From Halomarina oriensis (GTDB lineage: Archaea; Halobacteriota; Halobacteria; Halobacteriales; Haloarculaceae), in the NCBI RefSeq assembly GCF_009791395.1, contig NZ_WSZK01000007.1, positions 62,001-126,000 on the forward strand: DNA of 64,000 bases, given 5' to 3'. Position numbers and translations under genes: made by a program. The notes under the pieces were generated by a model. The model worked only from the letters and a program-made list of their open reading frames with translations, made no database searches and was not told the origin of the DNA. Positions 1 through 64,000 of the stretch are shown here, piece after piece (position 1 is the first letter of the stretch; each line of letters opens with the position of its first letter).

Positions 1-2
1 CG

Positions 3-863
3 TGGGTCGTCTCGCGGGCGTTCCCTGCCTCTGACGACTTCGAACTGATGAACGGGACGAACATCTCGACGTTCCTCGCCACGGGTGTCATCTCCGTCCT
101 GTTTCTCGGTGTGATGGCGACGTTCGCACTGAATCCGGGAATCGAACCAGTCGACAACGTCGTCGTTTGGATGTCGACGAACGTCGTCGGCCCGTTCTGG
201 GGTGGTCTGGCTGTCGCCGGTATCATGGCCGGAATCCTCTCGACCACGTCGACGATCTTCATCTACGCCGGGTTTGGCCTCTCACGTGACCTGGTCGAAC
301 GAGTCGGTGGGCAGGTGCTCACCCAGCGTCAGCAGCTCCTCGGCGCACGACTCGCACAACTAGCCGTCGTCAGTACGGTAACGATTATCGCGCTGTTCGA
401 GCCACTCGGCATCTACTGGCTCGCAGCGTGGGCGGGCTCGGTGTTCGCGGTCGCGTGGGCACCCATGATTATCGCCGGACTGGAGTGGGAACGTGCGAAC
501 AGGTACGGTGCACTGCTCTCGATGATCGGTGGGACCGTCTCGTACGTCCTGCTCTACCAAGCGACACAGGCATGGGGGCTGTTCTCCCTACCGTTCGGCA
601 TCGACCCGGTTCTGCCAGCACTGGTCATCTCGACGACGCTGATGGTCGGTGGGTCACTCGTGACGAGCACGTCACGTGACGAACGGGCGTTCTTCCACGA
701 CATGAACGACATCACTCTCTCCGAAGAGGTCATCCAGCGACACACTCAGGAGCAACTGGAGAAGAAGTACAACCGTACCAAGTACATCGCCTACGGGACG
801 CTCGGTGCAGGTATCGCCCTGTTCGGTGGTCTGTTCGTCCTGATCGGAGTCCCGCTGCTGTAA
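3..863 (+). CDS. Sodium:solute symporter (SSS family), C-terminal part
   Basis: The reading frame is open to the left edge, so this is the last 286 residues of a longer protein; the first internal Met is at base 48. It is very hydrophobic, with about seven predicted membrane segments. A small/Ser/Thr-rich segment (AGILSTTSTIFIYAG) followed by SRDL resembles the core of SSS transporters, where the usual motif is A-x-x-M-S-(T/S)-A-D/T. The protein ends in a charged cytoplasmic stretch and one last helix. The likely role is Na+-coupled uptake of a small organic solute across the cell membrane. Substrate cannot be read from this fragment. Family assignment is from motif and topology recall, not a search. 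Confidence 0.75.
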   Translation, partial: WVVSRAFPASDDFELMNGTNISTFLATGVISVLFLGVMATFALNPGIEPVDNVVVWMSTNVVGPFWGGLAVAGIMAGILSTTSTIFIYAGFGLSRDLVERVGGQVLTQRQQLLGARLAQLAVVSTVTIIALFEPLGIYWLAAWAGSVFAVAWAPMIIAGLEWERANRYGALLSMIGGTVSYVLLYQATQAWGLFSLPFGIDPVLPALVISTTLMVGGSLVTSTSRDERAFFHDMNDITLSEEVIQRHTQEQLEKKYNRTKYIAYGTLGAGIALFGGLFVLIGVPLL

Positions 864-870
864 CGTCCTT

Positions 871-888
871 CCCGGCGTGAACGCCGGG
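871..888 (+). terminator. GC-rich hairpin just after the symporter stop codon
   Basis: Seven perfect base pairs (CCGGCG-type arms, 871-877 with 882-888) close a TGAA loop eight bases after the stop codon. A second, weaker TCCC/GGGA stem follows at about 891-905. There is no U-run, so it is not a bacterial-type terminator. It could be a transcript-end structure or the relic of an IS200/IS605-type element end, which in haloarchaea often shows such hairpins. Confidence 0.35.
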
Positions 889-1085
889 GATCCCTCGCGT
901 TGGGAGCCCTTATCGATCCACGGAGGCAACGTGTGGGTTCGGACGCTCCTCGTTGGGGCGACGACCGAAACGATGCTCCCAACTACTCGTGCTACTCCGT
1001 TCACAGCGATTTTCGACCGTCTGGCTGCTGCCCTCACACGACGAGAGCCACCCTTCCGACTGGAAGCGACCACTCGCTCCGAACG

Positions 1086-1571
1086 TCACTCCTCGGCGAT
1101 CTGTAGATACCGTTCGACGTTGACCGAGCGATCCGTCTCGATCATGTACTCGGCGGCGGTCACCTGTTCGAGACTCCGAACTCGGTTGACCAAGTCGTCG
1201 ATTTCGCGGTTCGAGTCGACCGTTGCGATAGCGTAGAGGTCGATCGTCCCGAATCCACTGCCGACGAACCAGAAGCTCATCTCGGACATCGCTTCGAACA
1301 CGGCTTCTTTCGCGCCGCTCTCGTGAGCGACCTGGACAGTAATCACGAAGATCTCCCAATCTTGTCCATCGGGCCTGAGGAGGTGAAACGTCGTGGTGAT
1401 GTCGAGGAGGGCTGTGACTCGGCGACGGACGCCCTCACTGCTCATCTCGATTCCCTCTTCCGCCAGTTGAGTAGAGATATTCGAGTAGGGCGTTCGAGGG
1501 TCGTGGGCGAGTATCGAGAGGATTCGTCGGTCGATTTCGTCGATGGCGTTCGAGTCGCGTTTGGTCGGCAT
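1086..1571 (-). CDS. Lrp/AsnC-family transcription regulator
   Basis: A 161-residue protein. The N-terminal winged helix (IDEIDRRILSILAHDPRTPYSN, about residues 8-30, read as two parts) is the standard AsnC start, and the C-terminal half has the alpha-beta pattern of the RAM ligand/oligomer domain. I chose the Met at 1571 because it precedes the conserved DEIDRRIL by only ten residues; the frame extends 19 codons further upstream without family-like sequence. Likely a DNA-binding regulator that senses an amino acid or small metabolite. It may act on the broken SDR gene or the symporter nearby, but no operator was recognised. Confidence 0.85.
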   Translation of the reverse strand: MPTKRDSNAIDEIDRRILSILAHDPRTPYSNISTQLAEEGIEMSSEGVRRRVTALLDITTTFHLLRPDGQDWEIFVITVQVAHESGAKEAVFEAMSEMSFWFVGSGFGTIDLYAIATVDSNREIDDLVNRVRSLEQVTAAEYMIETDRSVNVERYLQIAEE

Positions 1572-1718
1572 AGCTCCTCCTCGTCTCCGAACAGATAAAA
1601 AGGATGAGTAGAACGAAATCGGCGACACGACGAAGACATCACCAGGTTCGAGAGTGCCTATGAATACACACCAGTGGGCCGTGTCAATCTACATCTTAGC
1701 GCCAGTTGAGGGGGTAAT

Positions 1719-2388
1719 ATGGACCTTGGAGACCGGACGATTGTGGTCACCGGTGGGAGTTCGGCAATCGGTCGATCGATCGCACTCGCGGCACCGGACT
1801 GGGGGCAAACGCCGTCGTCGCCGACCTCCGACGGGAGCCTCGTCGTGACGTCACCCCGACGGTTGATGCTGTTCGCAACGACGGTCAGCAAAGCGAACTC
1901 GTCGAAGCAGACGTCACCAGGCTCGACGAACTACGAGCGACATCGTCGGAGAACTGGCAGCGCTCGCTCGAAACGAACCTCATAGGGACGTTCAACGGCT
2001 GTCGAGCGGTAGCTGAGCGGCTGGTTGACGAAGAGGCTGGTTCGACTTGTCAACATCGCCAGTGCTGGGGGTGTCGTTGGAGTTCTGAACTCCGCGCCCT
2101 ACAGTGCAGCGAAAGGCGACATCGTCGCGCTCACTCGCCAAGTTGCGGTGGACTTCGCCCGAAACGGCCTACGGGTGAACGCGGTATCTCTCGGGTTCAC
2201 CGATACGGGGATGTTCCGACAGGACACCACGACGGAGTCGAGTCGTATGCAACACAGCAGACACCGATGGGTCGGTTCTGTCGCCGTGAAGAGGTAGCCG
2301 CTACCGTAGTGTTCCGATTCGGTTGTAACGGAGCTTCATAACGGGGCAGAGCATGGTTGTCGACGGCGGGGACACCGTTCAGAGAACG
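1719..2388 (+). pseudogene. Broken short-chain dehydrogenase (SDR)
   Basis: Three frames together give one classical SDR. The start MDLGDRTIVVTGGSSAIGRS carries the TGxxx(A/G)IG cofactor motif. A second frame continues with the central fold and ETNLIGTFNGCRAVAERLV. A third holds VNIASAGGVVGV, YSAAK (catalytic Tyr/Lys) and NAVSLGFTDT, and the end MVVDGGDTVQ lies near 2353-2382. The frames are joined by shifts. The segment that should carry the NNAG motif is missing, and a stop sits near 2298. The gene is therefore decayed, not expressed as a single enzyme. Substrate is unknown. Confidence 0.8.
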
Positions 2389-2850
2389 TCTCACCGAAAG
2401 TGGTGTCCCCGTTTGATACGGTCTCACGCGTCCGACCGTAAGTGTCGGAGGCACGTAAGTGACAAAGTGACTCTCGAAGTTGCGATGAGAAGTAATTACA
2501 CAAACTGGCCCCGCATCTCACCGTCAATACGAAGTTCGATGTTTCATACTGTAGCATACGCTCCAATTGCCGTTGTCGACAGGAACTCCATTCGAGACCG
2601 AGACGAGAGGGTAGTGACAGGGACAACAGCATTCGTCTCAGGTCGTTGTTACCACCGATTTACCGCTATTTTCTGAGCAGAGCAGTTTCACTGGCCAAAT
2701 ATCGAATCATCCTTCAACTGCAATCACAACCGATTCTCGCGTATTTCAATGTCAGAACTGTTTGTCGCTTAGACGTATTTAAAATCCACGATCCGATACA
2801 AGCCACCCCATGTTTCGGGTAGATTGTTTTGAATCGGTTTCTGTAGTCGA
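2389..2850. other. Non-coding stretch, relatively AT-rich
   Basis: No frame here looks like a protein on either strand. Base composition from about 2460 to 2830 is visibly richer in A and T than the neighbouring genes. I see no tRNA, convincing hairpin or repeat family. It separates gene debris from the origin region. Confidence 0.5.
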
Positions 2851-3234
2851 TCATGCATTACAGAACTGTTCGAGGGAGGGTTCGGTCGCTTCGTCGTCCG
2901 AGAGCACAGTCGTGAGACCCCGTACTGCTCTTCGAGTGCCGTATACTCTGATTCTGCTCGGGAGAGCGGTGAGGAGTTCCTCTGTGACGTCGGACTCTCC
3001 GCGGAGTGACCGATATATCGCACCGACTACGGGGCCCGGATCGGACCACGCTGCAGTCTCGATGAGTACCTCTCGCGTGACGCCGACGCTCTCGGTCAGG
3101 ACGAGCGAGCGGAGGAGGGACCGCACGTATCGCTGCCACTGCCAGCAGTGGCGTGACGGAGACGCGTGCCGGAACGAGTACGTCGTTCCGGTCGGGTCAG
3201 AACTCGACGAGTAGCCCAAGACACAAGCTGACAC
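2851..3234 (-). CDS. Hypothetical protein or gene remnant
   Basis: A 127-codon frame with a GTG start. The first ~30 residues look random, but from about residue 33 (RYVRSLLRSLVLTESV onward) it has helical, acidic, protein-like composition and ends SLEQFCNA. I do not recognise a family. It lies directly left of the origin repeats. It could be a real small haloarchaeal protein or the decayed end of a longer gene. Confidence 0.3.
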   Translation of the reverse strand: MSACVLGYSSSSDPTGTTYSFRHASPSRHCWQWQRYVRSLLRSLVLTESVGVTREVLIETAAWSDPGPVVGAIYRSLRGESDVTEELLTALPSRIRVYGTRRAVRGLTTVLSDDEATEPSLEQFCNA

Positions 3235-3266
3235 GAGAGGGGTAGCCGAGGGGGAAGGAGGGGGGG

Positions 3267-3285
3267 ACCCCCCTCGCGGATGTAA
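3267..3285 (-). repeat. Origin recognition box-like repeat 1
   Basis: Reverse-orientation copy, ACCCCCCTCGCGGATGTAA on the plus strand. It is preceded by a further G6 run, so that the C-run forms a small hairpin with it. This is the outermost left copy and is a perfect match to repeats 3 and 4. Confidence 0.85.
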
Positions 3286-3384
3286 CGGCGATCAAAGGGT
3301 GGGGGTGAGTCGACGAGTCGCGGTCTCCGGATCCGGCCTCTCGAACCGTGGTGACTGTCCTAGTCGTCTCAGTCGTCGGAGTCG

Positions 3385-3480
3385 TGGGCGGTGGGGTCTG
3401 TTGGTACTGTGTGGTGTGTTGGTGTTGTGTTGTTGTGTTGTTGTGTTGTGCTAGGTACTAGCTAGTACTAGTACTAGAAC
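3385..3480. other. Putative DNA-unwinding element: GT tract plus CTAG cluster
   Basis: From about 3400 to 3450 the plus strand is almost only G and T (repeats of TTGTG), giving strong strand asymmetry. It is followed by five CTAG tetramers at 3451, 3458, 3462, 3468 and 3474. The tract is bounded by repeats 1 and 2. In known haloarchaeal origins an easily melted segment sits between Orc boxes, so this is the best candidate for initial unwinding. Confidence 0.65.
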
Positions 3481-3488
3481 GCGCGAAC

Positions 3489-3509
3489 ACCCCTCCCTCG
3501 CGGATGTAA
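3489..3509 (-). repeat. Origin recognition box-like repeat 2
   Basis: Reverse-orientation copy on the right side of the CTAG cluster. The CTCGCGGATGTAA core is intact but the C-run is interrupted by a T (CCCCTCCCTCG), making it the weakest of the five main copies. Confidence 0.75.
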
Positions 3510-3579
3510 ATCCGCAGCTTTCGACGGTTTCAGAGGTTGGCCGACTCCCTCCAACGTTGCTAGACCCCCCTTCGGAGCG

Positions 3580-3598
3580 TTACATCCGCGAGGGGGGT
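3580..3598 (+). repeat. Origin recognition box-like repeat 3
   Basis: Perfect forward copy TTACATCCGCGAGGGGGGT, followed by a C-rich run. The G-run and C-run can pair as a short hairpin, as in repeats 1 and 5. Confidence 0.85.
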
Positions 3599-3654
3599 CC
3601 CCCTCCCCCGACCTCGGTTCGCCGTCGTGGCCGTCGAGAGGACGGCTGGGTCGA

Positions 3655-3673
3655 TTACATCCGCGAGGGGGGT
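3655..3673 (+). repeat. Origin recognition box-like repeat 4
   Basis: Perfect forward copy of the 19-base repeat, 75 bases to the right of repeat 3. Here the following C-run is absent (GTCCGAC). Confidence 0.85.
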
Positions 3674-3730
3674 GTCCGACAGACGCAAGCCAACCGCTCT
3701 GCGTCCATCGTGGCGCTACACTCGTCCGAC

Positions 3731-3749
3731 TTACAACCGCGAGGGGGGT
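3731..3749 (+). repeat. Origin recognition box-like repeat 5
   Basis: Forward copy with one change (TTACAACCGCGAGGGGGGT), 76 bases to the right of repeat 4 and again followed by CCCCCTCC. The near-constant 75-76 base spacing of repeats 3, 4 and 5 corresponds to about seven helical turns. Confidence 0.85.
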
Positions 3750-3914
3750 CCCCCTCCGCTGTCCACCGTCTGTTCATCCGCGAGTCGGTTGGAGTCGGGT
3801 TCGATACACTCTCTTCCGTCTCTGGGTGCTACTACGCTCTATCTCGTGGGTGTTACATCCGCGACGGAACTGGGACAGGTTTATGTGCAGTGGAACGTAT
3901 CACTGGTCAACGCG

Positions 3915-5141
3915 ATGGCCGACGACGACTCCGAGGGTCGTGACCCACTGTTTCGCTACGACGACCCCATCTTCGAGAAGCAGGAACTCCTCGAGATCAG
4001 CCACGTTCCCGGTCCCGACCGTATCGTCGGCCGCGAGACCGAGATGGGACAGGTTGCAGAAGCACTCAACCCCGCTATCTTCGGCAACCAACCGAGCAAC
4101 CTCTTCATCTTCGGGAAGACGGGAACCGGGAAGTCCCTCGTCTCGCGGAGCGTCACCGAGCGGGTCGTCGTCGAAGCAGAGCGCGAGGAGATCTCGGTCC
4201 GACACGTCTTCATCGACTGTGGTGAGCAGTCGACCGAGGTCTCTGTGGTGAAGACGATCGCACAGCAACTCAACGACGAACACGTCACCGGTCTCTCTGT
4301 ACCGGACAGAGGACTGGGGACCGGGGATTACTACAAACGGCTGTGGCAGGTCATCGATACGTTCGCCGACGTCCTCGTCGTCATCCTCGACGAGATCGAC
4401 ATGCTCGACGACGACGAGGTGCTCAGGAAGCTGTCACGAGCGGGCGAGAACCGGAGTCTGTCTTCGGCGAAGGTCAGCGTCATCGGCATCTCGAACAAGA
4501 TCGACTACCCCGAGAACCTCTCGGAGCGTGTGAAGTCGAGTCTCGCACAGACGGAACTCGTCTTCCAACCGTACGACGCCGAGCAGTTGAAACGAATCCT
4601 GGAGAAGCGCCGAGACGCGTTCCGGAAGGGTGTGCTCGGCGATAGCGTCATCCCGCTCACCGCTGCGCTGGCAGCGGGTGAGCACGGCGACGCACGGAAG
4701 GCTATCGACATCCTGCACAACGCAGGCCTCATCGCGAAGAAACAGAGCGACGAGATGGTTCGTGAAGACCACGTTCGCGCGGGCAAAGAGCAGGCTGAAG
4801 CCGACCGATTCAGCGAGTTGGTCGGTGGTGCTCCCACACAGGTCAAAGCCGTTCTCTACGCCCTGGTGTTGCTCACCGAGCAGAACGACGAAGCGAAGTT
4901 CAGCACGTCGAGAATCTACGACGTCTACAGCCAGGTCCGTGTCGAGTTGAATCTCGACGAACTGTCCGAGCGTCGGGTCCAGGAACTCCTGAAGGAGCAG
5001 AACTTCCTCAACGTGATTCGCTCGGACCGGACCAGCCGTGGCCGTGGCGGAGGCGTCTACGCGACACACCGACTCCTCGAGGATCCGGATATCGTCAAGC
5101 GGGTCTTGCTTCGTGACGACCGACTGGCTACTGAGCTGTGA
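3915..5141 (+). CDS. orc1/cdc6: Orc1/Cdc6 origin-binding initiator
   Basis: A 408-residue AAA+ protein. Walker A is GKTGTGKS (67-74), Walker B is VVILDEID (155-162, acidic pair D159/E160), and sensor 1 contains N194 in GISNKID. An AAA+ lid follows. The C-terminal winged helix (about 310-408) contains the Gly-rich wing RGRGGGVYATH. Length is usual for haloarchaeal Cdc6 proteins. I chose the ATG at 3915, which begins MADDDSEGRDPLFR. The frame is open upstream to 3627 but that part runs through the origin repeats. A TATA-like TTTATG lies about 35 bases upstream. The protein should bind the adjacent repeats and load the MCM helicase. The closest repeats overlap its promoter region, so self-repression is plausible. 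Confidence 0.95.
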   Translation: MADDDSEGRDPLFRYDDPIFEKQELLEISHVPGPDRIVGRETEMGQVAEALNPAIFGNQPSNLFIFGKTGTGKSLVSRSVTERVVVEAEREEISVRHVFIDCGEQSTEVSVVKTIAQQLNDEHVTGLSVPDRGLGTGDYYKRLWQVIDTFADVLVVILDEIDMLDDDEVLRKLSRAGENRSLSSAKVSVIGISNKIDYPENLSERVKSSLAQTELVFQPYDAEQLKRILEKRRDAFRKGVLGDSVIPLTAALAAGEHGDARKAIDILHNAGLIAKKQSDEMVREDHVRAGKEQAEADRFSELVGGAPTQVKAVLYALVLLTEQNDEAKFSTSRIYDVYSQVRVELNLDELSERRVQELLKEQNFLNVIRSDRTSRGRGGGVYATHRLLEDPDIVKRVLLRDDRLATEL

Positions 5142-5335
5142 CCAGTTTCGGTGAATCGTGGTAGACGGAGGCGAACGAAGCCAGAATTTCCAGCTTTCGG
5201 TCCACTTCCCCCCCGTTCGAACCACTACACCGAGCGCGTAGCAGGCTATCGAACTACAGGCCGCGCCGAGCGCGAACCGGAACCGAGACGACGATTACCA
5301 CTAAAACTATTTACTCACCCTGTTTACCGTCGGTC

Positions 5336-5788
5336 ATGGTCGATCTGGACGGTACTTCGGTGGAGACACTCAGGAAGAAGTTGCGGGAGACCGACGAGAA
5401 GACTCCTGCTCTCCGACTCGTGGTCGCGCTGAACTACAAATACGGCCTCTCTCAGACGGAGATCGCAGACCAGTACGGTATCGCTCGTAAGACCGTCTAC
5501 AACTGGCTCGTCCGGTTCCAGTCACGACCTATCGAGGAGGCGCTCCACGACCGTGATCGCTCGGGTCGTCCATCGAAACTCACCGGCGAACAGCGGCGAC
5601 TCTTCTACGCACAGCTCCGACGATCACCGAAAGCGGTCGGATACGACGCCGACGCCTGGAACCCGTCACTGGCACGACGGCTGGTTCGGGACGTGTTCGA
5701 CGTCGACTACTCGATTCCCCACCTGAGACGCCTCCTGCGTGAGGCCGGACTCGTCCCCGGTGAGGACGGATGGGTCGGTCCGGAGTGA
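5336..5788 (+). CDS. Stand-alone IS630-type helix-turn-helix protein
   Basis: A 150-residue protein with two DNA-binding parts. The first is a helix-turn-helix (GLSQTEIADQYGIARKTVYN, about 40-60). The second is a winged helix of the kind found at the front of IS630/Tc1 transposases (LTGEQRR to LRRLLREAGL, about 78-140). The DDE catalytic domain that follows in transposases is absent and the protein ends cleanly at GWVGPE. No inverted repeats flank it. It follows orc1 in the same direction after 194 bases, with its own AT-rich promoter (AAAACTATTTAC near 5302). It is either a domesticated DNA-binding protein of the origin region or the remaining front half of a transposase. The intact ends favour the first. 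Confidence 0.75.
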   Translation: MVDLDGTSVETLRKKLRETDEKTPALRLVVALNYKYGLSQTEIADQYGIARKTVYNWLVRFQSRPIEEALHDRDRSGRPSKLTGEQRRLFYAQLRRSPKAVGYDADAWNPSLARRLVRDVFDVDYSIPHLRRLLREAGLVPGEDGWVGPE

Positions 5789-5989
5789 CCGACCACTCCG
5801 GCGAGTTCGTATCGACGAGTCCGAGCTACCGACAGAAAAACGTGTAACTACTTCTAACTCTAAACTCCGACGTCAGGGACCTCCGTGGCGTGTTGCGAAC
5901 GAGATTATCTCACCGACTCGGTTGTCGCCCCCCGCAGGACGAGCGGAACCAAACGACTGATAGTCGTCTGGTCGTATTACCGAGCACGA

Positions 5990-6625
5990 ATGACCGACTC
6001 CGAAGGAAGCGCCGAACCCGACGACGCTCGACCCTCGAGTAAGGTCGCCCGACTCATCGAGGAGTACGGTCTCGACGAGTCGTTCGGAGCGTATCTCGAA
6101 GCACAGTGGACGAGCGACGAGGACCGGATGAGCCTTCGGAGTTTGGCCGACACGTTCAACCGCCGCCTGCTCGAAGTTGCGATGAACGAGGCGGGACGGT
6201 CGGTGGTCGACGGTGAAGTCGAGAACCTCTACCGACTGCTGACAGACGGCGACGTGAGCAGTGGGGTCCGAACGGAGGCACAGGCTCGACTCGAACGAGC
6301 AGGCGTCGACGTCGACGAACTCCAGCGTGACTTCGTAACCTACCAGGCGATCCGGTCGTATCTGACGAAGTACCGCGAGGCGACGTACGAGTCGACCCCG
6401 ACCGACCGCGTACAGAAGGTCCGAGGGACCATCGAGCGTCTCCAGTCGAGAACACAGTCGGTCACGACCCAGAGCCTCCAACAGCTCCGTGACACCGACC
6501 GAATCACGCTCGGGACCTTCCGAATCTTCGTCGACGTCGACGTCCTCTGCGAGGAGTGCGGTGCACAGTACGGCGTCGTCGAACTACTCGGCCGAGGTGG
6601 CTGTGACTGTGAGCCCGAACGGTAG
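5990..6625 (+). CDS. RdfA-family protein (rod-determining factor type)
   Basis: A 211-residue protein matching my recall of the haloarchaeal RdfA family. It has an N-terminal KVARLIEEYGLD, the core EDRMSLRSLADTFNRRLLE, then DGEVENLYRLLTDGDVSSGV and DFVTYQAIRSYLTKYR. The C-terminal zinc-binding site uses C187/C190 and C205/C207 (CEEC, CDC). RdfA was named in Haloferax volcanii for a role in rod-cell formation. Many paralogues are encoded next to archaea-specific SMC-like genes, as here. The ATG at 5990 was chosen because the preceding frame lacks family sequence. It is convergent with the SMC-like gene, with 65 bases between stops. Confidence 0.85.
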   Translation: MTDSEGSAEPDDARPSSKVARLIEEYGLDESFGAYLEAQWTSDEDRMSLRSLADTFNRRLLEVAMNEAGRSVVDGEVENLYRLLTDGDVSSGVRTEAQARLERAGVDVDELQRDFVTYQAIRSYLTKYREATYESTPTDRVQKVRGTIERLQSRTQSVTTQSLQQLRDTDRITLGTFRIFVDVDVLCEECGAQYGVVELLGRGGCDCEPER

Positions 6626-6690
6626 ACACACCGCTGTCGTCTCACGTGACTCCAGTGCAGTACGGTGGGAAAGAGAGCGCGGTCGGTACG

Positions 6691-8634
6691 CTAGATTTCG
6701 GTAATCCGGGTGTAGGAGTCGTCGAGTACCCGTGCGTCCTCGGGTAGCAGCGCGACGACGAGATACGACGCGTACTCCGCGATGTACTCCACGAGATCGG
6801 CGATCCGTTCGGAGTCGATCGCTTCCAGTGAATCGAGGAGCACGAACGGCACCGTCTCGTGTACGTCGTGCACGAGGTATCCCGCCAGGCCGAAGACGAG
6901 TCCGGTCACCTCCCGTTCGCTCTCGGAGAGGTGGTCGATGGTGTCTTCGTACGTCGCCCCGGACGCAGTCGAGCGAACGACGTGGAGTTCGAACACCGTC
7001 CGGTCGACCTTCTGTCGCCCCTCACGGACCCGTTTCTGGACGCGTTCGATCCAGATGCGTTCGAGGTTCTCGTAGCCCAGTATCTCGAGCACGGCGTCCA
7101 TGTGGTCGTTGAACTGCTCCACCGCCTGCTCCTCGATTCGGTCGATTCGCGTCCGGAGGTCCTGCAGTTCTTCGGTGACCGATTCACGCTCCGCTCGAAG
7201 TCGTTCCTCTTCGGTCAACGACTCCTCGATAGCGGCTATCCGGTCGGTTACGTCCTCGGCCTCCGATTCGAGCCGACCGAGCTCGAACTCCAGTTCGTTG
7301 GCCTCCTTGTGGAGTTCGAGGATCTCGTCGAAGTCGTCGGATTCGAGTTCCTCGACCGCCGTTTCGAGGGATTCGATCTCGCCACCGAGTCGGTCGCGCT
7401 TCTCACGGAGGGTCTCGATCTCCTCACGACGTCGGTCCAGTTCGTCGGTGACCTCCTCGTGCTTCTGTGTGAGGCGTTCTTGCTGGCGGCGATGTTGCTC
7501 TCGCTCGCGTTTGGTCTCCTGAAGCTCGTTCAACTCGTCTTCTATCTCGCGCACGTCCGAGAGGGTGTCAGTTCGGACGGACCGCAGTTTCTCGAGCGTG
7601 TCCTCGATTCGCTCCTCTTCGACTTCCGTCCCGCACGTCCAGCAGACGACCGACTCGTCCTCGACGAGCTGGTCGGTCACCGCCCCGTCGGTACGGCTAT
7701 CCTGCAACACCTTGCTCATCTCTGATTCCGTCTCGTCGAGCATCTCCTCGTTGAAACTGATGACGTCCTGGAGGTCGCTCACTCGCTCTTCGAGGCGGCT
7801 CTTCTGGCTTCGGAGCCGCGAGATCTTCCGCTGTAGGTCCTCTTCGTCCGCGGAGAGTTCGGGAAGAGCTTTTCGTTCGGCTTCGAGTTCGTGGCGCTCG
7901 GAGGTGAGCGACTCGATGCTCTTCTCCTGGAGGTCGATCTCCGAGCGGATCCTGTCGAGTTCTGACCGCTGGTCTCGGAGCGCTTCGAGACGGTCTTCGA
8001 GTTCCTCCTGCTCGTCCCGACTCGCCTCGATACTGCCGTCGTACGCTTCTATCTCCGCCTCTTTCGCTTCGAGGTCCGACCGCTTCTCTTCGATATCCGA
8101 CTGGAGCGACGTCCGGCGCTCTTCGAGGGTCGGGAGGTCCCCTTTCAGCGACTCTAGCTCCTCCAGCTCGTCGTCGATCCGGTCCCGCTCGGCTTCGTGC
8201 TCGCTGATCGCCGCTCGAATCGCGTCGACGTCGACGGGCCGCATGATCAACTCGCGGAGGTCTCGTCCCTGGGCGACTGCACGGCGGGCTTCGTTCGACT
8301 CCAGCAGGAACGCGAAGAGGTCGGCAACCACCGGGTCCTCGGCGTATGGCTCCCCGTCGGTCACGACGGTTCCGTCCGAACGTGTCAGCGTCCTCGTGTA
8401 GGTATTCTCGCCGATTTCGAGTTCGACGGTTCCGGTCTCGGCGTCGCCCTTGACCGAAGCGTTGTCGCTCCCCATCGCGGCCATGATCGCCTGCAGGAGC
8501 GACGTTCGGTTCGTCGCGTTGCGGCCCGTCAGAACCGTCACACCGGGGGGTATGTCGACGGCCGTGTCGTCGATTCCGCCGATGTTCTGTACCGCGACCG
8601 AAGCGGATTCCTTCGGCGTCGTAATGGCGTCCAT
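6691..8634 (-). CDS. Archaea-specific SMC-related protein with zinc hook
   Basis: A 647-residue protein. An N-terminal ATPase half is followed by about 400 residues of Glu/Arg-rich coiled coil (roughly 125-540) and a C-terminal ATPase half. At the middle of the coil, C331-W-T-C334 is a Rad50-type zinc-hook motif, so two molecules could join through one zinc. The signature motif is LSESER (569-574). The nucleotide site is unusual: the Walker A position reads GRNATNRTS (37-45) with Arg43 where Lys is expected, and the Walker B region is FVLLDSLEAID (597-607), with no Glu after D601. I recall this variant as typical of the family. Likely a DNA-bridging or segregation factor partnered with RdfA. 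The ATG at 8634 precedes the first beta strand. Confidence 0.85.
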   Translation of the reverse strand: MDAITTPKESASVAVQNIGGIDDTAVDIPPGVTVLTGRNATNRTSLLQAIMAAMGSDNASVKGDAETGTVELEIGENTYTRTLTRSDGTVVTDGEPYAEDPVVADLFAFLLESNEARRAVAQGRDLRELIMRPVDVDAIRAAISEHEAERDRIDDELEELESLKGDLPTLEERRTSLQSDIEEKRSDLEAKEAEIEAYDGSIEASRDEQEELEDRLEALRDQRSELDRIRSEIDLQEKSIESLTSERHELEAERKALPELSADEEDLQRKISRLRSQKSRLEERVSDLQDVISFNEEMLDETESEMSKVLQDSRTDGAVTDQLVEDESVVCWTCGTEVEEERIEDTLEKLRSVRTDTLSDVREIEDELNELQETKREREQHRRQQERLTQKHEEVTDELDRRREEIETLREKRDRLGGEIESLETAVEELESDDFDEILELHKEANELEFELGRLESEAEDVTDRIAAIEESLTEEERLRAERESVTEELQDLRTRIDRIEEQAVEQFNDHMDAVLEILGYENLERIWIERVQKRVREGRQKVDRTVFELHVVRSTASGATYEDTIDHLSESEREVTGLVFGLAGYLVHDVHETVPFVLLDSLEAIDSERIADLVEYIAEYASYLVVALLPEDARVLDDSYTRITEI

Positions 8635-9151
8635 ACCTATCGAACACGTGTGAGCGGTAAAAATATACCTCTTTGGGCGAGAACCGACGGGTTTTCTCGG
8701 CAACTCCGGCAAAAACGCCGTCCTCACGGTGTCACGGCGAAACTGTGGACGTCCGTGGAGTGAGGCGGACGACGACTCCGGAGGATGACCTGCTGCCCAC
8801 GTCGAGGAGTTCCGGTGGCCGACACCGGTGTCGAACACTCCGAACGCCGAGACGTCGTGCAGTCCGACCCGTCGGGACCGAGAGGTGCTCGTGTCATCGT
8901 CGACGGGAAGAACCCACTCGTGGCGGGTTCCGACCCGAAGCCGCTCACCCAGGGGTCGCTCGAAACAGCCCATCGGACCCGCCGTCGTACTCCGCTCCCA
9001 GGCCGTGACCCATCTCGACGAGGGCTACACTCGTCTCGCCGGCATCCGACGACGCTACGAGACCGTCTCGACCCGACCGCGTCGGCCGTCCCCTCGGTGT
9101 CGCTCGTCTTTCGAGCCGGATACGACGCCCGCTATAACAGGCGTATGTCTG
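8635..9151. other. Gene-free stretch upstream of the SMC-like gene
   Basis: This contains the promoter of the SMC-like gene (AT-rich GGTAAAAATATACC near 8656-8669, a likely TATA on the minus strand). Beyond that I find no convincing frame; the open frames here have no family resemblance and random-looking composition. It is possibly decayed sequence. Confidence 0.5.
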
Positions 9152-9271
9152 TTATGAAATCCGGAGTCCCGGCCGGTCGGAGACGTCACCCCATCCACCA
9201 CCGATGTTCCACGTCCCGAATCCGACCTCCGTGACCGTACTGCCCGTCTCTCCGAGTTCGTCGTGTCGCAT
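9152..9271 (-). pseudogene. Aldo/keto reductase fragment (first ~30 residues)
   Basis: Reading leftward from the ATG at 9271 gives MRHDELGETGSTVTEVGF then GTWNIGGGWGDVSD, the standard opening of a haloarchaeal aldo/keto reductase (first beta strands and the GTWxIGG loop). After GDVSD the sequence diverges and stops at 9152. No continuation with the catalytic Asp/Tyr/Lys/His was found downstream. It is a truncated remnant, not a working enzyme. Confidence 0.75.
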
Positions 9272-9641
9272 GGACCGACCCACTCGGCCCAGGGAGTAAA
9301 CTGTTCGCCACTCCGTGGTCGTTCGCCGACACCCTCCATAGCCGTCGTTCGACGGCCGTCGTCGGGTCCGCGACGCCGTTCTGGTATCGTGAACGCATGT
9401 GGGTAGATAGCACACTCGTTCGCACGAGGGTTCTTCCGAATACGATCGTGATGCTCTATTCTACCGACACGTGTCCGGCTATCGACCAAAATACCTGTCA
9501 ATGTCGAACTCAGCGACGAACTTCGTGGGCGTTCAGGATTGATGAACGATTGTTCCACGTCCGAAGCGGCCCCGCCGGTAATCGAGGCATCCGTGTCGAC
9601 GGCCGGTCGGGAACGCCGAGAGAACGAGAGCGGGGTCGGAA
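9272..9641. other. Gene-free stretch between AKR remnant and IclR gene
   Basis: No credible coding frame was seen on either strand. It may still hold the old promoter of the aldo/keto reductase (AT-rich patches around 9390-9470). No repeat or hairpin stands out. Confidence 0.4.
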
Positions 9642-10406
9642 CTACGAGTAGGTGACGTTCAGTTCGATGACGTTGACCGTCTCCAGCACGCGGTTCGGCA
9701 ACGTCTCCGTGAAGCGCTCGTCACGGATTCTGTTCGACGGGCCGGACACGCTGATAGCCCCGAGCACACGGCCGTTGTTGCTGAGGATGGGGGCAGCGAC
9801 ACAGCGAAGGCCCGGGAGTCGCTCCTCGTCGTCGAAGGCGACGCCGGCCTCTCGAATCTCGGCCAGGTCCTCGTCGAGCTCTGCCCTGTCCGTGACGGTC
9901 TTGGGAGTGTACGCCTGTAGGCCGTGCATCTCGACGATTTCGTCGACACGCTCCTCGGGGAGGTGTGCCAGTATCGCCTTCCCGAGCGCCGTCCCGTGGA
10001 GTGGCACCCTGGTCCCGACGTGTGCTTCGACCTGCACCGCCCGGTCTCCGCGCGCGCGATGGAGATACGACCCACGTCCGTGCTGCTCGACCATCAGGTT
10101 CGCCAGCTCGCCGGTCGTCTCCGCGAGCGTGTCGACTTCCGGCTTTGCGATGTCGTAGATGTCCATCTGGATGCGGGCGAACGCGCCGTACTCGAGGAAT
10201 CGGATACCGACGTGGTACGTCGAGCCGTCCTTGACCACGTACTCCTCCTGGAGAAGCGTGCTCAGGTAGTTGTGAATCGTGCTCTTCGGGAAGTCGAGAT
10301 GCTCCGAGAGCTCTGACACACCGGCTCCGTCGAGCTCTTTGAGCGCGTCGAGTATCTCGAACGCGTTCTCGACCGACTTCACCGCGTGTCTCGCTTGCTT
10401 TCCCAT
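9642..10406 (-). CDS. IclR-family regulator, candidate pentose/xylan regulator (XacR-like)
   Basis: A 254-residue protein with a winged helix-turn-helix (VKSVENAFEILDAL, then GVSELSEHLDFPKSTIHNYL, about 10-50) and a C-terminal IclR effector domain (about 85-250; VPLHGTALGKAILAHLP, RCVAAPIL, GAISVSGPSNR). It lies at the left end of the xylan locus and is transcribed divergently from aguA, with 192 bases between starts. In Haloferax volcanii the oxidative pentose pathway is controlled by the IclR protein XacR, so this is the natural candidate for controlling this locus. That link is inference. A perfect inverted repeat in the shared intergenic region is a possible binding site. Confidence 0.88.
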   Translation of the reverse strand: MGKQARHAVKSVENAFEILDALKELDGAGVSELSEHLDFPKSTIHNYLSTLLQEEYVVKDGSTYHVGIRFLEYGAFARIQMDIYDIAKPEVDTLAETTGELANLMVEQHGRGSYLHRARGDRAVQVEAHVGTRVPLHGTALGKAILAHLPEERVDEIVEMHGLQAYTPKTVTDRAELDEDLAEIREAGVAFDDEERLPGLRCVAAPILSNNGRVLGAISVSGPSNRIRDERFTETLPNRVLETVNVIELNVTYS

Positions 10407-10462
10407 ACCCTCCGTTTCGGTCCCTTCCTATTGAAACGTCTGCTCCGCCATACGGACATCTG

Positions 10463-10477
10463 TTCAGCAATTCTGAA
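10463..10477. promoter_or_regulatory. Candidate IclR operator, TTCAG-N5-CTGAA
   Basis: A perfect 5-5-5 inverted repeat (TTCAGcaattCTGAA), 56 bases upstream of the regulator start and about 120 bases upstream of aguA. Position between divergent genes suits regulation of both. I found no exact second copy elsewhere in the locus by eye, so regulon-wide use is unproven. Confidence 0.45.
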
Positions 10478-10598
10478 TCGACCCCGTCGACCGGGCCGTT
10501 CGGGGGACGTTCGCCCGCGAGAACCCCGCCGAACGGCGGTATCGGTCGAACCGCGGCCACCGCCAGCGCTTTGCCACCGGGCGGAGAAGCGGTCGGCG

Positions 10599-12677
10599 AT
10601 GACGCCGCCTGTCACCGACGACTGTTGGCTCCGGTACGAGGAGGTCACCGACGAGCGTCGACACGAGGCGTACCGGACCTACTGTGCGAACGCGTACGTC
10701 TCGGTCGGCGCGCCGGAACTCGGCGCGGTTCGAGACGAACTCCGACGCGGCCTCGGGGAGATACTCGGGCGAACTCCGCACCTCTGGCAGCACCCCCCGC
10801 GTTCCGCCGACGGCTTCCTCGCGGTGGGGACGCCCGAGGAGATGCAGGTGATACACGACTCGGTCGTAGTCGACGCCGTCGACGCGCTCGCTGACGGCGG
10901 GTTCCACGTCAAAGCGACGGAGTGGGAGGGGGCGAACGTGCTCGTCGTCACCGCGTCGACCGACCGGGGGCTGGTGTACGGGACGTTCCACCTCCTCCGG
11001 CACCTCTCGCTGGGCCGACCGCTCGACGGCCTCGACGTGTTCGAGGAACCGGCCACCGCCGACCGGTTCGTCGACCACTGGGACAACCCGTTTCGGCGGT
11101 CGGTGGAGCGTGGGTACGCCGGACTCTCCCTCTTCGACGTGGAGACGCTCCCCAACGTCGACGAGCGGTACGTCGAGTACGCTCGGCTGCTCGCGTCGGT
11201 CGGTGTCGACGGCCTCGTCGTCAACAACGTCAACACCGAGATTCCCGACCGGCCGAGCGCGAACGACGCGATGAGCGAACTCGGCGGCTGGCGACTGCTC
11301 GAACCACGCTACCTGGAGAAACTCGCGGCGCTCGCCTCGGTGTTCAGGCGGTACGGGATTCGCCTCGCTCTCTCCGTGAACTTCGGTGCGCCCGAGCGAC
11401 TGGGTGGCCTCGACACCGCCGACCCGAACGACGAGGCCGTCGAGCGGTGGTGGGCCGAGAAGGCGACGGAGGTCTACGAGTACGTCCCCGACTTCGCGGG
11501 CTTCCTCGTGAAGGCCGACTCGGAGGGCCAGCCGGGACCGTACGACTACGACGCCGACCACGTCGACGGGGCGAACGTCCTCGCCCGCGCACTCGAACCG
11601 CACGGCGGTCGGGTCTGGTGGCGAGCGTTCGTCTACGGCTCACACAGCGACCGGGCCGTCCAGCAACACGAGACCTTCGAACCGCTCGACGGCGCGTTCC
11701 ACGACAACGTCACCGTCCAGGTGAAAAACGGCCCCATCGACTTCCAGCCACGCGAACCCGTCTCGCCGGTGTTCGGGCAGATGCCCGAGACGGACCTCGC
11801 GCTGGAACTCCAGATCACGGGCGAGTACACCGGCCAGCACGTCCACGCCTGCTACCACGTCCCGATGTGGAAGGAGGTGCTGGAGTTCGACACCGACCCC
11901 GAGGGTCACGGTCGACGAGTCGCGGACCTCCTCACCGAGGCTGGCAGCGGGCTGGCCGGCGTCGGCGGTCCCGGCGACGACCCGAACTGGACCGGTCACT
12001 ACCTCGCGCAGGCGAACCTCTACGGCTACGGGCGACTCGCGTGGGACCCGGACCTCGACACGGCGACCGTCACCGACGAGTGGGTCCGCCAGACGTTCGG
12101 CCACGACCCCGAGGTGGTCGAGACGGTCACCGACGTCATGCACGACAGTTGGCCTGCGGTCGTCGACTACTCGACCGGCGGCCTCGGGCTCATGCACATG
12201 ATGTACAACGGCGAGGCCCGCCTGGAGAACCACTACGACCCCGCCCCCGGGGAGTGGCCGGGCTACACCGGCGCGACGGCGGACGGCATCGGGAGGGACC
12301 GCAACGCGCGGGGCAACGGCTACGCCCAGCAGTACCCCGAGGCGCTGGCCGAGCGGTACGACGACCCCGAGACCTGCCCCGAGGAACTGCTCCTGTTCTT
12401 CCACCACCTGCCGTGGGACCACACGCTCGACGACGGGCGGACGGTCGTCCAGACGCTCTACGACAACTGCTTCGCGGGGGTCGCGGCCGCGCGGGATCTG
12501 CGTGATCGTTGGGACAGCCTGGACGGGCGAGTCGACGAGCAGCGGTTCCGGCACGTCGCCGAGCGGTTCGACGAACAGGTCGTCCAGGCCGAGCGCTGGT
12601 GTCGTACCCTGACGGCGTTCTTCTACGAGCACTCCGGCGTTCCCGACGAGCACGGTCGGGTCCCGGCCGACGACTGA
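10599..12677 (+). CDS. aguA: GH67 alpha-glucuronidase
   Basis: A 692-residue protein of typical GH67 length with no signal peptide, so it acts in the cytoplasm on imported (methyl)glucurono-xylo-oligosaccharides, releasing (4-O-methyl-)glucuronic acid. Hallmarks are RGYAGLSLF, NNVNTE, FLVKADSEGQPGP and VQVKNGPIDFQPREP. By alignment from memory with Cellvibrio and Geobacillus enzymes, E309 (in DSEGQ) is the general acid and D381 (PIDFQ) with E409 (ITGEYTG) are the base pair. The 28-residue spacing between the last two equals that in characterised members. The ATG at 10599 was chosen; the frame extends 71 codons upstream through the promoter region. It follows the divergent IclR gene. Confidence 0.95.
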   Translation: MTPPVTDDCWLRYEEVTDERRHEAYRTYCANAYVSVGAPELGAVRDELRRGLGEILGRTPHLWQHPPRSADGFLAVGTPEEMQVIHDSVVVDAVDALADGGFHVKATEWEGANVLVVTASTDRGLVYGTFHLLRHLSLGRPLDGLDVFEEPATADRFVDHWDNPFRRSVERGYAGLSLFDVETLPNVDERYVEYARLLASVGVDGLVVNNVNTEIPDRPSANDAMSELGGWRLLEPRYLEKLAALASVFRRYGIRLALSVNFGAPERLGGLDTADPNDEAVERWWAEKATEVYEYVPDFAGFLVKADSEGQPGPYDYDADHVDGANVLARALEPHGGRVWWRAFVYGSHSDRAVQQHETFEPLDGAFHDNVTVQVKNGPIDFQPREPVSPVFGQMPETDLALELQITGEYTGQHVHACYHVPMWKEVLEFDTDPEGHGRRVADLLTEAGSGLAGVGGPGDDPNWTGHYLAQANLYGYGRLAWDPDLDTATVTDEWVRQTFGHDPEVVETVTDVMHDSWPAVVDYSTGGLGLMHMMYNGEARLENHYDPAPGEWPGYTGATADGIGRDRNARGNGYAQQYPEALAERYDDPETCPEELLLFFHHLPWDHTLDDGRTVVQTLYDNCFAGVAAARDLRDRWDSLDGRVDEQRFRHVAERFDEQVVQAERWCRTLTAFFYEHSGVPDEHGRVPADD

Positions 12678-12712
12678 GACGGCAGCGTCTCTTCGCCGAT
12701 CACGGCTGGCCG

Positions 12713-13066
12713 CTACTCCGCGGGGTACGTCGACGCCTCGGCGAGCACCGTCGAACCGTCGACGTCCCAGTCGTCGAGGTACGGTCCCTCGGCGGCGACG
12801 AGTTCGGCGAACAGGTCGCGGTCGTCGTCGGGCGAGAGCGTCCTGACCTGCTGGTCGAGGAGGAACCCCTCGAACGCGGCGTCGAGGTCGCCCGTTCGGG
12901 ACGCCTCGACGACCGTCTCGATGGTGTCGACGTGGCCACGCAGGAGGCTCCGAACGGGTCGCGGGAAGCCACCGGCGGCGACCGGTTGGACCTCGTGCTC
13001 CCGGACGACGGCGTTCGTCTCGACGCCCGGTCGGTCGGGTCGGTCCGTCCTCCCCTCGTCCCCGGC
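12713..13066 (-). pseudogene. C-terminal remnant of a GH4 glycosidase
   Basis: About 115 residues on the minus strand match the end of NAD-dependent GH4 enzymes (alpha-galactosidase/alpha-glucuronidase type). The stretch runs VETNAVVREHEVQPV, then HVDTIETVVEA, LLDQQVRTLSP and FAELVAAEGPYLDDW. The NAD-binding and catalytic N-terminal three quarters are absent: the space is taken by the promoter and start of uxuA. The fragment ends in its own stop at 12713. It is a truncated gene left by a rearrangement. Confidence 0.75.
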
Positions 13067-13105
13067 CACACAAGCTATTAGTCGGCGTTCTCCGAAGCGA
13101 GAGCC

Positions 13106-14059
13106 ATGAATCCGACGTGGATGCTCCCACCCCACCCCGACCGTCGGTGGACGCTCGCCCGACAGCTCGGCCTCTCGACGGCCGTCGTCCGGTTCTGGGG
13201 GGAGACGGAGTGGTGGACGTACGACTCGCTGTTGCGGACGGCCAACCGATTCGCCGACCACGGCCTCTCACTGGACGTCGTCGAGGACCGCCCGCCGATG
13301 ACGAAGACCGTCCTCGGCGAGGAGGGGCGTGACGAGGAGATAGCGACCGTCAAGCGCCTGCTCCGGAACATGGGCGCGGTCGGTATCGACGTCTACTCCT
13401 GGGTGTGGACGGAGAACCCCGTCGGCGTGATTCGGACGTCCGACTCGGTGGCGCTCCGGGGGGACTCTCGAACCACGGCCTACGACCACGAGCAGTCCGA
13501 ACGCGCCCCCGACCACCCTGCCGACGTGACGGAGGCCGAACTCTGGGAGAACCTGGAGTACTTCCTCGACGAGGTGGTGCCCGTCGCCGAGGCGGCGGGC
13601 GTGACCCTCGCACTCCACCCCGACGACCCGCCGATTTCGCCCGTTCGCGGTGTCCCCCGTCTCGTCACGTCAGCGGAGGACGTCCAGCGAATCCTCGACC
13701 TCCACGACAGCCCGAACCACGGGCTGACGTTCTGTCAGGGCAACTTCTCGGCGATGGGTGCGGACGTCCCCGAGGCCATCCGCCGGTTCGGCGACCGCAT
13801 CCACTTCGTCCACTTCCGGGACGTGGAGGGGACACCGGAACGGTTCGTCGAGACGTGGCACGAGGAGGGTCAGACGGACATGCTCGCCACGATGCGGGCG
13901 TACCGCGACGTCGGCTTCGAGGGGCCGATTCGTCCGGACCACGTCCCGCGGATGGTCGACGAAGAGGACCGCGACGGGGCGATGTCGGGCTACACCGACA
14001 CGGGACGACTGTTCGCCATCGGCTACATGAAGGGGCTCCTGGAGCAGACGGCTCCGTAG
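13106..14059 (+). CDS. uxuA: Mannonate dehydratase
   Basis: A 317-residue TIM-barrel protein of the UxuA family (D-mannonate to 2-keto-3-deoxygluconate). Visible hallmarks are LALHPDDPP (metal-binding His/Asp), FCQGNFSAMG, IHFVHFRDV and the C-terminal RPDHVPRM. The conserved His residues of the last two motifs complete the metal site. It is somewhat shorter than bacterial UxuA (about 350-390) but all core motifs are present. It is cytoplasmic. With UxaC it forms the isomerase route for the glucuronate that AguA releases. The connecting fructuronate reductase is not certain. The start is at the ATG at 13106, just after an AT-rich CAAGCTATTAG near 13071. Confidence 0.9.
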   Translation: MNPTWMLPPHPDRRWTLARQLGLSTAVVRFWGETEWWTYDSLLRTANRFADHGLSLDVVEDRPPMTKTVLGEEGRDEEIATVKRLLRNMGAVGIDVYSWVWTENPVGVIRTSDSVALRGDSRTTAYDHEQSERAPDHPADVTEAELWENLEYFLDEVVPVAEAAGVTLALHPDDPPISPVRGVPRLVTSAEDVQRILDLHDSPNHGLTFCQGNFSAMGADVPEAIRRFGDRIHFVHFRDVEGTPERFVETWHEEGQTDMLATMRAYRDVGFEGPIRPDHVPRMVDEEDRDGAMSGYTDTGRLFAIGYMKGLLEQTAP

Positions 14060-14132
14060 GTTCGAGACAGCGCGTCCCGGACCGGGCCGCGACGAGCCAA
14101 CGCTTATCACACCGACAACCGAGGCGACGGTA

Positions 14133-15572
14133 GTGAGCCGTCCGAAGAACCCGCTGCGACTGCTCCTCCTCGGTATCGGGGCGGTCCTCGCTCGTCTGGG
14201 CCTCCTCGCACCGGAACGAGCACGCGAGACGACCGACCTGGCGTGGCCACGCATCGTCACGGGTCTCGCCCGAATGTCGAAGAGCGTCGTCGACGTCGCG
14301 ATGGTCGGCGTCGCGGTCGGCCCGACGGCCATCGCGGGGATGGGGTTCGCCGGCCCGTACTGGGGGCTGACGTTCGCCGTCGGCGGTGGGATGGCCGCCG
14401 GGACCATCGCGCTCGTCTCGCAGCGATACGGCGCGGGGGCACACGACCGACTCGGACAGGTCGTCCGGTCGAGCGTGCTGCTCGTGACGGTCGTCGGCGT
14501 TCCCGTCGCCGCGCTGTTCTGGGCCGCCCCGACCGACCTCGTGGGTCTGCTGAGCGACGACCTGACGGCCGTGGCGTACGGCGCGGACTACCTCCGAGTG
14601 CTCGCACTGGGCGTGCCGTTCGCTATCCTGAACCAGATCGGGAGTCGCGTGTTCGTCGGTGTCAACGACGCGCGGACGCCGATGGTCGTCCGCTCGGGTG
14701 GTGCCGTGGTGAACGTCGGTCTCAACGCCGCCCTCGTCTTCGGGTTGGACATGGGCGTCGTCGGGGCCGCACTGGGGACCGTCGTCGCCAGCGCTCTCGT
14801 GACGACGACGTTCGCGGTCGGCCTCACGGCCGGTCGACTCCCCGGCGTCGGTGCGCTCCCGGTGAGCGTCGACCCCACCCGTCGGTACGTCGATCGGGAC
14901 ACGCTCTCGGCACTCGTCTCGATCGGCCTGCCCGTCGTCGGCCGGAGTGCCGTCTGGACGGTCGCCCGGTTTCCCATCCTGGCGTTCGTCGGCCTGCTCG
15001 GCCCGAACGTCGTCGCCGCGTACGTCATCAGCCGGCGTATCTGGGGGCTGATGAACACGCCCGGCTGGGGGTTCGGCCTGGCCGCCAGCAGCCTCGTCGG
15101 GCAGGCCCTCGGCAGCGACGACGAGGACGGCGCGGCGACGTACGGCCGCGAGATAACGTACTTCACCGCCGCCACCTACCTGCTCGCGGCCGCCGTCGTG
15201 GCGCTGTTCGCCGAACCGGTCGTGCGTGGATTCGTGACGGACCCGGCCTCGGAGACCGTGCCGGTGGCAGTCGGACTGGTGTACGCCGCTTGCGTCGCGG
15301 TCGTGCCCCAGGGGGTCGGTCAGAGCATCGCTGGGGCACTCGACTCGACGGGCGACACGCGGTGGCCGTTCTACGGGCGCGCCATCGGGATGTTCTGCTT
15401 CGCCATCCCGCTGACGTACCTCGCAGCGACGGTCCCGTCGTTCGGCCTGTGGGGGCTCTACCTCGCCTTCCTCGGCGAGAGCCTCCCGACCGCGCTCGTC
15501 AACGGCTACCGGTTCCGAACGGGGCGGTGGCGGGCCATCAGCCGGACCTACCGCCCCGCGGCCGGCGATTGA
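14133..15572 (+). CDS. MATE-family efflux transporter
   Basis: A 479-residue integral membrane protein with about 12 helices in two similar halves. Motifs typical of MATE proteins include SKSVVDVAMVG, the GMGFAGPYWG segment and a repeated small-residue pattern in the second half (GLPVVGRSAVWT, VGQALGS). It should exchange Na+ or H+ for cationic or aromatic compounds. The start is a GTG at 14133; no in-frame ATG is nearby. It is downstream of uxuA, same direction, 73 bases apart. A role in exporting toxic phenolics or sugar acids formed during hemicellulose breakdown is only a guess. Confidence 0.9.
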   Translation: MSRPKNPLRLLLLGIGAVLARLGLLAPERARETTDLAWPRIVTGLARMSKSVVDVAMVGVAVGPTAIAGMGFAGPYWGLTFAVGGGMAAGTIALVSQRYGAGAHDRLGQVVRSSVLLVTVVGVPVAALFWAAPTDLVGLLSDDLTAVAYGADYLRVLALGVPFAILNQIGSRVFVGVNDARTPMVVRSGGAVVNVGLNAALVFGLDMGVVGAALGTVVASALVTTTFAVGLTAGRLPGVGALPVSVDPTRRYVDRDTLSALVSIGLPVVGRSAVWTVARFPILAFVGLLGPNVVAAYVISRRIWGLMNTPGWGFGLAASSLVGQALGSDDEDGAATYGREITYFTAATYLLAAAVVALFAEPVVRGFVTDPASETVPVAVGLVYAACVAVVPQGVGQSIAGALDSTGDTRWPFYGRAIGMFCFAIPLTYLAATVPSFGLWGLYLAFLGESLPTALVNGYRFRTGRWRAISRTYRPAAGD

Positions 15573-15611
15573 CTCTTCACGAACGGTGGTCTCCCGTTCG
15601 GTCCCGATGTA

Positions 15612-16586
15612 CTACGTCGAGAGCACGTCTCTGACCGCGTCGTAGGCCGGTTTTCGCTGCCCGCGGTCGTCGAACAGGAGCGGGTCCCCCGAGAACCGCT
15701 CGGGGAAATCACGGAACGCTCGGAGCCACGTGTCGCCGTCGCGGACGCCCCAGGTGACGAGCGTCTCGACGCCGGTGTCGAGACACGTCTCGACGACCTC
15801 GCGGTAGTAGTCGGCCTGTCGCTCGGCTGCGTCGTGGGGCACCTCGCCGGCGGGGAAGGCGACGTCCATCTCCGTTATCTGGACGTCGAGGCCGAGGTCC
15901 TGGAACCGCCGGACGTTCTCCGCGATGGAGTCGGGGTCGGGCCAGTCTCCGAGCGCGTGGAGCTGGAGGCCGACACCGTCGACGGGGACGCCCCGGTCGA
16001 GCAGTCGACCGAGGAGGTCGTAGACGGCGTCGGACTTCTCGTTGACCGCGTCCGCGCCGTAGTCGTTGTAGTAGCGGTCGGCGTCGGGGTTCACCTCGGC
16101 GGCCCACTCGAAGGCGCGGTCGAGGTACTCCTCGCCCATGGCGTCGTACCACACCGTCTCGCGCATGGACCCGTCGTCGTCGACCGCCTCGTTGACGACG
16201 TCCCACGTCCCGACGGACCGTCGATAGCGGCCGACGACGGTCTGGACGTGCTCGCGGAGGAACCGCCGCAACTGGTCGTCGGTGTAGTCCCACGACTGGA
16301 ACCACGTCGGTGTCTGGTTGTGCCAGACGAGCGTGTGGCCGCGGACGGGCATCTCGTGGGCCCGTGCGAAGTTCACGATGGCGTCGGCGTCGGCGAAGTC
16401 GTAGGTGCTCGGTGCCGGTCTGAGCGGCCCCATCTTCAGGGCGTTCTCGGCGGTGACCACGGTGAACTCGTCACGGACGAGTGCTCGGTAGCTCACGTCG
16501 GTTCGGAGACGGTCGGCGTCGACGGCGGCCCCGACGTCGACGGCACGCTCCCCGGCGACTGCTCGAAGGGGTCGGTCTGTCGGCAT
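15612..16586 (-). CDS. GH10 endo-1,4-beta-xylanase, intracellular
   Basis: A 324-residue single-domain GH10 protein with no signal peptide. The acid/base Glu is E133 in WDVVNEA (128-134), the nucleophile is E239 in ITEMDV (237-242), and VRGHTLVWHNQTP (81-93) is the classic substrate-binding strand. Without an export signal it should cut imported xylo-oligosaccharides. I chose the ATG at 16586: the frame runs 48 codons upstream but that part is basic and falls in the divergent promoter region shared with the exported GH10 gene. There are 208 bases between the two starts. Confidence 0.92.
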   Translation of the reverse strand: MPTDRPLRAVAGERAVDVGAAVDADRLRTDVSYRALVRDEFTVVTAENALKMGPLRPAPSTYDFADADAIVNFARAHEMPVRGHTLVWHNQTPTWFQSWDYTDDQLRRFLREHVQTVVGRYRRSVGTWDVVNEAVDDDGSMRETVWYDAMGEEYLDRAFEWAAEVNPDADRYYNDYGADAVNEKSDAVYDLLGRLLDRGVPVDGVGLQLHALGDWPDPDSIAENVRRFQDLGLDVQITEMDVAFPAGEVPHDAAERQADYYREVVETCLDTGVETLVTWGVRDGDTWLRAFRDFPERFSGDPLLFDDRGQRKPAYDAVRDVLST

Positions 16587-16753
16587 CGACCCGAGCGACA
16601 CACCACGACGAAAAAAGCGTACTCCCCGACGAGCTACCACGACCCGTTTCACCCCACCGTCACCGCCACGGCGACCGGGAATGGTAGGTGTCTCGACGAA
16701 CGAGTCTGCAATCGTAAGCAGAGAGCACACTCAGAATTAACGCCGGCAAAACT

Positions 16754-16762
16754 GATAAATAG
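16754..16762 (+). promoter_or_regulatory. TATA box of the exported GH10 gene
   Basis: GATAAATAG centred about 37 bases before the ATG at 16795, preceded by a purine-rich BRE-like GGCAAAAC. The predicted transcript would start about 10 bases before the ATG. Confidence 0.55.
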
Positions 16763-16794
16763 TAGACCGTCCGACGTGTCGCTCACGGTCTACG

Positions 16795-18945
16795 ATGGCA
16801 GAGCACTCCCCACATCGACAGCACAAGCGCCGAACGTTCCTGCAGACACTCGCCGCCCTCGGGCTGGCGACGACCGGGTCGGCAGCGGTCGGGGCCGCCC
16901 GGTCCTCGTCGTCGAGCTACTACGAGACGCTCCGGAGCGACCTGACGGGCCGTGGTGGCAACCGGACGCTCCCGGCCGGCGAGTACCGCATCGGCGAGAG
17001 CGAGTCGGCGGTCCTCGACGCGTTCTCGGTCGTCGGTCACGGCTCCGGGTCGGCCGTCGACGTCGACGCCGACGCGGTCCCCATCTCGACGGCCACGCGC
17101 GTCGAGGCCGGCAACGCCTCGAAACACCCCGACAGCGTGGCGTACCGCGCCCACCTCGAAGCGGGGTCGGTCGACGCCGGTGACGTCCTCCTCGGGGTGG
17201 CCTACCTCCGGAGCGACGCCGAGGACCCGCAGGTGAAGGCGGTGTTCAGACGGGCGTCGGCGGGCAACGGGACGCAACGAGCGTCCGACAACGCGGTCCA
17301 GCGGTCGGCGGTCGTCGAACCGACCGGCGAGTGGCTGCGCTACTTCTTCCCCATCGTGGTCGGGGAGGGTCGGGAGCCGGCCGACGCGACCCCGACGTTC
17401 GAGTTCTGGACCGGCTACGGCAGACAGACGGTCGATATCGGCGGCATCGCGCTCCTCGACTACAGCGACGCCGAGTCGGTCCCGTCGCTCGACACGCTCC
17501 CGCCGTACGACTACGAGGGTCGTGCGCCCGACGCCGACTGGCGGGCGGCCGCCGAGGAGCGTATCGACGAACTCCGGAAGACCGACGTCGCGGTCCGCGT
17601 CGTCGACGAAGACGGCGAGAAGGTCCCGAACGCCGTCGTCGACCTCGGCATGACCGAACACGCGTTCGACTTCGGGAGCGCCGTCTCGGTCGAACACGTC
17701 ACCGGCGACGACGAGGACGACCAGCGGTACCGCGAGGTGTTCCTGGAGACGTTCAACAAGGCCGTCGTCGAGAACGGGATGAAGTGGCCCGCCTGGGACG
17801 GCGTCTGGGACATCGACACCGACGCGACGATGGCGACGCTGGAGTGGCTGAACGACCACGGCGTCCCGACTCGCGGCCACTACCTCCTCTGGGAGGAGTA
17901 CGGCACCGACGGCGGCGGTGGGATGAACGTCAGTGGCGACCTCCCGGCCGAGGAGTTCGAGGCGACGGTCGGCGAGAAGATAACGAACCACGCCGAGCGG
18001 TTCGAGGGGTTGGTGACGGAGTGGGACATGCACAACCACCCCGTCTGGCAGTCGAACTTCCGGAGCGACGAGGCGCTCGGCTGGCCGGCCGTCGACCGCT
18101 GGTGGACGGCCGCGAACGACGCCACCGACGCCGAACTCTACACCAACGAGATGGGGGCCATCGGCGGCGTCTGGCAGCAGGACCAGTACTACCAGTATCT
18201 CCAGCGTCTCGTCGAGGACGACTACCCCGTCGACGGCATCGGGTTCATGGGCCACCACCAGCAGCAGTGGGGACAGATACTCGACGTCGAACAGATACTC
18301 GCGGGCCTCGACCGGTTCGCCGAGTTCGATCTCCCCCTGCTCGTCACCGAGTTCGACATCGAGGTTTTCAGTCGGCAGAACGCACAGGACGTCGCCGTTC
18401 AGCGCGACTACACCCGCGACTTCCTGACGGCACTGTTCAGCCACGAAGCGGTCGAAGGCGTTCTCTCGTGGGGGTTCTGGGCGGAAGACCACTGGCGACC
18501 GACCGGCGCGTACTACGACGCCGACTGGACGCTCCGCCCCAACGGCGAGCAGTTCCTCGACCTGGTGTTCGACGAGTGGTGGACCGAGGAGACGGGCCGG
18601 GTCGGTGGCGACGGGACGCTCACGACCCGCGGGTTCGAGGGCGACTACCGAGTACTCGCGACCGATGGCCGCCGCGTCGGTCACACCACCGTCACGTTCG
18701 ACGACGAGACCACGACCGTCGAGGTGGAACTCCGCCCCGTCTCCGAGGTCGCGGCGGACCTCGACGGCGACGGCCGTCACGAGGACCTCGACGGTGACGG
18801 CGACGTCGACGGCGACGACGCCAAACTGCTCCTGAAGAACCTCCGGAGCGACGACGTGACCGACCACGTCGAGGTGTTCGACTTCGACGGCGACGGTGAG
18901 ATCACCTGGGACGACCTCGCCGCGCTGTTAGAAGAACTGAACTGA
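16795..18945 (+). CDS. Exported multidomain GH10 protein with C-terminal calcium-loop module
   Basis: A 716-residue protein. A Tat signal (HKRRTFLQTLAALGLATTGSAA) is followed by a beta-sandwich, probably a carbohydrate-binding module (about 50-230), and a GH10 barrel (about 260-590). A small beta region follows, then Asp-rich loops (DLDGDGRHEDLDGDGDVDGD, then FDFDGDGEITWDD) resembling dockerin/EF-hand calcium sites. The nucleophile E519 is present in LLVTEFDIE. At the acid/base position, where GH10 normally reads W-D-x-x-N-E, this protein reads W410-D-M-H-N-H415, so the Glu appears to be His. It may be a weak or binding-only GH10, or use another residue. It acts outside the cell, probably the first contact with xylan. 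Divergent from the cytoplasmic GH10. Confidence 0.9.
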   Translation: MAEHSPHRQHKRRTFLQTLAALGLATTGSAAVGAARSSSSSYYETLRSDLTGRGGNRTLPAGEYRIGESESAVLDAFSVVGHGSGSAVDVDADAVPISTATRVEAGNASKHPDSVAYRAHLEAGSVDAGDVLLGVAYLRSDAEDPQVKAVFRRASAGNGTQRASDNAVQRSAVVEPTGEWLRYFFPIVVGEGREPADATPTFEFWTGYGRQTVDIGGIALLDYSDAESVPSLDTLPPYDYEGRAPDADWRAAAEERIDELRKTDVAVRVVDEDGEKVPNAVVDLGMTEHAFDFGSAVSVEHVTGDDEDDQRYREVFLETFNKAVVENGMKWPAWDGVWDIDTDATMATLEWLNDHGVPTRGHYLLWEEYGTDGGGGMNVSGDLPAEEFEATVGEKITNHAERFEGLVTEWDMHNHPVWQSNFRSDEALGWPAVDRWWTAANDATDAELYTNEMGAIGGVWQQDQYYQYLQRLVEDDYPVDGIGFMGHHQQQWGQILDVEQILAGLDRFAEFDLPLLVTEFDIEVFSRQNAQDVAVQRDYTRDFLTALFSHEAVEGVLSWGFWAEDHWRPTGAYYDADWTLRPNGEQFLDLVFDEWWTEETGRVGGDGTLTTRGFEGDYRVLATDGRRVGHTTVTFDDETTTVEVELRPVSEVAADLDGDGRHEDLDGDGDVDGDDAKLLLKNLRSDDVTDHVEVFDFDGDGEITWDDLAALLEELN

Positions 18946-19017
18946 GCGACCGCCCGGCCGTCGGGCGTCTCTCACGCGTCTCGGGACGGAGCGTACCGCC
19001 GAGCGACCGGTATCCAC

Positions 19018-19887
19018 TCAGACCACCGTCACGGTGTTCGTCAACTGCCCGATGTCCTCGATACCGATGTCGATGCGGTCGCCCTCCCGAAGCGTGAACC
19101 CGTCGCCCGGAACGAGCGCCGTCCCCGTCAGGAGGACGGACAGTTCGGGGACGGCGTTGTGCTTCGTGTAGCAGTCGACGAGTTCCGACACCGACCGGAC
19201 CATCTCGCCGGTGTCGGTCGACTCCTCGTAGAGCGTCTCGCCGTCGCGGCGGATAGTCATCCACATCTCGAGGTCGTGTGGGTCGTCGACCGACGCCGCC
19301 GACCGGACGCACGGCCCGATGGAACAACAGCGGTCGTACACCTTCGCCTGCGGGAGGTAGAGCGGGTTCTCCCCCTCGATAGAACGACTGCTCATGTCGT
19401 TGCCGACGGTGAACCCGACGATGTCGCCCTGGTAGAGGACGACGCCGAGTTCCGGTTCCGGGACGTCCCACTCCGAGTCGCTTCGGATGCCGACGGGTTC
19501 GTCGGGGCCGACGTAGCGGTTCGGCGTCGCCTTGAAGAACACCTCCGGTCGGCCCCCCTCGTAGACGTCGATGTACATGTCGGGCATCGTGCTCTCCTCC
19601 TGGCGGGCCTGTTCGCTGATGTGGTAGGTGACACCCGCCGCCCACACCTCGTCGGCGTGAACCGGTGCTCGGGTCGTGTCGGCGATGGTCTCACTGGCGA
19701 GTTCCGGCGCGGATTCGGCGAGTTTCGCGGCGATGGCGTCGACTTCGCGGTCCGCGATAGAAGCCGCACGGGCGAGGTCGCCGAACGACTCCACGCTCGC
19801 GTTCGCGGCCGTGAGGTCGTAGCTCCCCTCGTCCGTGTGGAGCGCGAGACGGGCGTCACTCGGGTCCCCAACCTGATAGTAGCGCAT
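19018..19887 (-). CDS. xacE: FAH-family 2-keto-3-deoxypentonate dehydratase (XacE type)
   Basis: A 289-residue fumarylacetoacetate-hydrolase fold protein. Core motifs are VWAAGVTYHIS, EVFFKATPNRYVGPDEP, EPELGVVL (metal-binding Glu) and FTVGNDMSSRSIEG, with GTALVPGDGFTLREGD near the end. In Haloferax volcanii XacE, of this family, dehydrates 2-keto-3-deoxyxylonate to 2-oxoglutarate semialdehyde. The presence here of the other three oxidative-pathway enzymes makes that role likely. It is cytoplasmic and metal-dependent. The first residues MRYYQVGDP match the family start. A TATA box lies 24-33 bases upstream, so the message is probably leaderless. Confidence 0.82.
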   Translation of the reverse strand: MRYYQVGDPSDARLALHTDEGSYDLTAANASVESFGDLARAASIADREVDAIAAKLAESAPELASETIADTTRAPVHADEVWAAGVTYHISEQARQEESTMPDMYIDVYEGGRPEVFFKATPNRYVGPDEPVGIRSDSEWDVPEPELGVVLYQGDIVGFTVGNDMSSRSIEGENPLYLPQAKVYDRCCSIGPCVRSAASVDDPHDLEMWMTIRRDGETLYEESTDTGEMVRSVSELVDCYTKHNAVPELSVLLTGTALVPGDGFTLREGDRIDIGIEDIGQLTNTVTVV

Positions 19888-19910
19888 ACAGCGAATCTAT
19901 TGGAGGCTCG

Positions 19911-19920
19911 TGATATAGTT
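19911..19920 (-). promoter_or_regulatory. TATA box of xacE
   Basis: AACTATATCA on the minus strand, 24-33 bases before the start codon at 19887, the spacing of a leaderless haloarchaeal promoter. Confidence 0.6.
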
Positions 19921-20011
19921 TTGGTGCAGTCGCCCGACCGGTCGTGAACGCCCGTACTCTACCGCGAAAACCGTTTGCAGTACCCGAGACACCCCTTCGT
20001 GGTGCTCCGGT

Positions 20012-21655
20012 TCACGTCCCGTTCGCGGCGACAGGTTCGAGGCCGTCCTTCGTGATTCGGCGCTCCTGGCCGGCCGCGACGTCCTCGAACGTCCGCTCGG
20101 TCCCGTCGGGCCAAGTGACGGTGAGGTCGACTCGCTCGCGGTCACCGAGGCCGACGTGGACGACCCGACTCTCCTGGGAGAGGAAGTCGGACTGGACGGT
20201 CTGCTGGACGACGTCGCCGCCGTCCGGGCCGGAGACGTGGACGGTCGCGCCGTAGACCGTCGACCCGGCGTCGTCGACGACGCGGAGCGAGAGGCTGTTC
20301 CCGTCGGCCCCGACGTTCTCGTAGACGGTGACGGTCCCGTCGTAGGGCGCGACGATCACGTCGCGGTCACCGTCCCGGTCGTAGTCCAGCGTGGCGAGTC
20401 CCCGACCGTCGTGTTCGGTCAGGTTGTGCGCCGAGGCGTCGAGGTTCGTGAAGTCGTCGCCCTCACGCTCGAACAGCATCGGGTAGGTGTAGTGGGGGTC
20501 ATCGCGGTCGATACGGACGACGTGCTGGGTCGTGTGGAGCAGGTCCCGGTCGCCGTCGTGGTCGAAGTCGGTCAGCGTCGCAGCCCACCCCCACCCGCCC
20601 TCGCGGACGCCGTAGGAGACCGCGGCGTCGGTGAGGTTCCCCGTGCCGTCGTTGAGCATGAGGGTGTTGCCCTTCGTCCGGCCGGATTTGAGGACGTAGC
20701 CGAACAGCAGACGCAGACGCTCGTAGCGTTCGTCGTCCTCGACCTGCTCCAGCGGGAGGTAGATGTTCGTCGTGAACACGTCCTGTGTCCCGTCGCCGTT
20801 CACGTCGGCGATCTCGGAGGCCATCCCGTTCCGGGAGGTGTTGCCGCCGAGCACCCGTTCGGCGAACGTCCCGTCGCCCTGGTTGAGGTAGACGACGTCC
20901 GTGTTGTAGTCGTTCGCCACGTGGAGGTCCGGCAGCGCGTCGCCGTTCAGGTCGACGAAACTCGCCGCGAGACTCCACCGCGTCGCGTCGTTCACGCCGG
21001 CGTCGTCGACGCGTTCGAACCCGTCGCCGGTGTTCTCGTAGAGGACGTTCGGGTTGCCGTTGTCCTCCTCGAGCGTCGCGTTCAGGCTGAAGTAGCCGTC
21101 GGGCTTCCCGGTCGTCCAGTCGCCCGACTGGTAGACGAGCAGGTCGGTGTCGCCGTCCCGGTCGTAGTCGGCGGCCGTCGCGCCGAGCGGGTAGGTGAGG
21201 TTCCCGAGGCCGACGTCGGCCCGCTCGAACGTCCCCTCCTCGTTGTGCAGGAACACCGGTTCGGCGTGGGAGCGAAGCACCAGCAGGTCCTCCCAGCCGT
21301 CGCCGTCGTGGTCGAAGAACAGCGCACTCTTGACCGACCCGTTCACCGTCGGGAACCCGTCCGCTCGCTCGAACGCTCCACCGGTGTTCCGGAACAGCAC
21401 GGGCCGTTCGCCGCCGACCGCGAGGACGTCCTGCCAGCCGTCGCGGTCCACGTCGGCGACGTAGACGCCGTCGTTCCCGTTGCCGGCCGCACCGCCGTCG
21501 GTCCGGTAGTCGAGTCCGCTCTCGTTCGTCCGCTCGCGGAAGTCGATGGTGGTCTCGTCGGGCGTCCCGCCGACACCCGCACAGCCGGCCCCGACGACCG
21601 AGAGCACGAGCAGCGCCACGGCGAGGACCGTCCACCGCGCCGACGGCGCGGTCAT
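20012..21655 (-). CDS. FG-GAP/VCBS repeat lipoprotein (CRTAC1 family)
   Basis: A 547-residue lipoprotein. Its signal peptide ends in the lipobox VVGAGC, with no twin Arg, so it uses Sec export. The body is a seven-bladed-propeller type protein with many calcium-binding DxDxDG loops (DVDRDGWQD, DHDGDGWED, DYDRDGDTD, DLNGDALPD, DVNGDGTQD, DFDHDGDRD, DYDRDGDRD). The C-terminal ASPIC/UnbV-like domain ends in VTWPDGTERTFEDVAAGQ. It is anchored outside the membrane, and its biochemical role is unknown. Its ATG overlaps the stop of the DyP-like gene by four bases (ATGA), so the two are translationally coupled and probably work together. Confidence 0.88.
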   Translation of the reverse strand: MTAPSARWTVLAVALLVLSVVGAGCAGVGGTPDETTIDFRERTNESGLDYRTDGGAAGNGNDGVYVADVDRDGWQDVLAVGGERPVLFRNTGGAFERADGFPTVNGSVKSALFFDHDGDGWEDLLVLRSHAEPVFLHNEEGTFERADVGLGNLTYPLGATAADYDRDGDTDLLVYQSGDWTTGKPDGYFSLNATLEEDNGNPNVLYENTGDGFERVDDAGVNDATRWSLAASFVDLNGDALPDLHVANDYNTDVVYLNQGDGTFAERVLGGNTSRNGMASEIADVNGDGTQDVFTTNIYLPLEQVEDDERYERLRLLFGYVLKSGRTKGNTLMLNDGTGNLTDAAVSYGVREGGWGWAATLTDFDHDGDRDLLHTTQHVVRIDRDDPHYTYPMLFEREGDDFTNLDASAHNLTEHDGRGLATLDYDRDGDRDVIVAPYDGTVTVYENVGADGNSLSLRVVDDAGSTVYGATVHVSGPDGGDVVQQTVQSDFLSQESRVVHVGLGDRERVDLTVTWPDGTERTFEDVAAGQERRITKDGLEPVAANGT

Positions 21656-22956
21656 CGTTCGCTCGGGAGCGCGCGGTCCGCCCTGGACGGCACGAGGTAG
21701 GTGCTCCGGGAGAGCGTCCCGAGGTAGTCGACGATACCGTGGCGGTCGTCCGGAACGTCGTGGTCGTACTGGTCGACGTCCATCGCGCGGCGAACCTCGA
21801 CGAACCGGCGCGTGTCGGTCTGTACCGACGAGAAGTTGAACGTCGACCCCTCGACGTCGTCGGTGGCGACGCCCTCCGAACGCCGGAGTATCCGGGTGCG
21901 GAAGTCCTCGTCGCGGGCCGACGCCACCTTCTGTGCGTGCCCGACGATGCCGTGTTCTTCGGCGAGTTCGTCCATCCGCTCGACGTTCTCCTCGGTGATG
22001 CCCGAGTGGTTGCCGAGTGCCTCGCCGGTCTCACCGACCGCCTCGTCGGTGTGGGCCGGGCAGTACATCTCCTTGCGCCGCTGTTCGTGGGGCTGTTCGT
22101 ACCAGTCGTCGAGCGCGGTCCGAATCCGGGAGACGACCAGCGTCGTCCCGTCGGCGAACGCCCCCTCCGAGAACGTCGCCACGTCCTCGGGAGGGAGGCT
22201 GTTGTCGAAGCCAGCACGAAAGCCCATCGACAGCGGCGCGTCCTCGGGGATGGCCTCGTGGTCGAGTTCCTGTGCGGGTCGGCCCTTCCCGAGAACGCCC
22301 GTGCGCCGTTCGACGACGGAGAAGACGTCGGTCAGTCGCGCGTCCACCTCGACGCCGTTGAGCTCCTCCGACTCGCCGAACAGCGCCTGTTCGGCCGCGA
22401 GCAGGATGGAGGCGTAGTCGCTGTCGAGGAGCAACAGGGCGTCGAAGTCGGCGGCCAGGGCGGGGTCCTCGCCGAGTTCCTCCAGTATCGTCTCCGGTGT
22501 CTGCAACCCCTCGACGTCGATGCCGACCCGGTCGAGGTAGCGCGGCGCGTACCCGAGCATGAACAGCAGGCCGTTGTTGACGCTCCCACTGGTGTCGAGA
22601 CCGCTCCCCCACTGGAACGCTCGTTCGAGCACCCGGAGCGCGTCCTCGACCTGTGTGCGGTCGCCGTCCGTGGGGGGCGTCGACCCGTCGTACGAGAGGC
22701 CGAGGAGCAACTGATGCTGGCTCTGTGTGACGGTTCCGTGGACGCTGGTGACCAGGTAGTCGTCCCACGCGTGCTGTCGGGCCGGGAGCGTCGACGGGTC
22801 CGAGACGCCACGCGGGTACTCCGGCGGGTCGGCGGTTCCGTCGTCGGGAGCACGCTCGGCCTCCTGACAGGCCGCGAGCGCGCTCGTGCCCCCGATGGCG
22901 AGCGCGGCCTTCACGAGCGTTCGCCGTGAGAGACCACGCGAATCGTTGGCAGTCAT
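21652..22956 (-). CDS. DyP-like peroxidase, Tat lipoprotein
   Basis: A 434-residue protein. The Tat signal SRRTLVKAALAIGG leads to the lipobox ALAAC, so it is exported folded, possibly with its cofactor. The second half resembles dye-decolorizing peroxidases. SMGFRAGFDNSLP corresponds to the GFxDG segment, DGTTLVVSRIRTALDDWYE to the strand after it, and GHAQKVASAR with RILRRSEG to the proximal-His region and the RR motif. The conserved distal Asp of GFxDG seems replaced (GFRAG). I recall this as the pattern of a haloarchaeal family annotated DUF7405. Heme binding and peroxidase activity are inferred and uncertain. Coupled to the downstream FG-GAP lipoprotein. Confidence 0.75.
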   Translation of the reverse strand: MTANDSRGLSRRTLVKAALAIGGTSALAACQEAERAPDDGTADPPEYPRGVSDPSTLPARQHAWDDYLVTSVHGTVTQSQHQLLLGLSYDGSTPPTDGDRTQVEDALRVLERAFQWGSGLDTSGSVNNGLLFMLGYAPRYLDRVGIDVEGLQTPETILEELGEDPALAADFDALLLLDSDYASILLAAEQALFGESEELNGVEVDARLTDVFSVVERRTGVLGKGRPAQELDHEAIPEDAPLSMGFRAGFDNSLPPEDVATFSEGAFADGTTLVVSRIRTALDDWYEQPHEQRRKEMYCPAHTDEAVGETGEALGNHSGITEENVERMDELAEEHGIVGHAQKVASARDEDFRTRILRRSEGVATDDVEGSTFNFSSVQTDTRRFVEVRRAMDVDQYDHDVPDDRHGIVDYLGTLSRSTYLVPSRADRALPSER

Positions 22957-23087
22957 CGCCCGTCACTTGCTGCTTGACGTACATGGTAGTTTCTGTCGTA
23001 CACCTCCCAGCCCCGGTGGCGGGTGTCGCGTTCGCCGGCCCCCGGCGACCCTGTACGTATTTACCCACCGACGCGCACGATGCGTCC

Positions 23088-23990
23088 ATGACGACCGATT
23101 CGCGGACGCCACTCGACGACGTCGACCCGGAGACGGTCTCTCCCGGCGACGTCGACGCCAGCGCAGTTCGTGCCGCACTGGACGCGTCGGGCCCCCTGAC
23201 TCGACAGCGAGGTGTCGAGGTGTGTCGAGCACTCGCCGAACAGGACGTCGACGCCGTCCGGCCGTTCCTCGACGCCGTCGCGGCGCTGACCGCCGCCGAC
23301 AACGCGGCCATCTCGATGCGGGCTATCGGCGTCCTCGACACCGTCGCGTCGACGGACCCCGACGCGCTCGACGGCCGACTCGCCGCCCTCGCCGCGACGA
23401 TGGGGACGGACATCACCGACGTCCAGTTGACGGGAGCGACCCTCCTCGGGAAGGTAGTCGTCGAGCGCCCGGCACTGGTCGCCCCGCACGTCGAGGCGCT
23501 CGCGGCGGGTGTCGGCGCGACCGAACTCGACCCGGACGTCGAGGACTTCGCTATGGTCGACGACGAGGTGACACGGCGGACCCTGCAGGAACACGAGGAG
23601 AGCGAGCGACGACGGGTCGTCTCGGCGCGCCGGACGCTCGTCGACGTCGTCGTCGCCGTCTGTGAGACCGAGCCACGGGCGGCGACGGACGCCGTCGACA
23701 CCATCGTCGACCTGCTCGACGACGTCGACCCGGGCGTCGCCGGGGGCGCAGTCGACGCCCTGGGTCACCTCGCGGCCGCCGACCCCACCGCCGTCGCGCC
23801 GGTGACCGACCGACTGGTCGACTGCCTCGACCACGATCGGACGGTCGTCCGGGCCAGAGCGGTCCGGGCGCTCGGCCGTCTCGGTGACCCGGCGGTCGTC
23901 CCCGACCTCCGCCGGGTCGCCGCGTCCGACGCCGACGAGACGGTCCGGGAGGTGGCCGAGCAGACGGCGACGTACCTCGACGAGGAGTGA
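23088..23990 (+). CDS. HEAT-repeat protein
   Basis: A 300-residue acidic all-helical protein built of repeated units of about 30-40 residues (for example DPGVAGGAVDALGHLAAADP, HDRTVVRARAVRALGRLGDP, DETVREVAEQTATYL), typical of HEAT/armadillo-like scaffolds. It has no catalytic motif, no signal peptide and no membrane segment. I chose the ATG at 23088 (MTTDSRTPLDD); the frame extends 54 codons upstream across the promoter of the divergent DyP-like gene. Such proteins mediate protein-protein contacts; the partner is unknown. Its place in a sugar locus may be incidental. Confidence 0.82.
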   Translation: MTTDSRTPLDDVDPETVSPGDVDASAVRAALDASGPLTRQRGVEVCRALAEQDVDAVRPFLDAVAALTAADNAAISMRAIGVLDTVASTDPDALDGRLAALAATMGTDITDVQLTGATLLGKVVVERPALVAPHVEALAAGVGATELDPDVEDFAMVDDEVTRRTLQEHEESERRRVVSARRTLVDVVVAVCETEPRAATDAVDTIVDLLDDVDPGVAGGAVDALGHLAAADPTAVAPVTDRLVDCLDHDRTVVRARAVRALGRLGDPAVVPDLRRVAASDADETVREVAEQTATYLDEE

Positions 23991-24011
23991 CGGGCGACCC
24001 GTTCCGCTGTG

Positions 24012-24245
24012 TCAGCGCTCCATCGCCCGCTTCGTACAGTACCAGTGTGCACCGGCGAAGAAGACGATGCCGCCGCCGACGAGGACGATATCGAGGACCA
24101 GAATCGGATAGCTCCGGTCTCCGGGCCCGACGAACAGCAACGAGAGCGCCGAGAGCAACCCCATCGCGATGAGGACGCCGAGCGCGAACCGCATCTGACG
24201 GCGGTTGGCACAGAGGAGGTCCAGCACGACAGCGCGTTTCGACAT
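24012..24245 (-). CDS. Small two-helix membrane protein
   Basis: A 77-residue protein with two clear membrane segments (FALGVLIAMGLLSALSLLFV and ILVLDIVLVGGGIVFFAGA) separated by a short polar loop, and Arg/Lys-rich ends (inside-positive). The gene is compact and ends 21 bases from the convergent HEAT gene. It is of a kind common in haloarchaeal genomes. Function unknown. Confidence 0.7.
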   Translation of the reverse strand: MSKRAVVLDLLCANRRQMRFALGVLIAMGLLSALSLLFVGPGDRSYPILVLDIVLVGGGIVFFAGAHWYCTKRAMER

Positions 24246-24400
24246 GCCCTACCGTGGGTGGACGGCTCTGAAAAACCTTCGTGGTGGGGCCGTCGCTGCC
24301 GACGGTAGCGGCCCGGAGCGCCGTCTCTCACACGCTCACTCCGGTCTTCGTCCGTGGCGACGCTGGCCCCGTTCGGTAATTTCCGCCGACTGTGTGTGAA

Positions 24401-24422
24401 TATAATCCACAATGTTTATGAC
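24401..24422 (+). promoter_or_regulatory. Promoter of the oligosaccharide ABC operon
   Basis: Two overlapping AT-rich TATA candidates, TATAATCC at 24401-24408 and GTTTATGA at 24414-24421, lie 27-47 bases before the ATG at 24448. They are flanked by a TGTG/CACA pair (24391-24411) that could be an operator. Confidence 0.5.
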
Positions 24423-24447
24423 TAGTTCTGTATACGCTTACAGTGTT

Positions 24448-26244
24448 ATGGCAAGCGACAGCAGTCGGCGCGACTACGGTGAGGTCCTCAGTCGTCGACA
24501 GATGCTGGCAGTCGCCGGAGCGTCCGGGATGGCTGCACTCGCAGGATGTGCAGGTGGCGACGACTCCGGCAACGACAGCGGGGACGGGAGTGGCGGTGGC
24601 GGGTCGAACGGAACCGGGTCCGGCAACGGGCAGGTGCAGGACGCGACGTTCCGCAACGCCTACACCGGCAACCCGGTCGACCTCCACTTCAACTCCGCGG
24701 CGACTCAGAACTTCAGTTGGCCCGCCGGCCGGGCCGTCTTCGCGCCGTTCCTCAAGTACTCCTTCAACGAGTCGGAGTTCATCTACGGGGCGCTCGAGAA
24801 CCTCGAGATCACCGAGGAGGACGTGACGCTGACGTTCCGCGAGGACCTGACGTGGTCGAACGGCGACGACTGGACGACCGAGGACTTCGAGGTGCAGATT
24901 CAGCTCGCTCAGATGACCGAGAGCTCCATCTGGGGCTATCTCGACGACTACGAGATCGTCGACGAGCGGACGGCCCGACTCATCCTCTCGGGGCCGACCA
25001 ACCCACAGATCGTCAAGTTCGAGCTGACGAACTTCTTCGTCGACACGAAAGCCGAGACTCACGAACAGTGGCTGGACCGCCCCGTCGAGGAGTTCCTCCA
25101 GTGGGCGTGGGAGGACCCGGTCGCGAGCGCGATGTTCAGCTTCGTCAACAAGGACCAGCAGGCGTTCGAGTTCGAGCACAACCCCGAGTTCTACAACGCG
25201 GACAACGTCAACTTCTCGACGTACCTCATCGAGAGCTACGGTGGGAACACGGCCCAGCACCAGGCGCTCATCAACGGGCAGAACGTCGACGCGGCGACGA
25301 GTCTGTTCACGCCGCCCGAGATCGCCGAGCAGTTCCCCGGCAACGTCGTTGAGGTCAACATCCCCGCGAAGTGGGGCTACGGTATCGTCTTCAACCACAG
25401 CGACCCGCACTTCGGCAAGCGCGAGGTCCGACAGGCCATCGCCCACGTCATCAACCGACAGCAACTCGTCGACAACGCGGGGCCGCGGACGAAGTTCGTC
25501 ACGCCGACGCCGTGTGGTATCGCACCGCGTGACCAGGAGAACTGGCTCGATGACTGGTTCGGCGACTTCGAGACGTACGGTCCCGAATCGAGCAACACCG
25601 AGCGAGCGACCGAACTGATGGAGGGGGCCGGCTACACCAAGGAGAACGGTACCTGGACGGCTGAGGACGGGACGACCCTCGGCGGCGAGTACGGCTCGCC
25701 GGCGGGCTGGACGGACTGGACGACGATGACACAGACGACCGTCGACCAGTTGAACAGCTTCGGGTTCGACTTCTCGGTCAGCACGCGACCGACCAACGAC
25801 TGGTTCAGTCAGTACTCCCAGAGCAACTTCAAGCTGGGCTCGCTGTACTGGTTGCCGGGCGGGTCGCGTTCGGCGTTCCCGTACTTCCCGCTGTACTACC
25901 AGCTCTGGGCGACGGACATCGGTGGCGGGCACAACTACCGCGATATCGCCGACTCCGAACAGACCATCCCGAGCCGAGACGGCGGCGAGATGACCATCAA
26001 CCCGCTCGAAGTCACGACCCAGATCGCACAGCAGGCCTCCGAGGAGGACGCCCGCGAGTACGTCCAGCAGGCGGCGTGGCACAACCACATCGACCTCCCG
26101 TTCCTCGGGCTGGTCTCGAAGTTCGAGCAGTCGTGGGTCACCGACGACGAGTGGACCACCGCCGAGGAGGGGAGCACGAACCGCCGCGTCAAGTGGCCGC
26201 CGTTCTGGTGGGTCCACGAGGGCGAACTGCAGTACGACGGATAG
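24448..26244 (+). CDS. ABC transporter substrate-binding lipoprotein (family 5, oligopeptide/oligosaccharide type)
   Basis: A 598-residue protein. The Tat lipoprotein signal SRRQMLAVAGASGMAALAGC is followed by a Gly/Ser/Asn-rich linker and a large bilobal SBP_bac_5 domain (FAPFLKYSF, VTLTFREDLTWSNGD, REVRQAIAHVINR). This class binds peptides in bacteria, but in archaea often binds xylo- or cello-oligosaccharides. Its place in a xylan locus favours xylo-oligosaccharides. I chose the ATG at 24448 because the Tat motif then lies at the normal distance. First gene of a four-gene operon with two permeases and a fused ATPase. Confidence 0.92.
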   Translation: MASDSSRRDYGEVLSRRQMLAVAGASGMAALAGCAGGDDSGNDSGDGSGGGGSNGTGSGNGQVQDATFRNAYTGNPVDLHFNSAATQNFSWPAGRAVFAPFLKYSFNESEFIYGALENLEITEEDVTLTFREDLTWSNGDDWTTEDFEVQIQLAQMTESSIWGYLDDYEIVDERTARLILSGPTNPQIVKFELTNFFVDTKAETHEQWLDRPVEEFLQWAWEDPVASAMFSFVNKDQQAFEFEHNPEFYNADNVNFSTYLIESYGGNTAQHQALINGQNVDAATSLFTPPEIAEQFPGNVVEVNIPAKWGYGIVFNHSDPHFGKREVRQAIAHVINRQQLVDNAGPRTKFVTPTPCGIAPRDQENWLDDWFGDFETYGPESSNTERATELMEGAGYTKENGTWTAEDGTTLGGEYGSPAGWTDWTTMTQTTVDQLNSFGFDFSVSTRPTNDWFSQYSQSNFKLGSLYWLPGGSRSAFPYFPLYYQLWATDIGGGHNYRDIADSEQTIPSRDGGEMTINPLEVTTQIAQQASEEDAREYVQQAAWHNHIDLPFLGLVSKFEQSWVTDDEWTTAEEGSTNRRVKWPPFWWVHEGELQYDG

Positions 26245-26284
26245 CTCGGTAACCTTTAACTATCGTACTTGAGAGAACCAGACA

Positions 26285-27283
26285 ATGAACTACTACCTCA
26301 GACGCACAGCCAGGATACCCCTGACGGTTCTCGCCGTGATCACGCTCACGTTCGGGCTGATTCGCCTGCTCCCGGGCGGCCCGTTCACGCAGCTTCGAAT
26401 CCAGCTCATCCGGCAGGGCGTTCCGGTCGAACAGGTCAACGCGCGCATCGAGGCGCTCCAGAACATCCGTCCCGACGCACCGCTGTGGCAACAGTACCTC
26501 GACTACCTCGCCGGGGTCGTCACCCTCGACCTGGGGGAGTCCATCTCGCTCGGCCAGCCGGTCATGGACGTCATCGCCCGCGCGCTCCCGTGGACGGTGT
26601 TCCTCGTGGTCACCTCGACCGTCCTGATGTTCGTCATCGGCGTGCTCATCGGTGCCGTGCAGGCGTACTGGGAGGGCTCGCGGTTCGACAAGACGTTCTC
26701 CGGCGCGTCCATCTTCCTGATGGCGGTGCCGTCGTTCATCTTCGCCGTCGTCTTCCTGTTCTTCCTCGCGTACCAGTGGAGCCTGTTCCCGACGGGGTTC
26801 GCGTCCGCACGCGGGGTCGAGTCCGGGTTCACCTTCGAGTACTTCGCCAGCGTCGTCCACCACGCCACGCTCCCGATCCTCGCGTTCACCATCGGCGGCA
26901 TCGGGTCGACGGCGCTCAACATGCGCGGGAACAGCATCCAGGTGCTCGGTGAGGAGTACGTCGAGGTCGCCCGACTTCGGGGGCTCTCCGACGGGCGTAT
27001 CGCCACGCGTTACGTGGCGCAGAACGCCATCCTCCCGATGTACACCGGGCTGTTGTTGCTCATCGGCTTCCGTCTCGGCGGCACGGTCGTCCTCGAAGAG
27101 ATCTTCTCGTACCCCGGGCTGGGCTACTACCTCATCTCGGCGCTCGAAGCGAACGACTACCCGTTGATGATGGGGTGTTTCCTCGTCATCACCGTCACGC
27201 TGGTCGTCGCGGTCTACATCGCCGACCTGACGTACGGGTTCATCGACCCGCGTATCAGCGCAGGTGACGCAGATGGCTACTGA
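26285..27283 (+). CDS. ABC transporter permease (DppB type)
   Basis: A 332-residue membrane protein with six helices. The N-terminal segment RIPLTVLAVITLTFGLIRLL is typical of DppB/OppB. The cytoplasmic EAA loop is EEYVEVARLRGLSDGRI (about 220-236), which contacts the ATPase. It pairs with the next permease to form the channel for the substrate handed over by the binding protein. It lies 40 bases after the binding-protein gene and overlaps the next start. Confidence 0.93.
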   Translation: MNYYLRRTARIPLTVLAVITLTFGLIRLLPGGPFTQLRIQLIRQGVPVEQVNARIEALQNIRPDAPLWQQYLDYLAGVVTLDLGESISLGQPVMDVIARALPWTVFLVVTSTVLMFVIGVLIGAVQAYWEGSRFDKTFSGASIFLMAVPSFIFAVVFLFFLAYQWSLFPTGFASARGVESGFTFEYFASVVHHATLPILAFTIGGIGSTALNMRGNSIQVLGEEYVEVARLRGLSDGRIATRYVAQNAILPMYTGLLLLIGFRLGGTVVLEEIFSYPGLGYYLISALEANDYPLMMGCFLVITVTLVVAVYIADLTYGFIDPRISAGDADGY

Positions 27284-28295
27284 GACGGACTCCCAGTCCT
27301 CTTCGGAGGAGATCGACTGGCGCTCGGAGTCGTCGTCCGCCGAGATGACCCGGCGCGACCGAGCCGAGGAGTTCTACCGCCGCTGGGTGTACGAACCGGT
27401 CGTCATCGCGTGGTCCGACGTGCGGACGCGCCTCGGTATCCTCATCCTCGGGGGATACCTGCTCATGGCGGCCGTCGACGTGTTCGGACTCTGGCGGAAT
27501 CCGAGCACGAACCAGGCCCCACAGCTACTCCCGCCGTTCGAGAACTGGTCGTTCCCGCTCGGAACGACGAACTCGGGCGTCGACCTGCTGGCGCTCATCA
27601 TCGACTCGACGCCGTTCATCCTGCTGATGGTGCTCGCGGGCGGGGTCTGGGCGACCAGCCTCGCCGTCGTCGTCGGCACCGTCTCGGGGTACAAGGGCGG
27701 GCGTGTCGACACCGCCATCACGTCGGTGTCGGACTTCTTCATGGCCATCCCCGGCCTCCCGCTGGTCATCGTGCTGGCCATCGCGCTGAGTCCGGAGAAC
27801 CCCATCCTCCTCGGCGTCGTCCTCACGATCAACTACTGGGCCGGACTGGGTCGTTCGATACGGTCACAGGTCCTCTCGATACGGGAAGCGAGCTACGTCG
27901 AAGCCTCCCGAACGATGGGGACCAGCACGCCCAGAATCATCGTCAAGGACGTCCTCCCCAACATCATGCCGTACGTGATGGTCAACTTCGTGCTCGCCGC
28001 ACGCTACACCATCTTCGCCTCGGTCGGCCTCTACTTCATCGGGGTCCTGCCGTACACCGGGCAGAACTGGGGCGTCACGCTGAACAACGCGTACTACCAG
28101 GGCGGGCTGTTCACGACGGAAGCGCTGCACTGGCTCCTCGTGCCGATGATCGCTATCGTCGGCCTCGCGTTCGGCCTCATCCTGCTGAGCCAGGGGATGG
28201 ACCGCATCTTCAACCCACGGGTCCGAACCCGGCTCTCGGGTGAATCGGAGTCCGTCGAGGAAGACGAGAACACGACCACGACGGGGATGTTTTAG
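27273..28295 (+). CDS. ABC transporter permease (DppC type)
   Basis: A 340-residue membrane protein with a long charged N-terminal region (about 50 residues, Ser/Glu-rich) and six helices. The EAA loop is REASYVEASRTMGTSTPRII (about 202-221). I prefer the ATG at 27273, which overlaps the end of the DppB-type gene by 11 bases; an in-frame GTG at 27264 is the alternative. It ends directly before the ATPase ATG at 28296, so translation is coupled through the operon. Confidence 0.92.
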   Translation: MATETDSQSSSEEIDWRSESSSAEMTRRDRAEEFYRRWVYEPVVIAWSDVRTRLGILILGGYLLMAAVDVFGLWRNPSTNQAPQLLPPFENWSFPLGTTNSGVDLLALIIDSTPFILLMVLAGGVWATSLAVVVGTVSGYKGGRVDTAITSVSDFFMAIPGLPLVIVLAIALSPENPILLGVVLTINYWAGLGRSIRSQVLSIREASYVEASRTMGTSTPRIIVKDVLPNIMPYVMVNFVLAARYTIFASVGLYFIGVLPYTGQNWGVTLNNAYYQGGLFTTEALHWLLVPMIAIVGLAFGLILLSQGMDRIFNPRVRTRLSGESESVEEDENTTTTGMF

Positions 28296-30512
28296 ATGGC
28301 AACCGACAGTACACAGTCGACCACGACCGCATCGGACGGGGTCAGCGACCCGATCCTCGAGATTCGCAACGCGAGCGTCAGCTACAACGACGGCGAGACA
28401 CGCGTCCTCGAAGACGTCTCCGTCGACATCGACAGACGAGAGGTGCTCGGCATCGTCGGCGAGAGCGGGAGCGGCAAGTCGATGTTCGCCTCCGCGCTGC
28501 TGGACGCCGTTCCGGACCCCGGCCGACTCACCGGGCAGATAACGTACCACCGGGAGAACGGCGACACCGTCGACGTGCTGGAGTTGAGCGACGAGGAACT
28601 CCGTCAGTTCCGCTGGGAGGAGATATCGATGGTGTTCCAGGGTGCGATGAGTTCGTTCAACCCGACGATGGAGGTCGGCGCGCACTTCAAGGAGACGCTG
28701 AAGACCCACGACCGAAACGTCTCGGAGGGGATGGCGTTCGCGCGTGAACTCCTCGAGAACCTCTACCTGGAACCGGAGCGTGTGCTCAACGCCTACCCGC
28801 ACGAGCTCTCGGGCGGGATGCAACAGCGTGCGCTCATCGCGCTGAGCATGGTGTTGAACCCGGAGGTGCTGGTGATGGACGAGCCGACGGCTGCACTCGA
28901 CCTGCTGATGCAGCGGTCCATCCTCCGACTGCTCGACAACCTGCAGTCGGAGTACGACCTCACCATCGTCTTCATCACCCACGACCTGCCGCTGGTCGCG
29001 GCGCTCGCCGACCGGATGGCCATCATCTACGCCTTCCAGTTCGCCGAGATCGGGCCGCGAGACGAGATCATCGGCAACTCCGCACATCCGTACACGCGGA
29101 AGTTGCTGAACGCGACGCCGAACCTCGACGCGCCTCTGGAGGAGATGCAACCCATCGAGGGCGAGGGCCCGGCCCCGGTCAACGTCCCCTCGGGCTGTCG
29201 GTTCCACCCACGCTGTCCGCTCGCGACCGAGGAGTGTCGCGTCGAGGACCCACCGCTGGAGTCGTTCGACCGCCACTACCCGGACCACCGGGCGGCGTGT
29301 CACCACCGAGAGGAGGCGCGCGAGGAGATACCGCTGAACTTCGGCGAGGGGGCCCAGCAGTTCGACCACCAGCCGTCGGAGTCGGTGGCGAGTACGGCCT
29401 CGACCGGACGACCCCGGACCGGCGACGAACCGCCGCTGTTGCGGGCCGACGACGTCGAGGTCCACTTCGAACAGTCCCAGGGCCTGCTCGAACGGTTCGG
29501 GGGGCCTCCGGAGGTGGTCCGTGCCGTCGACGGCGTCTCGCTCGACATCCAGGAGCAGGACCTCGTCTGCCTCCTCGGCGAGAGCGGGTGTGGCAAGACC
29601 ACGTTCGGGAAGACGCTCATCGGCCTCCAGAAGCCGACCGGCGGGGCCGTCGAGTACCGCGGTCAGGACATCTGGGAGGCCAGCGGGAGCACGGACGTCA
29701 CACGCGACGAGATTCGCGCCGCGCTCCAGATCATCCACCAGGACCCCGGCGCGGCGCTCAACCCGAACCGCCGCATCGTGGACATCCTCTCGGAACCGCT
29801 GCGACACACCCACCCGAACGTCGGTCGCAACGAGCGCCGGAGTCGCATCCACTCGTTGCTCGAACGCGTCGGCATGAATCCGGCGGACGACTTCATGGGA
29901 CGGTACCCCCACCAGCTCTCCGGTGGGGAGAAACAGCGTGTCGCGCTCGCGCGTGCGCTACTGATGAACCCCAACGCCATCCTCGCCGACGAGGCCATCA
30001 GCGCCGTCGACGTCTCGCTGCGTATCGAGATCATGGACCTGATGCTCGAACTCCAGTCGGAGTTCGACACCTCGTTCCTGTTCATCAGTCACGACCTCTC
30101 GAACGCGCGGTACTTCGCGGAGCACGGCGACGGCCGCATCGCCGTCATGTACCTCGGCGAGATCGTGGAGATCGGGACCGCAGAGCGCCTCATCCACGAC
30201 CCTCGCCACCCGTACACGGAGGTCCTGCGCTGGGCGACCCCGAGTCTCGACCTGGATGACATGGAGGCCTCCGACCCACCCATCCGCGAGGTGGACGTGC
30301 CGGACCCGGTCGACCCGCCTTCGGGCTGTCGGTTCCACACGCGCTGTCCCGTCGCTCGGGAAGCCTGCCGCGAGGAGCACCCCGACCTGGAGGGGCTCGA
30401 CGACGCGCCCGGCAAGGCCGCCTGCTTCCGCGAGGACCCGAACCACGCCTACTGGGACAGCGAACCGCTCGAAGGGGCCGAAGAGTCCGACGACGTCCTC
30501 GCCGACGACTGA
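28296..30512 (+). CDS. Fused double ABC ATPase (DppD-DppF in one chain)
   Basis: A 738-residue protein with two complete oligopeptide-type ATPase domains. Domain 1 has Walker A GESGSGKS (55-62), signature LSGGM and Walker B VLVMDEPTAALD. Domain 2 has Walker A GESGCGKT (428-435), signature LSGGE and ILADEAISAVD, where Ala-Ile replaces the usual Pro-Thr. Each domain ends in the oligopeptide-ABC C-terminal Cys-rich segment (GCRFHPRCP and GCRFHTRCP), which in relatives can hold an iron-sulfur cluster. Both are joined by a roughly 60-residue acidic linker. It energises the two permeases upstream. Most relatives encode the two halves as separate genes. Confidence 0.93.
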   Translation: MATDSTQSTTTASDGVSDPILEIRNASVSYNDGETRVLEDVSVDIDRREVLGIVGESGSGKSMFASALLDAVPDPGRLTGQITYHRENGDTVDVLELSDEELRQFRWEEISMVFQGAMSSFNPTMEVGAHFKETLKTHDRNVSEGMAFARELLENLYLEPERVLNAYPHELSGGMQQRALIALSMVLNPEVLVMDEPTAALDLLMQRSILRLLDNLQSEYDLTIVFITHDLPLVAALADRMAIIYAFQFAEIGPRDEIIGNSAHPYTRKLLNATPNLDAPLEEMQPIEGEGPAPVNVPSGCRFHPRCPLATEECRVEDPPLESFDRHYPDHRAACHHREEAREEIPLNFGEGAQQFDHQPSESVASTASTGRPRTGDEPPLLRADDVEVHFEQSQGLLERFGGPPEVVRAVDGVSLDIQEQDLVCLLGESGCGKTTFGKTLIGLQKPTGGAVEYRGQDIWEASGSTDVTRDEIRAALQIIHQDPGAALNPNRRIVDILSEPLRHTHPNVGRNERRSRIHSLLERVGMNPADDFMGRYPHQLSGGEKQRVALARALLMNPNAILADEAISAVDVSLRIEIMDLMLELQSEFDTSFLFISHDLSNARYFAEHGDGRIAVMYLGEIVEIGTAERLIHDPRHPYTEVLRWATPSLDLDDMEASDPPIREVDVPDPVDPPSGCRFHTRCPVAREACREEHPDLEGLDDAPGKAACFREDPNHAYWDSEPLEGAEESDDVLADD

Positions 30513-30599
30513 CGGGGCCCACCCCGCCGCAGTTCCCCGTCGTTCGGCCCGCGTCGAACAGCGACAACGGTATCACTCGCCGGTCGAGTAGCCGACAGC

Positions 30600-30950
30600 A
30601 TGGAACGCTACGAACCGGAGACCCACGACGGGACGCTGTCCCTCGTCGGTGACGGCGACCGCGTCGAGGTCGGTTCGCTCGACGACGTCGTGGCCGCCGT
30701 CGGCGGAGCGACCTACACCATCGAGTACGACGAGCGCCAGCGCAAACAGCCGTGGCTGGACACCGACGACGGGCGACTCGACGTCGACGTTCGGGACGCG
30801 GTGACCTCCCTGAAACACACGCCGGAACTGGTCGACGAACTCCGCGACCACGACCTGAGCACCGAGCGGTACGGCCTCCCCGAGCGGACCGTGGTGTTCG
30901 CCGATCGGTTCGTCGACATCCTCGAACGGCAGGGAAGAGAGCACGAGTGA
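30600..30950 (+). CDS. Hypothetical acidic protein
   Basis: A 116-residue acidic soluble protein (start MERYEPETHDGTLSLVGDGD) with mixed alpha-beta character and no signal, membrane helix or metal motif. Composition and codon use match its neighbours, so it is likely real. I do not recognise a family. It follows the transport operon by 87 bases and is convergent with xacA. Confidence 0.6.
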   Translation: MERYEPETHDGTLSLVGDGDRVEVGSLDDVVAAVGGATYTIEYDERQRKQPWLDTDDGRLDVDVRDAVTSLKHTPELVDELRDHDLSTERYGLPERTVVFADRFVDILERQGREHE

Positions 30951-30989
30951 GCGCGTCGGCGTCGTCGTGCGGAGCGGGTCGGTCGCCGT

Positions 30990-32087
30990 TCAGTCGTCGA
31001 GTCCGCCGCCCGCGACGTCGACGCTCTCGCCGGTCTCGCCGGCCTCGTAGACGGCGGCGGCGGCCCGGAGGTCGAGGAGGCCGTGCTGGGCGTCGGCGTG
31101 TGGCGGTTCGTCGCTGAGCAGGCAGTCCGCGAAGTAGTCGAACTCCTCGGTCATCTGGTTGACCGTCGGAACTCGAATCTCGGCGGTCGTCTCCCCGCGT
31201 CGGACGGTCATCGTGCGGGTCTGGTCGGGGTAGAACACCGGTTCGACGTCGATCTCGCCTTCGGTCCCGAGGACCCGGAAGTGACTGGCACGCTGGGCGT
31301 TCTGACTCGCGGTACAGCTGCCGTCGGTGCCGTCGTCGAACGTGAACTCGAACCGGGCGTGTTCGTCGGGGACGTCGGCGAACGCCTCGCTCTCGCTCCG
31401 GAGTCGAGCACCGACCGACACCGGGTCGGCGTCGAGGACGAACCGGGCGGTGTTGAGCGGGTAGATACCGAGGTCCATCACCGTCGCGCCGTAGCCGGTG
31501 AGGTCGGGGTTCAGCCGCCACTGGTCGGGATTCGGGATGACGTCGAGGAGCGGCTGGGACATGTGGCCGTGGACCTGGACGGGCGTGCCGATGTGGCCGC
31601 CGGTGACGAGTTCGCGCGCGCGGCGAATCACGGGGTCGGTCTGCATCCGGTAGGCGACCATCAGCGGGATGTCCGCCGCCTCGCTGACCTCGACGACCCG
31701 TTCGGCCCGCTCGACGGTCGCTTCCATCGGTTTCTCACAGAGGACGGCCTTCCCGAACTCGGCGGCCGCCTCCACGTACGGGAGGTGGAGCGCGTTCGGC
31801 GTGACGACGTAGACGGCGTCGTAGGCGTCGGTCGCCGTCCCGTCGCGGAACTCGTCGTAGGTGAGCGCGTCGGTGACGGTGTCGCTGTCGGCGGCGACCC
31901 GTTCGGCCTTCTCGGTCGACCCGCTGACGACGACGGTCGTCTCGCAGAACGTCGAGGACTCGATGGCCGGCATCGCCTCCTCGCGCGTCCACCAGCCGAG
32001 GCCGACGAGTGCGAACCGAACCGTCCCCTCCTCGGCGCGTTGCCAGTCCCGTCGATCGAACTCGTCGACCGATAGCTCGATGGTCAT
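30990..32087 (-). CDS. xacA: D-xylose 1-dehydrogenase (Gfo/Idh/MocA family)
   Basis: A 365-residue NADP-type oxidoreductase. It closely follows the remembered sequence of Haloferax volcanii xylose dehydrogenase: [88 protein letters not shown] and CTASQNAQ. It oxidises D-xylose to xylono-lactone, the first step of the oxidative pathway. I chose the ATG at 32087; another Met lies nine codons upstream. The TATA box 24-31 bases upstream supports a leaderless message starting here. It is convergent with the hypothetical gene at 30600. Confidence 0.92.
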
Positions 32088-32110
32088 ACCCTCCCGTGTG
32101 ACCGTCGCGT

Positions 32111-32118
32111 ACAAATAG
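32111..32118 (-). promoter_or_regulatory. TATA box of xacA
   Basis: CTATTTGT on the minus strand, 24-31 bases before the start codon at 32087. The spacing is the same as for xacE and xacD. Confidence 0.5.
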
Positions 32119-32224
32119 CCTCGTGCCTCGGCGTTTCTTCGTGGTGTAGCCGGGTCACCACCGTGCCGTCAGGTACTGCCGTAGGGCGAAGACCCAAGCC
32201 GCGAGGTGCCCCCAGCATCGAGCG

Positions 32225-32329
32225 ATGGTTTCGAACTGCCCGCACTGTGAGGGCGTGGTCGAGCGGACCGACCGTGGGGACCTCGTCTGTGGAGCGTGTG
32301 GCTTCGTCCCGCCCCACGGCGCGGACTGA
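32225..32329 (+). CDS. 34-residue zinc-ribbon micro-protein
   Basis: Begins MVSNCPHCEGVVERTD and ends GACGFVPPHGAD. Two CxxC knuckles (C5-P-H-C8 and C22-G-A-C25) separated by 13 residues form a complete miniature zinc ribbon. It is too short for usual gene calling but has the composition of haloarchaeal zinc-finger micro-proteins, several of which are known to be expressed and to affect regulation. It sits between the divergent xacA and the epimerase gene. A chance frame with two correctly spaced CxxC pairs is unlikely. Confidence 0.65.
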   Translation: MVSNCPHCEGVVERTDRGDLVCGACGFVPPHGAD

Positions 32330-32430
32330 ACCCGACGCCCCCGAGCGAGCGCCGTCGACCCGTCGTCGGTCGACCGGGAGCGACGCGTCCGTTCCGGGGT
32401 TCGACTCCCCGTGTGGACCCGACCGACCGG

Positions 32431-33345
32431 TCAGCCGAACGACGGCCCCTCGACGGACTCGTCTTCCGCCTCGCGCCAGCTGTGTTCGGGAGTCCATCCA
32501 AGTTCCGCGGCGGCCTTCTCGATGGAGAACGCCGACTCCTCGCCGCTCAGGTCACAGGGGGTCGGGAGGTCCCCGCCGGTGACGGCCTCGAACAGCCGTT
32601 CGGTCTCGACGCCGACGTAGTTGTCCGCGGCGTGTCCGTGGTACGCCTCGTGGCCGTCGACCGTCGTCCGGACCGAGCGGACGAACAGGTCCGCGAGGTC
32701 ACGGACGTCGACGTACGACCAGAAGTTCCCGGCTCCGGGAACCTTCGTGCCCGGTTCGACGTCGTCGATATCCACGCGGTTCGTCGCCGCGAGATACTCG
32801 CCGGGGTACTGGACCCACGAGGGCCGAATCGACGCGACCTGTACGCCGTACTTCCGCGTGACCGCCTTCGCCACGGCCTCGCCGGCTTCTTTCGACGTTC
32901 CGTAGGGGTCCTCCGGGCGCATGGGGTGGGACTCGTCGATGGGGAGGTACTCCGGGAGCAGCAACTCCCCGGAGAACGGGAAGCCGTAGGCGGACTCGCT
33001 GGACGCCCACGAGACGCGTGCGCCGACCCGTCCCGCGGCGGTGAGAACGTTGTACGTCGAGAGCGTGTTGTTCTCGAACACCCGGACGCCCGCGTGCTCG
33101 GTCGGGTCGGGAATCGCCGCGATGTGGACCACCGCGTCGGGGTCGACGTCCGCCAGCAGGTCGAACGTCTCCCCGGCGTCGGTGAGGTCCGCAGCGAAAA
33201 AGCGGACGTTCCCGGCTGCCTCGGTCGGCGTGTGTCGGTCGATACAGACTACCTCGTCGCCGTCCCGTGCGAACCGGTCGACGACCCAGCGGCCGACCCC
33301 GCCGAGGCCGCCGGTCACCGCGACGACGTCAGATTGGTCGCTCAT
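32431..33345 (-). CDS. NAD-dependent epimerase/dehydratase family protein
   Basis: A 304-residue extended SDR. The Rossmann motif is GGLGGVG (near residue 12), the acidic cofactor-binding residue lies in VVCIDRH (NAD-type), SSESAYG holds the catalytic Ser, and YGTSK holds the Tyr/Lys. It resembles UDP-sugar epimerases and uronate dehydrogenases. In this locus a sugar or sugar-acid oxidoreductase is as likely as a nucleotide-sugar enzyme. I chose the ATG at 33345 (MSDQSDVV); Mets at 33372/33375 are alternatives. Divergent from the next oxidoreductase, 149 bases apart. Confidence 0.85.
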   Translation of the reverse strand: MSDQSDVVAVTGGLGGVGRWVVDRFARDGDEVVCIDRHTPTEAAGNVRFFAADLTDAGETFDLLADVDPDAVVHIAAIPDPTEHAGVRVFENNTLSTYNVLTAAGRVGARVSWASSESAYGFPFSGELLLPEYLPIDESHPMRPEDPYGTSKEAGEAVAKAVTRKYGVQVASIRPSWVQYPGEYLAATNRVDIDDVEPGTKVPGAGNFWSYVDVRDLADLFVRSVRTTVDGHEAYHGHAADNYVGVETERLFEAVTGGDLPTPCDLSGEESAFSIEKAAAELGWTPEHSWREAEDESVEGPSFG

Positions 33346-33494
33346 CGTCCGCCGTTCGGCCGACTCCGCCATCAATCACCGGGGTCGGACGTCCCCCGAG
33401 ACACGGGTGCCGGACACTCCCACGGACCACGGGTCGACGTGGGTCGGTTGCCGGTTTCGGTACGGTGAATCGTCCCGTCCCGAAACCCCGTCGT

Positions 33495-34592
33495 ATGACG
33501 ACGCGTCTCGTCCTCGTCGGCACGGGGAATCAGGGAGAAGCGTGGTGTCGGGAGTTCCTGCCGCCGAACGAGGCCGACGGAACGGTCGACGTCGTCGCGG
33601 CCGTCGACCCCGACGCCGACGCCCTCGCCCGTGGCCGCGAACTGCTCGACCTGCCGGAGCGTCGGTGTTACGAGTCCGCAGCGAGCGCGGTCGAGGCCCG
33701 CGACGTCGACGCGTTGGCGCTCGTGGTGCCGCCGAGCGTCCGCGAACCGCTCGTCGACCTCGCCGTCGAGGAGGGTCTCGACCTCCTCTGTGAGAAACCG
33801 CTCGCCGACACGCTGGAGGCGGCCGTCCGCATCGTCAGGCGAGTCGAGGACGCTGATCTCAGACTGGGTGTGACGATGACCCAACGCTACCGACGGGACG
33901 TGACGACGCTCAGACGACGGGTCCGCTCCGGCGAGTACGGCCCGGTCGACAACTGCTACTGTCGCTACGCCATCAACGCCCGCTCGTACGGGACGTGGAA
34001 GCCGACCCGCCTCTACGACGTCGAGCACCACCCCATGCTGGTCGAGGGGTCCATCCACCACCTCGACCTGCTCGCCGACGTCGTCGGCGAGCGAGCACGG
34101 ACCGTCTTCTGTCACGCCTGGAACCCGCCACACTCGGCGTTCGCGGGGACGCCGAACGCGACGGTCCAGGTGGTCACCGAGGGTGAGACGAGCATCACCT
34201 ACGAGGCGCTGAACACGGTCGCGGCGACGTTCAACGGCTGGGGGAGCGAGCATGTCCGTGTCGACTGTGTCGACGGGACGCTCGCGCTCGACGGCTCCGA
34301 ACTGCGGGCGTTCCCCTACGACCCCGAGTCGGAGGGGTTCGTCGGGAACACGCGGTTCGAGGCGGGCGAGGCAGTCCCCCTCGACGAGCAGGCGAAGTGG
34401 GGCAACGCGTGGCTCGTCGAGCAGTTCGACGACTGGCGAGACGGCGGGGAGCCGATGGCGACCAACGGACGCGACAACCTCCACGCGATGGCGATGGTGT
34501 TCGCCGCCATCGAGAGTGCCGAGACGGGCGAAGCGGTCGACGTTCAGTCGGTGCTCGCCGACGCCGAGGACGCCGTAGACCACGCCGAGTGA
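33495..34592 (+). CDS. Gfo/Idh/MocA-family oxidoreductase
   Basis: A 365-residue protein. The N-terminal Rossmann motif is VGTGNQG (7-13), LLCEKPLADT carries the EKP motif, and a C-terminal alpha-beta domain includes VEGSIHHLDLLADV, with the catalytic His region. It uses NAD(P) to oxidise or reduce a sugar or its derivative; the substrate cannot be told. It is next to, and convergent with, a ThuA gene. In bacteria ThuA/ThuB (ThuB also Gfo/Idh) act on 3-keto sugars, a possible clue to function. Confidence 0.87.
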   Translation: MTTRLVLVGTGNQGEAWCREFLPPNEADGTVDVVAAVDPDADALARGRELLDLPERRCYESAASAVEARDVDALALVVPPSVREPLVDLAVEEGLDLLCEKPLADTLEAAVRIVRRVEDADLRLGVTMTQRYRRDVTTLRRRVRSGEYGPVDNCYCRYAINARSYGTWKPTRLYDVEHHPMLVEGSIHHLDLLADVVGERARTVFCHAWNPPHSAFAGTPNATVQVVTEGETSITYEALNTVAATFNGWGSEHVRVDCVDGTLALDGSELRAFPYDPESEGFVGNTRFEAGEAVPLDEQAKWGNAWLVEQFDDWRDGGEPMATNGRDNLHAMAMVFAAIESAETGEAVDVQSVLADAEDAVDHAE

Positions 34593-34622
34593 CTCTCTCG
34601 TCCGGGCTCTCTGCTCCGCCGA

Positions 34623-35369
34623 CTACCCGTCGTCCCCCTCGTTCCCCTCGATGTCCTCGCGTGGCTCGACGTTGCGCACCGAGGGCGGCCGGCGTTCGTC
34701 GCTGACGGGCGTCGCCCACTCGACTGCGTTCGCCAGCACCTGCTGGACGGTCGAATCGTGGTAGATGGGGTGGGTCTCGTGGCCGGGTCGGAAGAAGAAG
34801 ACGCGGCCGCGTCCGCGCCGCCAGCAACACCCCGAGCGGAACACCTCGCCGCCCTCGAACCACGAGGTGAAGACGACGCTCTCGGGCGTCGGCACGTCGA
34901 ACGGTTCGCCGTACATCTCGGTCTCGGGGAGTTCGAGACAGTCGTCGAGGCCGGCCGCGATGGGGTGGCCGGGGTCGGTCACCCAGAGCCGTTCGCGCTC
35001 GTCGGCCTCCCGCCAGAAGAGACTCCCCGTCGTCCCGAGGAGCGCCCGGAACGGCTTCGAGAGCGTGGCTGAGTGGAGGAACAGGATTCCCATCCCGCCC
35101 CGGACGTGGTCGGCGACGCGTTCGACGACCCGGTCGTCGACGGCGTCGTGGGCGATGTGACCCCACCAGACGAGGACGTCGGTGTCGGCGAGGACCGACT
35201 CGGGGAGGCCGTGTTCTTCCTCCCCGAGCGTGGCAGTCCGCGTCTCGAAGCCGTGCTCGTCGAGCGCGTCGGCGATGGTTCGGTGGATGCCGTCCGGGTA
35301 CAGTTCGGCGACTGCCTCGTCGTCCCGTTCGTGGACGAACTCGTTCCAGACCGTGACCGTAGATGGCAT
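34623..35369 (-). CDS. ThuA-domain protein
   Basis: A 248-residue class-I-glutamine-amidotransferase-like fold. The ThuA pattern is clear: TVTVWNEFVHE start, GIHRTIADAL, VLVWWGHIAHD, HVRGGMGILFLHS, HPIAAGL, and GRVFFFRPGHETHPIYHD near the end. ThuA proteins take part in trehalose/disaccharide use through 3-keto derivatives in rhizobia; the exact chemistry here is unknown. Cytoplasmic. Starts at the ATG at 35369, and is followed on the other strand by the Gfo/Idh gene 30 bases away. Confidence 0.9.
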   Translation of the reverse strand: MPSTVTVWNEFVHERDDEAVAELYPDGIHRTIADALDEHGFETRTATLGEEEHGLPESVLADTDVLVWWGHIAHDAVDDRVVERVADHVRGGMGILFLHSATLSKPFRALLGTTGSLFWREADERERLWVTDPGHPIAAGLDDCLELPETEMYGEPFDVPTPESVVFTSWFEGGEVFRSGCCWRRGRGRVFFFRPGHETHPIYHDSTVQQVLANAVEWATPVSDERRPPSVRNVEPREDIEGNEGDDG

Positions 35370-35445
35370 ACCCGAGCGAAGCGGGTGGGAGAAAAACGGG
35401 TTCCCCAACCGGCAATCTTCGGGCCCCCGTCGGCTGGCCGACTGG

Positions 35446-36813
35446 TCACTCGAAGCCGAACAGTTCCCGTGGCCGGTCGAGCGCGACGTGTTCGGCGAGG
35501 TCGGTCGCGTGGGCCATCGGCATCTGCCCGCGCTCGACGTGGCGGCCGAGGACGTTCGCCAGCGTGCGGCGGAACAGCTCGAACCGGGAGTCGAACGAGA
35601 GCAGTTTCCGCGAGTCGCTCACCATCCCGGCGTGGTTCGCGAGCAGGTCGACCGACCCGACGTACTCCAACTGCCGTTCCATCCCGATTGGGCTGTCGTT
35701 GAACCACCACGCCGGCCCGACGCTGACGTTCGGGAACGCCCGCGCGATGGTGGTGATGGTGGGGTAGTGTGTCGGATCGACGACGTAGAGGACGACGTCC
35801 AACTCGCCGTCGAACGCGTTGAGGAAGTGGCGAAGCCCGTCGGCGACGTCCACGTCGTTGGTCGTGACGGTCCCCCCGGCGGCCGAGCCCAGTCGCTCGA
35901 ACAGGTCGTCGCGGTAGTCTCGCACCGGGCCGACGTGGAGCTGTGTCACCCACCCCTTCTCGGCGTTCAGTTCGCCGACGTACTCCAGGACGAACGCCGC
36001 GAAGTCCGCCCGCTCCTCGTCGGTCAGGCCCTCGCCGCGTCGCTCGGCCGCGTAGATACGTTCGGCGCGTCGACGGTCGACCGGTCGGGAGACCGGTTCG
36101 CGGACGCTCAGGTCGCTCGCCCGACAGCCGTGGGCGGCGAAGTGGTCGTGGGTCGCCGCCAGGGCATCGAGAAACCCGTCGAGGGCGCTCGTGTCGATGC
36201 CGGTGGCCTCGGCGAGTTCGTCGACGAACGCGTCCCACTCTCGGTGACCGACGTGGACGGCGCGGTCGGCCCGCCACGTCGGGAGCACGTCGACCCCCTC
36301 GACCTCCTCGGCAGCGCGTTCGTGCAGGTCGAGCGAGGAGGTCGGGTCGTCGGTCGAGCAGACCACCTCGACGCTCATCTCCCTGAGCAACTCCTGTGGC
36401 CGCATCTCATCGGACTCCAACTGGCGGGCCGTCTCCGCCCAGATGTCGTCGGCCGTCGCGGCAGAGATGGGCGTCTCGATGCCGAACCGTCGTTTGAGGT
36501 CGAGGTGGACCCACTCGTAGGTCGGACTCCCGGCGAGTTCCGGGAACACCTCGGCGAGCGCGGTCCACTTCTCGCGGTTCGAGGCGTCGCCCGTGATTCG
36601 CTCCTCGGGGACGCCGCGTGCGCGCATCGCCGCCCAGACGTAGTGGTCGGTGGCTCCCTCGACGGCCCAGACGTCGTTCCAGCCCTCGTTCTCGACCAGT
36701 TCGCGGACGTCGAGGTGGCTGTGCGGGTCGAGAATCGGCAGGTCGGCGATACCATCGTAGAGCGTGCGGGCCGCCTCGGTCTCCAGCAGGTAGTCCTCGT
36801 CGAGGAAGCTCAT
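35446..36813 (-). CDS. uxaC: Glucuronate isomerase
   Basis: A 455-residue amidohydrolase-like TIM barrel of the UxaC family, of normal length. DPHSHLD (metal His pair) is near the start. TYEWVHLDLKRRFGIE and VEVVCSTDDPTSSLD follow the family pattern, as do WVTQLHVGPVRDYRD, the AWWFNDSPIGMERQL region and LANHAGMVSDSRKLLSF. It converts D-glucuronate to D-fructuronate, using the glucuronic acid released by AguA. I chose the ATG at 36813 (MSFLDEDYLLE); 33 extra upstream codons are basic and not family-like. Divergent from the first GH3 gene, 93 bases between starts. Confidence 0.95.
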   Translation of the reverse strand: MSFLDEDYLLETEAARTLYDGIADLPILDPHSHLDVRELVENEGWNDVWAVEGATDHYVWAAMRARGVPEERITGDASNREKWTALAEVFPELAGSPTYEWVHLDLKRRFGIETPISAATADDIWAETARQLESDEMRPQELLREMSVEVVCSTDDPTSSLDLHERAAEEVEGVDVLPTWRADRAVHVGHREWDAFVDELAEATGIDTSALDGFLDALAATHDHFAAHGCRASDLSVREPVSRPVDRRRAERIYAAERRGEGLTDEERADFAAFVLEYVGELNAEKGWVTQLHVGPVRDYRDDLFERLGSAAGGTVTTNDVDVADGLRHFLNAFDGELDVVLYVVDPTHYPTITTIARAFPNVSVGPAWWFNDSPIGMERQLEYVGSVDLLANHAGMVSDSRKLLSFDSRFELFRRTLANVLGRHVERGQMPMAHATDLAEHVALDRPRELFGFE

Positions 36814-36906
36814 GACCGACACCGACGGCCGAGGGCGACAAAAGTGTGGAGGGCGCTCGCCGGTCGTCCGAACGGTTAAGCCGGGCCGCCGTGATATCGC
36901 GGTCGT

Positions 36907-39237
36907 ATGCACGAGGGTTCAGCGGACGCAGTGTACAGCGACGAGGCCGCCCCGACGGAGCGACGGGTCGAGGACCTGCTCTCGCGGATGACGCTCGCGG
37001 AGAAGGCGGCCCAACTGGGGTCGGTCAACGCCGACCTGCTCCTCGACGAGGACGGCGAACTCGACCGGGAGGCCGCCGAAGAACTGCTGGCCGACGGGAT
37101 GGGTCACCTGACGCGTATCGGTGGCGAAGGTGGCCTCTCGCCGACCGAGGCCGCGCGGGTCACGAACGAACTGCAGGAGGTCCTCGGGGAGACGCGCCTC
37201 GGCGTCCCGGCCATCCCCCACGAGGAGTGTCTGAGCGGCTACATGGGTCCCGAGGCGACGACGTTCCCCCAGTCCATCGGGATGGCGAGCACGTGGTCGC
37301 CCGACCTGCTGGCCGAGGTGACGGCGACCATCCGCTCGGAGATGCAGGCCATCGGGACGGTCCACGCGCTCTCGCCCGTCCTCGACGTCGCTCGGGACCT
37401 CCGCTGGGGTCGAACGGAGGAGACGTTCGGCGAGGACCCGTACCTCGTCGCGGCGATGGCGTGTGGCTACGTCTCGGGACTGCAAGGTGACGGACTCGCC
37501 GACGGTATCTCCGCGACGCTGAAACACTTCGTCGGTCACGGCGCGACCGAGGGCGGGAAGAACCGCGCGTCGGTCCACCTCGGCGAGCGCGAACTCCGCG
37601 AGACACACCTGTTCCCCTACGAAGCCGCCATCCGGACGCAGGGCGCTGAGTCCGTCATGAACGCCTACCACGACATCGACGGCCTCCCGTGTGCCAGCTC
37701 CGAACGCCTGCTGACCGACGTGCTCCGCGGGGAGTGTGGCTTCGACGGGACGGTCGTCTCCGACTACTACAGCGTCGACTTCCTCCGCGAGGAACACGGC
37801 GTCACCGACTCCGACCGCGAGTCCGGCGTCGCCGCCCTCGAAGCCGGCATCGACGTCGAACTGCCGGCGACCGACTGCTACGGCGAGCACCTCGTCACGG
37901 CCGTCGAGGCGGGCGAACTCGCCGAGTCGACGCTCGACACGGCCGTCCGCCGCGTCCTTCGGACGAAGTTCGAGAAGGGCGTCGTCGACGACCCGACGGT
38001 CGACGCCGAGGCGGCCGCCGACGCGTTCCACACCGACGCCGCCACCGACCTCACCACCCGTGCGGCCCGCGAGTCGATGGTCCTCCTCAAGAACGACGAC
38101 CGACTCCCGCTCGACGAGTCGACGCTGGGGTCGGTCGCCGTCGTCGGACCGAAAGCCGACGACGGAGCCGAACTGATGGGCGACTACGCCTACGCCGCCC
38201 ACTACCCCGAGAAGGAGGTCGCCACCACCGCGACCACGCCGCTCGACGCCATCGAGGCACGTGCTGAGGGGTTCGAGGTGACCTACGAGACTGGCTGTAC
38301 GACGACCGGTTCGAGCACAGACGGGTTCGACGCGGCCGCCGAGGCAGCCACGGCCGCCGACGTCACGCTCGCGTTCGTCGGGGCGCGCTCGGCCGTCGAC
38401 CTCTCGGAGCACGACGTCGATCCGAGCGAGAACCCCCACCTGACGACCAGTGGCGAGGGCGCGGACGTCACCGACCTCGGCCTCCCCGGCGTCCAGCAGG
38501 ACCTGCTCGAACGCCTCCACGGGACCGAGACGCCGCTGGTCGTCGTGGTCGTCAGCGGCAAGCCCCACGCCGTCACGTGGGCCGACGACCACGCCGCGGC
38601 GGTCCTGCAGGCGTGGCTCCCCGGCGAGGAGGGGGGGACCGCCATCGCGGACGTGCTGTTCGGCGACCACAACCCCGGCGGCCACCTCCCCATCTCGGTC
38701 GCACGGTCGGTCGGCCAACTGCCGGTCTACTACAGTCGCCGCCCCAACTCGGCGACCAAGGAACACGTCTACACCGACAGCACGCCGCTCTACCCGTTCG
38801 GCTACGGGCTGAGCTACACCGAGTTCGAGTACGGCGACCTCACGCTCGACGACGACAGCCTCGACCCGGCGGGGTCCGTCTCGGCGACGGTCGAAGTGAC
38901 GAACACCGGTGACCGCGCCGGCAGCGACGTGGTTCAGTTGTACGCCCGCGCCGAATCGCCCGACCAGGCCCGACCGGTGCAGGAACTCGTCGGGTTCGAG
39001 CGCGTCTCCCTCGACGCCGGCGACTCCGTCGCCGTCACGTTCGAGGTGGACGCGACACAGCTGGCGTACCACGACCGGGAGATGAACCTCACCGTCCACG
39101 AGGGGCCGTACGAACTCCGCATCGGCCACTCGGCGGCGGACGTGACGACGACCGCGTCGCTCGCCGTCACCGACTCGAAGGTCGTCCCCCGGACCGGCCG
39201 GACGTACTTCGCGGGGACGACGGTCGACTCTTCGTAG
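36907..39237 (+). CDS. GH3 beta-xylosidase/beta-glucosidase
   Basis: A 776-residue protein of standard three-part GH3 layout: the (beta/alpha)8 domain with nucleophile D286 in GFDGTVVSDYYS, an alpha/beta sandwich, and a fibronectin-III-like end (PFGYGLSYTEFEY, then NTGDRAGSDVVQLY). KHFVGHG is the substrate-binding Lys-His motif. No signal peptide, so it cleaves oligosaccharides inside the cell. Given neighbours, a beta-xylosidase is likely, but GH3 specificity (glucose, xylose, arabinose) cannot be fixed from motifs. Paralogue of the GH3 at 49088. Confidence 0.92.
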   Translation: MHEGSADAVYSDEAAPTERRVEDLLSRMTLAEKAAQLGSVNADLLLDEDGELDREAAEELLADGMGHLTRIGGEGGLSPTEAARVTNELQEVLGETRLGVPAIPHEECLSGYMGPEATTFPQSIGMASTWSPDLLAEVTATIRSEMQAIGTVHALSPVLDVARDLRWGRTEETFGEDPYLVAAMACGYVSGLQGDGLADGISATLKHFVGHGATEGGKNRASVHLGERELRETHLFPYEAAIRTQGAESVMNAYHDIDGLPCASSERLLTDVLRGECGFDGTVVSDYYSVDFLREEHGVTDSDRESGVAALEAGIDVELPATDCYGEHLVTAVEAGELAESTLDTAVRRVLRTKFEKGVVDDPTVDAEAAADAFHTDAATDLTTRAARESMVLLKNDDRLPLDESTLGSVAVVGPKADDGAELMGDYAYAAHYPEKEVATTATTPLDAIEARAEGFEVTYETGCTTTGSSTDGFDAAAEAATAADVTLAFVGARSAVDLSEHDVDPSENPHLTTSGEGADVTDLGLPGVQQDLLERLHGTETPLVVVVVSGKPHAVTWADDHAAAVLQAWLPGEEGGTAIADVLFGDHNPGGHLPISVARSVGQLPVYYSRRPNSATKEHVYTDSTPLYPFGYGLSYTEFEYGDLTLDDDSLDPAGSVSATVEVTNTGDRAGSDVVQLYARAESPDQARPVQELVGFERVSLDAGDSVAVTFEVDATQLAYHDREMNLTVHEGPYELRIGHSAADVTTTASLAVTDSKVVPRTGRTYFAGTTVDSS

Positions 39238-39340
39238 TCGCGCCCCCTCGTCGGCGTCCCGCGGCGTTCGGGGCCGTCCGTGGACAGACGGTTTCTCCGG
39301 AAGCGTAAGAGTCGTGTACCGGTGGGGCAATGCGTCGGAC

Positions 39341-40786
39341 GTGACCAGTCAGCAGCAGAACTACGTGGGCGGAGCCTGGACCGACTCCGACACGGGTGAG
39401 ACGTTCGAGAGTACCGACCCCACAGCACCGGACGAGGTGGTCGCCGAGTACCAGCACTCCGACGAGTCCGACGTCGCGGCCGCCGTCGACGCGGCCGCCG
39501 GCGCACGGGAGGAGTGGGCGAACACCCCTGCCCCGCAGCGCGGGGCCATCCTCCGCGAGGCGGCGAGCGAACTCGCCGACCGGAAAGAGGAACTGACCGA
39601 ACTCCTGACCCGCGAGGAAGGGAAGACTCACGCCGAAGCGGGCGGCGAGGTACAGCGTGCCATCGACATCTTCTACTACTACGCGGAGAAGACCCGTGAC
39701 CTCGGTGGCACGCGGAAGTCCGCGAGTGGCGGCGGGACCGACCTCTACACCGTCAGCCAACCCGTCGGCGTCGCGGCGCTCGTCACGCCGTGGAACTACC
39801 CCATCGCCATCCCGGCGTGGAAGCTCGCCCCGGCACTCGCCGCCGGGAACACGGCGGTCCTGAAACCCGCCGAGGACGCGCCGGGGACCGCACTCGCCAT
39901 CGTCGGCGCGCTCGACGAGGCTGGCCTTCCCGACGGTGTCGCCAACGTCGTCACCGGCTTCGGTGACGTCGGAGCAGCGCTCGTCGAGCACGACGACGTC
40001 GACCTCGTCTCGTTCACCGGCTCGGCGGAGGTCGGCCACGAGGTCTACGAGACGGCCACCGCGGACGGCAAGCGCGCGCAGTGTGAGATGGGCGGGAAGA
40101 ACGCGACCGTCGTCGCCGAGAGCGCCGCCGTCGAAGAGGCCGCCGACATCGTCGCCAACGGCGCGTTCGGCGTGACCGGACAGGCGTGTACCGCCTGCTC
40201 TCGCGCCATCGTCCACGAGTCGGTCCACGACGAGTTCGTGGAGGCGGTCGTCGCCCGCGCCGAGGCCATCGACGTCGGTCCCGGCGACGAGTACGACATG
40301 GGGCCGCAGGTGAGCGAGAGCGAACTACAGGGGACGCTCGACTACGTCGACGTCGCCCAGGAGGAAGGGGCGACCCTGGAGACCGGCGGCGGGAAGCCAG
40401 AGGGCGACCGGTTCGGCGACGGCTACTACGTCGAACCGACCGTCTTCACCGACGTCGAGAGCGACTACCGCATCGCCCAGGAGGAGGTGTTCGGTCCCGT
40501 CCTCGCCGTCGTCGAGGTGAGCGACTTCGAGGAGGCACTCGCCACCGCGAACGACTCCCAGTACGGTCTCTCCGCGAGCGTCGTCACGGCCGACCACGGC
40601 GAGGCCGAGCGGTTCGTCACCGAGGTCGAAGCGGGCGTGGCGAAGGTGAACGCGAAGACGACCGGTCTCGAACTGCACGTCCCGTTCGGCGGGTTCAAAC
40701 AGTCCTCGACGGAGACGTGGCGCGAACAGGGTGACGCGGGACTCGACTTCTACACCATCGATCGGACCGTCTACGACGCGTTCTGA
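39341..40786 (+). CDS. xacF: Aldehyde dehydrogenase, 2-oxoglutarate semialdehyde dehydrogenase (XacF type)
   Basis: A 481-residue ALDH. Catalytic Cys283 is in GQACTAC, and E249 is in CEMGGKN, with the usual 34-residue spacing. TPWNYP and FTGSAEVG bind cofactor, and PFGGFKQS is near the end. In this locus it would oxidise 2-oxoglutarate semialdehyde to 2-oxoglutarate, the final Weimberg step (Haloferax XacF). I prefer the GTG at 39341 (start TSQQQNYVGGAW, the normal ALDH opening). A GTG at 39314 is possible and would add nine residues. It follows the GH3 gene by 103 bases in the same direction. Confidence 0.85.
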   Translation: MTSQQQNYVGGAWTDSDTGETFESTDPTAPDEVVAEYQHSDESDVAAAVDAAAGAREEWANTPAPQRGAILREAASELADRKEELTELLTREEGKTHAEAGGEVQRAIDIFYYYAEKTRDLGGTRKSASGGGTDLYTVSQPVGVAALVTPWNYPIAIPAWKLAPALAAGNTAVLKPAEDAPGTALAIVGALDEAGLPDGVANVVTGFGDVGAALVEHDDVDLVSFTGSAEVGHEVYETATADGKRAQCEMGGKNATVVAESAAVEEAADIVANGAFGVTGQACTACSRAIVHESVHDEFVEAVVARAEAIDVGPGDEYDMGPQVSESELQGTLDYVDVAQEEGATLETGGGKPEGDRFGDGYYVEPTVFTDVESDYRIAQEEVFGPVLAVVEVSDFEEALATANDSQYGLSASVVTADHGEAERFVTEVEAGVAKVNAKTTGLELHVPFGGFKQSSTETWREQGDAGLDFYTIDRTVYDAF

Positions 40787-40847
40787 AGGACGCGGGCGGT
40801 CGTCGACGCCCCCTACGCTTAGGTCGTCACGGACGGAACTACGGACG

Positions 40848-42398
40848 ATGCAGTACCGCAACCCGGTGCTTCCGGGCACACACCCCGACCCGACGGTCTG
40901 CCGCGTCGGCGAGGACTACTACCTCGCGACGAGTTCGTTCGAGTACTTCCCCGGCGTACCGCTCTATCACAGCACCGACCTCGTCTCGTGGACGCACGTC
41001 GGCCACTGTCTCACGCGCGAGTCCCAACTCGACGTGACCGACACCGACTCGTCGGACGGCATCTACGCGCCGACGCTCCGCCACCACGACGGCACGTTCT
41101 ACCTCGTCACGACGTTCGTCGGCGGTGGTGGGCACTTCGTCGTCACCGCCGAGGAGCCGACCGGCGAGTGGTCCGAGCCGACCTCCCTCGACGCGCCGGG
41201 GTTCGACCCGGACCTGTTCTTCGACGACGGCACGGTGTATCTCTCGTACGCGCACGGGCCGACGCTCGCCGAGACGACGGTCCACGTCGCACCGGTCGAC
41301 CTCGACACCGGTGCAGTCGGCGACTCTCGGACGCTCTGGGAGGGTATCGAGGGGACGTTCTGTGAGGCCCCACACCTCTACGAGGTCGACGGGACGTACT
41401 ACCTGCTCACCGCGGAGGGGGGCACCCACACGAACCACATGGTCGTCGCCGCTCGTGGGGACTCCCCGACGGGGCCGTTCGAGCCGTGTCCACACAATCC
41501 GATCCTCTCCCACCGTGGCCACCCGATGCACCCGGTCAGCGCGGCGGGGCACGGTGACCTCGTCGACGCGCCCGACGGGTCGTGGTGGCTCGTCTTCCTC
41601 GGCGTCCGACAGCAGGGGGGCCACCCCGGCTGGCACCACCTCGGCCGGGAGACGTTCCTCGCCCCCGTCGACTGGCGAGACGGGTGGCCCGTCGTCGCCG
41701 CCGGCGGGCCGGTCGACCTCGTGGTAGATGTCGAGTCGCTGCCCGGCGACGGTGGTTCTCCCGAACCGTCCGCTCCCGCCCGCGAGACCCACGAAACGTT
41801 CGACGGCGAGACGCTCGACGGCGCGTTCGAGTTCCGCCGGAACCCCGCCGAGGGGGCGTACTCGCTGGACGACGAATCGTTGACGCTCCGACCTCGGACC
41901 GCGTCGCTCGACGACCGTGGCGCGACGTTCGTCGGCCGTCGACAGGCACACTTCGACTGTCGGTGCTCGGTCCACCTCGCGTTCGACCCTGCCCCCGGCG
42001 AAGAGGCCGGTCTCGCGCTCGTCGCGGACGAACGGCACCACTACGAGGTCGGTCTCCGGGGTCGTGAGAACGGCTCCGTCGCGCTCGTTCGCCGTCGCGT
42101 CGGTGACGTGACCGCCGTCGCGGCCGAACGGCGAGTCGACGGTGAGACGTTCGAACTGACCGTCGACGCCACGCCGACCAGCTACCGGTTCGCGGTCGAA
42201 GCCGGTGGCGGCGGCGAGACGGCACGCGACGGGCCGTTGGCGACGGCGGCCCCCCGGTATCTCGCCACCGAGGTCACCGGACTGTTCACCGGCGTCTACG
42301 TCGGTCCGTACGTCGTCGCTCGAACCGGGAGTTCGGACCACGAAGAACCGACTGCGGCTCACGTCGAACGGTTCCGCTACGAACCGACGGAGCCCTGA
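40848..42398 (+). CDS. GH43 beta-xylosidase/arabinofuranosidase
   Basis: A 516-residue protein. The five-bladed propeller shows the GH43 triad: base D14 in GTHPDPTVCR, D120 in FDPDLFFDDG and acid E173 in GTFCEAPHLY. The C-terminal beta-sandwich (about 330-516, FDGETLDGAFEFRRNP onward) is the GH43-associated domain of intracellular beta-xylosidases. There is no signal peptide. It releases xylose (or arabinose) from imported oligosaccharides. The ATG at 40848 gives the standard start MQYRNPVLPG. It follows xacF by 61 bases, likely co-transcribed. Confidence 0.93.
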   Translation: MQYRNPVLPGTHPDPTVCRVGEDYYLATSSFEYFPGVPLYHSTDLVSWTHVGHCLTRESQLDVTDTDSSDGIYAPTLRHHDGTFYLVTTFVGGGGHFVVTAEEPTGEWSEPTSLDAPGFDPDLFFDDGTVYLSYAHGPTLAETTVHVAPVDLDTGAVGDSRTLWEGIEGTFCEAPHLYEVDGTYYLLTAEGGTHTNHMVVAARGDSPTGPFEPCPHNPILSHRGHPMHPVSAAGHGDLVDAPDGSWWLVFLGVRQQGGHPGWHHLGRETFLAPVDWRDGWPVVAAGGPVDLVVDVESLPGDGGSPEPSAPARETHETFDGETLDGAFEFRRNPAEGAYSLDDESLTLRPRTASLDDRGATFVGRRQAHFDCRCSVHLAFDPAPGEEAGLALVADERHHYEVGLRGRENGSVALVRRRVGDVTAVAAERRVDGETFELTVDATPTSYRFAVEAGGGGETARDGPLATAAPRYLATEVTGLFTGVYVGPYVVARTGSSDHEEPTAAHVERFRYEPTEP

Positions 42399-42451
42399 GC
42401 GGTCGTCGGCGCTCGTCGCTCTCGACGCCTCTCCGTGTCGATGGGAAACGT

Positions 42452-42458
42452 GATATAC
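42452..42458 (+). promoter_or_regulatory. TATA box of xacD
   Basis: GATATAC, 24-30 bases before the ATG at 42482; leaderless-type spacing as for xacA and xacE. An imperfect ACACAGTTGTGCA palindrome lies between TATA and ATG and could act as a repressor site. Confidence 0.55.
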
Positions 42459-42481
42459 TCCGACACAGTTGTGCAAACCGT

Positions 42482-43720
42482 ATGCCCGACTACCGGCAGC
42501 TACGCGACCCGAACGCAGAGTACACGATGCGTGACCTCTCGGCCGAGACGATGGGTGTCAGGGCGAAACGAGGTGGCGGTCGTGACGTCGAGATAACGGA
42601 CGTCCAGACGACGCTCGTCGACGGGAACTACCCCTGGATCCTCGTGCGCGTCTACACGGACGCCGGCCTCGTCGGCACGGGCGAGTCCTACTGGGGCGGC
42701 GGCGACGCCGAGATCATCGAGCGGATGGCCCCGTTCCTCGTCGGTGAGAACCCGCTCGACATCGACCGCCTGTACGAACACCTCGTCCAGAAGATGTCCG
42801 GCGAGGGCTCCATCTCCGGGAAGGTCGTCTCCGGCATCTCCGGTATCGAGATCGCGCTCCACGACGTCGCCGGGAAGATCCTCGACGTCCCCGCCTACCA
42901 GCTGGTCGGCGGGAAGTACCGCGACGAGGTCCGCATCTACTGTGACTGCCACGCCGGCGACGAGTCCGAACCCGAGTCGAACGCCCGCGAGGCGAAACGC
43001 GTCGTCGAGGACCTGGGCTACGACGCGCTCAAGTTCGACCTCGACGTCCCGTCGGGCCACGAGAAGGACCGTGCGAACCGCCACCTGCGCGGCCCCGAGG
43101 TCCAGCACAAGGTCGATATCGTCGAGGCCGTCTGCGAGGAGGTCGGCGACCGGGCGGACGTCGCGTTCGACTGTCACTGGTCGTTCTCCGCAGGGAGCGC
43201 CAAGCGCCTCGCCCGCGAACTGGAGGAGTACGACGTCTGGTGGCTCGAAGACCCGGTTCCCCCCGAGAACCACGACGTCCAGCGTGAGGTCACCCAGTCG
43301 ACGGTGACGCCCATCGTCGCCGGGGAGAACGTCTACCGGAAACACGGTCAGCGTCGGCTGCTCGAAGAGCAGGCCGTGGACATCGTCGCGCCGGACCTCC
43401 CGCGAGTCGGCGGGATGCGCGAGACGCGGAAGATAGCCGACGTGGCCGACACCTACTACATCCCCGTGGCGATGCACAACGTCGCCTCGCCCATCGGGAC
43501 GATGGCGAGCGCGCACGTCGCCGCCGCGATTCCGAACTCGCTGGCCGTCGAGTACCACTCCTACCAGCTGGGCTGGTGGGCGGACCTCGTCGAGGAGTCC
43601 GGCCTCATCGAGGACGGACGGATGGCCGTGCCCGAGGAGCCGGGCCTCGGTCTCACGCTCGACCTGGACGCCGTCGCCGAGCACATGGTCGAAGGTGAGA
43701 GTCTGTTCGACGAGGCGTGA
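42482..43720 (+). CDS. xacD: Xylonate/pentonate dehydratase (enolase superfamily)
   Basis: A 412-residue enolase-superfamily enzyme almost co-linear with the remembered Haloferax XacD: start DYRQLRDPNAEYTMRDLSAE, then VEITDVQTTLVDGN, WWLEDPVPPEN and SLAVEYHSYQLGWW. Metal ligands are the Asp in VAFDCHW, the Glu in WLEDP and the Glu in AGENVY. The catalytic Lys region is LKFDLDVPSG and the His is in AMHNVASP. It dehydrates D-xylonate (and probably L-arabinonate) to 2-keto-3-deoxypentonate, feeding XacE. It has its own leaderless-type promoter, separate from the GH43 gene. Confidence 0.9.
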   Translation: MPDYRQLRDPNAEYTMRDLSAETMGVRAKRGGGRDVEITDVQTTLVDGNYPWILVRVYTDAGLVGTGESYWGGGDAEIIERMAPFLVGENPLDIDRLYEHLVQKMSGEGSISGKVVSGISGIEIALHDVAGKILDVPAYQLVGGKYRDEVRIYCDCHAGDESEPESNAREAKRVVEDLGYDALKFDLDVPSGHEKDRANRHLRGPEVQHKVDIVEAVCEEVGDRADVAFDCHWSFSAGSAKRLARELEEYDVWWLEDPVPPENHDVQREVTQSTVTPIVAGENVYRKHGQRRLLEEQAVDIVAPDLPRVGGMRETRKIADVADTYYIPVAMHNVASPIGTMASAHVAAAIPNSLAVEYHSYQLGWWADLVEESGLIEDGRMAVPEEPGLGLTLDLDAVAEHMVEGESLFDEA

Positions 43721-43880
43721 GCCTCGTCGAGTGGATACGTACACCGCAGCGACCGACTGAGTGACACCACGGCGGGCCAGCCGACGGTCCGCACAGCCGA
43801 CGGCTCGTCGACCGTCCCGTCGGCTCGACGGTAGCCGTCAGATAGAGCTAAGGACGAGCGACCGGACTGCTCGGGTGTCC

Positions 43881-44651
43881 ATGGTCAGCGAGTCCACACC
43901 AGCGGTGAGCGTCGAAGACAGATCAGCCGTCGTCATCGGCGGGTCGAGCGGTATCGGTCGAGCCATCGCCCTCGCGTTCGCCGAGGGCGGAGCCGACGTC
44001 GTGGCGACGAGTCGCTCCGAGAACCGCGTCGAGCAGGTCACCGGGGAACTCCGCGAACGCGGTGCGACGACGACGGCGGTCACCTGTGACGTCACCGACC
44101 GCGAGTCCGTCGAGGAACTGTGTGCCGTCGCCGAGGAGACCCTCGACACGGTCGACGTGCTCGTCAACTCCGCGGGGTCGGTCGCCCAGTCGTCGGTCAC
44201 GGAGATGAGCGAGACCGAGTGGGACCGCGATATCGCCGTCGACCTCACCGGCGTCTTCCGGGCGTGTCAGGTGTTCGGCCGTGCGATGACCGAGGGGAGC
44301 ATCGTCAACATCTCCTCGATGTCGGCCGGGCAAGCCCGCGAGGAGCGCCCCGCCTACTGTGCGGCGAAAGCCGGCGTCGAGGGGCTCACCCGCGCGGCCG
44401 CCGCCGATCTCGGCCCCGAGATTCGCGTCAACGCGGTCGCTCCCGGGTTCGTCAAGACCGAGATGGCCGGGCCGAAACTCGACGACGGGTCGGCGTTCCG
44501 CGAGACGGTCGACGAACGGACGCCGATGGAGCGCGTTGCGACGCCGGAAGAGGTGGCCGGGTCGGTCGTCTACCTCGCCAGCGACGCCGCCTCGTTCACC
44601 ACAGGGGAGGTGCTGACCGTCGACGGCGGCTACGACGTCAGTGCCCAGTGA
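43881..44651 (+). CDS. SDR-family oxidoreductase
   Basis: A 256-residue classical SDR: GGSSGIG cofactor motif (20-26), NSAG, catalytic Ser in NISSMSA, YCAAK for Tyr/Lys, and the NAVAPGFVKTEM and LTVDGGYDV ends. It is an NAD(P)-dependent alcohol/keto oxidoreductase. Candidate roles are the missing fructuronate reductase between UxaC and UxuA (SDR-type UxuB exists in some bacteria) or another sugar dehydrogenase. The sequence does not decide. The ATG at 43881 is chosen over upstream codons rich in Arg. Confidence 0.85.
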   Translation: MVSESTPAVSVEDRSAVVIGGSSGIGRAIALAFAEGGADVVATSRSENRVEQVTGELRERGATTTAVTCDVTDRESVEELCAVAEETLDTVDVLVNSAGSVAQSSVTEMSETEWDRDIAVDLTGVFRACQVFGRAMTEGSIVNISSMSAGQAREERPAYCAAKAGVEGLTRAAAADLGPEIRVNAVAPGFVKTEMAGPKLDDGSAFRETVDERTPMERVATPEEVAGSVVYLASDAASFTTGEVLTVDGGYDVSAQ

Positions 44652-44689
44652 CCGCGTGACGGACGGCGAGTCCGCCCCTGGCGAACCGT

Positions 44690-45661
44690 TCAGGAGTGGC
44701 CGATGACGGGTTTCGGCTCGTAGGGCTCTTCGAGGTACGCCACGTCCGACTCGGAGAGGTCGACGTCCAACGCTTCGACGGCCTCTTCGAGGTGCTGGAC
44801 GCTCGTCGTCCCGACGATGGGGGCGTCGACCCACTCCTTCGAGAACAGCCACGCGAGCGAGAGCTGTGCCATCGTCACGCCGTACTCCTCGGCGAGTTCC
44901 TCGACGCGTTCGTTCACCGTCTCGCCACCGGCCCGCCCGTACTCGGGCGTCGGGTTGTGGACGTTCGACGGGTCCGAGCGGGTCGTCGTCTCCAGGTCCT
45001 CGTGCGGGCGGGCGAGGTAGCCCTGACCGAGCGGTCCCCACGGGACGACGCCGATAGCTTCCCGCTCGCAGAGCGGCAGCATCTCGCGTTCTTCCTCGCG
45101 GTAGGCGACGTTGTAGTGGTTCTGCATCGTGGCGAAGCGTTCGAGATGCTCGACCTCGCTGGTGTGGAGTGCCTCGGCGAACTGGTAGGCCCACATCGAT
45201 GACGCGCCGAGGTATCGGACCTTCCCCCGGCGGACCGCGTCGTCGAGCGCCCGCAGCGTCTCCTCGATGGGCGTGTCGTCGTCCCAGCGGTGAATCTGGT
45301 AGAGGTCGACACAGTCCATCCCGAGTCGGTCGAGGGAGTTGTCCAGTTCCTGCTCGACGGTCTTCCGGGAGAGTCCCGACCGATTGGGGCCGTCCTCGAC
45401 CGGGAAGAACACCTTCGTCGCGACCACCTGTTCGTCGCGGTCGTACGCCGAGAGCGCGTCACCGAGGATGCGTTCGCTCTCGCCACCGGAGTAGGCGTTC
45501 GCCGTATCGAAGAAGTTGATTCCGAGGTCGACGGCGCGGTCGACGATCTCGTCGGCGTCCTCGCCCTCTAGCATCCACGGTTCGCCGTCGCCGAAGCTCA
45601 TACAGCCCAGACAGATGCGCGAGACCTCCATGCCAGTCTCGCCGAGCGTCGTGTACTCCAT
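44690..45661 (-). CDS. Aldo/keto reductase
   Basis: A 323-residue AKR: start MEYTTLGETGMEVSRICLG, catalytic Asp/Tyr in NFFDTANAYSGGESE, Lys in VVATKVFFP, and the His region VDLYQIHRWD. The NADP-binding end is PIVGTTSVQHLEEAV. It likely reduces aldehydes or sugar carbonyls, or acts as a sugar dehydrogenase. Divergent from malic enzyme with 93 bases between starts. The related AKR fragment at 9152 is not a copy of this gene over its short length. Confidence 0.9.
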   Translation of the reverse strand: MEYTTLGETGMEVSRICLGCMSFGDGEPWMLEGEDADEIVDRAVDLGINFFDTANAYSGGESERILGDALSAYDRDEQVVATKVFFPVEDGPNRSGLSRKTVEQELDNSLDRLGMDCVDLYQIHRWDDDTPIEETLRALDDAVRRGKVRYLGASSMWAYQFAEALHTSEVEHLERFATMQNHYNVAYREEEREMLPLCEREAIGVVPWGPLGQGYLARPHEDLETTTRSDPSNVHNPTPEYGRAGGETVNERVEELAEEYGVTMAQLSLAWLFSKEWVDAPIVGTTSVQHLEEAVEALDVDLSESDVAYLEEPYEPKPVIGHS

Positions 45662-45754
45662 CGAACCGGCAGTCGTGGGGGACCGACAGTTGTGTTCGTT
45701 ATTCGGCAACAATCGCTCCTTCTCTGGCAGAACTGGGGGCGTTCGGGAAGGACT

Positions 45755-48034
<2,280 letters not shown>

Positions 48035-48090
48035 GCCCGGTCGGCCACGCCGAACCAGTTCGTGTCGGTGCTCCGACCGAAGTCGTCGAG

Positions 48091-48524
48091 ATGTCGCTCT
48101 CACAAGGCGTGACCGTGACCGAGTCAGCGATCATCGTCGGCGATGGCCGTGTCGGTCGGCACACTGCGACCCAACTCATCGACCACGGCTACACGGTGAC
48201 CGTCGTCGAGCGTGACGCGGAGAAGTGTGAACGACTGGCGAACGAGCAGGTCGGGCGCGTCGTGTAGGGCGACGGCGCAGAGCGCGAGGTGCTTGAGGGG
48301 GTGAGTATCGGCGAGACGGACGTCGTCGCCGCGCTCACCGACGACAGTCGGACGAACGTCGTCGCGTGTGGGGTCGCCGGGAACTCGCGCCCGAGATTCG
48401 GACCCTCGCGCGCGTCGCCCACGACGGGGAACAGGACTACCAGCACCTCACCGACGTCGACGAGGTGGTCTCCCCGGCCGCCGCCGGGGCGGACGTCGCC
48501 GTCAATCACCTGCTCGGTCGGTGA
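48091..48524 (+). pseudogene. Broken TrkA-N domain protein
   Basis: From ATG 48091: ESAIIVGDGRVGRHTATQLI gives the Rossmann fold of a TrkA/RCK NAD-binding domain. A TAG stop at 48265-48267 interrupts GRVV-stop-GDGAEREVL, where a tyrosine or similar codon is expected. The frame then continues through TDVVAALTDDSRTNVVA. It shifts near 48375, and the end (ELAPEIRTLARVAHDGEQDY to AVNHLLGR) is read in another frame. One stop plus one frameshift make it non-functional. It was probably a K+-channel/transporter regulator. Confidence 0.82.
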
Positions 48525-48625
48525 CGCTGCCGTCTCGCGGCACCCGCTCGGTCGACGTTCCTCCCCGGCATGACCGGCGAGCCTCACACGGGGAGTTTTA
48601 TCAACGGCCGTTGCTAACACCGGAC

Positions 48626-49078
48626 ATGGACCGTGGACTGGTCGTCGTCGACCACACCGAGTCGCACCGAGAACTCCTCACGGAGGCCGCCGAGCACGCT
48701 GCCGGGGCCGACGCCGAACTGGTCCTGCTGACCACGATGACCGAAGCGGAGTACGAGGAGAAGGCTCGTGACCTGGAGACCATCGGGTCGGTGGAGAACG
48801 TCACCTACAGTAGCGGCGAGATTCTCGACGGCGTGGCGGCCCGGACCCGCGAGTTCGCCGCCGGAGCGCTCGGCGACGTCTCCACCGAGGTCGTCGCGCG
48901 GGTCGCCGACGACGGCGACCTGGCGAACGCCGTCATCACCACCGCCGAGGACCACGACTGCGACCACGTCTTCCTGCTCGGTCGGCGGCGGTCGCCGACG
49001 GGGAAGGCCGTGTTCGGTGACGTCGCCCAGCAGGTCGTCCTGAACTTCGACGGGTTCGTCACCGTGTCGACGCAGTGA
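48626..49078 (+). CDS. UspA-type universal stress protein
   Basis: A 150-residue single UspA domain. It starts MDRGLVVVDHTESHRELLTEAAEHAAG, has the middle helix/strand pattern, and ends HVFLLGRRRSPTGKAVFGDVAQQVVLNFDGFV, which carries the G-x(2)-R-x(2)-x-G-x(9)-G-S/N-like ATP-binding loop in a relaxed form. Cytoplasmic. Binds ATP or acts as a dimeric stress factor. Preceded by the TrkA remnant; universal stress genes often sit near transport regulators. Convergent with the second GH3 gene. Confidence 0.88.
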   Translation: MDRGLVVVDHTESHRELLTEAAEHAAGADAELVLLTTMTEAEYEEKARDLETIGSVENVTYSSGEILDGVAARTREFAAGALGDVSTEVVARVADDGDLANAVITTAEDHDCDHVFLLGRRRSPTGKAVFGDVAQQVVLNFDGFVTVSTQ

Positions 49079-49087
49079 GCGGGGCGC

Positions 49088-51304
49088 TCACTCCCGGCCG
49101 CGTGTGACGGTCAACTCGGCCGTCTCGCCCTCGCAGTGGAAGACGAACTCACCGGGTTCGACGCGCTCGTAGTCCCGTCCGTGGACGGCGAGACGTTCGA
49201 CGGGAACCGTCGTCGAGAGCGTCGTCGACTCGCCCGCGGCGAGCGTCGCCCGTGCGACCCCGACGTGCTGTCGGGCCGGAGTGACGCGCGAACTGACGAC
49301 GTCCTCGACGAAGAGGTCGACCGACCGTTCTCCGTCGCGGTCGCCGACGTTCTCGACGGTCACCTCGGCGGTGACCGTCCCCGCCGGCCCGACGGACGAC
49401 TGCGACAGCGAGAACGCCCGTACCTCGAACTCCGTGTAGCTCAGGCCGTGTCCGAACGCGAACAGCGGGTCGTAGGAGTCCGGGTGTTCGTCGGCCCCGA
49501 TGGGTGTCGGGTGTCGGAGGTAGTCGAACCGTGTCGGCAGGTGACCCGTCGAACGGGGGACGGAGATGGGGAGGCGACCGCTCGGGTCGTGCCGGCCGAA
49601 CAGCGTCTCGGCGACGGCCGTCCCGCCGTCCATGCCGGGGTAGTACGCCATGAGGATTCCGGGGACGTGCTCGGCGGCCCACGGTATCGACAGCGGGCGG
49701 CCCGAGACCAGCACGAGGACGGTGGGTGTTCCGGTCGCCTGCACCGCTTCGAGGAGCGTTCGTTGTGCGTCGGGCAGGTCGAGTTCGGTCCGGGTCGGGA
49801 ACTCGCCGGTCGGTCGGTTCATCGCCTGTGGGCCGAACTCGTGGAGATACCAGTCCTCGCCGAGGACGACCACGGCGGCGTCGGCGTCCTCGGCGGCACT
49901 CGCGGCCGCGGCGACGTCTCTCTCCTCGGTGACGCCCGCACCGGGTTCGTAGCTCACGCGCTCCTCGCCGACGACGTCGGCGATGCCCTCCCGGATAGTG
50001 ATGCCCGTGAGGTCCGAGTCGTCCATGACGCTCCACCCGCCGAACTGGTGGTGCAGGTCGTCTGCGTTCGGCCCCGTGACGAGCACCTCGCTCGACTCGT
50101 CGAGCGGGAGAACGTCGTCGTTCTTCAGGAGCGTCATCGACTCGCGGGCCGCGTCGAGCGCCGCCTCGCGGTGTTCGTCGGCCGCGAGCGTGTCGGACAC
50201 CGCCGACTCGTCGACGTACGGGTCCTCGAACAGCCCCAGCGTCGCCTTCAGTTCGAGGACGCGACGAACGCTCTCGTCGACGCGGCGCTCGGAGAGTTCC
50301 TCGGCGTCCACCAGTTCGCGGAGTTCGACGGCGTACGCCGGCCCGCCGACCGAGACGAGGTCGAGACCGGCGGTGAACGACTGTCGAGCGGCCATCGTCC
50401 GGTCGGCGGCCGTCCGGTGGTACTGGTGGAGGTGGTCGACCCCGCCCCAGTCGGAGGTGACCACGCCGTCGAAGCCGCACTCCTCGCGGAGCAGGCCCGT
50501 CAGGAACCGCTCGGAGCCGTGGACCGGTTCGCCGTCGAGGGCGTTGTAACACGGCATGACGACGTCGACACCCTCGTCGAGGAGACGCTCGAACTGCGGG
50601 AGGAACGTCCGTCGGAACGTCGACTCGGAGACGTCGACGACGGAGGCGTCCTCGCCCCGACTCGGCTGGCCGTACGCCGGGAAGTGCTTGGCCGTCACGC
50701 CGAGCGTGGGGTCGTCGTCGTCACCGCGGAGGCCACGCGCTTCGGCGGCGGCGAGTTCACCACAGAGGTACGAACTCTCGCCGTAGGTCTCGAACACGCG
50801 CCCCCAGCGCTGGTCGCGGGCGACGTCGGCGGTCGGCCCGTAGTTCAGCGACGCGCCGGTCGCGGCCGTCTCCGCGCCCGTGACCGCACCGCCTCGCTCG
50901 ACGAGGTCGGGGTTCCGTGTCGCTGCCATCCCGAGGTTGTGCGGGAACACGGTCGCACCGTCGATGTACGCGTGACCGTGGACCGCGTCGACCGGGACGA
51001 GCAGCGGAATCCCGAGTCGCGTCTCCTCGACGGCGACCCGCTGGAGTCGGTTGGCCGTCTCGGCGGCCACCGTCGGGTCGTCGCGGGTCGAGATGCCGAT
51101 GCCGAACGGGGAGACCGCTCCGACGTGGTCGTCGACGATCTCCGAGGTGGCGTCCTCGACCGTCTTCTCCTCGCCCATCTTCCCGACGTACGTGCCGACG
51201 AGTTGACCGAGCTTCTCGTCCAGTGTCATCTCGTCGAGCAGGTCGTCGATGTCTACGGCGGAGACCGTCGGCGACGGCCGCTCGCCTGGTGGCGTCGAAC
51301 CCAT
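49088..51304 (-). CDS. GH3 beta-glucosidase-type glycosidase
   Basis: A 738-residue GH3 enzyme without signal peptide. The catalytic domain has KHFPAYG and nucleophile D285 in GFDGVVTSDWGG. The second domain has TGPNADDLHHQFGGWS and EDWYLHEFGPQ, and a FnIII-like end follows (FAFGHGLSYTEFEV). The family branch resembles BglX-type beta-glucosidases (EMTLDEKLGQLVG, GIPLLVPVDAVHGHA), so gluco-oligosaccharides or mixed substrates are likely, complementing the other GH3. I chose the ATG at 51304; the frame continues upstream into the divergent promoter of the lipoprotein gene. Confidence 0.92.
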   Translation of the reverse strand: MGSTPPGERPSPTVSAVDIDDLLDEMTLDEKLGQLVGTYVGKMGEEKTVEDATSEIVDDHVGAVSPFGIGISTRDDPTVAAETANRLQRVAVEETRLGIPLLVPVDAVHGHAYIDGATVFPHNLGMAATRNPDLVERGGAVTGAETAATGASLNYGPTADVARDQRWGRVFETYGESSYLCGELAAAEARGLRGDDDDPTLGVTAKHFPAYGQPSRGEDASVVDVSESTFRRTFLPQFERLLDEGVDVVMPCYNALDGEPVHGSERFLTGLLREECGFDGVVTSDWGGVDHLHQYHRTAADRTMAARQSFTAGLDLVSVGGPAYAVELRELVDAEELSERRVDESVRRVLELKATLGLFEDPYVDESAVSDTLAADEHREAALDAARESMTLLKNDDVLPLDESSEVLVTGPNADDLHHQFGGWSVMDDSDLTGITIREGIADVVGEERVSYEPGAGVTEERDVAAAASAAEDADAAVVVLGEDWYLHEFGPQAMNRPTGEFPTRTELDLPDAQRTLLEAVQATGTPTVLVLVSGRPLSIPWAAEHVPGILMAYYPGMDGGTAVAETLFGRHDPSGRLPISVPRSTGHLPTRFDYLRHPTPIGADEHPDSYDPLFAFGHGLSYTEFEVRAFSLSQSSVGPAGTVTAEVTVENVGDRDGERSVDLFVEDVVSSRVTPARQHVGVARATLAAGESTTLSTTVPVERLAVHGRDYERVEPGEFVFHCEGETAELTVTRGRE

Positions 51305-51413
51305 CTCCACCCACTTCGGAGACCACCGTGTTAGGTGCTGTGTACGACCCACCCGGTCACCTCGGGCGTCGACCACGGCCACGTATTTATCCCGGCCGCG
51401 AGAACACGAGGCC

Positions 51414-52316
51414 ATGGCGACATCGGTGGACTGGCGACGCCTCGCCCTCCTCGTGGTGGTCGTTCTCGCGGGCTGTGGGAGCGTGCCGCCACGCGAGTCA
51501 CCGCCGGCACCGTCGCTGACGCCCGCATCGGTCCCGACCGACGACCCTAGCGCCGCCTACCCGCCCGGCCTCTCTCCGGACCGCATCGACCGACCGGTCG
51601 CGTTGGCGGCGGCACACGACCAGGCGCTCGCGGGCGAGTCGTTCACGATGGTGACGCGGACGCGAGTCGACTTCGAGAACGGGACACGACTGCTGGACGT
51701 GACGCGACGCCGGTCGGTCGGGGCGAACCGCGACCGCTGGCTCGTGACCCGGAGCTACGAGGAGACACACCCGAGCCTCGGCATCGGGGACCGCATCCGG
51801 ACCGAGAGCTGGTACAACCGGTCGTACACCTTCCAGCGGGTCCGGACGCCGAACGGGACGACGTACTCGGGGCCGGTGCCGACGCCACCGACGGGGCCGC
51901 TGACGGACAGTCATCGGCTCTCGCTCGTCTACGGGAGTGCTTCGGCCCCCGACACCACCGTCGGGAACGGGACAGTGGTGCTTCGGACGACGACGCCGCC
52001 GGCGACGGACCGGCTGACGGACATCGGCCTCGAACGTGTCTCGTCGTGGCGGTTCACCGCCACGCTCGGTGAGGACGGTGGCGTCCAGGCGTACCGAGTG
52101 TCGTTCACGGGGACGCTCCCGTACCGGGACGGCGTCGTCGTCTCGGGTACGACGACGGTCCGGTTCGTCGGGGTCGGGGAGACCCCGGTCGTCAGGCCCG
52201 ACTGGCTGGCCGACGCCCGAGCGGCAGCAGCGAACGAGACGACCGCGAGCGTGTCGTACCGACCCGTCTGTGACCGGCTCCCCTACCGGTATCGCTGTAC
52301 GAACTCGTCGGCGTAG
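51414..52316 (+). CDS. Haloarchaeal lipoprotein of unknown function
   Basis: A 300-residue lipoprotein: short signal WRRLALLVVVVLAGC with a lipobox at Cys21, a Pro/Ser-rich linker, then a beta-rich domain. That domain contains FTMVTRTRVDFENGTRLL and repeated TxNGT/YNRS-type potential N-glycosylation sites. The pattern (outer lipoprotein asking whether a user-type beta sheet binds a ligand) resembles haloarchaeal DUF7537-type lipoproteins, from memory. Function unknown. Its stop lies inside the last codons of the convergent IolE-like gene (34-base overlap). Confidence 0.7.
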   Translation: MATSVDWRRLALLVVVVLAGCGSVPPRESPPAPSLTPASVPTDDPSAAYPPGLSPDRIDRPVALAAAHDQALAGESFTMVTRTRVDFENGTRLLDVTRRRSVGANRDRWLVTRSYEETHPSLGIGDRIRTESWYNRSYTFQRVRTPNGTTYSGPVPTPPTGPLTDSHRLSLVYGSASAPDTTVGNGTVVLRTTTPPATDRLTDIGLERVSSWRFTATLGEDGGVQAYRVSFTGTLPYRDGVVVSGTTTVRFVGVGETPVVRPDWLADARAAAANETTASVSYRPVCDRLPYRYRCTNSSA

Positions 52317-53020
52317 TCCAGTGTCTCGTACGTGTCGGGGCGCTGTTCGACCTCGTAGACCAGCCAGTCGACGTCGTGTGTGCGGACGGCCTCGACCACC
52401 GCCTCGACGTCGAGGTCGCCACGACCGACCTCGACCGGGTCGCCAGTCTCGGCGTCGTAGTCCTTCAGGTGCGCGATGTCGATCCGGTCGGCGTACTGCT
52501 CGAACACGGCGAGCGGGTCGTGGCCGGCCGCACCGGCCCACCCGAGGTCGAGTTCGAAGCCGACGTCGGGAGCGGCTTCGAGGAGCGTCTCGACGGCGGG
52601 GCGTCCGTCGAGGTCGACGAACTCCTGATCGTGGTTGTGGTAGTGCAACGAGAGACCGTGGTCGTCGAGGCGCTCGGCGGCGTCCGTGAGTCGTGCCGCC
52701 GCCGCCTCGACGCTCGCTCGTTCCTCGAACACCGACGGGTCGAGCCACGGGACGACGACGGCCGAGCAGTCGACGGTTCGGCAGGCCGAGACGACGGCGT
52801 CGAGGTCCTCCTCCAGGTCGTCGAGGCCGGCGTGCGTGCCGGCCGCGGCGAGACCGTTCGTCTCCAGGGCCGTCGCAACCGCCTCACTCTCCTCCGGGTC
52901 GGTCGGGAGCCCGGCGAACTCGACGCCGTCGAACGTCGTCTCGCCGACGTGGTCGAGGACGGCCGGGAGCGCGTCCTCGACGGCGTGCAGGCTGTAGAGC
53001 TGGAAGCCAAATCGTGTCAC
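52283..53020 (-). CDS. IolE/xylose-isomerase-like TIM-barrel protein
   Basis: A 245-residue sugar-phosphate isomerase/epimerase family protein. Features are FGFQLYSLHAVED at the start, GVEFAGL, HYHNHDQEFVD (metal His and Glu), VGFELDLGWAGAAG, IDIAHLKDYD and WLVYEVEQRP. The likely start is a GTG at 53020 just before TRFGFQLY; no in-frame ATG is near. Members isomerise or dehydrate sugars, inosose or 3-keto sugars. Together with Gfo/Idh oxidoreductases it suggests a keto-sugar pathway. It lies downstream of the epimerase gene, same strand, 91 bases away. Confidence 0.87.
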   Translation of the reverse strand: MTRFGFQLYSLHAVEDALPAVLDHVGETTFDGVEFAGLPTDPEESEAVATALETNGLAAAGTHAGLDDLEEDLDAVVSACRTVDCSAVVVPWLDPSVFEERASVEAAAARLTDAAERLDDHGLSLHYHNHDQEFVDLDGRPAVETLLEAAPDVGFELDLGWAGAAGHDPLAVFEQYADRIDIAHLKDYDAETGDPVEVGRGDLDVEAVVEAVRTHDVDWLVYEVEQRPDTYETLDYADEFVQRYR

Positions 53021-53111
53021 ATCGTCACGCAGGAGCGTCGGGGAGATAACTCCCGGTGGTGGCCGGGTCCGGGTCGACGCCTGTTCCGTCTCTCTGTCGC
53101 GGTCGGCCGGG

Positions 53112-54131
53112 TCACTCCCGCTCGTGACGCTCGACGGCCGCGGCGAACTCGTCGGTCGACTCGTGCCACGCCGCGACGACGGCGTCGTCGTTCTCGCTGT
53201 CCCACGGGTCGACGGCGTCGTGGTCGTCCAGCCACCCGACGGTCCGACGGACGCCCTCCTCCAGCGGAATCGAGTAGGTGAACCCGAGGTCACGTCGCGC
53301 CTTCGCGTTGTCGAACACCGCCGAGTACTGGAAGTGCTTGTCGAGCATCCCGGTCCGCTCGGGCACCGCGTCGAACAGCTGTTCGGTCGGGACGTGGACG
53401 AGGTCCGGTTCCGGCGCGTCGAGCGCCCTCGCCACGCGCCGGTGGTACTGGTTCCACGTGATGGCCTCCTCGCCGGTGACGTGGTAGGCCTCGCCGTCGG
53501 CGTCGCGGTTCCCGACCGCTCCGACGAACGCGCGGGCCACGTCGTCGCGGTGACACGACGCCCACAGCGAGGTGCCGTCACCGTGGACGACGATGGGCTT
53601 CCCCTCCCGAATCCGGTCGACGTAGTACGACCCGGTGCCGAGCGTGTGGCGCATCGTCTCGCCCTCGCCGTAGGTGTCCCACGGCCGGAGGACCGTGGTG
53701 GCGAACGCCTCGCCGTGGGCGTCGAAGAACACGTCCTCGGCGGCGGCCTTCTCCCGGCCGTACTCGCTGACCGGCGGTGACCGGGCGGCGGACTCCGTGA
53801 CGGGGTTTCGCTCCGGTGGGCGGTGGTAGACGTCGACGGTCGAGCAGAAGACGTACTGCTCGACGTCGCCAGCGAACGTCTCGACGGCGTGGCGGGCCTG
53901 CTCGGGCGTGAAACAGACCATGTCGACGACGCAGTCGACGTCGAGGCCGGTGACCGTCTCGGCGAACGCGTCGTGGTCGTCGCGGTCGGCGTGGACGAAC
54001 TCGACCGCACTCGGGAGCGACGCGCTCGTCTCCCCGCGGGTGAGACAGGTGACGTCGTGACCCGCCGCGACGAGGCCGCGAGTGATGCCGGTGCTGATGA
54101 GGCCGGTGCCGCCGATGACGAGGACGTGCAT
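53112..54131 (-). CDS. NAD-dependent epimerase/dehydratase (extended SDR)
   Basis: A 339-residue protein: GGTGLIS at the N terminus (7-13), CSTVDVYHRPPE with the catalytic Ser, YGREK (Tyr/Lys), and LRPWDTYGEGE. It belongs to the family of sugar-nucleotide epimerase-like SDRs often found with Gfo/Idh and IolE-like proteins in carbohydrate loci. Substrate unknown. Three genes on this strand (Gfo/Idh at 54230, this one, the IolE-like gene) are closely spaced and probably one operon. Confidence 0.87.
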   Translation of the reverse strand: MHVLVIGGTGLISTGITRGLVAAGHDVTCLTRGETSASLPSAVEFVHADRDDHDAFAETVTGLDVDCVVDMVCFTPEQARHAVETFAGDVEQYVFCSTVDVYHRPPERNPVTESAARSPPVSEYGREKAAAEDVFFDAHGEAFATTVLRPWDTYGEGETMRHTLGTGSYYVDRIREGKPIVVHGDGTSLWASCHRDDVARAFVGAVGNRDADGEAYHVTGEEAITWNQYHRRVARALDAPEPDLVHVPTEQLFDAVPERTGMLDKHFQYSAVFDNAKARRDLGFTYSIPLEEGVRRTVGWLDDHDAVDPWDSENDDAVVAAWHESTDEFAAAVERHERE

Positions 54132-54229
54132 GACCCGTCGTTCGGGACGCCGCGGGTTAACCGTGGCCCCGTCGGCCCCGGACTCGCGGCTGGCAGGACC
54201 CGGTCCGTCCTCGCTCGGTCAGATGTCGC

Positions 54230-55327
54230 TCAGCCGTCGCTCGGTTCGGGCGTCAACTCGCCGTCGTCGACCAGCGACTCGAACGGGTTGTCGTCGACGT
54301 CGAGCGGCAGTTCCACCCGGCCACGGCGTCTGACCGACTCGTAGCCACCGAAGATTATCTCGGCCGTGTTCAGCCCGATGCGACCGGCCAGCGGCGATTC
54401 GGCGCCGCTTTCGAGTGACTCGACGACGCTCGCGACCGAACGGTCCTGCAGTACGGACCCGTAGCGCCCCTCGTCGGCGGGCGTCCCGTGCATGGTCTCG
54501 CCACCGACGTCGACGGCCTCCCGAGTCCCGCCACGGTCGAGTTCGAGCATCGGGCCGTCGTGGACGTCGATACGAATCGTCCCGTCGGTCCCCTCCAGGG
54601 CGAGTGCGGCCCCGACGAGCGACGACCCCTCGCCGGTCGAGAGGACGCCGTGGACGCCGTTCTCGTAGCGCCACTGCGCCCACATCTGGTTCTCCTGGTG
54701 GGCACCGAATCGGACGTCCTCCTCGCGGTAGTCCAGTTGGGCGATGACCCACTCCGCCGACCGCTCGTCGTTGAACATGCCGGCGAGGTCGACGGTGTGT
54801 GCGCCGGTGTCGTAGAAATCTCCCCACCCGATTTCGACGCGACGGAGCGCCCCGACGTCGCCGTCGTCGAGGAGACGCTTGGCCTCGGTGAACACCCGTC
54901 CGAACCGGCGTTGGCGGTTGAACGTCAGTTGGACGCCCCGCCGCCAGCAGGTCTGGACCATCCGCTGGGCGCTCGCCCACGTGTCGGCCATCGGCTTCTC
55001 GCAGTGAATCGCCTCGACGACGCCGCTGGTCGCACAGCCGACGACGATGGGTTCGTGAATCGCCGGCGGGACACAGACCGAGACGACGTCGGGTTCGACC
55101 GCCGCGAGCAACTCCCGGTAGTCCTCGAAGACACGGTCGGCCGCGAGGTCGAAGTGGTCGGCGAACGCTCGCCCGTTCTCGGGGACGACGTCCGCACACG
55201 CGACGAGGCGGCAGTGCTCGTCGTTGCGGTACGCTTCCGCGTGGCGATACCCCATGGCGAACCCCTCAACCGTGGGGTTCGCCGGGTCCGGTCCCGTGCC
55301 GATGACTGCGACGGTGTACTCACTCAT
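54230..55327 (-). CDS. Gfo/Idh/MocA-family oxidoreductase
   Basis: A 365-residue protein: VAVIGTGPDP Rossmann start, then GYRHAEAYRND, HCEKPMADTW (EKP motif) and QLTFNRQRRFG, with the family His/Asp region GDFYDTGAHTVDLAGMF. It acts on a sugar or cyclitol with NAD(P). First gene of the likely operon with the epimerase and the IolE-like protein. I chose the ATG at 55327 (MSEYTVAVIG); the frame extends 22 codons further. It marks the right edge of the sugar locus. Confidence 0.88.
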   Translation of the reverse strand: MSEYTVAVIGTGPDPANPTVEGFAMGYRHAEAYRNDEHCRLVACADVVPENGRAFADHFDLAADRVFEDYRELLAAVEPDVVSVCVPPAIHEPIVVGCATSGVVEAIHCEKPMADTWASAQRMVQTCWRRGVQLTFNRQRRFGRVFTEAKRLLDDGDVGALRRVEIGWGDFYDTGAHTVDLAGMFNDERSAEWVIAQLDYREEDVRFGAHQENQMWAQWRYENGVHGVLSTGEGSSLVGAALALEGTDGTIRIDVHDGPMLELDRGGTREAVDVGGETMHGTPADEGRYGSVLQDRSVASVVESLESGAESPLAGRIGLNTAEIIFGGYESVRRRGRVELPLDVDDNPFESLVDDGELTPEPSDG

Positions 55328-55574
55328 CCGTTGCGCGAAAGGTCGGACCACCAGTACCATAGCGGTTGTGACCCCGACCGACCTCAGGACCACCGCTCGA
55401 CCCGTCCGGCGTGGTAGTTACGACGAGACGGACGGACCGGTACTCCGGAGAACGGTCCGAACCAACGGGCGGTGTCCCGTCCCACGGGTCGCGTGAGGGG
55501 CGTCTCACACTGGGGCGAACCTCCTCGGTGACGTCGCGTGTGGTGTCGACACGTACCAAGAAGTTAAGTCACAC

Positions 55575-55676
55575 CCGCCTGAAGAGGCGGACAGCGTGCA
55601 GGCTGCGTCTCGCCTTTCAGGTGAACCCACATCGCCATCGGGTACGAGCGCAAACCCCTTGTGAGCCTGCACGCTG
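55575..55676. repeat. Hairpin plus 13-bp perfect inverted repeat, possible structured RNA or element end
   Basis: CCGCCT/AGGCGG arms with a GAAG loop (55575-55590) are directly followed by CAGCGTGCAGGCT at 55592-55604. This sequence is exactly reverse-complemented at 55664-55676, with 59 bases between. The outer repeat could fold as a long stem. The small CTTCAG-loop hairpin (minus strand) resembles those at ends of haloarchaeal IS200/IS605 elements. Confidence 0.5.
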
Positions 55677-55915
55677 AACCCGCCGACCGTCGTCGCGGCA
55701 CGCCGTACGGCAGTAGAAACTGCACCGGTGGTACCGTTCGTCCCGGGGGTGTGGTAGAGCAACTGACTCTGGTCGTTCGAGATGGAGTAGAGAACTACCC
55801 TGCGGTGAGACCGAGCCAGAGATTCCAGAGATCCCTGTCTGTCATCTCACGATGTGCTTCAGTCGACAGTATCGGGGTGGATGGGCAACTGTCCGAATAC
55901 ACGTTTGAAAAAACG

Positions 55916-55929
55916 ATAGATTAATCTAT
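55916..55929. promoter_or_regulatory. Palindromic operator, probably for the TetR regulator
   Basis: ATAGATTAATCTAT is a perfect 14-base palindrome, with a third half-site ATAGATT at 55932-55938. It overlaps the TATA region 35-48 bases before the first gene of the exporter operon. That operon ends in a TetR-family gene, the usual arrangement for autoregulation. Confidence 0.65.
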
Positions 55930-55963
55930 TCATAGATTCAAGTGGAGGTCGAGAGTGTTCTGA

Positions 55964-57001
55964 ATGAACGTCATCGAAACCACGGGACTGACGAAGTACT
56001 ACGGGGAGGTACGAGGCGTCGAGGACCTATCGCTTTCCGTCGGGAAGGGCGAGGTGTTCGGCTTTCTCGGCCCGAACGGGGCGGGGAAGACGACCACGAT
56101 TCGTACCCTGATGGGGTTCCAGTCGCCCACCGAGGGGACCGCAACGGTCCTCGGCGCGGACATCACGGACGCCGCCGCGCTCCGGGACGCACGAGGGCGT
56201 ATCGGCTACCTGCCGAGCGAACCGGGGTTCGACGAGAACGTCACCGGTCGGCGGCTCTTGGAGTACCACGGCTCGCTCCGTGGTGACGTCCGCAGCGAGG
56301 AGCTACTGGAGCTGTTCGACCCGCCGCTCGACCGGAAGGTCGGCCAGTACTCCCGCGGGAACAAGCAGATGCTGGCCATCGTCATGGCGTTCATGCACGA
56401 CCCGGACCTCGTCGTCATGGACGAACCGACCTCGGGACTCGACCCTCTGAAACAGGACCAGTTCCTGGAGTTCATCCGCGCCGAGCAGGAGCGCGGGAAG
56501 ACCTTTTTCTTCTCCTCGCACATCCTCAGCGAGGTCCGGAAGGTGTGTGACCGCATCGGCATCATCCGCAACGGTCATCTCGTCGAACTGGAGAACGTCG
56601 AGTCGCTGCTCGACCGCACCGGCAAGGTCGTCCGAGCCAACGTCGGCGGAGCCGTGACCGCCGAAGAGTTCGCCATCGAAGGTGCACACGACGTCACCGT
56701 CAGCGGTGAGTCCGCCGAGGGGGCCGCCCCTGTCACCACCGAATCAGATGGTGGTGGTGAGGACAGTACGACCGTCTCGTTCACCTACACGGGACCGTAC
56801 CAGCCGCTGCTCCGCCACCTGCTGAACTACGACCTGCTCGAGCTCGCCATCGAGGAAGCGCCGCTCGAAGACATCTTCATGCGCTTCTACGGCGACCACG
56901 ACGCCGAGGCGGTGGTCGAACGCGTCGAGAACGGCCGAACCGATGGACACGACGGCCACGAAGAGACCGACAGCCGCAACGCCGAGGCCGCCGATGTTTG
57001 A
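55964..57001 (+). CDS. ABC exporter ATPase
   Basis: A 345-residue protein. ABC domain: Walker A GPNGAGKT (36-43), signature YSRGNKQ (relaxed form of LSGGQ) and Walker B LVVMDEPTSGLD; H-loop in SSHILSEV. After residue 230 an acidic tail with a C-terminal strand/helix domain (FTYTGPYQPLLRHLLNYDLLELAIEEAPLEDIF is typical, read in parts) is as in multidrug/lantibiotic-type ABC-2 ATPases. Works with the two permeases downstream. First gene of a four-gene operon; its stop overlaps the next start. Confidence 0.93.
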   Translation: MNVIETTGLTKYYGEVRGVEDLSLSVGKGEVFGFLGPNGAGKTTTIRTLMGFQSPTEGTATVLGADITDAAALRDARGRIGYLPSEPGFDENVTGRRLLEYHGSLRGDVRSEELLELFDPPLDRKVGQYSRGNKQMLAIVMAFMHDPDLVVMDEPTSGLDPLKQDQFLEFIRAEQERGKTFFFSSHILSEVRKVCDRIGIIRNGHLVELENVESLLDRTGKVVRANVGGAVTAEEFAIEGAHDVTVSGESAEGAAPVTTESDGGGEDSTTVSFTYTGPYQPLLRHLLNYDLLELAIEEAPLEDIFMRFYGDHDAEAVVERVENGRTDGHDGHEETDSRNAEAADV

Positions 57002-57782
57002 GACCGCTCGGTTCGAGTCCAGACAGCGACTCACCGGCTCGACCGTCGTCGCGCTCGGTCTGTCGGCGTTCGCCGCGATGATGGTCCTCATCGCCCCCGG
57101 CCTCCTCGACGAGTTCGACGTCGAGGCACTCACCGAGACGTTCCCGCCAGCGCTCGTCGAGGCGATGCAGCTCGACGTCATCGGGACCATCGAGGGGTTC
57201 ATCGCGCTCGAACTGTACTGGTTCGGCTGGCTGCTCCTGCTGGCCATCTACGTCGCCTACAGCGCCGCGAGCGCCATCGCCGGTGACGTCGACGACGGCA
57301 CGATGGACACGCTGCTCGCCGCGCCCGTCTCGCGCTGGCAGGTGCTCGGCGAGAAGTTCCTCTCGCTGCTCACGCCCATCCTCGTCGTCAACGTCGTCGT
57401 CCTCGTGGTCGTCTACGCGGGCACGCAGTTCGTCGACGAACCCATCGCGGCCGCCGACCTCGTCGCGGTCCACGCGCTGTCTATCCCGTACCTCCTCCTG
57501 TGGGGAGCGTTCGGGATGCTCGCCTCGGTGCTCGCCCCGCGACGCGTCGTCGCCGAGGGCGTCGCCGCCGGGGCAGTCGTCGCGACGTTCCTCGTCGAGA
57601 CGGTCGCCGACGGCACCGACCTCGACTGGCTCGGCGTCGTCTCGCCGACGCGCTACTACGACCCGGTGACCATCCTCACCGCCAGCGAGTACGACTACAC
57701 TGGCGCGGCCACCCTGCTCGTCGCCGCCGCCGTCCTGCTGCTCGCGAGCGCTGTGCTGTTCGCACGGAGGGACGTCCGATGA
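56994..57782 (+). CDS. ABC-2 type permease 1
   Basis: A 262-residue membrane protein with six helices and the ABC-2 pattern (ARFESRQRLTGS start; DVDDGTMDTLLAAPVSRWQVLGEK loop, read in parts). I chose the ATG at 56994 within the end of the ATPase gene (8-base overlap). It is similar along its length to the next gene (both share TMDTLLAAP-SR, ALSIPYLLLW and the F/L-W-L-G-VSP-RY motif), so the pair arose by duplication and likely forms a heterodimeric channel. Confidence 0.88.
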   Translation: MFETARFESRQRLTGSTVVALGLSAFAAMMVLIAPGLLDEFDVEALTETFPPALVEAMQLDVIGTIEGFIALELYWFGWLLLLAIYVAYSAASAIAGDVDDGTMDTLLAAPVSRWQVLGEKFLSLLTPILVVNVVVLVVVYAGTQFVDEPIAAADLVAVHALSIPYLLLWGAFGMLASVLAPRRVVAEGVAAGAVVATFLVETVADGTDLDWLGVVSPTRYYDPVTILTASEYDYTGAATLLVAAAVLLLASAVLFARRDVR

Positions 57783-58621
57783 GCACGGAGGCCGGAACCG
57801 AGACCGTCGGTCGACAGGACCGACACACCGGGTCGATGCTCGACGTCGCCCGGTTCGAGGGCGAGCGACGGCTCCCGATGACGGGCGTTCTCGCCGTCGT
57901 CTTCGCGCTGTTCGGCGCGATGTTCGTCGCGCTCGCCCCCGACATCGTCTCGACGGGCGCGTACGACGACATCATCGAGGCGATGCCCCCGGCGATGGTC
58001 GCGCTGGTCGGCTTCGAGAACTTCAGCTCCATCGCGGGCGTCATCAGCGGCGAGTTCTACACCTTCACGTGGGTCGTCGGTCTCGGCGCGTACCTCGCGT
58101 ACAGCGCCGCCGGGAGCGTCGCGGGTGACCTTCGAAACGACCGCATGGACACCTTGCTGGCCGCGCCTCTCTCCCGGACGAACGTCCTGCTCGGGAAGTA
58201 TCTCGGCCTGCTCGTCCCCATCGTCGTCCTGAACGTCGTGATTCCGCTCGTCATCTACGCCGGGTCCGTCCTCGTCGACGACCCAATCGCGCTCGCCGAC
58301 CTCGCGGCGCTCCACGCGCTGTCGATACCGTACCTCCTCCTGTGGGCGGCGTTCGGCCTCCTGCTGGGCGTCGTCGTCCGCCGCGGACGAACCGCCGGAC
58401 GCGCCGCACTCGGCGTCGTGCTCGCGATGTGGCTGCTCGAATCGTTCGTCACCAGCACGGACTTCGAGTGGCTGGGCGCGGTGTCCCCGATGCGCTACTT
58501 CGACCCGGCAGCAATTCTCGTCAACGGCGAGTACGGTCTCGAAGGCGCTGCGCTCCTGCTCGGCGTCGCCGTCGTGTTCGTCGCCCTGAGTCGCACCGTG
58601 TTCGTCCGGAGCGACTTATGA
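57779..58621 (+). CDS. ABC-2 type permease 2
   Basis: A 280-residue membrane protein paralogous to the previous permease, with an extra charged N-terminal tail (STEAGTETVGRQDRHTGS) before the shared DVARFEGERRLP start and six helices. RMDTLLAAPLSRTNVLLGKY is the cytoplasmic coupling loop. It starts by a four-base ATGA overlap with the upstream stop. Substrate of the exporter unknown; a lipid or drug is typical for the family. Confidence 0.88.
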   Translation: MSTEAGTETVGRQDRHTGSMLDVARFEGERRLPMTGVLAVVFALFGAMFVALAPDIVSTGAYDDIIEAMPPAMVALVGFENFSSIAGVISGEFYTFTWVVGLGAYLAYSAAGSVAGDLRNDRMDTLLAAPLSRTNVLLGKYLGLLVPIVVLNVVIPLVIYAGSVLVDDPIALADLAALHALSIPYLLLWAAFGLLLGVVVRRGRTAGRAALGVVLAMWLLESFVTSTDFEWLGAVSPMRYFDPAAILVNGEYGLEGAALLLGVAVVFVALSRTVFVRSDL

Positions 58622-58710
58622 ACCGAGCCGTTCTCGATGGGCGGTGGTCCGATTACGTCGCTCGTGGCGAACCGATAGCACGAGGGTCCGTCGACCCGAA
58701 GGTGGGCTGA
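58618..58710 (+). CDS. Possible 30-residue leader-like ORF
   Basis: Starts by ATGA overlap with the end of permease 2 and ends TGA directly before the ATG of the TetR gene, so it fills the gap exactly. The peptide MNRAVLDGRWSDYVARGEPI and ten more residues has no known motif. It may be translated to couple permease 2 to TetR synthesis, or be chance. Confidence 0.3.
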   Translation: MNRAVLDGRWSDYVARGEPIARGSVDPKVG

Positions 58711-59304
58711 ATGCGGAGTTTCAGCGAATCGGAGCGGTCGCGCATCCACCGACAGATTCGGGAGACGGGCCGGAAGCTGTTCGCGCGCTACGGGCTTCGG
58801 AAGACGACCATCTCGGAACTCACGACCCCCGCCGGCATCGCCGCGAGCACGTTCTACCAGTTCTACGACTCGAAGGAGGAACTCTACCTCGAACTGCTCG
58901 AAGCGGAGGGTGAGGAGATAGCCGAACGCCTGTTGGCCGAGTCGTTCGAACGGTACGACGACCCCGAGCGGGCCATCGAAGCGTTCCTCCTCGCCGTGAT
59001 GGAGGAGATCGAGACGAACCCGTTGGTCCACCAGCTCATGGTCGGGGACGACTTCGAACACCTCCGCGCGGAGTTCTCCGAGGAGGAGTGGGCCACCGAG
59101 CAGAACCGGGACATCGAGTACTACCTGCCGTACGTCGAGGCGTGGTTCGAGGCCGGTCGAATCGAGGGACCGTCACCCGAGGTGGTCGCACACGCGGTTC
59201 GGTCCCTGGCGTTCCTCACGCTCCACGAAGAGGACATCCCGATGTATCACGACGTCAAAGAAACGCTCGTCTCGGCCGTCGCGCGAGGGTTGGTGGCCGA
59301 CTGA
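58711..59304 (+). CDS. TetR/AcrR-family regulator
   Basis: A 197-residue protein. The N-terminal TetR helix-turn-helix runs from about residue 12 to 57 (GRKLFARYGLRKTTISEL, then AGIAASTFYQFYDSKEELYL), and an all-helical ligand domain follows. It is the last gene of the exporter operon and probably represses it through the palindrome at 55916, released by the exported compound. That link is inferred from arrangement. Confidence 0.92.
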   Translation: MRSFSESERSRIHRQIRETGRKLFARYGLRKTTISELTTPAGIAASTFYQFYDSKEELYLELLEAEGEEIAERLLAESFERYDDPERAIEAFLLAVMEEIETNPLVHQLMVGDDFEHLRAEFSEEEWATEQNRDIEYYLPYVEAWFEAGRIEGPSPEVVAHAVRSLAFLTLHEEDIPMYHDVKETLVSAVARGLVAD

Positions 59305-59571
59305 TATCCTCTGCCCGGTCACCGATGTCGGCCACACGACGACGTCGAACTGGCCTCGGCAGAGCGACGTGGCCGCCAAGCGTGGAACCTCCGCGTACCG
59401 AGGCTCCGTGCCGCGGCCATTCCACCGTGAACAAACGACAACTTCCGATGAAGCACTCCGAACGGTGTAGCGGCACCTGTCTGTGTGGACTGGAGCGTTC
59501 CGGGGGCAGAAGCACGAGCAGTAGGTCGACCAACCCGACCGAGAGAGACTAGAGAAACGATAGAACGACCG

Positions 59572-62289
59572 ATGACACGACCTACGACACCGTACGTTGC
59601 ACCACTCGACACCGTCGGAACAGACGACGTCGCCACGGCTGGCGGAAAAGGAACGAACCTCGGCGAACTCGTCCGAGCGGGCCTTCCCGTTCCATCGGGA
59701 TTCGTCGTCACGACCACCGCCTACGAGGCGTTCGTCGATACCCAAGCGATTCACGAGGCGATCGACCGTCTCGATTCTCTCGAGGGAACGAACACCGAGG
59801 CACTGACCGATGTCGCCAGCGAACTCCGCTCGTTGCTGAGAGAGCGGGCGTTCGCGACGGACGTCGAAGAGGCGGTCGACGAAGCACTCGAAATCGCCGG
59901 TCGGACAGCGGGCGGTACCTACGCGGTTCGTTCGTCGGCGACGGCGGAGGACCTCCCGAGCGCGTCGTTCGCAGGCCAGCACGACTCGTCTCTCGGCGTG
60001 GCTCCCGAAGACGTTCTCGGGCGCGTTCGGGACTGTATGGTGAGCCTGTTCACCGACCGGGCGGTCGCGTACCGCGTGCGTACCGGTATCTCACACGCCG
60101 ATGTTTCGATGGCAGTCGTCGTCCAGGAGATGGTCGACGCCGACGCGGCGGGCGTACTGTTTACCGCGGACCCCGACAGCGGGAATCGAACGGTTGCGAC
60201 GGTGGACGCGAGCTTCGGGCTTGGCGAGGCGGTCGTCGCGAGCGAGGTCACCCCGGATCACGCCCGAGTAGACAAGCGTACCGGAGAAATCATCGACTAC
60301 GCAGTCGGCGAGAAGGAGTTCGCGACCCGCCCGAGCCGAGGAGGCACGAGCGACACCGAACGAGTCGAACTGTCCGCGGAGCAGCGAAGGGGACGAGTGC
60401 TCTCGGAGTCACAGCTTCGGACGCTCGTCGACCTCGGCAGCCGTATCGAGGCGCTGTTCGACGCCCCACAGGACATCGAGTGGGCAGTTTCGGACGGTGG
60501 GTTCCAGATAGTGCAGTCCCGGCCCATCACCTCGCTGTTCCCGTTACCCGACCCGATGCCGGCGGACGACCGCCTGCACGTCTATCTGAGTCTGGGTCAC
60601 ATGCAGGCGATGTCCGAAGCGATGCCGCCGCTGGTGCAGGACTTCTGGAAGACCTGGATGAGCGGCGTCATCTCGCAGTTCGGCTTCGGCCCGTTCTGGC
60701 CGACACCGGTGGTGACCGCCGGCAGCCGGATCTACATCGACCTCACCCCCGCACTCCGGGTCGAGCGGCTGCGCGACCCCCTGCTCGGAGTAATCGGTGC
60801 GGTGAGCGAACCGGCGGCGACGGGACTGCGCGAGTTGATCGACCGCCGCCCCGAGGCGTTCGAGCGCGAGGGACTCTCGCTTTCCTCGCTACCGGTGGTC
60901 GCCGGCACGACGCGACGGGTCGGCGGCCTCGCGGTTGCGGTCGCCCCGGCGTTCGCCGCCGGAGCACTCGACGCGTTCCAGGGGCCGCCGACGGTCGAGG
61001 ACTTAGACGAGACGTGGGGTGCCTTCGCGGAGTCGTTCGTCCCGGACGGAGTGACGGCGGCGAACTCGCCCGGGGAGCGCGCTCGGGCGGTGTTCACGTT
61101 CGGGGACATCGAGTCGTTCATGGTCGCAGCGTATCCGAGGGCCATGCCGCTGTACCTCGCCTTCGGTATCGACACCTGGATGAACCGGGCGTTCACCGAC
61201 GCCCCCGAGACGGTGAACAAGGTGGGGAGGGGCTTCGAGCGCGACGTCGTGACCCGAATCAACCTCGGGTTAGGCGACATCGCGGACGTCGCCCGCGAAC
61301 ACCCTGCCGTCGCCGAATCCCTACAGAACGGGGCCTCGCTCGAAGCGATCGCCGCCGTCGAGGGGGGCGAGGAGTTCGAAGCGGCCTTCGAGGCCTTCTT
61401 GGAGGACTTCGGCCACCGGGCGACGAGCGAACTCGACCTGAGCCGACCGCGCTGGCGCGAAGACCCGGCGACACTGCTCGGCACGGTCCGGGCGAATCTG
61501 GCGAACGAGGACGCTGGCGAGCACCGCGAGCGAGTACGCGAGCTAGCCGTCGAGGCGGAACGTGCCGCCGACGAACTCGAAGCACGGGCTGATCACGGAC
61601 TCCTCGGGCCGGTCAGGAGACGTGTCGCTCGAAAACTCGTCGAGACCTACCGGAACACAATCTACAGCCGCGAGTACCCCAAACACTACGCCGCAGAGGG
61701 CTTCGCCATCTGGCGCGAGGCCCTGCTCGACAGCGGCCGTCACCTCGCGAGCGAGGGCGTTCTGGACCGTCCCGAGGACGTCTGGTTCCTGCGCAAGGAG
61801 GAACTGTTCGCCGCGCTCGACGGCGACCCCATCGAGGCCGATATCGAGGCTCGGCGGCGGGAGGTCGCCTTCTACGACACGCTCGACGAACCGCCGCTGC
61901 TCACGAGCGAGGGTGAGACGCCCCGTGGAGCGATCGATCGGACGGACGTTCCCGATGGAGCGCTTCTCGGCACCGGCGTTTCGACGGGCGTTGTCGAAGG
62001 GCCCGCGAGAGTGGTGCACGACCCGACCGAAGCGACCGTCGAGGGCGGCGAGATTCTCGTCGCGCCCTCGGCCGACCCGGGGTGGACGCCGTTGTTCCTC
62101 AACGCCGCAGGAATGGTCGTCGAGGTCGGCGGCCGCGTCAGCCACGGTGCGCTCGTCGCCAGGGAGTACGGCCTGCCAGCCGTGGTCTCCGTCCCGAACG
62201 CGACCGAGAAAATCAAAACCGGCCAGCGGATTCGGATCGACGGTTCGCGGGGCATCGTCGAGATACTCGACGACGAACGTGACGACTGA
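59572..62289 (+). CDS. PEP-synthase-like phosphotransferase (rifampicin phosphotransferase type)
   Basis: A 905-residue protein of three parts. An ATP-grasp domain (about 20-330) starts ATAGGKGTNLGELVRAGLPV and carries YAVRSSATAEDLPSASFAGQ. A long helical middle region (about 350-790) is not found in true PEP synthase. A C-terminal swivelling phosphohistidine domain has the catalytic His858 in GGRVSHGALVAREYGLP. This order matches rifampicin phosphotransferases, where ATP's beta-phosphate passes via His to a bound molecule. Archaeal RNA polymerase is not a rifampicin target, so the natural substrate is likely something else. Starts at the ATG at 59572. Confidence 0.85.
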   Translation: MTRPTTPYVAPLDTVGTDDVATAGGKGTNLGELVRAGLPVPSGFVVTTTAYEAFVDTQAIHEAIDRLDSLEGTNTEALTDVASELRSLLRERAFATDVEEAVDEALEIAGRTAGGTYAVRSSATAEDLPSASFAGQHDSSLGVAPEDVLGRVRDCMVSLFTDRAVAYRVRTGISHADVSMAVVVQEMVDADAAGVLFTADPDSGNRTVATVDASFGLGEAVVASEVTPDHARVDKRTGEIIDYAVGEKEFATRPSRGGTSDTERVELSAEQRRGRVLSESQLRTLVDLGSRIEALFDAPQDIEWAVSDGGFQIVQSRPITSLFPLPDPMPADDRLHVYLSLGHMQAMSEAMPPLVQDFWKTWMSGVISQFGFGPFWPTPVVTAGSRIYIDLTPALRVERLRDPLLGVIGAVSEPAATGLRELIDRRPEAFEREGLSLSSLPVVAGTTRRVGGLAVAVAPAFAAGALDAFQGPPTVEDLDETWGAFAESFVPDGVTAANSPGERARAVFTFGDIESFMVAAYPRAMPLYLAFGIDTWMNRAFTDAPETVNKVGRGFERDVVTRINLGLGDIADVAREHPAVAESLQNGASLEAIAAVEGGEEFEAAFEAFLEDFGHRATSELDLSRPRWREDPATLLGTVRANLANEDAGEHRERVRELAVEAERAADELEARADHGLLGPVRRRVARKLVETYRNTIYSREYPKHYAAEGFAIWREALLDSGRHLASEGVLDRPEDVWFLRKEELFAALDGDPIEADIEARRREVAFYDTLDEPPLLTSEGETPRGAIDRTDVPDGALLGTGVSTGVVEGPARVVHDPTEATVEGGEILVAPSADPGWTPLFLNAAGMVVEVGGRVSHGALVAREYGLPAVVSVPNATEKIKTGQRIRIDGSRGIVEILDDERDD

Positions 62290-62305
62290 CGACACCGCCA
62301 CATTC

Positions 62306-64000
62306 ATGACTACAGATCCTCCGACTCCGGGAAATTCGACGGCGTACACGAGACGGTTCGACGAACTTGGGCGGGACGACCTCGCCCTCGCGGGCGGGAA
62401 GGGAGCGAACCTCGGCGAACTCGTCCGAGCGGGACTTCCCGTTCCGGCGGGATTCGTCGTGACGACCGCCGCGTATCGAGAGCTGACCGACTCATCGACG
62501 ATACGCGAGGCCATCGACGAGTTAGACCGCACTAACCCGTCAGACAGGGACGAACTCGCGACAGCCGCAGACCGGCTCCAATCACTCATTCGAGAGCGAA
62601 CGTTCCCCGAGTCGGTGGCGGAGTCCGTCACCGACGCGTTCGACGGCGATGACGACGCCAGGTATGCGGTTCGGTCGAGCGCAACGGCCGAAGACCTGCC
62701 GACGGCGTCGTTCGCCGGGCAGCACGAGACGTTCCTTGGGGTTCCTGCTTACGATGCCCTCGACCGGGTTCGCGACTGCATGGCGAGCCTCTTCACCGAC
62801 CGAGCGGTCGCCTATCGTGCCCGTAACGGTATCTCTCATTCAGCGGTTGAGATGGCGGTCGTCGTCCAAGAGATGGCTGACGCCGACGCTGCGGGTGTCC
62901 TGTTCACCGCCGACCCCGACAGCGGGAAGCGGGGCGTCGCATCCGTGGAGTCGACCTACGGCCTCGGTGAGACGGTCGTCTCGGGTGAAGTGAGCGCGGA
63001 TAATGCCCGTATCGACAAGGCAACGGGTGAGATACTCGACTACGACATCGGCGAGAAAGCGACCGAACGACGCCTCACCGACGACGGAACGGAAACCGAG
63101 GAGACGACCGAGGAGCGGCGGCGCGAGCAGGTGCTCTCCGACGCACAACTTCGCACGCTCGCCGACCTCGGCACCCGAATAGAGAAGCTGTTCGGCGAGC
63201 CACAGGACATCGAGTGGGCGCTCGCAGATGGTGAGTTTGTGATCCTGCAGTCCCGGCCCATCACCTCCTTGGTCTCACTCCCGGAACCGCGTCCCGACGA
63301 CGACCGGTTACACATCTACCTGAGTATGGGTCACGCACAGGCGATGACCGACCCGATGCCACCGCTCGCGCTCGATGTCTGGGAGACGGTCTACGGCGGA
63401 ATGTTGAACGAATACGCCGGTGGCGACCGCGCATGGGTCACCAGAACGGAAGGACGGGTGTATCTCGATATCACACCATTCCTCGGGTTCGGCGTGGCAC
63501 GCGACGGCATCGTCGAGTCCATCAGCGTGATGAGCGAGTCTGCGGCCGAGGGAACCGCCCGACTCCTCGACGAGCGACGCGAGGAGTTCGGCGGCGAGTT
63601 CTCCGTTTCGAGCCTGCCAACCGTCCTCCGTAAGCTCGCCGGCGCGCTTCCACTCGTCGTGGGGATGACGCCAGGGATGGTTCAAGAGGGTGTGCTCCCG
63701 TTCTTCCGCGGTGCAGCTGGCACTGAAGAGTACGTGGCCGAATTCAATGCGTGGGCGAAGGCACAGGAAGCGCAGGTCCTCGACGCCGAAGGCCCGAACG
63801 AATTAGTCGAGAACGTGTTCGCGGGGTTCCCGGCCGAGTTCCTCTTCGAGATGTCGCCGAAGTCGGTGCGGGTTATCGTCGGGCCGGTCGCTGGCGGACT
63901 GCTCGAACGGGTTGTCCCCGGTGTGGATGCCACGCTCGTCGACGCGGCCGCGAGAGGGGCAGAACAGGAAGTGGGCACACGCATGACGCTTGCACTCGGT
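62306..64000 (+). CDS. Second PEP-synthase/Rph-like protein, truncated by window end
   Basis: 565 codons are visible; the frame is open at the right edge. It begins 16 bases after the previous stop and is a clear paralogue: LAGGKGANLGELVRAGLPVP, RYAVRSSATAEDLPTASF, VVQEMADADAAGVLFTADP and WALADGEFVILQSRPIT. Relative to the first copy it diverges more in the middle (substrate) region from about residue 350 (DVWETVYGGMLNEYAGG), which suggests a different substrate. The phosphohistidine domain lies outside the window. Confidence 0.85.
   Translation, partial: MTTDPPTPGNSTAYTRRFDELGRDDLALAGGKGANLGELVRAGLPVPAGFVVTTAAYRELTDSSTIREAIDELDRTNPSDRDELATAADRLQSLIRERTFPESVAESVTDAFDGDDDARYAVRSSATAEDLPTASFAGQHETFLGVPAYDALDRVRDCMASLFTDRAVAYRARNGISHSAVEMAVVVQEMADADAAGVLFTADPDSGKRGVASVESTYGLGETVVSGEVSADNARIDKATGEILDYDIGEKATERRLTDDGTETEETTEERRREQVLSDAQLRTLADLGTRIEKLFGEPQDIEWALADGEFVILQSRPITSLVSLPEPRPDDDRLHIYLSMGHAQAMTDPMPPLALDVWETVYGGMLNEYAGGDRAWVTRTEGRVYLDITPFLGFGVARDGIVESISVMSESAAEGTARLLDERREEFGGEFSVSSLPTVLRKLAGALPLVVGMTPGMVQEGVLPFFRGAAGTEEYVAEFNAWAKAQEAQVLDAEGPNELVENVFAGFPAEFLFEMSPKSVRVIVGPVAGGLLERVVPGVDATLVDAAARGAEQEVGTRMTLALG

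Follow-up and report, generated by a model that had tools for sequence, protein, structure and literature searches.

Several haloarchaeal origins resemble the locus analysed here. In the survey of Wu et al. 2012 (PMC3528665), origins adjacent to orc1/cdc6 genes carry inverted ORBs ending in a G-string, ORB sequence is tied to the Orc clade, and Orcs were grouped at identities of at least 80%. Activity of oriC2-cdc6E of Haloarcula hispanica is controlled via extra boxes, and titration by a downstream ORB cluster has been proposed for it (PMC3936714). Good ORBs do not guarantee activity in a haloarchaeal origin: oriC4 of Haloferax mediterranei is dormant (PMC4595724). Clusters of CTAG upstream of orc1/cdc6 genes, together with an orphan CTAG methyltransferase, have also been described (Blow et al. 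2016, PMC4752239; Ouellette et al. 2018, PMC5867850).

The locus was found in a 64-kb stretch of Halomarina oriensis DNA (hereafter the window). It occupies the same intergenic site, directly upstream of orc, and likewise carries inverted G-string ORBs with a sequence tied to the Orc clade. Judged from these sequence features, it is very probably an orc1/cdc6-linked haloarchaeal replication origin with its own dedicated initiator. As such it is a well-supported further case of a known arrangement, clade-specific Orc/ORB pairing being already published (Wu 2012, 2014).

Boxes and their probable initiator

The 19-mer TTACATCCGCGAGGGGGGT has five matches in the window at up to three mismatches (three are exact; the others have one and two mismatches), and none are expected from 100 shuffles. 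Five near-identical repeats had been proposed in the earlier note, and their number is indeed above chance. Its description of inverted sets beside orc1/cdc6 holds as well: two minus-strand boxes on the left and three plus-strand boxes on the right, all with G-string, lie in an intergenic region that directly abuts an intact, full-length gene (Table 1). When the 12-mer core TTACATCCGCGA was searched for at up to one mismatch, an additional sixth site emerged on the plus strand, close to the orc promoter (0.2 expected). A core-like box about 140 bp upstream of orc, with degenerate first bases, is present at roughly constant distance in many orthologous loci as well.

Two further proposals stood only in part. 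Three copies are indeed spaced by 75 and 76 bp, but only 12 of 141 spacings between neighbouring plus-strand boxes in orthologues fall within 70-80 bp; the spacing is therefore not a conserved feature, and we rejected a meaning for it. A C-run does follow two of the plus-strand boxes; the hairpins ascribed to it were dismissed, because the single strand folds no better than shuffled DNA (z = 0.46).

Table 1. Elements of the proposed origin in the window, and related elements elsewhere in the genome
Feature	Position	Strand	Remark
ORB 1	3267..3285	-	exact 19-mer and G-string
T/G-rich tract	3390..3457	+	TTGTG-type repeats; part of proposed unwinding element
CTAG cluster	3451..3477		five CTAG in 27 bp, adjoining T/G tract
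ORB 2	3491..3509	-	two mismatches, G-string
ORB 3	3580..3598	+	exact 19-mer and G-string, followed by C-run
ORB 4	3655..3673	+	exact 19-mer and G-string
ORB 5	3731..3749	+	one mismatch, G-string
Degenerate core (seventh copy)	3772..3783	+	about 140 bp 5' of orc start
Promoter-proximal core	3853..3864	+	without G-string, mini-ORB-like; 27 nt 5' of TATA-like element; proposed orc operator
TATA-like element TTTATG of orc promoter	3880..3885	+	position conserved relative to box
orc1/cdc6 initiator gene	3915..5141	+	408 aa, AAA+ and winged-helix domains
Triple-CTAG cluster	G000:C7:749778-749831		1.3 kb upstream of oriC1-type orc
Triple-CTAG cluster	C7:11154-11189		no orc gene found nearby
Core CCACCCGAAACG	contig C7		orc at C7:751135-752442, taken as oriC1 type
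Core TCATCTCGCACA	contig C3		other orc gene
Core TACACTCTTGAC	contig C28		other orc gene
Core ATACACTCGGAA	contig C31		other orc gene
Core TTTCACCGGAAA	contig C45		other orc gene

The product of the gene matches TIGR02928 along its full length (E 4e-120, above the family cut-off) and resembles the Orc1/Cdc6 chains of PDB entries 2v1u and 2qby. Its identity to the oriC1-like Orc of the same genome is 33-42%, which places it outside the oriC1 family.

We wondered whether the repeat is scattered away from orc genes, an outcome named in the earlier note. It is not: TTACANNCGCGA has six sites in the 4.07 Mb assembly, all six at this one origin within the same 600 bp, and a reversed-pattern control gave 0. 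The only further near-match of the 19-mer (three mismatches) lies on contig C4, upstream of a paralogue 63% identical to the window Orc, where the boxes read TTACAGCGGCGA. The genome has roughly twelve orc genes and a number of further ORB arrays; since distinct cores stand at different orc genes (Table 1), it holds at least seven separate Orc/ORB pairs. An automatic ORB caller returned meaningless cores for several orc genes that are divergent or have no origin (L009, L011, L013 and L168 among them), and at L131; the promoter test described below excluded these. Many hits of the 18-mer across the order (CTACATCCGCGAGGAGGG and similar) stand alone and scattered, probably in coding sequence, and were set aside.

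Homologues of the window Orc at E below 1e-135 were detected in 117 of 392 sampled genomes of the order, the best relative having 72% identity. Loci coding for Orcs of 60-72% identity (68 in total, from Natrialbaceae, Haloferax, Halorussus, Haladaptatus and Haloprofundus) were compared along with the window and its paralogue. Among the members are Haloferax larsenii, Natronosalvus amylolyticus and Haladaptatus halobius. These loci are mutually related, and about 37 are left after near-identical proteins are collapsed. G-string boxes occur on both strands in 65 of the 68; the minus strand holds the outermost box in 63. The common core is of the type TTACA-NN-CGCGA-nnn-GG.GGTGT, in which NN is mostly TC or AA, both in many origins; GGTGT replaces GGTCCCCC in most orthologues. 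The core was not found upstream of two remoter Orcs (56-57% identity; L119, L120).

The search suggested earlier, for boxes next to orc genes of the same clade, thus yields one core recurring upstream across 68 loci. This core is absent elsewhere in the genome and different cores stand at other orc genes, which bears out the proposed specific Orc/ORB pair. As the defining core, TTACATCCGCG alone is too narrow, because two bases of the family core vary.

In the paralogue, core position 8 is changed from C to G and the recognition helix from SERRVQ to SERRTR, i.e. VQ to TR near residues 355-356 of the window Orc. The change from TTACATCCGCGA to TTACAGCGGCGA is paired with the helix change in two paralogues of one genus (L112, L117). 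This co-change is a correlation, seen in the sequences of a single clade. A pair of paralogues in which core and helix differ together is nevertheless useful for learning how Orc reads DNA.

In the phylogenetic tree, the window Orc and that of locus L052 group with the Natrialbaceae clade (96/93), apart from the paralogue in the window Orc's own genus, although the window branch is long. Such grouping suggests later acquisition; horizontal transfer of the window orc may be considered a reasonable, if unproven, explanation.

A copy of the core in the orc promoter

A plus-strand core (up to two mismatches) is found in all 70 loci, 57-91 bases upstream of the start codon used. The distance from its 5' edge to the TATA-like element is 26 or 27 nt in 55 of the 70, whereas distances of the other boxes vary widely. 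A core devoid of G-string is called a mini-ORB, and the window copy as well as the orthologous boxes are of this kind. Their tails are C-rich instead: tail position 5 is C in 64 of 65 promoter copies, whereas 293 of 320 distal boxes have G there. An atypical tail, CGGAACTGG, is found in the window copy. Members of the TTACAGCGGCGA clade carry the altered core in the promoter, too (TTACAGCGGCGG), so the promoter copy follows its Orc.

Is such a copy general? Orc genes of six genomes were analysed, with each core called after excluding the final 100 bp upstream of its gene; the 30 candidate loci were hand-picked from automatic calls. The gene's own core recurs in the orc promoter, on the plus strand and with up to two mismatches, at 16 of 26 loci, 26 being an upper bound on independent cases because some loci are homologous between genomes. 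On the minus strand it was found at none, and cores swapped between families gave 0.42 promoter matches on average (largest 3.1). In a second count, with the promoter included, the bin from -75 to -50 was the richest in plus-strand copies (16 of 30 loci).

The promoter-proximal box shares its strand with the remaining right-hand boxes, and certain other orc families retain a G-string in the copy nearest the promoter. Both observations would agree with the box being merely the final member of the origin array, with no promoter role. We consider this unlikely, though not negligibly so. In the window family almost every locus has a promoter box devoid of G-string, and its distance to the TATA-like element is 26-27 nt in 55 of 70. 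Across families, promoters contain the core of their own gene on the plus strand only, at 16 of 26 loci as opposed to 0.42 with swapped cores.

The position of this core suggests initiator autoregulation, and Orc proteins can serve as transcription factors (Sulfolobus Orc1-2, PMC9738581). On balance, we lean towards the view that haloarchaeal orc1/cdc6 genes are commonly autoregulated by a gene-oriented promoter copy of their own core, the copy in this clade being without G-string and placed 26-27 nt before TATA. By analogy with DnaA, repression is slightly favoured as the direction of this control. Our literature search, which covered papers outside subscription, found no published report of an ORB core in an orc promoter.

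If autoregulation is real, full boxes would start replication and short boxes would set the level of Orc, both through the same protein. Each of the many initiators of a cell would then possess a private feedback loop, which would explain how each among a dozen can be set separately. Archaeal initiator autoregulation would also become directly testable in Haloferax.

Proposed unwinding region, surroundings and possible activity of the origin

The T/G-rich tract between the two minus-strand boxes is the sole place in the 64 kb where at least 37 of 40 bases are T/G (or A/C). It overlaps the least stable 60 bp (3421-3480) within positions 3001-4000. AT-richness of this region is modest (60% at about 3420-3480, compared with a mean of 38%), and between the inverted sets we saw no clear AT-rich element of the classic kind. 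The adjoining CTAG cluster stands out, as the window contains 15 CTAG where 62 are expected from trinucleotides. Triple-CTAG clusters number three in the genome, one of them at this origin. Natrialbaceae and Haloferax orthologues have CTAG clusters too, and in some Haloferax loci (L099-L101) TTGTG repeats are followed by CTAG in the same order.

Rarity of CTAG in the genome and its clustering at the origin are shared with the published CTAG-clustered origins (PMC4752239, PMC5867850), and we therefore dropped this trait as a novelty. As to the orphan CTAG methyltransferase of those reports, its counterpart here is a candidate only: a solitary N6/N4 DNA methyltransferase (L174:891-1988) with a TSPPYPMI motif, to which NCBIfam gave no assignment.

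From this arrangement we infer how the origin would work. Orc would occupy all five ORBs that have a G-string, left and right, its winged helix reading TTACANNCGCGA and its AAA+ domain contacting the G-string. The T/G and CTAG stretch (3390-3477) would melt first for MCM loading. The core without G-string would let the same Orc bind beside its own promoter and so tune its own synthesis.

No switch of GC skew is seen at the locus or along the 142 kb contig; GC skew is often weak in haloarchaea with multiple origins. The contig is a draft fragment, with no terminal overlap closing it into a circle.

Several neighbouring genes deserve mention. Downstream of orc lies a gene of the RdfA family (PF21811; 5990-6625, plus strand), adjoined by a gene for an archaea-specific SMC-related protein (6691-8643, minus strand); the two form a known rdfA/sph3-type pair (PMC10869688). 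In L107-L110 (Haloprofundus or close to it), RdfA is also encoded in the vicinity of the orthologous orc. Between orc and rdfA, a short IS630-like helix-turn-helix protein is encoded (5336-5788, plus strand), probably a transposase remnant or a solitary DNA-binding part. On the other side of the origin, a short-chain dehydrogenase-like gene (1719-2297, plus strand) is in pieces in two frames and, judged by its translations only, apparently decayed.

The boxes and Orc might persist without firing, or the locus might chiefly titrate Orc. Dormant origins with intact ORBs do exist, the genome has further orc genes and ORB arrays, and the grouping of the Orc with Natrialbaceae suggests that it was acquired later. 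A titrating role has been suggested for oriC2D of Haloarcula hispanica, a region rich in ORBs, and clusters of ORBs are able to exert negative control (PMC3936714). On the contrary, the complete inverted arrangement, intact Orc, promoter-like element and easily melted stretch are all present here, and the genome offers no other TTACANNCGCGA site to keep Orc away from. A dormant, decayed or titrating locus therefore appears improbable to us, compared with a working origin. Still far less credible is that some ordinary transcription factor, and not Orc, uses the boxes as operators: they do lie upstream of a gene, with one copy phased to its promoter, yet the core tracks the Orc clade while neighbouring genes vary among loci, and inverted boxes with a terminal G-string fit published haloarchaeal ORBs (PMC3528665).

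Relation to described systems

In contrast to families delimited by the 80% rule (PMC3528665), the core of the window clade is still recognisable at about 60% Orc identity. Sharing of boxes thus extends past the family limit, and one ORB core is common to an Orc clade down to this level.

All 12 Haloferax genomes sampled (g60) have an orc orthologue, 64-65% identical, with the same kind of core as the window locus; it probably belongs to one of the genus-wide origins other than oriC1 (oriC2 or oriC3; PMC4595724). The Haloferax loci mainly carry TTACAAACGCGA and TTACATTCGCGA and have more boxes than the window locus. Because none of the 12 genomes lacks the orthologue, it is absent at more than 80% identity from other plasmid records, and oriC2 is dense in CTAG, we infer that the counterpart in H. 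volcanii is oriC2 or oriC3.

Like oriC2-cdc6E of Haloarcula hispanica (PMC3936714), the window locus combines a dedicated Orc with many ORBs. The window orc differs in having no matching core downstream; its extra box sits in the orc promoter.

In DnaA autoregulation, a binding element of the initiator is located in the initiator's own promoter, and this is the trait shared with the locus. PMC3936714 cites the presence of DnaA boxes at the promoter of dnaA. The present case differs in being archaeal, in having a separate core for each initiator and in being known from sequence only.

Follow-up and report, generated by a model that had tools for sequence, protein, structure and literature searches.

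Predicted Replication Origin

The window analyzed here is a 64,000-nt stretch of Halomarina oriensis DNA (GCF_009791395.1, contig NZ_WSZK01000007.1, positions 62,001–126,000, forward strand), and positions below are counted within it unless another contig is named. The DNA upstream of a gene for a 408-aa Orc1/Cdc6 replication initiator (3200–3914) holds ORB-like boxes and an array of CTAG sites, summarized in Table 1. Inverted ORB repeats with a G-string stand adjacent to orc1/cdc6, and a labile putative unwinding element lies between boxes, both of which are expected of an orc/cdc6-adjacent haloarchaeal origin. This 80-bp element ranks among the most labile 0.13% of the 64-kb window, as calculated from nearest-neighbor energies. 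Six ORB-like boxes around the least stable segment, followed by the orc1/cdc6 gene, make the prediction of an origin here convincing. It resembles the origins described by Wu et al. (2012; PMC3528665) in its inverted G-string ORB-like boxes, its AT-richer core and its place directly upstream of orc1/cdc6; unlike in the account given here, CTAG has no occurrence in the main text of that paper.

Table 1. Features of the predicted origin (window positions).
Feature	Position	Strand	Remarks
ORB-like box	3268–3285	-	exact copy of TTACATCCGCGAGGGGGG
Single CTAG	3360–3363	.	upstream of the array
G+T tract	3391–3450	+	95% G+T (+ strand); abuts the 5′ side of the array; between two minus-strand boxes
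Putative unwinding element	3401–3480	.	least stable 80 bp of the origin, predicted from nearest-neighbor energies
Array of five CTAGs	3451–3477	.	starts 3451, 3458, 3462, 3468, 3474; includes the 14-bp palindrome GTACTAGCTAGTAC
ORB-like box	3492–3509	-	one mismatch to TTACATCCGCGAGGGGGG
Single CTAG	3560–3563	.	between the inverted ORB-like boxes 3492–3509 and 3580–3597
ORB-like box	3580–3597	+	exact
ORB-like box	3655–3672	+	exact
ORB-like box	3731–3748	+	one mismatch
Weak ORB-like box	3853–3870	+	full G-string absent, four mismatches
orc1/cdc6 replication initiator gene	3915–5141	+	408 aa; TIGR02928, E = 4e-120

Genes for rod-determining factor A (rdfA; PF21811, E = 7e-77) and, on the other strand from it, an archaea-specific SMC-related protein (NF045487, E = 6e-206) occupy 5975–8640; these neighbors make a link of the origin to chromosome organization or cell shape possible. 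Between the orc gene and rdfA lies an IS630-like transposase fragment (5336–5785) that scores under the NCBIfam cut-off. On the far side of the origin, a short-chain dehydrogenase-like reading frame (1740–2330) appears in pieces on reading the sequence and is probably a pseudogene.

CTAG Array within the Origin

A sequence-only reading of this DNA had drawn attention to five CTAGs in 27 bases, inside the putative unwinding element and between Orc boxes, and this description proved correct. All five starts were located, the array falls within the segment computed to be the least stable of the origin, and minus-strand boxes flank it on either side, with the plus-strand boxes following from 3580 on. 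The same reading had called CTAG under-represented, as it is reported to be in all genomes by Fullmer et al. (2019; PMC6471742), who leave its role open. The window bears this out with 15 CTAGs vs. 84.1 (sd 8.6) in dinucleotide shuffles; CTAG is thus rare, not frequent enough to make such a cluster expected.

Seven of the 15 CTAGs lie within 204 bp (3360–3563). Five CTAGs in 27 bp did not occur in any of 5000 dinucleotide shuffles of 3381–3500, nor in any of 5000 shuffles of 3201–3914. A search of the whole genome (4.07 Mb, 50 contigs) for CTAG triples, defined as CTAG-N0-6-CTAG-N0-6-CTAG, gave this array and just one other place (G000:C7:749778-749810). That place, too, precedes an orc1/cdc6 gene, a second one, at a distance of 1.03 kb. 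GATC sites show no clustering at the origin, with at most two in 60 bp.

CTAG Clusters at Other Haloarchaeal Origins

In H. oriensis and 39 relatives taken together, CTAG triples occur in 30 places. Twenty-one of these precede an orc gene, at 15–1325 bp from its 5′ end, vs. 0.08 expected from 220 orc genes in 130.8 Mb with a limit of 1.5 kb upstream. A second set of 108 distinct origins from 71 genomes was picked by Orc match, regardless of CTAG content. Here CTAG density reached 2.4–4.7 per kb from -1000 to -200 and was mostly 0.1–0.7 per kb elsewhere. Disregarding words with N, CTAG ranked highest of 136 tetramers in upstream vs. gene-plus-downstream DNA (log2 2.61), followed by TTAA (1.72) and TATA (1.52). 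When each of the 26 scored clusters (at least three CTAGs in 60 bp) was ranked for duplex lability against its own upstream region, the median rank was the 95th percentile.

One explanation would give the array no function, attributing it to relaxed avoidance of CTAG in AT-rich intergenic DNA together with slippage of a CTAGTA hexamer. The H. oriensis array does contain 2.7 copies of CTAGTA and adjoins low-complexity G/T repeats, and AT-rich DNA in general shows a milder depletion of CTAG. However, CTAG density at origins vs. distant DNA was 6.2 vs. 1.39 per kb below 50% GC, 3.23 vs. 0.63 per kb at 50–58% GC, and 1.30 vs. 0.25 per kb above 58% GC. Because origins thus exceed distant DNA of equal GC class by a factor of 4.5–5.2, base composition does not explain the enrichment. 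The spacers in arrays of other origins are also unrelated to one another, and with the linkage of most triple places to orc genes this leaves the explanation improbable.

On conservation at related origins, which the sequence-only reading had made a condition for its idea, the evidence is mixed. Clusters recur strongly across orc-linked haloarchaeal origins generally, and the picture is patchier for the closest Orc type (eight origins, 62–69% Orc identity), in which only G029 and G116 have at least three CTAGs in 60 bp; CTAG is absent from G118, and the others have 1–3. A search of genome contigs for related loci returned one distant relative only.

CTAG Methylase and Origin Clusters

The presence of a CTAG methylase, which the sequence-only reading had presumed, is supported by a homologue elsewhere in the genome (G000:C17:891-1985, 365 aa, PF01555), its specificity being assigned by homology only. 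It is 50.8% identical over 316 aa to a methylase of Methanothermobacter plasmid pFZ1, which adjoins an MjaI-family endonuclease. We take pFZ1 to be the plasmid that encodes M.MthZI. The latter, from M. thermautotrophicus, is an experimentally characterized m4C CTAG methylase (Ouellette et al., 2018; PMC5867850). From their translations, the ORFs beside the H. oriensis gene encode a transcription factor B homologue and a 3-dehydroquinate dehydratase. As with Dam, the likely writer of CTAG marks is a methylase outside any known restriction pair.

Methylase matches at E 1e-20 were found in 333 of the 391 genomes of the class; genomes with no such match are termed methylase-negative (20 listed, 38 deduced by their absence from the matches). 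CTAG triples occur somewhere in 201 of the 391 genomes, which by subtraction gives 185 of 333 methylase-positive and 16 of 58 methylase-negative genomes. One set of 40 genomes that entered these comparisons includes 23 methylase-negative genomes, and since 15 of them were picked for having CTAG triples, selection works against the methylase difference reported here.

For a comparison at one origin per genome, we took the main chromosomal origin, that of the long Orc type (hereafter the main origin), in 181 genomes, 16 of which have weak or unknown methylase status. Clusters are present at 50 of 124 main origins in methylase-positive genomes vs. 0 of 41 in negative ones (Fisher p = 3e-8, ignoring relatedness); with the region taken up to the aligned protein start, the counts are 49 of 124 vs. 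0 of 41 (p = 6e-8, again ignoring relatedness). Families differ widely in the share of methylase-positive genomes with clusters, from 26 of 27 (f1), 12–13 of 16 (f7), and 4 of 6 (f5) to 3 of 42 (f4), 1 of 10 (f12), and 0 of 7 (f17). Three f7 genomes (G056, G088, G090) are methylase-positive and have no CTAG at all at the main origin. The survey excludes four genomes whose upstream region was shorter than 600 bp. Seven others stand outside it with contigs that start near the gene (G125, G382, G340, G060, G130, G210, and G010 [L060]), and G336 had no match in the main-origin search. Weak methylase matches were left outside the positive and negative sets.

Contrasts within Genera

Genus g35 offers a contrast between close relatives. 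The methylase-negative G365, a genome only 90% complete, has no CTAG at its main origin, vs. 6, 11, and 10 in the methylase-positive G041, G255, and G337; the zero count holds when the region is extended to the aligned protein start. When G365 is aligned with its congeners, ORB-like and AT-rich blocks are common to all and CTAG positions are changed, although the regions end unevenly and some of the array region is unmatched in G365.

Genera g20 (7 methylase-positive, 26 negative) and g46 (4 positive, 4 negative, with four genomes of weaker methylase matches kept apart) show no difference in clusters by methylase status, all being low. The correlation is therefore largely one between clades, and it rests mainly on clade f4 and the one within-genus contrast. 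Reacquisition of the methylase after the clusters had disappeared could account for g20, though this is conjecture.

We also considered whether GATC substitutes for CTAG in methylase-negative lineages. Main origins averaged 8.5 GATCs in methylase-negative and 5.9 in methylase-positive genomes, and the values are close within g20 and within g46; the difference tracks clade composition, and compensation was rejected as an explanation.

Plasmid-Type Origins

Origins of a family with a 449-aa Orc (L185–L196) carry a CTAG array beside a purine tract and repeated GAACAAATCGATAGGGGTG boxes. Its occurrence on small contigs and as identical copies in three genera suggests that the family is plasmid-type. 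These loci were mostly chosen for having arrays; they include eight methylase-negative genomes with 4–5 CTAGs in six distinct sequences, and four methylase-positive genomes with 3–5 CTAGs. Among the 16 triple-bearing negative genomes, 15 were examined, with part of their triple places covered, and in nine a triple precedes an orc gene (eight of the 449-aa type, plus G105). Being common to distant hosts, the family is a mobile haloarchaeal replicon.

Such arrays in hosts that lack the methylase bring in the main rival to a role in methylation, namely that the CTAGs form an origin element that works independently of it, as an easily melted or flexible core of the unwinding element or as a binding array for an origin protein, with methylation incidental. 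The location of the H. oriensis array in the least stable segment agrees with this, as does the spacing of neighboring CTAGs at main origins, for which exactly 10 bp is commonest, with 16 distinct spacers (e.g., L126, L128, L132, L136, L139, L065). However, an element selected for melting alone sits poorly with the enrichment of CTAG above the more meltable TTAA and TATA, and an element indifferent to methylation with the lack of clusters at every methylase-negative main origin surveyed. The plasmid-type family is itself ambiguous in this respect: three methylase-negative hosts of different genera share an identical origin sequence; the replicon thus passes from host to host, and methylase-positive ones may be what keeps its array intact. 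A 10.5-bp periodicity was not significant in a jitter test (p = 0.12–0.58) or a best-period test (p = 0.11–0.21), and we set helical phasing aside and claim only the count of 10-bp spacings. On balance we regard a methylation-independent element as possible while leaning against it.

Methylation and Known Systems

CTAG clusters at archaeal origins have been described before. In haloarchaea, Blow et al. (2016; PMC4752239) found them upstream of orc1/cdc6 genes and in correlation with an orphan methylase for CTAG (their body text has CATG where the legend has CTAG), and Ouellette et al. (2018; PMC5867850) discuss this; the belief of the sequence-only reading that the idea is undescribed for archaea is thus not supported. 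The H. oriensis origin is like the system in Figure 6D of Blow et al. in its motif, its place upstream of orc1/cdc6, the occurrence of several origins per genome, and a methylase homologue. Its cluster is non-coding, and the correlation of clusters with the methylase is found again at main origins, though not within g20 or g46. Unlike the pattern in that work, which is given as density over 500 bp, the cluster here is unusually tight and sits in the least stable segment beside a G/T tract and ORB-like boxes. The array is therefore a dense example of a published class. What the present survey adds is the exact place of the array within an origin, the contrast of G365 with its congeners, and counterexamples (g20, g46, and the plasmid-type family) for any methylation model. 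In the open-licence literature, we found little follow-up of the published correlation and no experiments on whether CTAG methylation affects origin firing.

Among the origins of H. volcanii, oriC2 alone is enriched in CTAG and GATC, the latter more strongly (Ouellette et al., 2018; PMC5867850). The two species are alike in raised CTAG density at an origin and a CTAG methylase in the genome; unlike at oriC2, GATC is not clustered in H. oriensis. The same paper describes an H. volcanii deletion strain without CTAG methylation that has no growth defect. This species also grows when its origins are absent.

The array also recalls the GATC/Dam/SeqA system at E. coli oriC (PMC6471742; PMC5867850), with palindromic 4-bp methylase targets crowded in an unwinding region. 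The two differ in that the modification would be m4C rather than m6A, the initiator is Orc1/Cdc6 rather than DnaA, and CTAG is rare where GATC is common. We know of no SeqA-like reader of hemimethylated CTAG.

Little is understood of how archaea prevent the premature re-firing of an origin, and an unwinding element marked by methylation would offer a direct and testable answer. There is good support for the position of the array, judged from sequence, and for its having been retained by selection. Whether it acts through methylation is more finely balanced: this is the leading reading, and we hold it with about equal belief and doubt. Specifically, we give roughly an even chance to the five CTAGs being a selected element of the orc1/cdc6-linked origin that works as m4C targets of the CTAG methylase. 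The array sits in the segment where the duplex is expected to open, and after replication its sites would be transiently hemimethylated. Their methylation state could alter duplex stability or be sensed by a reader protein, changing how easily the origin opens or is bound, and re-firing would be delayed. N4-methylcytosine lowers duplex stability, and methylation could thus act without a reader.

The evidence on such control of initiation, which the sequence-only reading had proposed, is divided. The class-wide and g35 contrasts are in its favor, whereas g20, g46, the plasmid-type family, and the H. volcanii deletion strain speak against it. A bolder form, which we consider somewhat unlikely, is that the array is an independently evolved archaeal counterpart of the GATC/Dam switch, in which m4C in the unwinding element sets opening and the rarity of CTAG concentrates the signal at origins. 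If this were true, loss of the methylase would free CTAG sites to decay, as G365 suggests.

CTAG Triples Away from orc Genes

Nine of the 30 triple places have no orc gene. Seven of them were examined at the gene level; the other two are in G024, and one of these (L031) had no Orc match. In L199 (2996–3017) and L201 (4001–4022), the triple is 33 bp upstream of an ORF that is transposase-like by its translation, and these are CTAG-rich insertion-sequence ends unconnected with origins. Reading translations around the other five revealed no clear replication gene.

These two places, and the naming of CTAG as an insertion-sequence target by Fullmer et al. (2019; PMC6471742), raise the thought that the H. 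oriensis array could likewise be the end or target site of an insertion sequence. Yet it stands among ORB-like boxes, and in the region examined no transposase-like ORF comes closer than the IS630-like fragment, 1.9 kb off and beyond the orc gene; we consider such an origin of the array very improbable. On a short G022 contig with no orc gene within reach, seven CTAGs occupy 51 bp (L198 4001–4051).
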